From an uncultured Bacilli bacterium (GTDB lineage Bacteria; Bacillota_I; Bacilli_A; RF39; UBA660): a stretch of 32,792 bases of DNA. The stretch is taken from NCBI GenBank assembly GCA_944350415.1, contig CALVOY010000025.1, positions 1 through 32,792 on the forward strand, read 5' to 3'. Shown here in pieces: positions 1 through 32,792 of the stretch. A program made the translations under genes and the position numbers. Below the pieces are notes generated by a model. That model had not been told where the DNA came from. It did no database searches and saw only the letters and a list, made by a program, of their open reading frames with translations. Numbering within the stretch: position 1 is the stretch's first letter; every line of letters starts with the position of its first letter.

Positions 1-739
1 TAATTGTTGTATCAACCCATACTCCATATTCTTGTGATATGCAATTGGTATTTATGCACTTAGTATTCCATACATAATTATAATAAGATGCTGGAGTTTT
101 AATTTTTCTTTTAGTTAGGTATTGTGCTATGTAGTGATAAGTATTCCCCTTTAATGCTAAATCAAATATTAATTTAACAGTTTCTGCTTGTTCAACATTC
201 ACTACTAAATGATTTTTGTTAGTTGGATTTTTCATATAACCAAAAGGGCATCTACCGGATACATATAATCCTTCTTTCATTCTAGAATGTAAACTGGTCT
301 TAACTTTTTTAGAAATATCTTTAGCATACATATCATTCATTATGGCTTTAAAAGGTGCTATATCATTATTTGTATTATCTATAAATGTATCTATACCATC
401 ATTAATAGCAATATATCTAACATTTTTATTTGGAAAATACTTTTCTATTAATTCTCCTGTACCTATATAATCTCTACCAAGTCTAGACATATCCTTAGTA
501 ATAATCATATTAATTTTTCCAGATTCGATATCTTTAATCATTCTTTTAAATGATGGTCTTTCAAAGTTTGTTCCAGTAAATCCATCATCCACATATTCAT
601 CAATTAAATTATAGTTGTTCTCTTTGATATATTGATTAAGTAGACTTCTTTGACTAATAATACTATCTGATTCAATGTTTCCATCATCTCTTGATAATCT
701 TATATAAATTCCTACTTTAAAACTACTACTACCAATCAT
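1..739 (-). CDS. Serine site-specific recombinase, 3' end outside window
   Basis: The reading frame is open from an ATG at 739 to the left edge, giving about 246 residues without a stop; the C-terminal part lies outside. The N-terminus reads IYIRLSRDDG, the resolvase/invertase catalytic motif with the nucleophilic Ser, followed by YVDDGFTGTNFERP, the MIITKDMSRLGRD region of the catalytic domain, and then the start of a Recombinase domain (SGRCPFGYMKNP). This layout is that of large serine recombinases of the TnpX/conjugative-transposon type, which cut and rejoin attachment sites. The start ATG overlaps the stop of the small gene upstream (TAATG), so the two are translationally coupled. Integration or excision of a mobile element is inferred from the family; the element's ends are not visible. 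Family assignment is firm, exact subfamily is not. Confidence 0.92.
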   Translation of the reverse strand, partial: MIGSSSFKVGIYIRLSRDDGNIESDSIISQRSLLNQYIKENNYNLIDEYVDDGFTGTNFERPSFKRMIKDIESGKINMIITKDMSRLGRDYIGTGELIEKYFPNKNVRYIAINDGIDTFIDNTNNDIAPFKAIMNDMYAKDISKKVKTSLHSRMKEGLYVSGRCPFGYMKNPTNKNHLVVNVEQAETVKLIFDLALKGNTYHYIAQYLTKRKIKTPASYYNYVWNTKCINTNCISQEYGVWVDTTI

Positions 740-918
740 TAATTACTACTCCCTTCACTTTGGGAATAATGAGTATGATTGAATGTTAGCTCCTTTTTTA
801 TATAATTGCAAGTCTCATTTATTTTTTTATTTAGTTCTATTTTTAATACTTCAGTTATTAATTCATTTAAAAATTTTCCATTTTTTTTAAACTTTAAATT
901 AACTTTGTATTTAACCAT
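739..918 (-). CDS. Small basic protein upstream of the recombinase
   Basis: The product has 59 residues starting MVKYKVNLKFKKNGKF and is rich in Lys. I chose the ATG at 918 because GGAGGT lies 10 bases upstream (929-934). A possible TTG start at 936 overlaps that ribosome site and is less likely. The stop overlaps the recombinase ATG by one base, and the start overlaps the stop of the preceding mini-gene by eight bases, so three genes are chained. Small proteins of this size commonly precede serine recombinases in conjugative transposons. The function is unknown and I recognise no domain. Confidence 0.6.
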   Translation of the reverse strand: MVKYKVNLKFKKNGKFLNELITEVLKIELNKKINETCNYIKKELTFNHTHYSQSEGSSN

Positions 919-1018
919 AGAGTTTAATACCTCCAATAAATTCTATGGCTTTAATTTTTGTTTTAGTAATATTATTTAGTATGCCTGTAACATACCTAAC
1001 AATATTACTTACTATCAT
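911..1018 (-). CDS. Possible 35-residue peptide gene
   Basis: An ATG at 1018 sits three bases after GGAGG, a short spacing, and opens a frame of 35 residues (MIVSNIVRYVTGILNN...) that closes with TAA overlapping the next ATG (ATGGTTAA). The coupling and the ribosome site suggest translation. The predicted peptide is hydrophobic-amphipathic without a recognised motif. It may serve only to deliver ribosomes to the next gene. Confidence 0.35.
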   Translation of the reverse strand: MIVSNIVRYVTGILNNITKTKIKAIEFIGGIKLYG

Positions 1019-1044
1019 AAACCTCCATTAACTTAAAAAACATT

Positions 1045-1070
1045 ATATTCATATTCATATTCATATTCAT
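1045..1070. repeat. Hexamer tandem repeat (ATATTC)4
   Basis: Four perfect copies of ATATTC run in tandem, followed by a partial copy. On the minus strand they read as alternating Glu-Tyr codons in the shifted frame that continues the ribbon-helix-helix gene. Such short repeats are prone to replication slippage. Confidence 0.85.
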
Positions 1071-1096
1071 CACCTAACCATTTCGTTTTTATAAAC

Positions 1097-1246
1097 TTAT
1101 TTACATTTTCTTGTATCTAGCGTATCTATATATCCGATTTCTAGTAGTTCTACCATTAATTTAGTTATGGAAATATTATAGAATTTTGAAAGTAATTTAA
1201 TTCGTTCAAATAACTCCTCAGGTAAATATAAATTAAATCTTCTCAT
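1097..1246 (-). CDS. Ribbon-helix-helix DNA-binding protein, probably frameshifted at its 3' end
   Basis: The product has 49 residues: MRRFNLYLPEELFERIKLL, then FYNISITKLMVELLEIGYI. This is a beta strand followed by two helices, typical of CopG/Arc-type repressors that bind DNA as dimers. The ATG at 1246 follows AAGGAG at nine bases; ATGs further upstream lack good spacing. After IDTL the frame runs quickly to a stop (DTRKCK). Dropping one base near 1115-1120 instead gives IQENVNKFIKTKWLGD followed by Glu-Tyr repeats and NVF, ending at 1033-1035. That continuation has natural composition, so the gene may have lost its tail to a one-base insertion. It lies upstream of the recombinase genes on the same strand and may regulate them. 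Confidence 0.7.
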   Translation of the reverse strand: MRRFNLYLPEELFERIKLLSKFYNISITKLMVELLEIGYIDTLDTRKCK

Positions 1247-1380
1247 ATACATCATCTCCTTCACATGATGCATGTTACCTCCACAAAAAAGAAGAGTCAA
1301 GTCTTTGACTATAGAAAGTTTTGTCTACCATCCTAAAAACATTGATGATTAATCAAATTATGTAACAGCAGGATAAGAAG

Positions 1381-1435
1381 ATGGTGCATATACACTAACT
1401 TTTCCTTATAAAATAAGGGTTCGTATATGCACCAT
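1381..1435. repeat. 13-bp perfect inverted repeat enclosing a second hairpin
   Basis: The arms ATGGTGCATATAC (1381-1393) and GTATATGCACCAT (1423-1435) are exact reverse complements. Inside the 29-base loop, CCTTAT (1404-1409) and ATAAGG (1413-1418) form another stem. No U-rich tract follows closely on either strand, so this is not a simple terminator. It could be a recombinase or repressor binding site, or a folded RNA element. Confidence 0.75.
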
Positions 1436-1440
1436 TCTTA

Positions 1441-1456
1441 TTTCGTACTTACGAAA
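1441..1456. promoter_or_regulatory. 16-bp palindrome with a two-base centre, operator- or crossover-like
   Basis: TTTCGTA and TACGAAA flank a central CT. Serine recombinases recognise imperfect inverted repeats around a dinucleotide core, and ribbon-helix-helix or helix-turn-helix dimers bind similar palindromes. The role here is inference. Confidence 0.4.
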
Positions 1457-1517
1457 TTCATCCTACAAAGTGAGATGATATATGAGATAAATCTAATAAT
1501 AACAATAATTTATAGCA

Positions 1518-1567
1518 CAAAAAATCATCCTAATTTTTAGTTTTCACTAAATTTTATAGGATGATTG
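1518..1567 (-). terminator. Rho-independent terminator of the MFS gene
   Basis: Reading the minus strand just after the MFS stop, AATCATCCTA pairs with TAGGATGATT across an A-rich loop and is followed by TTTTTT. The stem is perfect over ten base pairs. Confidence 0.75.
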
Positions 1568-1572
1568 AATTT

Positions 1573-2772
1573 TTATAAATTTTCTATGTTCGCAATTATT
1601 CTAGAATAGATTAATACCAATATAGCAATAACTGCTAGCAATCCTTTAAAAACTATCATATTATCTATTATTCCTGCAATCAATATTAAAGAAAATCCAA
1701 TAAATCTTGATAAACATGTTAAAAACGAATTAACCATTACATGTTCCACATCATATTCTTCAATATTACATTCCTTTATTAAATCACCTTTTTGAGTATT
1801 ATATATTGCATCAAAAATACATAATCCTGTCGTACAAGCAAAATTATAAATTATTAGCGTTATTTTCCCTATATCAATAACTAATCCCATAGTCCCAATA
1901 AAAATCAAAACAGAAATTGCAAATAATATGTATTTAGCATTATTTCTATTATAAAACTTTTTATATAAGTACATAACTACAATTTGAAATATTGCAAAAA
2001 TAGTTGTTAAAATTCCTAAATTTAAAGACGTTTTAAAAGTCATTATCGTAATAATCGTTACTAATGTTTTCATAGGATCTTCTACTATTCCATATAATAA
2101 ATTTGATTTATAGTATTTATGTACCCTTAAATCTTTTTTTGATTTTATTGTATTTATATAATTTTTTATACTAAAATTTGTTGTTTTAGCATTAACTTTA
2201 TTATCTATTTTTATTTGTAAAGATAAGATTATCTGAATTATTGACAATGCTAAAACATATATTGCAATCTTTGTAAATGAATATAATTCTATAGTTGAAC
2301 CTATTATAATTGGCGCAACTATATGTACTATTGTACTAGCTATTTTCTTAGTTGCCATATAACCTTTCCTATTACCATTGTTCGTTATGCCTACAAATAT
2401 CATTTCATGAGTTGACCAATATAAGGTTTCTGATATACCACAGAAAATTGCAACTATTATAAACATATTGGATAGTTTATTTCCTAATAATACTATAAAC
2501 AAAATAAATATTGCTCTTATTATTATCCCCAGAGATAATATTTTGGTTTTACTATACTTTTCATCTTTTATAAATTTTCCGATGAATATAGAACCTATTG
2601 AATGTATAAAGTTAATAATCATATAATATAATGATACTTGTATTATATTATCATTTGTTATTTTCAATAAATATGCTACTAGAAATGTTTCTGCAAATAA
2701 AGCTGTTATAGTATATATTAAATCACTTGAAATTAAAAACATTTCATTTTTTTCTAATTTTTCACTTTTCAC
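1573..2772 (-). CDS. Major facilitator superfamily transporter
   Basis: The product has 399 residues and is very hydrophobic throughout, with about twelve predicted membrane segments and Lys-rich connecting loops. The first helices contain SSDLIYTITALFAETFLVAY, and the loop after the second helix has the basic turn GKFIKDEKYSKTK in the usual MFS position. The start is a GTG with AGGAGG seven bases upstream. The substrate cannot be read from the sequence; the half-split layout resembles drug or small-solute exporters. The gene is richer in A and T (Ile, Asn, Lys codons) than its neighbours and lies next to a mobile module, which suggests recent acquisition (inference). It has its own promoter overlapping the end of the upstream amidase gene, and a terminator of its own. 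Confidence 0.8.
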   Translation of the reverse strand: MKSEKLEKNEMFLISSDLIYTITALFAETFLVAYLLKITNDNIIQVSLYYMIINFIHSIGSIFIGKFIKDEKYSKTKILSLGIIIRAIFILFIVLLGNKLSNMFIIVAIFCGISETLYWSTHEMIFVGITNNGNRKGYMATKKIASTIVHIVAPIIIGSTIELYSFTKIAIYVLALSIIQIILSLQIKIDNKVNAKTTNFSIKNYINTIKSKKDLRVHKYYKSNLLYGIVEDPMKTLVTIITIMTFKTSLNLGILTTIFAIFQIVVMYLYKKFYNRNNAKYILFAISVLIFIGTMGLVIDIGKITLIIYNFACTTGLCIFDAIYNTQKGDLIKECNIEEYDVEHVMVNSFLTCLSRFIGFSLILIAGIIDNMIVFKGLLAVIAILVLIYSRIIANIENL

Positions 2773-2832
2773 AATTTACCTCCTATTTTATTTATATTAT
2801 CGCCCACGATTTTTAGATTGAAACATGCTAAT

Positions 2833-2841
2833 ATTATACCA
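2833..2841 (-). promoter_or_regulatory. Extended -10 promoter for the MFS gene
   Basis: The minus strand reads TGGTATAAT, an extended -10 element, about 60 bases before the GTG start. It overlaps the amidase stop codon (GTA TAA T) and follows the terminator T-run directly. No good -35 is seen. Confidence 0.5.
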
Positions 2842-3538
2842 TGTAAAAAGCAAATCCTAAACTAGATTTGCTTATTTTCTCCTGAAATTTCACATATTCA
2901 TACTCATTATTCCCCATAAAAATTGTATCCCCTGCTTTTACTGTATAGGTATTCTTCAAAGACCCTCCTGGTGCAATATAAGGAACTCCAATATAATTAG
3001 CTACTGCTCTTACTACTGCTTCTACATAATCTAGTAGATAATTTTGTAGTCTTACTACATCATTAGGATTATCAATAAATCCATACTCCAATAATAATGA
3101 TGTTGTATTAGGTGTCTCTCTCATAATATAATAATAGTCTTTAGAAGGATCTTCTGGCAAACGTCTTTGATAATATTTGCGCATTATTTGTCCTTCTTCA
3201 CCAATTGATTCTAAAATACTCCTAGCTAATACATCCGTACTTCGCAATGGATATAGTATTTCGGCACCTTCCCCACCACCTGAATTAATATGATTAGATA
3301 AAATTATTACATTAGGAGTAGTTCCAAAGGTATTATTCATAGTATTTAGCCTTTGCTGTCTAGTTAAAGTAACATCACTATCCCTTGTGATTGCTACAGG
3401 AACCCCTAATTCTTTAAAACGATTATACATATAGTTTGCAGCTTTAAGAGTAAAATCCTTTTCTTTTAAATTTCCACTTACAGCCCCTGGATCATCCCCA
3501 CCATGTCCAGCATCCACTATTATTTTATAATCTCCCAT
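2834..3538 (-). CDS. N-acetylmuramoyl-L-alanine amidase (Amidase_3), cytoplasmic form with stunted LysM tail
   Basis: The product has 234 residues. It cleaves the amide bond between MurNAc and the stem peptide using zinc. The Amidase_3 signature is complete: DAGHGGDDPG with H12, E26 in LKEKD, SNHINSGGGEGAE with H83, and catalytic E151 in LLLEYGF. There is no signal peptide, as in CwlC-type mother-cell amidases. After residue 197 the sequence begins like a LysM repeat (TYTVKAGDT) but then breaks off into unrelated sequence and stops after about 28 residues. The last codons also encode the terminator hairpin, so the 3' end looks remodelled or truncated. GAGGAGG precedes the ATG. Confidence 0.88.
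   Translation of the reverse strand: MGDYKIIVDAGHGGDDPGAVSGNLKEKDFTLKAANYMYNRFKELGVPVAITRDSDVTLTRQQRLNTMNNTFGTTPNVIILSNHINSGGGEGAEILYPLRSTDVLARSILESIGEEGQIMRKYYQRRLPEDPSKDYYYIMRETPNTTSLLLEYGFIDNPNDVVRLQNYLLDYVEAVVRAVANYIGVPYIAPGGSLKNTYTVKAGDTIFMGNNEYEYVKFQEKISKSSLGFAFYMV
2844..2872 (-). terminator. Terminator lying inside the amidase coding end
   Basis: On the minus strand AGCAAATC and GATTTGCT form an eight-base-pair stem followed by TTTTT. The hairpin lies upstream of the amidase stop codon, which is unusual for an intact gene. Confidence 0.75.
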
Positions 3539-3600
3539 ATATATTCCTCCTCATAATAATCTATGAATTAGAGGAAAATATGTTTTTCTTTTTCTAAAAA

Positions 3601-3606
3601 ATTATA
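3601..3606 (-). promoter_or_regulatory. Possible -10 element for the amidase gene
   Basis: TATAAT occurs right after the T-run of the thioredoxin terminator, about 60 bases upstream of the amidase ATG. Any -35 would lie inside the terminator hairpin and is not recognisable. Confidence 0.35.
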
Positions 3607-3631
3607 TTAAAAAAGGACTATATTAGTCCTT
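3607..3631 (-). terminator. Terminator of the thioredoxin gene
   Basis: AAGGACTA and TAGTCCTT form a perfect eight-base-pair stem with a three-base loop, followed by a T-run on the minus strand. It overlaps the thioredoxin stop codon. Confidence 0.85.
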
Positions 3632-4180
3632 ACTATTCTGTCTTCTTGAAACTACTGCAATTATTATTAATCCAGCAATCACTATAACTGCTACAGTACC
3701 AACAATATTACTATAATCTGGCTTGTTATTAATAGCTTCTATTACATCATAACGATTGTCACTTTGATAAACTTCTAGAATTCTTTCAATCAATTGATCT
3801 CCCATAGTTTGATCAGAATCACTACTTACTATACTATCTGCAGAAAATCCATTTGGATAAGTGTATTCTCCAACAATAATATAAGGAACCCCACTAGCAG
3901 TATCTCCCATCATTTCAGCAGCTTCTTCCATTAGAGCAGCATTATCTGCATCGCTCCAAACTTCATAAGTAACTAAATCAAAATAGTCGCCATATTCTTC
4001 TTCAATACTATCGAACCATTCTAACGCTTTCTCACAAAAACCACAGGTTGATCCTCTAAACATATATACCTTAACCGGTTCTTTATTAGCCTCTGGTTTT
4101 TCTATTTCGGCTTTTACTCCAGCTGGTAAGAAAGTCATCAATACAAATAAAATTACAAATAACTTCTTAAATTTTTTCAT
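3623..4180 (-). CDS. Membrane-anchored extracytoplasmic thioredoxin-like protein
   Basis: The product has 185 residues. Residues 1-24 are a signal peptide (Lys-rich start, hydrophobic core, cleavage near VKA/E). A thioredoxin-fold domain follows with the redox pair C46-G-F-C49 and the cis-proline loop GVPYIIV (P99). Residues 159-177 form a membrane segment followed by RRQNSKD, so the domain is held outside the membrane by a C-terminal anchor. It probably reduces, oxidises or isomerises disulphides in exported proteins; direction cannot be told, since CGFC does not settle it. No CcdA/DsbD-like partner is adjacent. GTGGAG lies before the ATG. The gene stands alone between its own promoter and terminator. 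Confidence 0.85.
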   Translation of the reverse strand: MKKFKKLFVILFVLMTFLPAGVKAEIEKPEANKEPVKVYMFRGSTCGFCEKALEWFDSIEEEYGDYFDLVTYEVWSDADNAALMEEAAEMMGDTASGVPYIIVGEYTYPNGFSADSIVSSDSDQTMGDQLIERILEVYQSDNRYDVIEAINNKPDYSNIVGTVAVIVIAGLIIIAVVSRRQNSKD

Positions 4181-4216
4181 GCTTCTCTCTCCACTTCTAT
4201 TTCTCTCACTTCTTAT

Positions 4217-4246
4217 ATTATATAATAAATAAACTTTATAAGTAAA
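4217..4246 (-). promoter_or_regulatory. Promoter of the thioredoxin gene
   Basis: On the minus strand TTTACT (4241-4246) and TATAAT (4217-4222) are 18 bases apart, about 37 bases upstream of the ATG. It is a good sigma-A match. Confidence 0.6.
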
Positions 4247-4353
4247 TATTATTTATTATAATGTTAAACCTTTTTGATTTTGTCACCTTTTAATTTTTTG
4301 AAAATGTCACCTAATAATATATAATACATATCTTGAAAGGATGTGTTTTATTT

Positions 4354-4649
4354 TTGAAAAGAAATAAAGAGAAAGCTTTAAAATTATTAAAGCAGAAAAT
4401 TAATGGTGAAATTAAAATTACCTACTATGAAATAACTGTTAGAACAGGTTATGGGTTGATGTATTTAAACCAATAGTTAGAATATATAAAAATCATAAAT
4501 TATATAATACTAGAATGATTGAAGATCATAGAAAAGATCCTATTAAAAAAGAACAAAAAAGAATTCAAGATCAAAAGGAACTTGAAAAATTATTTAGAGA
4601 ACGCGATGAAAGATTAAAAGCAAGGGCGAACAAAGTGAGTTCATCTTGA
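4354..4649 (+). pseudogene. Transposase remnant, middle deleted and frame changed
   Basis: From the TTG at 4354 the frame reads KRNKEKALKLLKQKINGEI, then KITYYEITVRTGYG, a helix-turn-helix-like N-terminus, and stops at a TAG near 4473. In another frame the sequence continues from about 4461 with IVRIYKNHKLYNTRMIEDHR and a Lys/Glu-rich C-terminus ending at the TGA at 4647-4649. A full transposase of this type would have several hundred residues, so roughly the whole catalytic core has been lost. The deletion joint lies near 4450-4465. Confidence 0.7.
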
Positions 4650-4664
4650 CCCTTGCTTTTTAGA
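4616..4664 (+). terminator. Terminator at the end of the transposase remnant
   Basis: AAAAGCAAGGG (4616-4626) and CCCTTGCTTTT (4650-4660) are exact complements followed by T residues. The stem spans the remnant's last codons. Confidence 0.7.
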
Positions 4665-4727
4665 TTTCATAATTATAATTTTCTTTCCAATAAAGGTTAA
4701 CTTTATTGCTTAATCATCTTATCTAAA

Positions 4728-4747
4728 AGGTGACATTTTCAAAAAAT
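4728..4747. repeat. Right terminal inverted repeat of the IS remnant
   Basis: AGGTGACATTTTCAAAAAAT is the exact reverse complement of 4293-4312. It ends only nine bases from the stop codon of the TtcA-like gene. Confidence 0.85.
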
Positions 4748-4756
4748 CTTAACATA

Positions 4757-5578
4757 TTATTTCTTATAATCATTCAAAAAATGATAAGTTTTTTCATCTT
4801 TATGATAACCAATCAAGGTATTCAAATTTACATTAAAAGCACTTTTAAAAATACTATATTCTACATAATCATTATCCTTTTTCAATTCTTGAATTAGCTT
4901 CTTCACCAATAATCTCTTACTATCTTGGACCTGATCATGATTTCTTTCTGTGAATCGACAAGCACAATTTAAAAAATCTAGTTCATGATATTTAGCAAAG
5001 CTAATAATATCCTTTTCTCTGACATAATACATTGGCCTAATTAATTCCATCCCTTGAAAATTCGTGCTATGTAATTTAGGCATCATTGTCTTGAACTCTC
5101 CTCCATATAAAACACTAAGCAAAATAGTCTCCATCACATCATCATAATGATGACCCAATGCTATCTTGTTACATCCTAATTCCTGGGCTTTATTATAAAG
5201 ACACCCTCTACGCATCCTAGCGCATAAATAACATGGAGAGTCTTTGATATTATCCACTATCGAAAAAATATCAGATTCAAACATCGTAATTGGAATATTC
5301 ATTATCCTAGCATTTTCAATGATTTTTTCTTTATTTTTTTCATTATATCCTGGATTCATCACAATAAACTCTAAGTCAAATTTTATCTTGCCATGTTTTT
5401 GAATTTCTTGCATACATTTTGCTAATACAAAAGAATCTTTTCCACCAGAAATACAAACGGCAATTTTATCATTCTCTTCGATCATTTGAAATTCTTGAAC
5501 TCCTTTTACAAATTTAGCCCAAATATCCTTTCGATATTTTGTAATTAAACTATTTTCTATCTTTTGATATCTTTCCAT
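4757..5578 (-). CDS. TtcA-like tRNA 2-thiolation PP-loop ATPase
   Basis: The product has 273 residues. The PP-loop SGGKDS (44-49) adenylates the target cytidine. C116-Y-L-C119 and a third Cys in LNCACRF (C205/C207) match the three cysteines that hold an iron-sulphur cluster in TtcA, which makes 2-thiocytidine at tRNA position 32. The length is a little short of the Escherichia coli enzyme (about 310). GLGHHYDD-type sequence LGHHYDDVMET is also typical of the family. TGAGGTG precedes the ATG, and it has its own extended -10 promoter. Other TtcA/TilS-superfamily members cannot be fully excluded, but the CxxC placement favours TtcA. Confidence 0.85.
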   Translation of the reverse strand: MERYQKIENSLITKYRKDIWAKFVKGVQEFQMIEENDKIAVCISGGKDSFVLAKCMQEIQKHGKIKFDLEFIVMNPGYNEKNKEKIIENARIMNIPITMFESDIFSIVDNIKDSPCYLCARMRRGCLYNKAQELGCNKIALGHHYDDVMETILLSVLYGGEFKTMMPKLHSTNFQGMELIRPMYYVREKDIISFAKYHELDFLNCACRFTERNHDQVQDSKRLLVKKLIQELKKDNDYVEYSIFKSAFNVNLNTLIGYHKDEKTYHFLNDYKK

Positions 5579-5601
5579 AGTACACCTCAGAATCTAGTAA
5601 T

Positions 5602-5610
5602 ACTATATCA
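5602..5610 (-). promoter_or_regulatory. Extended -10 promoter of the TtcA-like gene
   Basis: TGATATAGT on the minus strand is an extended -10 element, 24 bases before the ATG and six bases after the end of the preceding terminator. Confidence 0.5.
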
Positions 5611-5616
5611 TAAAAA

Positions 5617-5646
5617 ATCAAAAAGAAAAACCATATTACTATGGTT
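5617..5646 (-). terminator. Terminator of the Abi-HtrA operon
   Basis: AACCAT and ATGGTT (with further weak pairing inside) form a hairpin followed by TTTTTCTTTTT on the minus strand. It overlaps the HtrA stop codon. Confidence 0.75.
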
Positions 5647-6760
5647 ACTCTTCAATTTTAGTAAGGGTTACCTGAGCTGTTTTCATTTTTCCATTTCTCA
5701 TATAATTAAGCTCTATGGTATCTCCAACATTACATTTATATAGTTCATATTTTAAATAAGCGGCATTAGATACTTCTTGACCATTCACTGCTAAAATAAT
5801 ATCACCTTTTTTTAATCCCGCTTTTTCAGCACCACTATTTTGACTAACATTAATTACGACAACTCCTGATTCAATATCTTCATCTAACATAATACCATTT
5901 TGATATAATCCATAAACATCCGTCGCATTTAGCATCGTAATTCCAATCAATGGTCTTTCTAATTCTTTTCCTTGTTCTAGTTCATCTACATAGTTCATAG
6001 CATATTCAATTGGGATCGCAAATCCCATACCTTCAATTTCAGCTTCTACTAATTTTAATGAGTTAATACCAATTACTTCTCCATTGATATTGACAAGAGG
6101 TCCTCCACTATTTCCTGGATTTATGGCAGCATCAATTTGAAGAACTTGCATTACAAAATCATTGGTTGAAGCAATACTAACTTCTACCATTCTATTTTTT
6201 CCCGATAAAGTTCCTCTGGTTACTGTTCCACGATACTCATATCCTATTGGTGAGCCTACTGTAAATACAGTATCTCCGACATTTGAATCTTCGCTCGTTC
6301 CAATCTTAGCTACTTGACTAACATGAGATGCATCTATTTTTACTACAGCCAAATCTAAATATTCATCACTACCAGTTACAGTTCCCTCTATTTGATCATC
6401 ATTTGATAAAGTAATAATTACTTTATCCGCCCCATCCACTACATGATGATTGGTCATGATGTATCCATAGTTTTCATCTTTTTTATAAATAAAACCACTT
6501 CCTGAAGAAGCTAATCTTCCACCTTGATAATTCTGAATTGTGACTGTCGCATCATAAATTTCTCCTACAGCCGTTGATATTCCCGTTTCATCAATCGTAA
6601 TATCATTGCTACATTGAATAACTCCTGTTGTGTAATTAGAGTTATTAGAAACATTACTTAGCTTTTCATTTTCGTTTACTTCTACAAAATAGTACATAGC
6701 ACCTCCTCCTAATAGAAATGCTACTAACACTGAAGCTAGTGATATTAATTTTCCTCTCAT
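5645..6760 (-). CDS. HtrA/DegP-type membrane-anchored serine protease
   Basis: The product has 371 residues. Residues 6-24 are an N-terminal membrane anchor. The trypsin-like domain has the triad H106 (TNHHVVDGA), D136 (EYLDLAVVKI) and S218 (NPGNSGGPLV). A single PDZ domain follows (GVVVINVSQNSGAEKAGLKK, then GDIILAVNGQEV). It degrades or refolds damaged exported proteins outside the membrane. I chose the ATG at 6760 because it overlaps the stop of the upstream Abi gene as ATGA and has AAGGAAGGTGG before it; a longer frame from 6799 only adds residues inside that gene. Coupling to an HEPN protein is unusual. Confidence 0.92.
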   Translation of the reverse strand: MRGKLISLASVLVAFLLGGGAMYYFVEVNENEKLSNVSNNSNYTTGVIQCSNDITIDETGISTAVGEIYDATVTIQNYQGGRLASSGSGFIYKKDENYGYIMTNHHVVDGADKVIITLSNDDQIEGTVTGSDEYLDLAVVKIDASHVSQVAKIGTSEDSNVGDTVFTVGSPIGYEYRGTVTRGTLSGKNRMVEVSIASTNDFVMQVLQIDAAINPGNSGGPLVNINGEVIGINSLKLVEAEIEGMGFAIPIEYAMNYVDELEQGKELERPLIGITMLNATDVYGLYQNGIMLDEDIESGVVVINVSQNSGAEKAGLKKGDIILAVNGQEVSNAAYLKYELYKCNVGDTIELNYMRNGKMKTAQVTLTKIEE

Positions 6761-7704
6761 TCTTCCACCTTCCTTGTAATATTTGCTAGCTGAGTCCAAT
6801 TTTCTGGAAATCCCATTCGATCTAATACTTTACCAATCGGAATGGTCTTTAAATTGTACTCTAAATTATCAATTGCATGCTCTATTTCAAGACACATATC
6901 TTTAAATTCATTCTCCTTTATCATCTGCTTTATCATGATAATCAGTGCAAAAATATCGTTCTTACCATAAATATATTCACCATCCATTTTATCAATACCC
7001 AATAATCTATGATATAATGTATTGTTAATTGCTCTTTGGGTATGGTTTTCAAACACAATATCTTCATGAGCACATAAATTACGATAATTAGATAGAATTG
7101 GTAAATACATTTCTAATATATTCACATCCAAATGATAAATATCGGCAATTTGTTGTTGATCCCCTTTCTTTAGTATGGCAAATAATTCCCCAACAATGCC
7201 AAAAGATAATACTTTTACTAAAATCCATAGAGGAATATATCCGTAATGCTCAATATAGTGCTTAGTAGCGCTATGTTGAGGACCGTTGATTCTTACTTGT
7301 CTTTTCATTTTTTTGATTAAATCTTGCACTTGCCTTGATTTCTGTGGCACATTTGTAAAGTTTTTGGATTTTAAATATTCACTTTCTTTGTACCCATACT
7401 TTTTAGATAATTGATAGGAGATGATAGATTTGATATTATTTTCGATTACTAATAAATTTTTAAAAATAATATTACGAAAAGTTCGATCAAATAGGAATAA
7501 GCTGTATAGTTCATCAAAAGTGGTTCCTGATAAAAAACGCTTTTCTGATTCTGACTTTAAAAAAAGATGACGATATCCACTTAAAAAGAAATAATTTTCG
7601 CGTAATAATACTTCTTTGGCATATTCTTTATCAGGAATAATCATTCCTTTATATTCCATAATCATAATCTGCTCTTCTAAATTTTTAAATTCTTTATTAC
7701 TCAT
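6757..7704 (-). CDS. Abi_2 (AbiD/AbiF-like) HEPN protein
   Basis: The product has 315 residues. The N-terminal part (DKEYAKEVLLRENYFFLSGY, then RHLFL) matches the start of Abi_2 proteins, and the C-terminal helical region contains R208-NLCA-H213, the RxxxxH motif of HEPN ribonucleases. Abi_2 members cause abortive infection in lactococci, presumably by RNA cleavage after phage entry. Here the gene is first in a two-gene operon with HtrA, overlapping it by four bases, and there is no phage-like neighbourhood. A housekeeping or stress role is therefore possible. AGGTGAGATAG precedes the ATG. Family assignment is good; activity is inferred from the motif. Confidence 0.8.
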   Translation of the reverse strand: MSNKEFKNLEEQIMIMEYKGMIIPDKEYAKEVLLRENYFFLSGYRHLFLKSESEKRFLSGTTFDELYSLFLFDRTFRNIIFKNLLVIENNIKSIISYQLSKKYGYKESEYLKSKNFTNVPQKSRQVQDLIKKMKRQVRINGPQHSATKHYIEHYGYIPLWILVKVLSFGIVGELFAILKKGDQQQIADIYHLDVNILEMYLPILSNYRNLCAHEDIVFENHTQRAINNTLYHRLLGIDKMDGEYIYGKNDIFALIIMIKQMIKENEFKDMCLEIEHAIDNLEYNLKTIPIGKVLDRMGFPENWTQLANITRKVEE

Positions 7705-7722
7705 CTATCTCACCTAGCATAA

Positions 7723-7743
7723 ATTATAACACAACAATTGTGT
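7723..7743. promoter_or_regulatory. Divergent control region: TATAAT and a 6-bp inverted repeat
   Basis: The minus strand carries TATAAT (7723-7728) for the Abi-HtrA operon. Next to it ACACAA (7729-7734) and TTGTGT (7738-7743) form a palindrome with a three-base centre, a possible operator between the divergent genes. Confidence 0.4.
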
Positions 7744-7772
7744 AAAATATATGAAAAAAATATGAAAAATTA

Positions 7773-7781
7773 TGTTAAAAT
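7773..7781 (+). promoter_or_regulatory. Possible extended -10 of the phospholipase C-like gene
   Basis: TGTTAAAAT is a TGn extended -10 with a five-of-six match, leaving a short leader before GGGAGGAG and the ATG at 7804. No clear -35 is present. Confidence 0.35.
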
Positions 7782-7803
7782 ATATCTATTGGGAGGAGAC
7801 AAA

Positions 7804-8784
7804 ATGGCAGGTACTATCACACATGCATTTTTTGCATTAGATTTATATGATCGTCTCAGTATCCGAAGCAAGGAGTTACTAGTAGATTACAAAGAAGATC
7901 TAAAATTTTTTGCTCAAAATACCGATATTTTGTTTTTTTATAATATTACTAACTTTAAACGCGGAAAAACAGTTCGTAATTTTGGATATTATAGTCAAAA
8001 AGTAAATACCTATGAATTTTTCTCTACACTGATTAATTATATAAAATATAATGGACATCAGTATCATCCTCAAGTTATGGCTTATTTATACGGAATGCTT
8101 TCCCACTACATTTTAGATAGTACAATGCATCCTTATATTATTTATAAAACAGGGAATTTCGATAAAAAAGATAAAACGACTTATAAATACAATCATCTAC
8201 ACAATGAAATGGAATCTTATTTTGATAATTATTTGCTCACAATTCGAAAAGGAAGCAATCCATATAAATTTAAATGTCATCGTTTTTGTTTTAATGTAGA
8301 TTCTTTTGATCCTGCACTGATTGAAGTAATGAATTTTACTTACAAAGAAGTTTTTGGAATTTCTAACTTTGATCAATACTATTTAGTAGCTGGAAAGCAA
8401 ATGAAATTTTTTTATAGGGTATTTCGATATGATCCTACTGGTTTAAAAAAAGCTTTTTATCAAATCATTGATTGGACATTTCCTAAAAGTTTTCTAAGAA
8501 AAGTACCATTGTCTTATCATATTAATAAAATGGGAAAAAAAGAGTTTTTAAATCTTGAACACAAACGCTGGTATAATCCAACAGATAAAAGAACAAAAAG
8601 TAATGAATCTATTTTAGATCTTTATATCAAAGCTTTAGGAAAAACTACAAAAATGATTCACGAGATTAATCAATATCTTTACTATGATAAGAAGATTAAT
8701 TTAAAAAAAGTAGTTGGTAATTTAAGTTATGAAACTGGAAAAGATTGCGATAAAAAAAGAGAATTGAAATATTTTGAATTTTAA
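7804..8784 (+). CDS. Zinc-dependent phospholipase C-like protein
   Basis: The product has 326 residues. The N-terminus MAGTITHAFFALDL and the motifs QNTDILFF (D41), GMLSHYILDSTMHPY (H101, D105, H109) and HLHNEME (H131, H133) match the Zn_dep_PLPC family, whose His and Asp residues bind three zinc ions. Bacterial relatives hydrolyse phospholipids, but many family members in Bacillota are uncharacterised cytoplasmic proteins, and this one has no signal peptide. The ATG at 7804 follows GGGAGGAGAC; a TTG at 7738 would add 22 residues but lacks a ribosome site. The gene reads against its neighbours on both sides. The substrate is unknown. Confidence 0.8.
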   Translation: MAGTITHAFFALDLYDRLSIRSKELLVDYKEDLKFFAQNTDILFFYNITNFKRGKTVRNFGYYSQKVNTYEFFSTLINYIKYNGHQYHPQVMAYLYGMLSHYILDSTMHPYIIYKTGNFDKKDKTTYKYNHLHNEMESYFDNYLLTIRKGSNPYKFKCHRFCFNVDSFDPALIEVMNFTYKEVFGISNFDQYYLVAGKQMKFFYRVFRYDPTGLKKAFYQIIDWTFPKSFLRKVPLSYHINKMGKKEFLNLEHKRWYNPTDKRTKSNESILDLYIKALGKTTKMIHEINQYLYYDKKINLKKVVGNLSYETGKDCDKKRELKYFEF

Positions 8785-8795
8785 TTCTCTTTTAA
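8756..8795. terminator. Bidirectional terminator between convergent genes
   Basis: AAAGAGAATT (8756-8765) and AATTCTCTTT (8783-8792) are exact complements, with A-rich and T-rich flanks. It can end both the plus-strand phospholipase gene and the minus-strand gene 8792-9268. Confidence 0.7.
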
Positions 8796-9268
8796 AATTG
8801 ATTAATGTATAAGTGTTTTTCCAATTGTTTTCTCTTTTCCTTAAAAATAATACTTCCTCGTAAATTCGTTTCCCTATTAATATAGGCATCTAAAAAAACA
8901 CATTTCTCTACCTCAGTTAATTTATGAGGAATATACTGTAAATATAATTGGTAAATATGGAAATTCATAAAATAAGATCTCGAAGTAATATACTTAAAAA
9001 TAAAATTCTTATGTTTACTTAAAAAATTTCTTAACTCATCTACTTCCTCCAGCTCTAGGCAAAGCTGAAAGAAAAAGTCTGAATCTGCATTGTGTTCTTT
9101 ATCACACATATTTACCATGTTATCAGCGAATTTATTCATGATAGCAAATTTAGCATCCGCTAAGGATTCTATAATGGGCATTCCAAATTCATAATATTCC
9201 AATACTATTTTTGCTTTCGTTTGAATTGGCACCTGGTAAATTTTTAAAGATTTATTGGATAGATTCAT
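8792..9268 (-). CDS. Hypothetical helical protein, 158 residues
   Basis: I do not recognise this protein. It is mostly helical by composition, with charged and aromatic residues (FFFQLCLELEEVDELRNFL) and no signal peptide or membrane segment. There is one C-terminal basic region, KEKRKQLEKHLYINQF. GAGGTGAT lies before the ATG at 9268, so it is very likely translated. It lies between the phospholipase-like gene and the divergent SpoIID-like gene, with a separate promoter region. No motif suggests an enzyme. Confidence 0.65.
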   Translation of the reverse strand: MNLSNKSLKIYQVPIQTKAKIVLEYYEFGMPIIESLADAKFAIMNKFADNMVNMCDKEHNADSDFFFQLCLELEEVDELRNFLSKHKNFIFKYITSRSYFMNFHIYQLYLQYIPHKLTEVEKCVFLDAYINRETNLRGSIIFKEKRKQLEKHLYINQF

Positions 9269-9338
9269 GTTATCACCTCTTATGTATAAAATATATCCTA
9301 GTTTCTGAATAATGTCATATTTTTTTGTTCTTCTGTAT

Positions 9339-9379
9339 GAAAGTGGAAACTTTCCCCAATAATAATATTGGGTGATAAA
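9339..9379 (+). promoter_or_regulatory. Two hairpins before the SpoIID-like gene, the second covering the ribosome site
   Basis: GAAAGT/ACTTTC (9339-9354) is followed directly by CCCAATA/TATTGGG (9355-9372) with a four-base loop. The GGG of the second stem is part of the GGGTGAT ribosome site at 9370-9376, eight or so bases before the ATG. Folding would hide the site. Confidence 0.55.
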
Positions 9380-10450
9380 ATGTTTTATAAATATTTATTG
9401 GTTAGTGAACAAAATACTCCTATTTTATACTTATATGTAAATGATAGTTTTGAATTTGCGAAAGATCAAGAACCATCGGTTTCTACTAATATCTATCAAA
9501 AAACAAAAAACTATTTGACAAGGGTAAATATTCCTTTTAAGGGAGATAAAATCTGTTTTGTGAAAAATGGCATTATTATTGGTTCTATTTACTTAAGTGA
9601 TTATGATTTTTTACATAATAGACCTGTAGAAATCATTGAAGCTGCTACTAGCGATAAACTAATTGATTTGGAAAAAAGTAGTGGTATTATTGAAAGATTA
9701 AAATTAGAAGAATATGTTTTTGGTGTCGTTAGTGGTGAAATGCCGGCTATTTTTCATGAGGAAAGTTTAAAAGCTCAAGCGGTAATTGCTCGTACTTATG
9801 CGTTAAAAAGATTGAGTCGTAATCTACCTATTAAAAATTTTAATTCTACTCAGATTTATCGAGATCATTCTTATTTAAAAGATATTTGGGGAGCTCAATA
9901 TGAAAAATATCGTGCTAAGATTATTAAGGCCATTCATGATACAAAAGATGAAGTAATTAAATTCGATGGTGACTATATTGATGCTTATTATCATCTTGCT
10001 AGTAATGGCCAAACAGAAGATTCTCGTAATGTTTTAAAACTAGCTTATCCCTATCTAGTTAGTGTTCCTAGTAATTGGGATGTCAAGGAAGAAAAAGTTA
10101 GTCGTAGAATTGTTCCCAATGATTATTTAAGCAAACTATTAAATATCAAAATTACCAAAGATACTACTGTCGATATTATTATGAAAACAATTGGACACAG
10201 AGTAAAATATATTAAATTTGGGGATAAAGTATTTGATGGGTTGATTCTAAGCAATCGATTAGGACTTAATTCTAATGATTTTACGGTTAGTATTGAGAAT
10301 GAATATACTACTTTCACTACCTATGGTCATGGACATGGTCTAGGTCTTAGCAAATATGGGGCAGAAGCTATGGCTAGAGCAGGATATCATTATAAACAAA
10401 TCATTTCTCATTATTACCCGAATACTTATATTGAAAAAGTTAGTCATTAA
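9380..10450 (+). CDS. SpoIID/LytB-domain peptidoglycan lytic transglycosylase
   Basis: The product has 356 residues. The SpoIID domain spans about 105-350: LEEYVFGVVSGEMPA with the probable catalytic E120, then SLKAQAVIARTYAL, HLASNGQTED, and the late signature YGHGHGLGLSKYGAEAMA with H317 and H319. SpoIID cleaves glycan strands denuded by amidase during engulfment in spore formers. Here there is no evident signal peptide or membrane anchor at the N-terminus (MFYKYLLVSEQNTP), unlike the canonical protein. The ATG at 9380 uses GGGTGAT; a TTG at 9368 would lie inside the hairpin. Its 3' end overlaps the CwlD-like gene by 11 bases tail to tail. Confidence 0.87.
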   Translation: MFYKYLLVSEQNTPILYLYVNDSFEFAKDQEPSVSTNIYQKTKNYLTRVNIPFKGDKICFVKNGIIIGSIYLSDYDFLHNRPVEIIEAATSDKLIDLEKSSGIIERLKLEEYVFGVVSGEMPAIFHEESLKAQAVIARTYALKRLSRNLPIKNFNSTQIYRDHSYLKDIWGAQYEKYRAKIIKAIHDTKDEVIKFDGDYIDAYYHLASNGQTEDSRNVLKLAYPYLVSVPSNWDVKEEKVSRRIVPNDYLSKLLNIKITKDTTVDIIMKTIGHRVKYIKFGDKVFDGLILSNRLGLNSNDFTVSIENEYTTFTTYGHGHGLGLSKYGAEAMARAGYHYKQIISHYYPNTYIEKVSH

Positions 10451-11105
10451 AGTAACTAATAACACTATCAGTAATTATTTTGGATAATTTTCTTTGATAA
10501 CTTTCTTGTTGAAGAAGATATCTTTCATTAGGATTAGATAAAAATCCACATTCGATTAAGACTCCAGGAACTGTTGTATTCCGATACATATAAAGATCCG
10601 TTGTTTTCAGTTTTCTTCTCGATCCTAAAGCTGTTTTAAAATTATTCATTAAAATAGTAGCAAATATTTCATTTTCAGAATTAATGGGGTGATACAAAAC
10701 TTCTGCTCCACTTTCACTAGTATCTTGATAATAGTTGATATGAATTGATAAATATAATTCAGCATTATAGTTTTTATACATGAGGATTCTTCGATATAAG
10801 TCTCCTCTTTTTTTTCTCTCATCCCATTCGCTAGATAAATCGGTATCTGTTTCTCTCGTCATATAAACAATAGCACCTTTTTCAATTAGTTGATCTCTTA
10901 AAATGTTGGAGATTTCTAACACGATATCTTTTTCTTGAATTTTCCCATAGCTAGTTCCAGGATCTCTTCCTCCATGCCCTGGATCCACAAAAATAACTCT
11001 ACCTAATAGTGGCAATTCATTTGTAATAGCATCTACTTTGGTTAAAGTGATAATTCCAACTAGAAAAAGACTAATTACTAATAGTTTATATCTTGTTTTT
11101 GTCAC
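10440..11105 (-). CDS. CwlD-like N-acetylmuramoyl-L-alanine amidase, exported
   Basis: The product has 221 residues. Residues 7-26 form a signal peptide or anchor (LLVISLFLVGIITLTKVDA). The Amidase_3 domain has FVDPGHGGRDPG (H44), E58 in QEKD, LSIHINYY (H122) and LIECGFLSNP (E185), all needed for zinc binding and catalysis. Size and architecture match CwlD, which makes muramic lactam in spore cortex, though other exported Amidase_3 enzymes look alike. I chose the GTG at 11105 because AGGTGAT lies five bases before it; a GTG at 11114 overlaps that site. It faces the SpoIID-like gene, its functional partner in peptidoglycan removal. Confidence 0.85.
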   Translation of the reverse strand: MTKTRYKLLVISLFLVGIITLTKVDAITNELPLLGRVIFVDPGHGGRDPGTSYGKIQEKDIVLEISNILRDQLIEKGAIVYMTRETDTDLSSEWDERKKRGDLYRRILMYKNYNAELYLSIHINYYQDTSESGAEVLYHPINSENEIFATILMNNFKTALGSRRKLKTTDLYMYRNTTVPGVLIECGFLSNPNERYLLQQESYQRKLSKIITDSVISYFND

Positions 11106-11185
11106 ATTAATCACCTATTTAAGTATATGTTTTTTTCTTCTGATTATTGTTTTTTCATTTTTTCTTTTGAAAAAGTTACCAAAAA

Positions 11186-11205
11186 TCGACAATTTTCGAC
11201 AATTT
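11186..11205 (+). repeat. Tandem 10-bp repeat upstream of the response regulator gene
   Basis: TCGACAATTT occurs twice in exact tandem, one helical turn apart, between the CwlD-like and LytTR genes. LytTR proteins bind paired direct repeats, so autoregulation is possible, although their usual spacing is about two turns. Confidence 0.5.
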
Positions 11206-11267
11206 ACGAGAGTGAAAGATTACTTTTAGTTAAATGTGATAGAATGGATTGTGTGGTGGGGTGTTTT

Positions 11268-12005
11268 ATGATTAATGTTATTATTTATGAAGATAATAAA
11301 GAAATGCAAATATTATACCAAGAAGTTGTTCGAAACTTTTTTCATTCACAAAAAATCAAGATTAAATTTCATATTTTTTCTTCCTATGTTAGAAACTTAG
11401 AAAGAAAATTAGCTAGTCTTCCAGGTAAAAAACTATTTATTTTAGATATTGAAGTACCAGGAAAATCGGGACTTGATTTAGCAAGAACTATCCGAAACGA
11501 GGGAGATTGGATGAGTCCATTAATGGTGATTACTAGTTATGAAAATTTAAAAAATACAGGATTTACTAGTAAGGTACTAATGTTGGATTTTATTTCTAAA
11601 AGAGAGAATGTTAGAAAGCGATTAAAAGAATCTTTAGAAACGGTTTACGATATCTTCCATATGAAAGATGCTTACACTTTTCAATATAATGGAAAATTAT
11701 TTCATATTCCTTTTGATGATATCTTATATTTTGAAAAAGATTTGAATGATAATTATACTTTTTTGTATACAGAAGATTTTGCTTATAAAATCAAAGAAAG
11801 TATTACCCAGATTGGAAAAAAACTAGAACAGCATCTAATGTTTCTAAAAGTACATCGTAGTTGTATTGTAAACATTAATAGGATTTCGATGTTTAATGTA
11901 AAAGAAAAGCGTATTTATCTAGGGAAATATTCAACCAATCTAATCACCAGAGAAGGTAGAGATTTTCTAAAAAAGAAATTAAGACCTATGCATATTGTGA
12001 AATAG
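11268..12005 (+). CDS. LytTR-family response regulator, orphan
   Basis: The product has 245 residues. The receiver domain (1-120) has acidic E8-D9 (IIYEDN), phosphoacceptor D60 (LFILDIEVPGKSG), T89/S90 in MVITSYE and K111 in FISKR. A LytTR DNA-binding domain fills 140-245, including FEKDLNDNYTFLYT and LKVHRSCIVNINRI, the typical LytTR phrase. The ATG at 11268 follows GGTGGGGTG; the frame is open further upstream but without a ribosome site. No histidine kinase lies beside it, which is unusual since most LytTR regulators pair with a 10HPK kinase. Possible targets are cell wall, competence or peptide-signalling genes. Confidence 0.88.
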   Translation: MINVIIYEDNKEMQILYQEVVRNFFHSQKIKIKFHIFSSYVRNLERKLASLPGKKLFILDIEVPGKSGLDLARTIRNEGDWMSPLMVITSYENLKNTGFTSKVLMLDFISKRENVRKRLKESLETVYDIFHMKDAYTFQYNGKLFHIPFDDILYFEKDLNDNYTFLYTEDFAYKIKESITQIGKKLEQHLMFLKVHRSCIVNINRISMFNVKEKRIYLGKYSTNLITREGRDFLKKKLRPMHIVK

Positions 12006-12036
12006 AATCATTTCTGATTATTCTTTTCTAATCAAA

Positions 12037-12068
12037 ATAAAAGAAACAATTGAAGTTGTTTTTTTTAT
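12037..12068 (+). terminator. Terminator of the response regulator gene
   Basis: AAACAA and TTGTTT form a short stem followed by a run of about seven T on the plus strand. Confidence 0.65.
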
Positions 12069-12112
12069 TTTGAAATTTTTTCAAGTTATTGGCAAAGATA
12101 TTTATTTTATGA

Positions 12113-12139
12113 AAAAAAGAATCATTGCGATTCTTTTTT
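12113..12139 (-). terminator. Terminator of the rplM-rpsI operon
   Basis: AAAAAAGAATC and GATTCTTTTTT are exact complements around a five-base loop, just after the rpsI stop. The symmetry makes it work in both directions. Confidence 0.85.
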
Positions 12140-12151
12140 CTATCCAATATC

Positions 12152-12571
12152 CTAACGTTTTGAGAATTGTGGTGCACGACGTGCTTTCTTTAATCCTGGT
12201 TTCTTACGCTCTTTCTTACGAGCATCACGAGTAATAAATCCAGCTGCTTTTAAAGGTTTTCTAAAACTATTTTCAGAATCTTTAGCAGTTGTAGAATCAT
12301 AACTTAAAAGTGCTCTTGTAATTCCTAGACGAATTGCTCCTGTTTGACCAGAAAATCCTCCACCAGTAACATTTACTTCAACATCAAATATTTCATTGGT
12401 TTTAGTAAGTACTAAGGGTTGCATTAAATCCATAATAAGAGTTTCATATGGTAAATATTCATGAACATCTCTACCATTGATTGTTACTTTACCTTTACCT
12501 GGAATTAACTTTACTCTAGCAACACTAGTTTTTCTTCTACCTGTTCCAGTATAAACTTTATCTTTTGCCAT
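12152..12571 (-). CDS. rpsI: 30S ribosomal protein uS9
   Basis: The product has 139 residues. [15 protein letters not shown] near the start and the basic C-terminus [17 protein letters not shown] are the S9 hallmarks; the final SKR tail reaches into the P site and contacts tRNA. It follows rplM by nine bases with AGGAGG before its ATG, and a strong terminator comes directly after it. Confidence 0.97.
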
Positions 12572-12580
12572 ATTATCCTC

Positions 12581-13012
12581 CTACTTTAACTCAATAACAA
12601 CAGGCTTTTGAGCTTGTTGATTATGAGTTTCTCCTTCATATACGAATAATTTCTTATACATTTGTCTTCCCAAACGGTTATGTGGAAGCATTCCTTTAAC
12701 AGCTCTTTCCATCATTTCAATTGGATATTGTTCTTTCATTACTCTTGCTGTTCTTTCTCTTAATCCTCCTGGATACATAGAGTGGTTATAATACATTTTC
12801 TTATCTAATTTGTTTCCAGTTAGCTTAACATCTTTAGCATTAATAATGATGATGTAATCTCCACAATCAATGTGTGGCGTATAAGTAGGTTTATGTTTTC
12901 CCCTTAACATGTGAGCAGCTTTTGCAGCTACTTTTCCTAATGGTTGATCTTTGGCATCAATCACATACCATTTGCGATCAACAGTTTCTTTTTTTTGCAT
13001 AAAACTTGTCAT
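12581..13012 (-). CDS. rplM: 50S ribosomal protein uL13
   Basis: The product has 143 residues, the usual size. It contains [18 protein letters not shown], the core [18 protein letters not shown], and [19 protein letters not shown]13 is an early-assembling 50S protein. The ATG at 13012 follows AAAGGAGAATATAT; the frame extends 19 codons upstream into the leader, but that part is not L13-like. It is the first gene of the rplM-rpsI operon. Confidence 0.97.
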
Positions 13013-13094
13013 ATATATTCTCCTTTTATTTGTTCCCTTCTCAAATATGTTTTCCCAGGACATAATCAAGAATTTGGAATATATAAAATGTACC
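13013..13094 (-). promoter_or_regulatory. rplM 5' leader, possible L13 autoregulatory region
   Basis: About 80 bases lie between the predicted transcription start and the ATG. They include a G-rich stretch (TGTCCTGGG) and GGGAAC, which could fold. L13 leaders controlling this operon are known in Bacillota, but I cannot confirm the consensus by eye. Confidence 0.35.
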
Positions 13095-13101
13095 AGTTAA
13101 A

Positions 13102-13130
13102 ATTATATTAAATTATATAGCAAAAGTCAA
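13102..13130 (-). promoter_or_regulatory. Strong promoter of rplM-rpsI
   Basis: TTGACT (13125-13130) and TATAAT (13102-13107) are exactly 17 bases apart on the minus strand, a near-consensus sigma-A promoter. Confidence 0.85.
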
Positions 13131-13374
13131 TCAAAAGTTTAATAAATTGCTATAAATAAAGCAGGTTAAGCTTCGTTTTATGTTTTTATCAGTCACAATA
13201 AATTATTCTTTCATTCTTCTCTTTACAAGCGCTCATTTATCAATACATTTTGATACTTCATCACAATATATATCATAACTAGTTTTATAGTAGTTCATAG
13301 ATAAAAATGAGCCATTTCATCTGAATATTTTTAAACATTTTATCCAATCATCTACTGTTTTTATTTAATATCAT
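13131..13374. other. Spacer between rplM promoter and truA, with a long-range inverted repeat
   Basis: No gene is seen. GCTCATTTATC (13231-13241) is the complement of GATAAAAATGAGC (13300-13312) apart from a two-base bulge, enclosing about 58 bases. No convincing terminator for truA is present. The sequence could be a decayed mobile fragment or simply a spacer. Confidence 0.45.
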
Positions 13375-14109
13375 TCATGAATACCAAACCTTTCTTAAGT
13401 AAAGACCTTCAGCTGGAGCAGTCTTAACTGATTTGGTTCTATCCTTTGCTTCTATTATTTGACTTACATCTTGAGCTTCTTTTTTACCACTACCAATATA
13501 GATTAAAAGACCTACCATATTTCTAACTTGGTACTTCATAAAACCATCGGCTTGAAAGCTAATTTCAATGATCCCATTTTTCTCTTTTATGTTTGTTTTT
13601 AATATAGTTCTAACTTTATTTTCTCGCGCATCTTCACTAGATACAAAAGAAGTAAAATCATGAGTTCCTTCAAAATACTGAATTGCCTCTTTCATTTTAT
13701 CTATATCTAAGGGTCTATTATACTGATAAATATAATTTCTTTCCATAGGATTATATTCACCAACATTAATCTTATATATATATTCCTTTTTCTTAGCTGA
13801 AAAACGGGCATGAAAATTTTCTGATACTTTGGTTACTTTGATAACATGAATATCTTCTGGGAGATTGGAATTTAATCCTCTTTTTATTTTTTCTAAAGTA
13901 GTATCAATATTTAAATCAAAATGAGCTACTTGATTTAAAGCATGGACCCCTTTATCTGTTCTGCCAGATGATTGAACGGAAGTATATGTCTGTTTATTTA
14001 AATAACTTACCGCTTTTTCCAATTCATTTTGAACGGTTCTTAAGTTTGGCTGCAACTGATACCCATTAAAATTGGTTCCATCATAGGAAAAATCAATTCG
14101 ATAGCGCAT
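13375..14109 (-). CDS. truA: tRNA pseudouridine synthase A
   Basis: The product has 244 residues, the standard size. It isomerises uridines 38-40 in the anticodon arm. SSGRTDKGVHALNQVAHFD contains the catalytic Asp in the RTDKGVHA motif, and FMKYQVRNMVGLLIYIGSG is the conserved C-terminal signature. GGGAGG lies before the ATG at 14109; an upstream in-frame ATG at 14187 lies inside the ecfT gene and is not used. It follows ecfT by two bases, so it belongs to the ECF operon as in many Bacillota. Confidence 0.96.
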   Translation of the reverse strand: MRYRIDFSYDGTNFNGYQLQPNLRTVQNELEKAVSYLNKQTYTSVQSSGRTDKGVHALNQVAHFDLNIDTTLEKIKRGLNSNLPEDIHVIKVTKVSENFHARFSAKKKEYIYKINVGEYNPMERNYIYQYNRPLDIDKMKEAIQYFEGTHDFTSFVSSEDARENKVRTILKTNIKEKNGIIEISFQADGFMKYQVRNMVGLLIYIGSGKKEAQDVSQIIEAKDRTKSVKTAPAEGLYLRKVWYS

Positions 14110-14111
14110 TT

Positions 14112-14759
14112 TTACCTCCCATAAAAACAAGTTAGTAAGGCGAAGATAATATGGATTAACAAATAATTTGTATCCCAAGTTTCCCAAGTTGGTTTTTCCA
14201 TATATGTTCTTTTTTTGGAATCATTATAGAATCGCAACTTGTTTATTTGCATAAAATCTTTCATCTGTTCTTTGGTTTTGTAATAAGCTTTTTTGATAAT
14301 AAAGCTAACAAAATGAATACTATAATTTAATCCATAATCATCTTTTAAGATCATTAATCTTTTTAAATTCTTTTTAAAATATTTTCCAAAATAAATTGAG
14401 CAAAGAATTTTATAGGTAATCTGCTTTTGTTGAAAACGATAGAGTGTACTCTCTAGTATATATCTTAATTCTATAGAGCGTGTTACCTTTTTCAACAGAG
14501 CTGTGTATATGATTAATATTCCTAATTTACTTATCCACAAAATTTGTGGATAAACGATTGTTAGCAGAGCAATTGCTGTTATAAAAATATTTATTTTAAA
14601 CAAATTAGGATATTGCTTCGTGATTAACAGCAAAAATAAATTTACAAATATTATAAAAATGGAATCTTTGCATACTAATAATGAGAATAAAACAATAGCA
14701 TAGCAAATTACCTTATTCATAATATTAACTTCTTTAATAATAGAATCTGTATTAAACAT
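14112..14759 (-). CDS. ecfT: Divergent EcfT-like transmembrane coupling subunit
   Basis: The product has 215 residues: several hydrophobic segments at 18-75 and 85-100, a charged helical middle, and a final hydrophobic segment (LLIHIIFALLTCFY). EcfT links the two ATPases to a vitamin-binding S component. Its identity rests on position (ATPase-ATPase-EcfT-truA) and on the LRFYNDSKKRT segment near the end, which resembles the CbiQ/EcfT coupling motif. The two Ala-Arg-Gly coupling motifs of standard EcfT are not evident. I chose the ATG at 14759 (AAAGGA upstream, overlapping the ATPase stop as ATGTTTAA); an ATG at 14771 and one near 14720 are alternatives. Confidence 0.65.
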   Translation of the reverse strand: MFNTDSIIKEVNIMNKVICYAIVLFSLLVCKDSIFIIFVNLFLLLITKQYPNLFKINIFITAIALLTIVYPQILWISKLGILIIYTALLKKVTRSIELRYILESTLYRFQQKQITYKILCSIYFGKYFKKNLKRLMILKDDYGLNYSIHFVSFIIKKAYYKTKEQMKDFMQINKLRFYNDSKKRTYMEKPTWETWDTNYLLIHIIFALLTCFYGR

Positions 14760-15561
14760 GTTTATACACATCCTTTATTAAATCTCTAATATCACGATGA
14801 AAAGAAAGTTTGATCTTTTTTTCTTTTGCTAACATAGTAAATTTAATTAGATCAGGGATATCGACATCATTTTCTTTTAAAAGAGAAATATTTTGATATA
14901 CTTTTACTGTACTATCTGTTGCTAAAATACGCCCTTTTTTTAAAATTACGATATCATCTGTTATCTCATACAAAAGATTACAATTATTACTAGTAATAAT
15001 AATAGTTTTTTGATACTTTTCTTTTAACACTTTGATTAGTTTTAATAACTTTCTTTGATTTTTATAATCTAATTCTACAAATGGTTCATCAAAGATAATA
15101 ATATTAGGATTATAGATTAAACTAATAGCTACTTGTAATAGTTTTTGTTCGCCACTAGATAGTACTTTGATTTCTTTATTTAAATATGTTTTATTTAATC
15201 CTACCATTTCTAAAGATTGCTCCATCTTTTTATTTAAATCTTTTGGTTGATAGGCTAAACGCGATACTAGAAATATGATTTCTTCTTTTACATTATCTGT
15301 AAAAAATTGATTCTGCCAGTTTTGATGAATTAAGCAAACTTCTTTGCGAATCCATTTTAGATTTTCTTTATTTAAAAGAGCATCTCCAACTGTAACAGTA
15401 CCCGTATAATCTAATTTTACGGCATCTATAATTTCGCATAATAATGTTTTATATTCACCAGTAATACCAGTGATATGATTATCTGCTATTTTTAAATTGA
15501 TATGATCTAGAATTTTTTTATTTTTATAACGGTATCCTACATTTTTTAATGTTATTTCCAT
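14752..15561 (-). CDS. ECF-type ABC ATPase, second subunit, altered Walker A
   Basis: The product has 269 residues. It has the ABC fold: Q-loop Q80 (LIHQNWQNQ), signature LSSGEQ (134-139), and Walker B IIIFDEP with D158 and catalytic E159. The Walker A is G32-ITGEYKT: K38 and T39 are kept, but the Gly before Lys is Tyr37, and the usual SGKST core is gone. The switch His is Ser191 (ITSNN instead of ITHD). ATP binding or hydrolysis is probably impaired. By position it corresponds to EcfA2. It overlaps the upstream ATPase gene by ten bases and ecfT by eight. Confidence 0.82.
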   Translation of the reverse strand: MEITLKNVGYRYKNKKILDHINLKIADNHITGITGEYKTLLCEIIDAVKLDYTGTVTVGDALLNKENLKWIRKEVCLIHQNWQNQFFTDNVKEEIIFLVSRLAYQPKDLNKKMEQSLEMVGLNKTYLNKEIKVLSSGEQKLLQVAISLIYNPNIIIFDEPFVELDYKNQRKLLKLIKVLKEKYQKTIIITSNNCNLLYEITDDIVILKKGRILATDSTVKVYQNISLLKENDVDIPDLIKFTMLAKEKKIKLSFHRDIRDLIKDVYKHV

Positions 15562-16361
15562 AATGTATTCACCATCCTATCCATATCCATTTCCATTCCT
15601 TTTGTAAGTTCATAAAATTCTAATTTTAATGATAAGTCAGCCATAAAAGGGAGAGACAATCCTAAGCGATTTAATAAAGTATCTTCTTTTAATACTGTTA
15701 ATGGCTCTCCTTCTATCACAATATTTCCTTCATTTAAGATAAATAAATAATCCGTATCTAAAGTATCTTCTAAATTGGTTGTAGTTAAAATGATTGTTAA
15801 ATTATATTTCTTTTGATACTCCTTTAGTGCCTTTTTTACCTTTTGTTTTATTTTAGAAGTCATCATCGAAAAAGCATTGTCTAATAAAAGAACCCTTGGT
15901 TGATGTAAAAGAGAAATTGCTAATAACACTTCTTGTTTTTCAGAATTTGTCAAATCTTCCGTTCTTTTATCTAACAATTTGGATATACTAAATAACTTCG
16001 CAATTTCTAGTATCTTTTTTTCTATTTCTGCAGTTTCTTTATTTAAATTTTCTAATGGAAATGCCATCTCTTTGTACACATTTTCAAATAAAAAGGCATT
16101 TAAATTGTTTCCCAATACTACTCCTAATTCTTTAGAGTGATCTTGAATGCGATTATTATCCACATAAGAATAACCTATTGTGATAGTATTTTGACTAGGA
16201 ATAATTCCTGCTATTAATTTTATTAATGTGGTTTTGCCACTAGTATTGTTTCCAGCAATACTAATATAGCTTCCTTCTTTTACCGAAAGATTAAAGTCTT
16301 TGAAAATGGTAGTTTTGCCATATTGATAATTTAAATTTTTGATTTCTAAAATATTTGCCAT
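15552..16361 (-). CDS. ECF-type ABC ATPase, first subunit, lacking catalytic Glu
   Basis: The product has 269 residues. The Walker A GNNTSGKTT (37-45) is intact. Other ATPase motifs have decayed: the Q-loop Gln is apparently Gly84 (VVLGNNLNAF), the signature is LTNSE (137-141) instead of LSGGQ, Walker B is LLLDN with Asn162 in place of the catalytic Glu, and the switch His is Thr (LTTTNLED). It should bind ATP but not hydrolyse it at its own site. By position it corresponds to EcfA1. GAGGTGG precedes the ATG and a strong promoter lies just upstream. The C-terminal extension beyond 210 is typical of EcfA proteins. Confidence 0.82.
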   Translation of the reverse strand: MANILEIKNLNYQYGKTTIFKDFNLSVKEGSYISIAGNNTSGKTTLIKLIAGIIPSQNTITIGYSYVDNNRIQDHSKELGVVLGNNLNAFLFENVYKEMAFPLENLNKETAEIEKKILEIAKLFSISKLLDKRTEDLTNSEKQEVLLAISLLHQPRVLLLDNAFSMMTSKIKQKVKKALKEYQKKYNLTIILTTTNLEDTLDTDYLFILNEGNIVIEGEPLTVLKEDTLLNRLGLSLPFMADLSLKLEFYELTKGMEMDMDRMVNTLWK

Positions 16362-16385
16362 TCTACCACCTCATTTTGTCTTATT

Positions 16386-16414
16386 ATTATACTCGATAAT
16401 CCTAATGAATTCAA
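16386..16414 (-). promoter_or_regulatory. Promoter of the ecf-truA operon
   Basis: TTGAAT (16409-16414) and TATAAT (16386-16391) are 17 bases apart on the minus strand, directly after the terminator of the SDR gene. Confidence 0.75.
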
Positions 16415-16415
16415 C

Positions 16416-16445
16416 GAAAAAAATACTATTTCTAGTACTTTTTTA
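16416..16445 (-). terminator. Terminator of the SDR gene
   Basis: On the minus strand AAAAAGTACTA and TAGTATTTTTTT pair around GAAA, with one G-U pair, and end in a T-run. It begins at the SDR stop codon. Confidence 0.7.
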
Positions 16446-17195
16446 TTTCAATTTTTTCTTTTGAATTCGATATGTAATTTTCATTAATGCTTTATCTGAT
16501 ATAAATCTTCCAAAGAATTTGGCACATTTTATTTTAAACCCCGGGATAATCAATAATTTTCCTTCTAACATTTTATCGATTGCATATTTCGCTACATCAT
16601 CTGCTTTTAAAGGTTTTACAGAGAATTTAACTTCTGCTACATTATTGAAGTTAGTGTATACAGGTCCTGGACATAAACAGGATACTTGGACATTTACTTT
16701 TTCTTTTTTTAATTCATAGTTAATTGCTTCTGTTAATCTATAAACATAAGATTTGGTACTGTAGTAGGTTGACATTAATGGTCCTGATTGAAATGCTGCA
16801 GATGATGCTACATTTAAGATATATCCTTTATTTTTTCTTTTCATATCTTTTAAGAAAAGTTTCGTTAAAATATGAACTGCTTTGATATTAATATCAATCA
16901 TATTTAATTCTTTTGATAGATCTGTTTCTGTAAAATTACCACATAATCCAAATCCTGCATTATTAACTAAAATATCAATATCATCATTTTTTACTAATAC
17001 ATATAATGATTTTATATCTTCTACTTGCGATAAATCCATTACAATAATTTTTGGCTTATGTTTTAATGTTTTAGCTACTGCTTCTAGTTTTTCTTTGTTT
17101 CTTGCCACTAAAACTACTTCGTATCCTAATGTATCTAAATATTTAGCTATTTCTAAGCCAATGCCAGAAGAAGCACCTGTTACTAAAGCTTTCAT
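16443..17195 (-). CDS. Short-chain dehydrogenase/reductase
   Basis: The product has 250 residues. It has the classical SDR motifs: TGASSGIG (6-13) for the dinucleotide, NNAG (78-81), Ser131 in NVASSAAF, and Y144-xxx-K148. Arg32 after the second strand (VLVARNKEKL) suggests NADP(H) preference. The C-terminal tail is basic (RIQKKKLK). It resembles DltE/YqjQ-type proteins that reduce unknown carbonyl substrates. Its place between the two nucleotidyltransferase-like genes and the ECF module is not part of the usual Bacillota order. GGGTGGTAAT precedes the ATG. Confidence 0.88.
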   Translation of the reverse strand: MKALVTGASSGIGLEIAKYLDTLGYEVVLVARNKEKLEAVAKTLKHKPKIIVMDLSQVEDIKSLYVLVKNDDIDILVNNAGFGLCGNFTETDLSKELNMIDINIKAVHILTKLFLKDMKRKNKGYILNVASSAAFQSGPLMSTYYSTKSYVYRLTEAINYELKKEKVNVQVSCLCPGPVYTNFNNVAEVKFSVKPLKADDVAKYAIDKMLEGKLLIIPGFKIKCAKFFGRFISDKALMKITYRIQKKKLK

Positions 17196-17212
17196 ATTAC
17201 CACCCTAAATTT

Positions 17213-17218
17213 ATTATA
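17213..17218 (-). promoter_or_regulatory. Probable -10 element for the SDR gene
   Basis: TATAAT lies 18 bases upstream of the ATG on the minus strand, but the matching -35 (TTTAAA at 17 bases) is weak. Confidence 0.4.
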
Positions 17219-17386
17219 TCACTCATTTATGTATTTTTAAAACACTTTTTACATAGAAAAAGTATTTATATTCTATAATTTTTTGGCAATTTGTATCACT
17301 AAACTTTCATTCTCGTTTTTCGAGTATTGGTTTACTATGTTATTTAATTATGACTTCAGATTTTACACCTAAAGATTTTATATTTT

Positions 17387-17845
17387 TTATGAGTCCCTTT
17401 TTCTCGAATAAACTTTCCTTTTCGTAATTTTGACTACTTCATTAGGCAATTCAAAGCTATTATAAAATTTAGGAATCTTTTCATTTTGTTGTAATAATGT
17501 TATTTTTTTATTTAAGAATTTCTTAGGATCATAGATCACAGCACTACTTTTTAATTCACGGGCTATTTTTTCTTTCTTTTCACTGTTTATAGATCCTCTA
17601 TATTCATCTATTGGTTTGATACTAACCTGTATTTTCAATTCATTTACTAAGATTTGATTTTTAATCACTGGTATTTCTTTTCGAGTATTATGTAATATTA
17701 CGACTTCTATTCTTTGAAGACCTCCAATTTGATAAGGGCATAAATAAACTCCTAAAATTTTGTTACCGTATTTTTCAATATAGGGAATGGTTAATCTTGA
17801 GATAGAATCCGACACAATCTCTTTTACTGGTTTTTTCTTTCTCAT
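17387..17845 (-). CDS. Small nucleotidyltransferase-like paralogue, probably catalytically inactive
   Basis: The product has 152 residues. The segment KILGVYLCPYQIGGLQRIEVVIL looks like the first strands of a nucleotidyltransferase fold, and ARELKSSAVIYDPKKFL resembles the late strand-helix of small nucleotidyltransferases. The glycine-serine motif is missing and the metal-binding Asp-x-Asp is replaced by E47-V-V. It aligns by eye with the upstream gene (GIYIQSYQ, IEVELI, AQELKNSEILYDKEGKL), so the two are probably paralogues. The ribosome site AGGTGAT overlaps the upstream stop, so they are co-translated. The function is unknown. Confidence 0.6.
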   Translation of the reverse strand: MRKKKPVKEIVSDSISRLTIPYIEKYGNKILGVYLCPYQIGGLQRIEVVILHNTRKEIPVIKNQILVNELKIQVSIKPIDEYRGSINSEKKEKIARELKSSAVIYDPKKFLNKKITLLQQNEKIPKFYNSFELPNEVVKITKRKVYSRKRDS

Positions 17846-17849
17846 ATTA

Positions 17850-18755
17850 TCACCTTAAAATTCTTTTACATGGAAAATTATCATCTAATTTTTCTGTTGC
17901 TTTTAATTCTCTATAAATTCTTAATTCTGTTTCATTTAAATGATTACTAATATCTATACTTGCTATTTGGCTTTCTAATAAAGCTAAACATTGTTTATAA
18001 AATTCTTTTCTTTCCATAGTAGAAAATACTGGTTGCATCTTTTTGCTGGTCTCAAGTTCATCTATAGCATAATAAGCATCATATTTATACCAATTATTTT
18101 GTAGGTTTTTCTGACTATTTTGAAAATTTTCTAAATTACCTTTATTGCAAACAACATAATCTAATGGATGAAATTCATCACTACTCTCATAGCAATATCG
18201 ACCCAATATTTCTTTAATTTGAGCAATGGTTCCATAAGCAGTCATTGCGAGCGGATTAACATAGTGAGTTGCCATTGTATTGGGAATAGAAACTGTCTCT
18301 TTCTTTATAATTCCCGTTTTTATTCTCTTCATTAATTTAGGAGATATTTCGATTCGATTTGCATATAAAGGGAGACTATTATCTTTATCATATATCTTCT
18401 TGTATTCTTTAAGCTTTCCTTCTTTATCATATAAAATTTCAGAATTTTTTAATTCTTGAGCTAAAATAACTTCTCTTGCATGCATATAAACATGTGAGAA
18501 ATCTGAATCATTTCTTATTCTATTGGTTACACGCATGTTTCTAACCTTAATGTATATAGGATCCCCATAATCTTCTTCCCAATTTGGTATTACTTTATCA
18601 ACTACTGTTATCAATTCCACTTCTATATTATTACTTTTTTTATTTTGATAACTTTGAATATATATTCCTATTACATTACTATGCTTGATTTGTATTTGTG
18701 ACATACCTATAATCGTTCTTGCAAATTCATTATCTTTATCATTATTTATCATCAT
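17850..18755 (-). CDS. Larger nucleotidyltransferase-like paralogue with helical C-terminal domain
   Basis: The product has 301 residues. Residues 20-120 resemble a decayed nucleotidyltransferase: NVIGIYIQSYQ where the GS motif should be, E45-V-E47 in place of Asp-x-Asp, then AQELKNSEILYDKEGKL. Residues 160-301 form a second, helix-rich domain (TMATHYVNPLAMTAYGTIAQ...), which is absent from the shorter neighbour. No signal peptide is present. AGGAGGGATTT precedes the ATG. The pair sits immediately after the alpha operon behind its own promoter. I cannot name a family with confidence; regulator, toxin-antitoxin remnant or nucleic-acid binder are all possible. Confidence 0.6.
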   Translation of the reverse strand: MMINNDKDNEFARTIIGMSQIQIKHSNVIGIYIQSYQNKKSNNIEVELITVVDKVIPNWEEDYGDPIYIKVRNMRVTNRIRNDSDFSHVYMHAREVILAQELKNSEILYDKEGKLKEYKKIYDKDNSLPLYANRIEISPKLMKRIKTGIIKKETVSIPNTMATHYVNPLAMTAYGTIAQIKEILGRYCYESSDEFHPLDYVVCNKGNLENFQNSQKNLQNNWYKYDAYYAIDELETSKKMQPVFSTMERKEFYKQCLALLESQIASIDISNHLNETELRIYRELKATEKLDDNFPCKRILR

Positions 18756-18805
18756 AAATCCCTCCTAATTTGCTTACTTCTTAAAAATATAAATAATGTA
18801 TTTCT

Positions 18806-18814
18806 ATTATAACA
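18806..18814 (-). promoter_or_regulatory. Extended -10 promoter of the nucleotidyltransferase-like pair
   Basis: TGTTATAAT on the minus strand directly follows the T-run of the rplQ terminator, about 50 bases before the ATG at 18755. Confidence 0.5.
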
Positions 18815-18836
18815 AAAAGAACTACCATTTGGTAGT
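18813..18836 (-). terminator. Terminator at the end of the ribosomal superoperon
   Basis: ACTACC and GGTAGT pair around a four-base loop and are followed by TCTTTTTG on the minus strand, ten bases after the rplQ stop. Confidence 0.8.
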
Positions 18837-18845
18837 CTCCTATTA

Positions 18846-19190
18846 TTATTTTACTAATTCTAAAATAACCATTAAGGCATCATCGCCTTTTCTTTCAGCT
18901 GTTTTTAAGATTCTAGTATATCCACCATTACGATCTTTATAACGAACAGCTAGTTCATCAAATACCTTTTTAACAGCTTCTGTATCATTATGTAAGAAAG
19001 CAAGTGCTTGTCTTCTAGATACTAAGCTGCCATTTTTTCCATAAGTAATCATCTTATCAACAAATTTACGAACTTCTTTTGCTCTAGTTTCTGTTGTAAT
19101 GATTCTCTCGTTCATGATAACATCTTTTGTTTGATTAGCAAGCATGCTTCTTCTATGTTTGTTATCACGACCTAATTTTCTATAAGCCAT
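18846..19190 (-). CDS. rplQ: 50S ribosomal protein bL17
   Basis: The product has 114 residues, the short bacterial form. [20 protein letters not shown] is the diagnostic N-terminus, and NGGYTRILK is the conserved late motif. L17 lies near the peptide exit tunnel. It is the last gene of the superoperon and is followed at once by a terminator. Confidence 0.97.
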
Positions 19191-19208
19191 ATTAGATCCT
19201 CCTTATTA

Positions 19209-20159
19209 TTAATCTTCATCACGAAGCACTAATCCTAAATCTCTAACTTTATCTAGTACTTCTTTTAATGATTTCTTACCTAGATTACGAATCTTCATCA
19301 TATCTGATTCTGATCTGTTAACAAGGTCTTGTAGTGTATGAATTCCAGCACGTTTTAAACAATTGTAAGCACGTACTGAGAAATCTAAATCTTCGATTGT
19401 AGTTTCTAAAGCTTTTACTTTTGGATCTTCTGTTTTTTCAATCATGATTCCGCTCATATCGGCTATACTACTTAAATCTGTTAAAATTTCAAAATGTTCA
19501 ATTAAAATGCGTGATGCCAAAGCTACAGCTTCTTCTGGTCTCATAGAACCATTTGTCCATACACTTAATACTAGTTTATCATAGCTTTCATTCTGACCAA
19601 CACGAGCTGGTTCTACCTCGTAAGCTACTCTTTCAATAGGAGAATATAAAGAGTCAATTGCGATCGTACCAACTTTTTTGTCTGTTAATAGTTTTTTATT
19701 ATCATCGCTTTTTACATAACCTCTACCGTTTCCTACTGTCATTTCCATAACTAGTTTTCCACCCTTAGCTAAAGTTGCGATTTCTTTATCTGGGTTTAAA
19801 ATTTCGATATCACTATCATGCTCGAAGTCTCCAGCAGTAACAATACCCTCTTTGTTAGCATTAAGGCGAATTACTTTATTTTCATTAGAGTGATTTTTTA
19901 TCACTACTCCTTTTAAGTTTAATACGATTAATGCTACATCTTCTCTTACACCATCGATTGTTTGGAATTCATGACTTACTCCTTCTATTTTTACACTAGT
20001 AATTGCTGAACCAGGTAAACTAGATAGCATTACTCTTCTTAGTGCATTTCCTAAAGTAGTACCGAACCCTCTTTCTAATGGTTCAAGTTCAAATTTTCCA
20101 TAGAAATTACTTTCTACATTTTCTACGATTTTATATACTGGTTTTTCAAATTGTAACAT
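19209..20159 (-). CDS. rpoA: RNA polymerase alpha subunit
   Basis: The product has 316 residues. The N-terminal domain includes FYGKFELEPLERGFGTTLGN and ALRRVMLSSLPGSAI, which dimerises and scaffolds beta and beta'. The C-terminal domain (about 250-316: LDFSVRAYNCLKRAGIHTLQ, NLGKKSLKEV) binds UP elements and activators. The ATG at 20159 follows GGAGGTTAGTTTC; the frame extends 19 codons upstream into the rpsK spacer without a ribosome site. Confidence 0.98.
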   Translation of the reverse strand: MLQFEKPVYKIVENVESNFYGKFELEPLERGFGTTLGNALRRVMLSSLPGSAITSVKIEGVSHEFQTIDGVREDVALIVLNLKGVVIKNHSNENKVIRLNANKEGIVTAGDFEHDSDIEILNPDKEIATLAKGGKLVMEMTVGNGRGYVKSDDNKKLLTDKKVGTIAIDSLYSPIERVAYEVEPARVGQNESYDKLVLSVWTNGSMRPEEAVALASRILIEHFEILTDLSSIADMSGIMIEKTEDPKVKALETTIEDLDFSVRAYNCLKRAGIHTLQDLVNRSESDMMKIRNLGKKSLKEVLDKVRDLGLVLRDED

Positions 20160-20181
20160 GAAACTAACCTCCTTATTTGAA

Positions 20182-20565
20182 TTAGCCACGAGGGCGTTTT
20201 GGTGGACGACATCCATTATGTGGAATTGGAGTTACATCTGAAATAGCTGTTACTTCTAATCCAGCTGTTTGTAATGAACGAATTGCTGTTTCACGTCCTG
20301 GTCCCATACCTTTTACGAATACCTCAACTTTACGCATTCCCATGTCATATGCTGCTTTTCCTGCAGCTTCTGCTGCCATACCAGCTGCAAATGGAGTTGA
20401 TTTTTTACTTCCTTTAAATCCGATTGCTCCACTTGATGCCCAGCTAATTGCATTTCCTTCTTTATCACTAATCGTTACGATTGTGTTATTAAATGTTGAA
20501 TGAATATGAGCCATTCCTTCTGGTACATTCTTTTTGACTTTTCTTTTTCTTGTTTTGTAGGCCAT
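20182..20565 (-). CDS. rpsK: 30S ribosomal protein uS11
   Basis: The product has 127 residues. It contains [43 protein letters not shown] and the C-terminus [13 protein letters not shown]11 sits in the platform near the E site. It is 22 bases upstream of rpoA. Confidence 0.98.
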
Positions 20566-20591
20566 AGTCTCTCCTCCTTTATTTCAAATTA

Positions 20592-20957
20592 TTATTTCTT
20601 TTTATTTGCGATTGTTTTTGGTTTACCTTTACGAGTACGTGCATTACGATTTGTTCTTTGTCCTCTTACTGGTAATCCTTTCTTATGACGAGTTCCTTGA
20701 TATGAATTAATTTCCATTTTAGTCTTGATGTTCATATTTACTTCACGACGAAGATCTCCTTCTGTTAGGTATTTATTTACTTCATCACGAAGTTTTGTTA
20801 ATTCATCTTGATCTAAATCTTTCGCTTTTTTTGTTGGATCCACTTTGGCATCTTTACAAATAGTAAGAGCTAGTTTTCTTCCAATTCCATAAATAGCTGT
20901 TAATGCAATCGATACATGCTTGTCATTTGGTAAATCAATTCCTTTAATACGTGCCAT
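20592..20957 (-). CDS. rpsM: 30S ribosomal protein uS13
   Basis: The product has 121 residues. It has an N-terminal helix-two-turn-helix ([24 protein letters not shown]) and the basic tail [20 protein letters not shown], then TRKGKPKT, which reaches the P-site tRNA and forms bridges to the large subunit. AGGAGG lies before the ATG. Confidence 0.98.
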
Positions 20958-20975
20958 AAATACACCTCCTATTTA

Positions 20976-21089
20976 TTATCCTTGTTTTTGTTTGTGTTTT
21001 GGATTTTCACAAATAACCATAACTTTTCCTTTACGTCTGATGATTCTGCATTTCGCACACATTTTCTTTACTGATGGTTTTACTTTCAT
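20976..21089 (-). CDS. rpmJ: 50S ribosomal protein bL36, zinc-ribbon type
   Basis: The product has 37 residues, [19 protein letters not shown] at the start and [10 protein letters not shown] at the end. C11, C14, C27 and H32 are in place for a zinc ribbon, so this is the zinc-containing C+ form. It lies between infA and rpsM in the standard order, with GGAGGGAATAAT before the ATG at 21089. It is too short for many gene callers. Confidence 0.95.
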
Positions 21090-21101
21090 TATTATTCCCT
21101 C

Positions 21102-21320
21102 CTACTTTCTATAGGTTATTCTCCCATGTTTTAAGTCATAAGGCGATAATTCTATGGTTACGGTATCACCTGGTAAAATGCGAATGTAGTTCATTCGGAT
21201 TTTACCAGAAACATGGGCTTCTACAATGTGACCATTCTCAAGTTCTACTTTAAATTTGCCACCTGGAATGATTTCTAAAACTTTACCTTCAACTTCAATA
21301 ATATCATCCTTTTTAGCCAT
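21102..21320 (-). CDS. infA: Translation initiation factor IF-1
   Basis: The product has 72 residues, [20 protein letters not shown] onwards, with the single OB-fold and [22 protein letters not shown]-1 occupies the A site of the small subunit during initiation. It follows adk directly; the methionine aminopeptidase gene that usually lies between is absent. Confidence 0.97.
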
Positions 21321-21335
21321 TCTATCACACTCCCG

Positions 21336-22007
21336 TTAATTTTTATAATCAGCTTGACTATCTTTTTTTAAGATTAATTCAATTTGTTTAAATGTTTCTT
21401 CTTTACTAATACTACTATCAATTTCATAAAGAATACCTTCATTTTGATAATACTGTATCAATGGTTTGGTTTGAGTTTCATATTCCTGATAGCGAATTTG
21501 AAAAGTTTTTTCATTGTCATCTTTACGTGCTATCAAAGGACTTCCACATTTATCGCAAATAGAATCTACTTTTGGTTTCAACGGGTCAATACCCACATTG
21601 TAGATTGCTCCGCAACTTTTACATAATCTTCGACCAACTATTCTATTCAGCAAAATTTCTTTTTCTACATTTAGAAGAAAAACATAATTAATTTTTTGAT
21701 TTTTCTTTTCTAAAATTTTATCTAATGTTTCTGCTTGATAGATATTTCTAGGAAAGCCATCTAATAATAGATTAAAATTGGTTGTTTTGTCTAAATAACG
21801 ATTTAATACTTCTAACACAATATCATCGCTTACCAGATTACCGCTTTCCATGATCTGCTTTAACTCTCGTCCAAATGCACTTTCTTCCTGAGATGCTTTT
21901 CTTAATAAGTCACCCGTTGAAATGTGATTTAGATTATAAGTATTCATTAATATTTCTGCTTGGGTTCCTTTCCCTGCAGCTGGTGGAGCAAGTAAAATGA
22001 TATTCAT
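21336..22007 (-). CDS. adk: Adenylate kinase with Cys4 zinc site
   Basis: The product has 223 residues. It interconverts AMP, ADP and ATP. The P-loop reads APPAAGKGT (7-15), with Ala at two positions where the family usually has Gly (GxPGAGKGT). The AMP-binding segment is STGDLLRKAS, and LLLDGFPR (81-87) is conserved. The LID carries C129-x2-C132 and C151-x2-C154, a structural zinc site common in Gram-positive enzymes. Its ATG overlaps the secY stop by one base (TAATG). Confidence 0.96.
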   Translation of the reverse strand: MNIILLAPPAAGKGTQAEILMNTYNLNHISTGDLLRKASQEESAFGRELKQIMESGNLVSDDIVLEVLNRYLDKTTNFNLLLDGFPRNIYQAETLDKILEKKNQKINYVFLLNVEKEILLNRIVGRRLCKSCGAIYNVGIDPLKPKVDSICDKCGSPLIARKDDNEKTFQIRYQEYETQTKPLIQYYQNEGILYEIDSSISKEETFKQIELILKKDSQADYKN

Positions 22008-23287
22008 TATCTTCTCCTATAACTTTTTTTGTAACTACGAGTTACTAAACTACCTTCTAACTGTTTATAAGTTTCTAGGGCTACTCCTACTACAATTAAA
22101 AGTCCTGTTCCTCCAATGGTTACTTGACTAGATAAACTTACCTTATCAGATAAATTTACCAAAGCTGTAAATAAAATTGGAATACCAGCAATGATAATTA
22201 AGAATATAGAACCCACTACAGTTAGTCTTGATAGTACTTTGGATACATAATTTTCTGTTTCTTTTCCTGGTCTTACCGCTGGAATAAATCCACCATTTTG
22301 CTGTAAATTCTTAGCTAATTCTTCTGGTTTAATTTGAATAAAGGTATAAAAATATCCAAAGAAGAAAATTAAGAATACATAGATTAAGAAACCAACAGGC
22401 GTTGAATAACTTAGATAGTTATTACAGAAATTTATAAATCCAGCATTACCAGTAAATTGAGCAATGGTTGATGGAATCATCAAAAAGCTCGAAGCAAAAA
22501 TTACTGGTACAACTCCTGCAGAGTTGATTTTAATTGGCATATAAGATTGCCCTGATCCATATGTACTACTCGATTTATTAGCATATTGAATAGGAATCTT
22601 ACGATCTGCTTCTTGTACCCAAATCACGCCAATAATAATTAAGAAATATACAATCACGAATACTACGAATAATAAGATACCTAGCCATAATTCTAAAGAA
22701 GAATCCAATACTAGTCCTTGGAAAGCTAGCATAAACATGGTTGGAAGTTCTTTAATAATACCAGCCATGATAATCAAACTCATTCCATTACCGATTCCTT
22801 TTTTGGTAATTTGATCCCCTAACCATAATGTAAAAGCAGTACCTGCTGTTAATATGGTTGCGATATATAGGTGTTCCATTGCACTAGAGGCATTAAAGAA
22901 CACAAAAGAGAATGCAAATCCTTCAATAAAGGCAAAGATAATTCCCATGTAGCGGGTAATTTGATTGATTTTTTGCCTACCAACTGGTCCTTCTTTATTT
23001 AATTCGCTGAAATATGGAATAATATCTAACTGTAGTAATTGCATGATGATGGATGCTGTGATATAAGGCATAACTCCTAATGCAAAGATTGAGAAGTTCC
23101 TTAAACCACCACCACCCATAGCGTTCATTAATTCTAGAAATCCTAGATTGTTTGTTATTTCGTCGGTTCCGGGAACTCTAATTGAAGTTCCAATTACGAA
23201 GATCATTAATGCACCGAGCGTAAATAAAATTCTTTTTCTTAAATCTTTATTTGTGGGTGCAAATAATTGTTTCAAAGTATGAAACAC
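22007..23287 (-). CDS. secY: Protein translocase channel subunit SecY
   Basis: The product has 426 residues with ten membrane segments. PYITASIIMQLLQLDIIPYF (second and third helix region), GIGNGMSLIIMAGI, and FFGYFYTFIQIKPEELAKNL are conserved SecY phrases. It forms the pore for Sec-dependent export with SecE and SecG, which are not in this window. It starts one base after rplO and ends coupled to adk. Confidence 0.97.
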   Translation of the reverse strand: MFHTLKQLFAPTNKDLRKRILFTLGALMIFVIGTSIRVPGTDEITNNLGFLELMNAMGGGGLRNFSIFALGVMPYITASIIMQLLQLDIIPYFSELNKEGPVGRQKINQITRYMGIIFAFIEGFAFSFVFFNASSAMEHLYIATILTAGTAFTLWLGDQITKKGIGNGMSLIIMAGIIKELPTMFMLAFQGLVLDSSLELWLGILLFVVFVIVYFLIIIGVIWVQEADRKIPIQYANKSSSTYGSGQSYMPIKINSAGVVPVIFASSFLMIPSTIAQFTGNAGFINFCNNYLSYSTPVGFLIYVFLIFFFGYFYTFIQIKPEELAKNLQQNGGFIPAVRPGKETENYVSKVLSRLTVVGSIFLIIIAGIPILFTALVNLSDKVSLSSQVTIGGTGLLIVVGVALETYKQLEGSLVTRSYKKSYRRR

Positions 23288-23288
23288 A

Positions 23289-23732
23289 TTAGATCACCTC
23301 AGCTTTACTTCCGCTCTTTTCTATTTTTTCAATTGCACTAGCAGAAAATTTATTAGCTTGGATTGTTAATTTTTTGTCTAAGTTTCCTTCTCCTAGTACC
23401 TTAATGCCATCTAATCCCTTTTTTACTAATCCTACTTCTTTTAATAAAGCAGGAGTCACTACTGTACCATCTTCAAATCTATTTAAATCACTTAAGTTGA
23501 TTACTGCATAAACTGTTTTAAATTCTGCATTTGAGAATCCACGTTTTGGTAAGCGTCTATATAAAGGTAATTGTCCACCTTCAAAGGTTGCTCCTTTACC
23601 ACCACCACTACGTGCCTTTTGACCTTTTTGTCCTTTTCCACTTGTTTTTCCTAAACCGCTACCTGGTCCACGACCAACTCTTTTTTTGCTTTGAGTTGCT
23701 CCTTCATTTGCTACTAATTCATGTAATTTCAT
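23289..23732 (-). CDS. rplO: 50S ribosomal protein uL15
   Basis: The product has 147 residues. [20 protein letters not shown], the glycine-rich [17 protein letters not shown] segment and [13 protein letters not shown] are diagnostic. Its ATG overlaps the rpsE stop by one base, which leaves no room for rpmD (L30) between them. Confidence 0.97.
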
Positions 23733-24241
23733 TATCCTAAAATCTCCTCTACTTTTTTTCCTCTAAGTTTTGCAACTTCTTCTACTGATTTTACAGATTT
23801 TAAAGCATTAATTGTAGCAGTAGCCATGTTTAGTTTTGTACGTGATCCAAGTGATTTAGATAAAATGTCTTTTACTCCAGCAAGTTCTAATACAGCACGA
23901 ACAGCTCCTCCAGCAATAACTCCAGTACCGGCTGCAGCTGGTTTTAAGAACACTTTTGCTGCACCATTTACTCCTGTTATTTCATGTTGGATTGTACGTC
24001 CATCCACTAAAGGTATTTTAACGATATTCTTATTGGCAGCTTGAATTGCCTTTTTAATTGCATCAGGTACTTCGTTTGCTTTTCCAATTCCTAATCCAAC
24101 TTGACCTTTTCTATCCCCAACAACAACACAAGCAGAGAATCTTCTTTGACGTCCACCTTTGTTTACTTTAACAACAGATTTTACTTCAACTACTAATTCT
24201 TCATATTGTTTTTGTTTAGGGTCCATGTTTCTATTTTGCAT
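23732..24241 (-). CDS. rpsE: 30S ribosomal protein uS5
   Basis: The product has 169 residues. It has a double-stranded RNA-binding N-terminal domain ([20 protein letters not shown]) and [19 protein letters not shown] in the C-terminal domain. S5 supports decoding accuracy and the mRNA entry channel. AAAAGGAGGGTATTT precedes the ATG. Confidence 0.97.
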
Positions 24242-24256
24242 AAATACCCTCCTTTT

Positions 24257-24613
24257 TTAGAATTCTAATCCATTTTCGCGTGCAGCATTAGCTAAAGCTT
24301 CTACACGTCCGTGATAAAGGTATCCACCTCTATCGAATACTACTTTAGTAATTTTAGCTTTCTTAGCAGCTTCAGCGATTGCTTTTCCAACTTCTGTTGC
24401 AGCCTCGATATTTCCACCATTTTTAAGTTTTAAACTTAAAGAGGAAGCACTTGCTAAAGTAACACCATTTTCATCATCAATAATTTGACAACTAATATTT
24501 TTATTTGATCTAAATACGCATAATCTAGGCACTTCAGAAGTTCCTGAGATTTTATCACGAACTCTTCTATGTCTCATTAAACGCATTTGATTACGAGATA
24601 CTTTATTAATCAT
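24257..24613 (-). CDS. rplR: 50S ribosomal protein uL18
   Basis: The product has 118 residues. [34 protein letters not shown] and the C-terminus [20 protein letters not shown] are typical. It binds 5S rRNA with L5. The ATG at 24613 is nine bases after GGGAG; an ATG at 24622 would sit directly on that site. Confidence 0.97.
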
Positions 24614-24639
24614 AAGTAACATCTCCCTTCTACATGCTT

Positions 24640-25176
24640 TTAAGCAGCTTTCTTCCCTTCTTTACGACGAACATATTCATCTTTATAACGAATTCCTTTT
24701 CCCTTATATGGTTCAGGTTCTCTTACACTTCTGATTTCAGCTGCAAATTTACCAACTAAAACTTTATCAATTCCGCTTACTGTAATCTCAGTATTAGAAA
24801 CTTGTTCTACTTTCAATCCAGCTGGAACTGATAATTCTACTGGATGAGAATATCCAGCGTTCACTACTAATGTATTTCCTTTTACATTGAAACGGTAACC
24901 TACACCAATAATTTCTAATCCTTTTTGGAAACCATTTGTAACTCCATTAATCATATTTTGGATGTTAGCATTGGTTGTTCCATGCATTGCTTTTGTAGCT
25001 TTTTCATCATTAGGGCGAGTAACTGTTAATGTATTTTCTTCTAGATTTACTTCAATTCCTTTTACTAGTTCTAATGATAATTCTCCTTTTGGTCCTTTTA
25101 CTGTAACAACATTATTTTCGTTTGTTATGGTAACACCAGCAGGTACTACAATTTTTCTATTACCAATACGGCTCAT
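24640..25176 (-). CDS. rplF: 50S ribosomal protein uL6
   Basis: The product has 178 residues made of two repeated alpha/beta domains. It starts [17 protein letters not shown] and ends with [20 protein letters not shown], the conserved L6 tail near the sarcin-ricin loop. Confidence 0.98.
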
Positions 25177-25202
25177 ACTTGCACCTCCTTATATAATGTT
25201 TT

Positions 25203-25604
25203 TTACCAAATATAAGCTAAAACTTCTCCACCTAAACCTTGTTTTCTTGCATCTTTATCTGTCATAATTCCTTTTGAAGTTGAAATAATAGCGATTCCTA
25301 ATCCGTTTAATACTTTAGGAACTTCATCCGCTTTCGCATAAACTCTAAGTCCTGGTTTAGAAATTCTTTTAAGTCCAGTGATAACTCTTTCCTTTTTTTG
25401 TCCATATTTTAAAGTGATTAAAATCATGCCTTGAGCAGTCTCTTCTAACACTTTGTAATCTTTAATAAATCCTTCTTCTTTTAAAATTCTAGCTAATTCT
25501 AATTTTAGTTTAGAAGCAGGTACTTTAACTTCCGTATAACGCATACTATTTGCATTACGAATGCGTGTTAGCATGTCTGCGATTGTATCTGTAACTACAG
25601 CCAT
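25203..25604 (-). CDS. rpsH: 30S ribosomal protein uS8
   Basis: The product has 133 residues. [20 protein letters not shown] at the start, and [20 protein letters not shown] near the end, are diagnostic. S8 organises the central domain of 16S rRNA and in some bacteria represses the spc operon. Confidence 0.98.
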
Positions 25605-25626
25605 AATAAATCCTCCTTCCTAGGTC

Positions 25627-25812
25627 CTACCAGCTTGATTTCTTAACACCTGGTATTTGTCCTTTACTTGCTAATTCTCTAAAACAAATACGGCAAATTC
25701 CAAATTTACTCATTACTGCATGAGGTCTTCCACATCTTTCACAACGAGTATATTCGCGAACTTTAAATTTTTGTTTACGATTAGCTTTAACGATCATACT
25801 TTTCTTTGCCAT
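25627..25812 (-). CDS. rpsN: 30S ribosomal protein uS14, zinc type
   Basis: The product has 61 residues, the short type Z form. C24-x2-C27 and C40-x2-C43 bind zinc ([24 protein letters not shown]). AGGAGG lies before the ATG. A zinc-free longer copy elsewhere in the genome cannot be excluded. Confidence 0.98.
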
Positions 25813-25824
25813 AATATCCTCCTA

Positions 25825-26364
25825 TTACTTTCTAAAAGGAATTCCAAGTTCATTTAATAAGTCAAAAGCTTCTTCATTAGATTTTGCAGTTGTAACGAAC
25901 ACGATATCCATACCACGAACTTTTACAACATTATCATAATCGATTTCTGAGAAGATTAATTGTTCTTTAATTCCTAATGTATAATTTCCTCTACCATCAA
26001 ATGCTTTTGGAGAAACACCTCTAAAATCACGTACACGAGGAAGTGCAATAGAAACCAATTTATCCATAAAGTTATACATATTTTCACCACGTAATGTTAC
26101 TTTACATCCAATAGATTGACCTTCTCTTACTTTAAATCCAGCAATTGATTTTCTAGCTTTCGTAATGACTGGTTTTTGTCCTGAAATTACTTCTAGATCT
26201 TTTACTGCTGCTTCTAATAATTTAGAGTTTGAGGTAGCATCCCCTACACCCATATTAATTACGATTTTTTCTAATTTTGGAACTTGCATGATTGACTTAT
26301 AACCATGTTTTTCTTTTAAGCTTGGAACTACTTCATTAAGATATTTTTCTTTTAGGCGGTTCAT
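25825..26364 (-). CDS. rplE: 50S ribosomal protein uL5
   Basis: The product has 179 residues. [34 protein letters not shown] and [20 protein letters not shown] are conserved. L5 binds 5S rRNA and contacts S13 in an inter-subunit bridge. Confidence 0.98.
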
Positions 26365-26382
26365 ATATTACCCTCCTTCCAA

Positions 26383-26694
26383 CTAATCAATCTTTTCGTT
26401 TGATTTTTTAGAAATTCTTATTTTTTTATTTGTTTTTTCATCTATTGTGTAACCGATTCTAGTAGGCTTTTTCGTTTTAGGATCGATTAACATTACATTA
26501 GAAGCATGAATTGGTGCTTCTACTTCAAGGATTCCACCAGTTTCTTGGCCATTTCCTTTTTTATGTTTTTTCACAATATTAGCACCTTCTACGATGACTT
26601 TGTTTTCTTTGCTTAAAACTTTAATAATCTTTCCTTCTTTATCTTTACTAGATCCGGCTATTACTCTTACTTTGTCTCCAACTTTAAGTTTCAT
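26383..26694 (-). CDS. rplX: 50S ribosomal protein uL24
   Basis: The product has 103 residues with an N-terminal KOW motif (KVGDKVRVIAGSSKDKEGKI). L24 is an assembly initiator near the exit tunnel. The C-terminus is Lys-rich (KTNKKIRISKKSNEKID). Confidence 0.97.
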   Translation of the reverse strand: MKLKVGDKVRVIAGSSKDKEGKIIKVLSKENKVIVEGANIVKKHKKGNGQETGGILEVEAPIHASNVMLIDPKTKKPTRIGYTIDEKTNKKIRISKKSNEKID

Positions 26695-26705
26695 AATATC
26701 CTCCT

Positions 26706-27074
26706 TTATAGCACTTCTTTAGCTAAAGATACTATTTTCATGAAATCTTTGTCACGTAATTCACGTGCTACTGGTCCGAAGATACGAGTTCCAACCGGAC
26801 TCTTATCATCTTTTATGATTACGCAAGCATTATCATCAAATTTAATATAGCTTCCATCTTCACGACGAAGACCTTGCTTACTTCTAACGATAACTGCTTT
26901 CACAACTTTTCCTTTTTTTACAGTTCCATTAGGTGTGGCATCTTTGATTGTACCAACAACTATGTCACCGATATTACCAGTTTTTACTTTGCTTCCACCA
27001 AGTACTCTAATTACCAATAAGCTTTTTGCACCTGAGTTGTCAGCAACTTTTAAACGGCTTTCTTGTTGTAACAT
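26706..27074 (-). CDS. rplN: 50S ribosomal protein uL14
   Basis: The product has 122 residues. [20 protein letters not shown] and [20 protein letters not shown] are the L14 signatures. It contributes to inter-subunit bridges and binds the silencing factor RsfS in bacteria that have it. Confidence 0.98.
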
Positions 27075-27099
27075 AAATTATTCCTCCTTCACCTAAGAG

Positions 27100-27357
27100 T
27101 TATAAAATAACTGCTTCTTTTACGATTTCAGCTAAATAGAAGTGTTTTGTCTTAGAAATTGGTTTGCATTCTACGATTCTAACAGTATCTCCTACTTTTG
27201 CTTTGTTTGATTCATCATGTGCTGCATATTTTTTTGAATATTTTACTCTTTTTCCATATTTTGGATGTTTTTTATAAGTCTCTACTCTAACAGTAATCGT
27301 TTTGTTGTTACAAGCACTAACTACTGTACCAACCAATTCTTTTTTTACTTTTTCCAT
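27100..27357 (-). CDS. rpsQ: 30S ribosomal protein uS17
   Basis: The product has 85 residues with an OB-fold. [20 protein letters not shown] and [20 protein letters not shown] are characteristic. It follows rpmC by two bases. Confidence 0.97.
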
Positions 27358-27359
27358 TT

Positions 27360-27563
27360 TTACTTAACCTCCCCAGCAAGTTCACGCTCACGAAGTACTG
27401 TTTTACATCTAGCTACATCGTGTCTTAACTCTCTAATTCTTGAAGGTTTTTCTAAGTTTCCGGTTGCTTGTTGAAAACGTAGATTGAATAGTTCTTCTTT
27501 GCTTTCTTTGATCTTAGCAACAATTTGTTCAGTGGTTAGTTCTCTAATTTCTTTAACCTTCAT
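27360..27563 (-). CDS. rpmC: 50S ribosomal protein uL29
   Basis: The product has 67 residues folded as a helical hairpin: [41 protein letters not shown]29 lies at the exit tunnel rim where trigger factor and SRP dock. Its start overlaps the end of rplP by 11 bases. Confidence 0.97.
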
Positions 27564-27984
27564 TTATCTCACCACCATCTTCTTTTTTTACGAATTTTGT
27601 TTGAATTGGTAATTTGTGAGAAGCAAGTCTTAATGCCTCACGTGCTACTTCTTCACTAACACCAGATATTTCAAACATAATTTTTCCTTCTTTTACTACT
27701 GCTACCCAAGCTTCAACGTTACCTTTACCTTTACCTTGACGAGTACCAATAGGTTTCTTTGTTAAAGGCATATGTGGGAAAATATTGATCCATACTTTTC
27801 CACCACGCTTCATATAACGTGTCATAGCTACACGAGCTGCTTCAATTTGATTAGAAGTAATCCATGCACCTTCTTTAGCCATAAGTCCATACTCACCATT
27901 TGTTAGAGTTGTATTTCCTTTAGCATGACCTTCGTAAGGTAATCTATGAACACGACGATATTTTGTTCTTGATGGGATTAACAT
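27553..27984 (-). CDS. rplP: 50S ribosomal protein uL16
   Basis: The product has 143 residues. [40 protein letters not shown] and [20 protein letters not shown] are diagnostic. L16 helps position A-site tRNA. It starts two bases after rpsC, whose last codons hold its ribosome site. Confidence 0.98.
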
Positions 27985-27986
27985 AA

Positions 27987-28640
27987 TTAATTACCTCCTT
28001 TAGTCTTTTTAGAAGGAAGGATTTCTCCTTTATATATCCATACTTTAACACCAATTTTACCGAATGTTGTATCTGCTTCACTTGTAGCATAGTCAACATC
28101 AGCTCTTAAAGTATGAAGAGGAATTGTTCCTTCTGTATATCCTTCACTACGAGCCATATCAGCTCCACCTAGACGTCCAGATACTAAAGTCTTAATACCT
28201 TTAGCACCAGATTTCATAGCGTTACGGATAGCTCTTTTTTGCGCCATTCTAAATGATGCACGATTTTCAATTTGAGATGCGATAGAATCTGCTACAATTT
28301 GTGCATTCATATCAGGCTTTTTGATATCTACAATAGAAATTTGAATATCTTCATTTACTAATTTAGATAAATCTTTTTTCATTGCTTCGATTTGTTCACC
28401 ACCACGCCCGATGATTACACCAGGTTTTGATGTATGAACAATAACTTCTGTTCTCTTAGAATTTCTTTCAATTTGAACTTTACTAATTCCGTTTGCTTTT
28501 TGGATTTTTTCAAAATAGTTACGAATTTTTACATCGTTAGCTAAATACTTAGAAAAATCTTTTTTACTAGCATACCATTTTGAGTCCCAATCTTTATTAA
28601 TTCCAAGCCTTAGTCCATTAGGATTTACCTTTTGTCCCAT
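27987..28640 (-). CDS. rpsC: 30S ribosomal protein uS3
   Basis: The product has 217 residues. It has [20 protein letters not shown] at the start, a KH domain with [13 protein letters not shown], and the C-terminal domain with [21 protein letters not shown]3 forms part of the mRNA entry helicase. The ATG at 28640 lies nine bases after AGGAGGAGG, which overlaps the stop region of rplV; upstream in-frame codons are not S3-like. Confidence 0.98.
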
Positions 28641-28659
28641 TTCTTCTGACCTCCTCCTA

Positions 28660-28992
28660 CTACTTAGTTGCCACAACGATTACGATGTGACTTGTTCTTT
28701 TATCGTTATGTCCAATGTGACTACGTGAGTCAAACATATGTCTTTTCATCACTGGACCAGCATCTACTCTAGCTTCACTCACAAATAACTCTTCTTGTTT
28801 TGCACCGTTATTATTCACAGCATTTGCGATTGCAGATTCAAGAACTTTCTTTGTAAGACGAGCAGGCTTCTTATTCATATTGTTTAAGATGTTTAGCGCA
28901 TCATTCACATTTTTACCACGAATTAAATCTACTACTAAACGAGCTTTAATAGGTGATACTCTAAGAGTTTTTGCGATTGCTCTTGCTTCCAT
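28660..28992 (-). CDS. rplV: 50S ribosomal protein uL22
   Basis: The product has 110 residues. [20 protein letters not shown] and the C-terminal [18 protein letters not shown] include the beta-hairpin that lines the exit tunnel, though the hairpin basic loop is rather short here ([13 protein letters not shown]). Confidence 0.97.
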
Positions 28993-29011
28993 ATTTTTCT
29001 CCTCCTAGTCA

Positions 29012-29281
29012 CTATTTTTTCTTATTGTCGCCGTGTCCACCAAACTTACGAGTTTGTGAAAATTCTCCAAGTTTGTGTCCTACCATATCTTCAGTAACAT
29101 ATACTGGAATAAATTCTTTTCCGTTATGTACTGCAAATGTATGTCCAATAAATGCAGGATAGATTGTTGAACGGCGTGACCATGTTTTAATGACTTCTTT
29201 TTTTCCAGTTTCATTTAACTTTTCAACCTTAGCTAGTAATCTTTCGAATACGTAAGGCTTTTTCTTTGCACTTCTTGCCAT
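29012..29281 (-). CDS. rpsS: 30S ribosomal protein uS19
   Basis: The product has 89 residues. [40 protein letters not shown] and [18 protein letters not shown] are diagnostic. S19 forms a complex with S13 in the head. Confidence 0.98.
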
Positions 29282-29295
29282 AATAATCTCCTCCT

Positions 29296-30126
29296 TTACT
29301 TACTATTACGACGACGTACGATAAATTTATCAGACGCTTTTTTCTTTCTTGTCTTATATCCAAGTGCTGGTTTACCCCAAGGAGTAACTGGTCCTTTACG
29401 ACCGATTGGTGCGCGACCTTCTCCACCACCATGTGGGTGATCATTAGGGTTCATAACAGATCCACGAACAGTTGGACGAATTCCTAAATGACGAGTACGT
29501 CCAGCTTTTCCTAATCTTACTAGATTTTGATCTTCATTACCAACTTCACCAATAGTAGCATAACAAGTTCCTAAAATTAATCTTTGTTCACCACTAGAAA
29601 GTCTAACCATTACATAATTTCCTTCACGTCCAAGGATTTGAGCACTTGCTCCAGCACTACGTGCTAATTCTCCACCTTTTCCTGGACGAAGTTCGATATT
29701 ATGAATCATAGTACCAACTGGAATATTCATAATAGGAAGTGCATTTCCTACTTTGATATCTACATTTTCCCCTGATACAATAACATCCCCTACACTAAGT
29801 TTCTTTGGAGCGATGATATATCTCTTTTCACCATCGTTATAATTAATTAAGGCAATATTTGCCGTTCTATTTGGGTCGTATTCAATACTAGCAACTTTAC
29901 CAGGAATATCATATTTATTACGCTTGAAATCAATGATACGGTATTTTCTTTTTGCTCCGCCACCTTGATGTCTTACCGTAATTCTTCCTTGGTTGTTACG
30001 ACCACCGTTTTTCTTTAAGCTTACTACTAGACTTTTCTCAGGAGTACTTTTGGTAATTTCTTCATTTACTAAAGTACTTCTTTTTCTTTGTCCAGGAGTA
30101 TTAGGCTTATAGTTTCTTACTGACAT
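29296..30126 (-). CDS. rplB: 50S ribosomal protein uL2
   Basis: The product has 276 residues. [20 protein letters not shown], the SH3-like core, and [20 protein letters not shown] with the conserved His residues near the peptidyl-transferase centre identify L2. It is essential for subunit joining. Confidence 0.98.
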
Positions 30127-30140
30127 GAGTAACCCTCCTT

Positions 30141-30425
30141 TTAATTAAGTTCAATTGTTTGACCTTCCGCTAGTGTTACAATTGCTTTCTTGCTACGATT
30201 TGTAAGTCCAGCATAACGTCCAACTCTTCTTTTCTTTGGTTTTACGTTTAGTGTACGAATTTCTTGTACTTTTACGTTAAATATTTTTTCGATTGCTTGT
30301 TTAATTTCTGTTTTATTTGCTTTAGGATCTACTTTAAAAACATATTGTCCTTTATTTTGTCCTAAAGAAGCTGATTTTTCAGTAACTACTGGCGCTTTTA
30401 TGATTTCTAAATATTTTGTATTCAT
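30141..30425 (-). CDS. rplW: 50S ribosomal protein uL23
   Basis: The product has 94 residues. [40 protein letters not shown] are typical. L23 docks trigger factor and SRP at the tunnel exit. Its start overlaps the rplD stop by one base. Confidence 0.97.
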
Positions 30426-31021
30426 TATTTAAGCACCTCCTCAATTGCCTCTAATCCTTCTTTTGTAGTTAAGACAACATCTGCATAACTTAAATCTAAT
30501 ACATTCAGTTCTGTTGGTTCTAATAATGCAATATTTCTTAAGTTACGAGATGCAAGGATTAGGTTTTCTTCTAATTCTTTTACAACGATTAATACTTTTT
30601 TATCAGCAAGTTCTAATGTATTAAGCATAGTAATCATTTCTTTAGTTTTTGGTGTAGCGATAGCTAAAGAATCTACTACTACTAATTGTTTGTTGTTGTA
30701 TACATTTAAGAATGCTGTTTGTAAAGCTAATCTTCTTTCTTTTCTATTTTGTTTCTTTGAGTAATCTCTTGGAACTGGAGTACCATATCTTCCTCCACCT
30801 ACCCATTGAACCGCACGGATAGATCCTTGACGAGCATGTCCTGTTCCTTTTTGACGCCATGGTTTTCTTCCACCGCCGCTTACTTCACTACGATTTTTTG
30901 TTGAGTGAGTTCCTTGTCTTAATGATGCTCTTTGTAAAATGATGGCATCATATAAAACTTTGTCATTTGGTTCTATATTTAGTAAATCTTTATTTAACTT
31001 AATGTCCTTTAATTTTTCCAT
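30425..31021 (-). CDS. rplD: 50S ribosomal protein uL4
   Basis: The product has 198 residues. GGGRKPWRQKGTGHARQGSI, the extended tunnel loop, is diagnostic. In several bacteria L4 also represses its own S10 operon. A 57-base gap separates it from rplC, the longest inside the superoperon, without an evident promoter; AAAGGAGGAATTAAAG precedes the ATG. Confidence 0.97.
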   Translation of the reverse strand: MEKLKDIKLNKDLLNIEPNDKVLYDAIILQRASLRQGTHSTKNRSEVSGGGRKPWRQKGTGHARQGSIRAVQWVGGGRYGTPVPRDYSKKQNRKERRLALQTAFLNVYNNKQLVVVDSLAIATPKTKEMITMLNTLELADKKVLIVVKELEENLILASRNLRNIALLEPTELNVLDLSYADVVLTTKEGLEAIEEVLK

Positions 31022-31078
31022 CTTTAATTCCTCCTTTCACTACAATTTTAAATTTTATGATTATTTAACCTGCAGTGA

Positions 31079-31840
31079 TTATTCGTTTACTTCTTCTTGA
31101 TTTTCTTCAGTTACTTCTGTTTCTACTGTTTCCGTTTCTTCTACTTCGGCAGTTTCCACTGGTGTTTCTTCTATTTCTACATAAGAAATTAATTCTTCTG
31201 TTTCATTTACTTTTTCACCTTTTTTAACTGATGTTCTAATCATAACTAAAGACTTTTTAGGACCTGGTACATTACCTTTTACTAAGATAATGTTGTTTTC
31301 TAAATCTACATCTACAACTTCAAGATTTTGAATTGTACATGCTACATTACCCATATGACCAGGTAATTTTTTACCTTTTAATACGTGCATTGGTAACATG
31401 GTACCTAATGAACCAACACCTCTATGATATTGAGAACCATGACCCATAGGCCCACGAGATTGGTTGTAACGTTTGATAACACCTTGAAATCCTTTTCCTT
31501 TACTAATACCGCTTACATCCACGATTTCTCCTTTTGTAAAGATACTAGCATCGATTACTTGACCTAATGTGTAATCATTTACATTTACTCCTCTGATTTC
31601 TCTTAAGAAGCGCTTAGGTTCTGTATTTGCTTTGTTGGTATGACCGATTTTAGCTTTATTACTAACTTTTGGTCTTACTGTTTGACATCCTAATTGGATG
31701 GCGTCATATCCGTCTTTTTCTGTTATTTTAATTTGAGTAACAACATTAGGTTCTACTTCAATGACTGTAACAGGAATTAACTTTCCGTTTTTTGTAAAAA
31801 CTTGTGTCATTCCTATTTTTTTACCTAAGATTCCTTTCAT
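31079..31840 (-). CDS. rplC: 50S ribosomal protein uL3 with an acidic C-terminal extension
   Basis: The product has 253 residues, about 40 more than usual. Residues 1-208 are ordinary L3, including [20 protein letters not shown] and the loop near the peptidyl-transferase centre with [15 protein letters not shown]. Residues 222-253 are a low-complexity tail of which about half is Glu, with Thr and Val ([20 protein letters not shown]). The tail should lie on the solvent side; its role is unknown. AGGAGGAAACAAAA precedes the ATG. Confidence 0.96.
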
Positions 31841-31856
31841 TTTTGTTTCCTCCTAA

Positions 31857-32174
31857 TTAATTTTGTTCTACTTTGATTTGAATATCAACACCGCTTGGTA
31901 AATCTAAATGTGCTAATGCATCAATAGTTTCCTTGCTAGGGTTCTTGATATCAATAAGTCTTTTATGCGTACGCATTTCAAATTGTTCACGACTGTCTTT
32001 GTATTTGTGTACAGCACGTAAAATAGTAAACTTTTCAATTTCTGTTGGAAGTGGCACTGGTCCACTAATTTCTCCTCCAGATCTTTTTACAGTTTCTACT
32101 ATTTTCTTTGCAGCATTGTCTAGAATTCTATGATCATATGCTTTTAATCTGATGCGAACTTTTTCTTTTGACAT
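31857..32174 (-). CDS. rpsJ: 30S ribosomal protein uS10
   Basis: The product has 105 residues. [40 protein letters not shown] and [13 protein letters not shown] are conserved. S10 is in the head and also pairs with NusB in antitermination. It is the first gene of the superoperon, with GGGAGG before the ATG. Confidence 0.98.
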
Positions 32175-32303
32175 TTCGAATCCTCCCTTCGCCTATATCT
32201 AGTATAGACTTGCTCCGTGTAAAAACCTGAATTCACTCAGTTAAATTTTAACAACTTAACCGGGTGTATCAGCAACCTCACACATCTAAGCAGCCACACA
32301 CGG
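32175..32303 (-). promoter_or_regulatory. Structured 5' leader of the S10 operon
   Basis: The roughly 125-base leader starts with CCGTGT (32298-32303), which is complementary to ACACGG (32215-32220), so a long-range stem could close most of it. Inside, GTTAA/TTAAC form a hairpin near 32241-32260, and CTATA/TATAG form another at about 32193-32208 close to the ribosome site. This is the layout of ribosomal-protein autoregulation, with L4 or S10-operon products as known ligands elsewhere. No known motif is confirmed. Confidence 0.5.
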
Positions 32304-32306
32304 TAA

Positions 32307-32336
32307 ATTATAACATAGGTATTATAAGGAAAGCAA
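32307..32336 (-). promoter_or_regulatory. Promoter of the S10-spc-alpha superoperon
   Basis: TTGCTT (32331-32336) and TATAAT (32307-32312) are 18 bases apart on the minus strand. An upstream A/T-rich stretch (32337-32365) could serve as an UP element. Confidence 0.75.
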
Positions 32337-32433
32337 CCTTTTTTTATAATTTTTTAATAAGAATTGTTCTGTTACAAAATCAAAATTGACATCAGTAATA
32401 ATTGAATTTTTGTAATAGCTTCTCTTATTTACA

Positions 32434-32478
32434 CAAAAAAAGCATCCAAAATTTATCTTAATTTTGAACGCTTTTTCG
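32434..32478 (-). terminator. Terminator of the right-edge gene
   Basis: On the minus strand AAAAAGC-GTTCAAAATT and AATTTTGGAT-GCTTTTTTT pair with one small mismatch region around an AAGATA loop and end in a T-run, 14 bases after the stop codon. It isolates the superoperon from upstream transcription. Confidence 0.75.
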
Positions 32479-32491
32479 TTATCCTGTTTTT

Positions 32492-32792
32492 CTATTTATT
32501 AATGACATACTCTAAAGAAACAATATCACTCAAGTCTTGATCAATGCTTGCTTTTAAATAAGTTCCTTCTTCTTCATCTAGGCTATCTCCGATATATCCT
32601 ACTAATGTGGTAACTTTATCAGCCTCATCTGTTAACTGGATACTAATATTCTTTAAGCTATAGACATCTCCACTCTCATTGTAGACTTCAGCTGTAAATG
32701 TAGTGATTCCATTTTCATAAACTAATTCTGCATTTTCAAATGATAATCCATCTACACTTTGATTCCTTAAATAGCCACTGTTAGGATCTGCT
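32492..32792 (-). CDS. C-terminal part of a probable exported beta-rich protein
   Basis: About 99 residues are visible up to a TAG; the start lies beyond the right edge. The sequence alternates hydrophobic and polar residues (ITTFTAEVYNESGDVYSL, ISIQLTDEADKVTTLVGYIG) and is acidic, with no Cys. This resembles the FxLYD/immunoglobulin-like domains of Gram-positive lipoproteins, in which one domain often forms the C-terminus. No signal peptide can be seen because the N-terminus is missing. Function unknown. Confidence 0.6.
   Translation of the reverse strand, partial: ADPNSGYLRNQSVDGLSFENAELVYENGITTFTAEVYNESGDVYSLKNISIQLTDEADKVTTLVGYIGDSLDEEEGTYLKASIDQDLSDIVSLEYVINK

Follow-up and report, generated by a model that had tools for sequence, protein, structure and literature searches.

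A non-hydrolytic composite site is known from the asymmetric ABC proteins CFTR, TM287/288 and MRP1, all of which, unlike the pair described here, retain one consensus site. Closest to the present locus are the group II EcfA-EcfA'-EcfT modules, represented by ECF-FolT2 and the solitary module of L. delbrueckii (8bms) and by the EcfAA' pair (4hlu). In the L. delbrueckii ECF module, a Glu to Gln change in either ATPase alone abolishes above-background ATPase activity and transport, and the double mutant of the solitary module, 2EQ, is locked in a closed state that holds Mg-ATP (PMC10368641). Related ATPases form part of the EetB-FmnA-EcfA-EcfA' FAD exporter of Listeria, of which EetB (PF07456) is the substrate subunit (PMC9973259). 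The dual ABC dimer PhnK/PhnL of C-P lyase (7z15/7z16) offers a likeness as an ABC pair without membrane domains and with a soluble partner; it differs in being catalytic and in serving an enzyme complex of its own, and was matched here only as a general ABC fold. In Mycoplasma, a contact between GatC and the ECF module has been reported, and moonlighting has thus been proposed elsewhere (PMC13047044). The locus analysed here shares with group II modules the order ecfA1-ecfA2-ecfT-truA, the folds of EcfA2 and EcfT and the C-terminal domains, but differs in that EcfA1 lacks the catalytic Glu and His, the EcfA2 P-loop is broken, no S-component was found and EcfT is shortened or absent. No earlier report of such a pair was found in the open-access literature.

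The window, that is, the whole stretch of DNA analysed (32,792 nt), is one contig of a 1.18 Mb genome that is 92% complete, and the sequence-based analysis was carried out on metagenome-assembled genomes (MAGs), which are incomplete. The genus appears to be Scybalousia and the family seems to fall among the RF39-type reduced gut Bacilli, RF39 being characterised by reduced genomes and auxotrophies (PMC12306168). On the minus strand, rplQ/rpoA are followed by an SDR oxidoreductase gene (16443..17195), the usual upstream neighbour across the family, and then by ecfA1 (15552..16361), ecfA2 (14752..15561), an ecfT-like gene (14112..14771), truA (13375..14115), rplM and rpsI. Both ATPase genes encode 269 aa and are unbroken, in agreement with a sequence-only reading of this DNA which had described them as intact; its statement that they are promoted found no support, as promoter-like matches were at chance level (43 found, 40.1 expected), and a candidate operon promoter was rejected. 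The reading frames of ecfA1 and ecfA2 overlap by 10 nt (15552..15561), an arrangement kept in 57/65 loci and compatible with coupled production of a heterodimer, and ecfT overlaps ecfA2 by 20 nt. The fixed downstream neighbour truA lies directly after ecfA2 in relatives devoid of EcfT, but since it also stands beside ecf genes in other Bacilli families its adjacency is no evidence of interaction. Elsewhere in the window, two family-less and possibly mutually related proteins (152 and 301 aa) are encoded at 17387-18755 between rplQ and the SDR gene, an interval which ranges from 17 to 5,831 nt among relatives and thus looks like an insertion hot spot, and a LytTR-like response regulator (11127-12005, opposite strand) adjoins rpsI.

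Profile searches gave TIGR04520 as the best NCBIfam model for EcfA1 (1e-50), with a score of 172.7 bits that is far below the curated equivalog cut-off of 315, and TIGR04521 for EcfA2 (2.2e-46), again far below its cut-off (158.2 against 330 bits). AlphaFold models were built from 13-14 sequences; that of EcfA2 (AF2, pLDDT 85.6) had ECF ATPases as its best structural matches, with a Z of 29.5 to 8bms_B. By these models, the structural matches of EcfA2 and the synteny with truA, EcfA1 and EcfA2 are ECF ATPases by descent.

Alignment located the lesions of EcfA1, where the sequence-only reading had correctly described an intact Walker A and changes at the three other catalytic motifs. Walker A is GNNTSGKTT (16227..16253), the canonical LSGGQ signature is lost and reads LTNSEKQ (15933..15953), Walker B is LLLDN (15876..15890) with the catalytic Glu162 replaced by Asn, and the switch His is replaced by Thr195 (15777..15779). 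The same positions were altered in all 15 genus members in which the locus is assembled, D-E being replaced by D-N or D-H, LSGGQ by an LT[NTI]S/L/A-type sequence, and the switch His by Thr, Met or Ile. A Q-loop change had also been listed as a lesion and is indeed present, but it is not specific, being found family-wide, including in members that keep the Glu, which have Glu, Asp, Asn or Ser at that position.

In EcfA2, the P-loop (GITGEYKTLL, 15439..15468) has lost three residues and Asn192 (14986..14988) stands in for the switch His, both in 15/15 genus members, while the signature LSSGEQK (15142..15162) is retained and Walker B Asp158-Glu159 (15085..15090) is retained in the window copy. 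What had been read as Tyr37 in place of a Walker A Gly is really a three-residue deletion (GKSGSGKTT to GEY-KT) common to the whole degenerate clade; Ser191, previously given as the replacement for the switch His, aligns with the Thr of T-H-D. The Q-loop and LSxGE were retained, as had been noted.

Residue counts were made over 48 degenerate pairs from the wider family. In EcfA1, Lys43 of Walker A and Asp161 of Walker B were present in 48/48 and the catalytic Glu and switch His in none, and in EcfA2 signature position 135 was Ser or Thr in 48/48 and Glu138 was kept in 47. The composite site formed by EcfA1 Walker A/B and the EcfA2 signature has thus kept its binding residues and lost its catalytic ones, the sequence pattern expected of a nucleotide-binding pseudo-ATPase, whereas the other composite site has lost both its P-loop (EcfA2) and its signature (EcfA1). 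Neither site is complete, as had been proposed from the sequence, and the one full consensus site of asymmetric ABC dimers is absent. A functional ECF module has the catalytic Glu and switch His, as well as an intact P-loop, in both ATPases; genus-wide, EcfA1 lacked both residues, EcfA2 lacked the His, and the EcfA2 P-loop was shortened. From these residues, one nucleotide site should bind but not hydrolyse its nucleotide, although the Asp, Asn or His beside the Walker B Asp of EcfA1 may permit very slow hydrolysis. Full ATPase activity could alternatively be restored if the partner supplied residues in trans or if another group acted as the catalytic base, and EcfA2 does have DE and a good signature; yet it is without a P-loop of its own and, in the established geometry of ABC dimers, its DE takes no part in the EcfA1 site, so that we regard such restoration as extremely improbable. 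The intact L. delbrueckii module has a Vmax of about 130 per min; judged by the mutants of that module, the present one should be inactive as a motor. The expected binding without hydrolysis, and a likely closed, ATP-bound state, would liken it to 2EQ, but 2EQ is a laboratory mutant with two intact binding sites, while the present pair is natural and has one site left.

The sequence-only reading had foreseen that the substitutions would be conserved across the lineage and that the genes were probably under selection, with canonical relatives as the outcome that would speak against it. The same lesions occurred in 15/15 genus genomes whose locus is assembled, and canonical residues were found solely in other genera. 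Sequencing or assembly error was ruled out, because 15 independent genomes carry the same kind of change at the same positions. Nei-Gojobori dN/dS within the genus, where dS is near saturation in some pairs, was 0.024-0.112 for EcfA1, 0.006-0.117 for EcfA2, 0.04-0.33 for EcfT and 0.067-0.117 for truA, and in EcfT-less relatives it was 0.13-0.36 and 0.09-0.21. The low ATPase values, indicative of purifying selection, together with a lack of stop codons in any genus copy ruled out a pseudogene. They also bear on whether these genes are relics, decaying after loss of an S-component and still awaiting deletion, a view that draws on genome reduction and on the graded loss of motifs, EcfT and lastly the ATPase core over the family. 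Besides the absence of stops and the dN/dS of 0.006-0.12, the degenerate pair is present across many genera, among which ATPase identity falls to about 33%, and the P-loop Lys of EcfA1 is invariant in the 48 pairs; decay is thus quite improbable.

In trees made with FastTree, in which support was moderate and deep nodes were weak, the P-loop-less pairs of the whole family came out as one clade (support 0.91 in the A1+A2 tree), and they grouped as one clade in both marker and ATPase trees. G021 has the look of an intermediate. The L097 locus (L097:5986-7517) lies inside the canonical clade and has an EcfA1 with D-N, a shortened EcfA2 P-loop (VVGKGGKSLL) and no EcfT before truA, which may possibly represent independent degeneration. 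G015 and G008, in which the locus seemed to be lost, were uninformative, since truA is missing as well and the ecf locus probably fell in an assembly gap.

The genes that would make the ATPases a transporter were then considered. No S-component above cut-off was found in the genus for PF12822, PF02632, PF07155, PF09515, PF06177 or PF07456, in incomplete MAGs; these six families, which include BioY, ECF-ribofla_trS, ThiT and QueT, would let a very divergent member outside them escape. BioY and ECF-ribofla_trS were searched in 20/35 family genomes. Weak PF12822 matches in G011, G013, G015, G024, G030 and G033 (E above 9e-4) were partial and below cut-off, and were rejected. Among other Bacilli families searched, nearly every genome had at least one S-component. 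The sole S-component found in the family was PF07456, in five genomes (G017, G019, G026, G031 and G032), each of which also has a PF02361 EcfT and an EcfA1 that keeps its Glu; it was present in 5/7 genomes with that Glu and in 0/24 without it (Fisher p 1.2e-4, not corrected for kinship). In G017 (L173:222-1226) this EetB-type S-component adjoins an FMN_bind lipoprotein-like gene. The ancestral job was thus probably flavin export, the ECF-competent family members probably carry out extracytosolic flavinylation, and loss of flavin export probably went with loss of catalysis. The Listeria FAD exporter therefore indicates what the intact ECF set of related genera probably does, but EetB was present in none of the degenerate genomes searched. 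A transporter-like set with partly degenerate ATPases was seen in G019 (L162:7122-8758), which keeps EetB and a PF02361 EcfT together with an EcfA1 devoid of LSGGQ and His and an EcfA2 with Glu to Asp and His to Arg changes.

The EcfT of the genus (219 aa in the window) had no match in Pfam or NCBIfam profile searches. Its AF2 model (pLDDT 76.9) nevertheless had an EcfT-like fold without a PF02361 match, the best PDB match being EcfT 8bms_C (Foldseek probability 1.00, E 4e-3), followed by CbiQ 5x3x. Just remnants of the two X-Arg-X coupling motifs are left: the first coupling-helix motif is changed, and R180-F-Y, invariant in 14/14, is the sole resemblance and, by its sequence, may be a remnant of the second. 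The protein is about 250 aa long in family members with intact ATPases, 215-219 aa in Scybalousia and 194 aa in G024, and at least 25 relatives have no EcfT between ecfA2 and truA, which there lie -8 to 18 nt apart, representing about 3-4 independent losses, an approximate count given the weak deep nodes. PF02361 was found nowhere across the genus, and canonical EcfT in none of the degenerate genomes searched. The possibility, raised earlier, of a second complete ECF set elsewhere was rejected, with no other EcfT found in the genome or genus.

These data bear on whether the locus still encodes a transporter, in the form of a slow or binding-driven ECF complex, either a facilitator or an EetB-type FAD exporter, whose S-component was missed in Scybalousia. 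In keeping with this, EcfT persists in the genus and is predicted to fold like an EcfT, its invariant R180-F-Y may be a remnant of the second coupling motif, and all three proteins are under selection. Against it, none of the six S-component families was found in the genus, a single Glu substitution is enough to stop transport by the L. delbrueckii module, EcfT has an altered first coupling-helix motif, and relatives retain the pair though no EcfT was found in them; on balance a surviving transporter is unlikely. The suggestion of a 'slow, non-hydrolytic or regulatory ECF complex' in the sequence-only reading is supported by the lineage-wide lesions and purifying selection, and the P-loop deletion, degenerate EcfT, missing S-components, EcfT-less relatives and a C-terminal shift in conservation make a regulatory or structural heterodimer likelier than a slow ECF transporter.

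This C-terminal shift was seen on comparing identities. The C-terminal domain of EcfA1 (aa 216-269, 15555..15716, LPFMxDLSLKLxFY...MVxxLWK) is the most conserved region in EcfT-less relatives, where its identity is 50% against 22-32% for the rest, whereas in other Bacilli families the ATPase core has 49-64% and the C-terminal domain 29%. Likewise, the C-terminal domain of EcfA2 (14755..14925), which ends in the near-invariant tail RDLIKDVYKHV, has 36% identity (tail 69%) in EcfT-less genomes against 23-38% for the core, and 24% (tail 17%) in other families against 49-67%. Conservation has thus shifted from the ATPase core to the C-terminal domains. As family members with intact ATPases already conserve these domains (48-49%), a second role may predate the loss of transport. 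Within Scybalousia, the C-terminal domain is under no more constraint than the core, and no less (omega 0.06-0.08), and function there is therefore not confined to the C-terminal face. In G023, a locus that first looked empty was found to contain, between whiA and truA (L183:4348-5342), two overlapping small ORFs, remnants of 149 and 183 aa without the P-loop core that end in the C-terminal domains and have no Pfam match; a shortened pair is kept in G027.

It could be envisaged that the 3' ends are kept merely for translation of the next gene. The overlap in 57/65 loci, the ecfA2-truA gaps of 4-18 nt and the position of the last residues of EcfA1 (LWK) and EcfA2 in or near the junctions all lend themselves to this. 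However, C-terminal synonymous sites are free to vary at a rate as high as elsewhere (dS 0.57-0.96, dN/dS 0.08-0.13), which places the constraint on the protein and not merely on the overlap or a ribosome-binding site, and conservation reaches about 40 codons upstream of the junction, leaving this explanation very improbable.

We therefore favour, as the probable explanation, that the locus encodes a former group II ECF energising module which has lost transport and survives as a heterodimer that does not hydrolyse ATP and acts through its C-terminal face. The C-terminal platform of the ECF motor would have had, or gained, a second role; with loss of the flavin S-component, hydrolysis and later EcfT would have become dispensable, while the nucleotide-held heterodimer stayed. 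The pair would hold a single Mg-ATP where Walker A/B of EcfA1 faces the signature of EcfA2, and would not cycle but remain in a stable nucleotide-occupied state; through its C-terminal face it would serve a putative partner as a scaffold or as a regulator that depends on nucleotide. In Scybalousia, the degenerate EcfT may still tether the dimer to the membrane. More tentatively, such pairs may constitute a new class of ABC pseudo-ATPases, namely heterodimers that are soluble or tethered to the membrane and descend from the motor of a vitamin or flavin transporter, with a conserved non-transport C-terminal platform and with ATP as a structural cofactor instead of a fuel.

The locus offers a stepwise example of a transporter motor that loses its fuel use, its substrate partner and its membrane subunit and yet persists, and a natural counterpart to the hydrolysis-dead ECF mutants used for trapping the closed state. 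It points to an unrecognised role of ECF ATPase C-terminal domains, which may coexist with transport in ordinary ECF modules. Such genes risk being labelled vitamin transporters by annotation pipelines, which could mislead auxotrophy models of these uncultured gut bacteria. If the assignment to a new class is true, the C-terminal platform would have an important job other than transport throughout a family of gut Bacilli.
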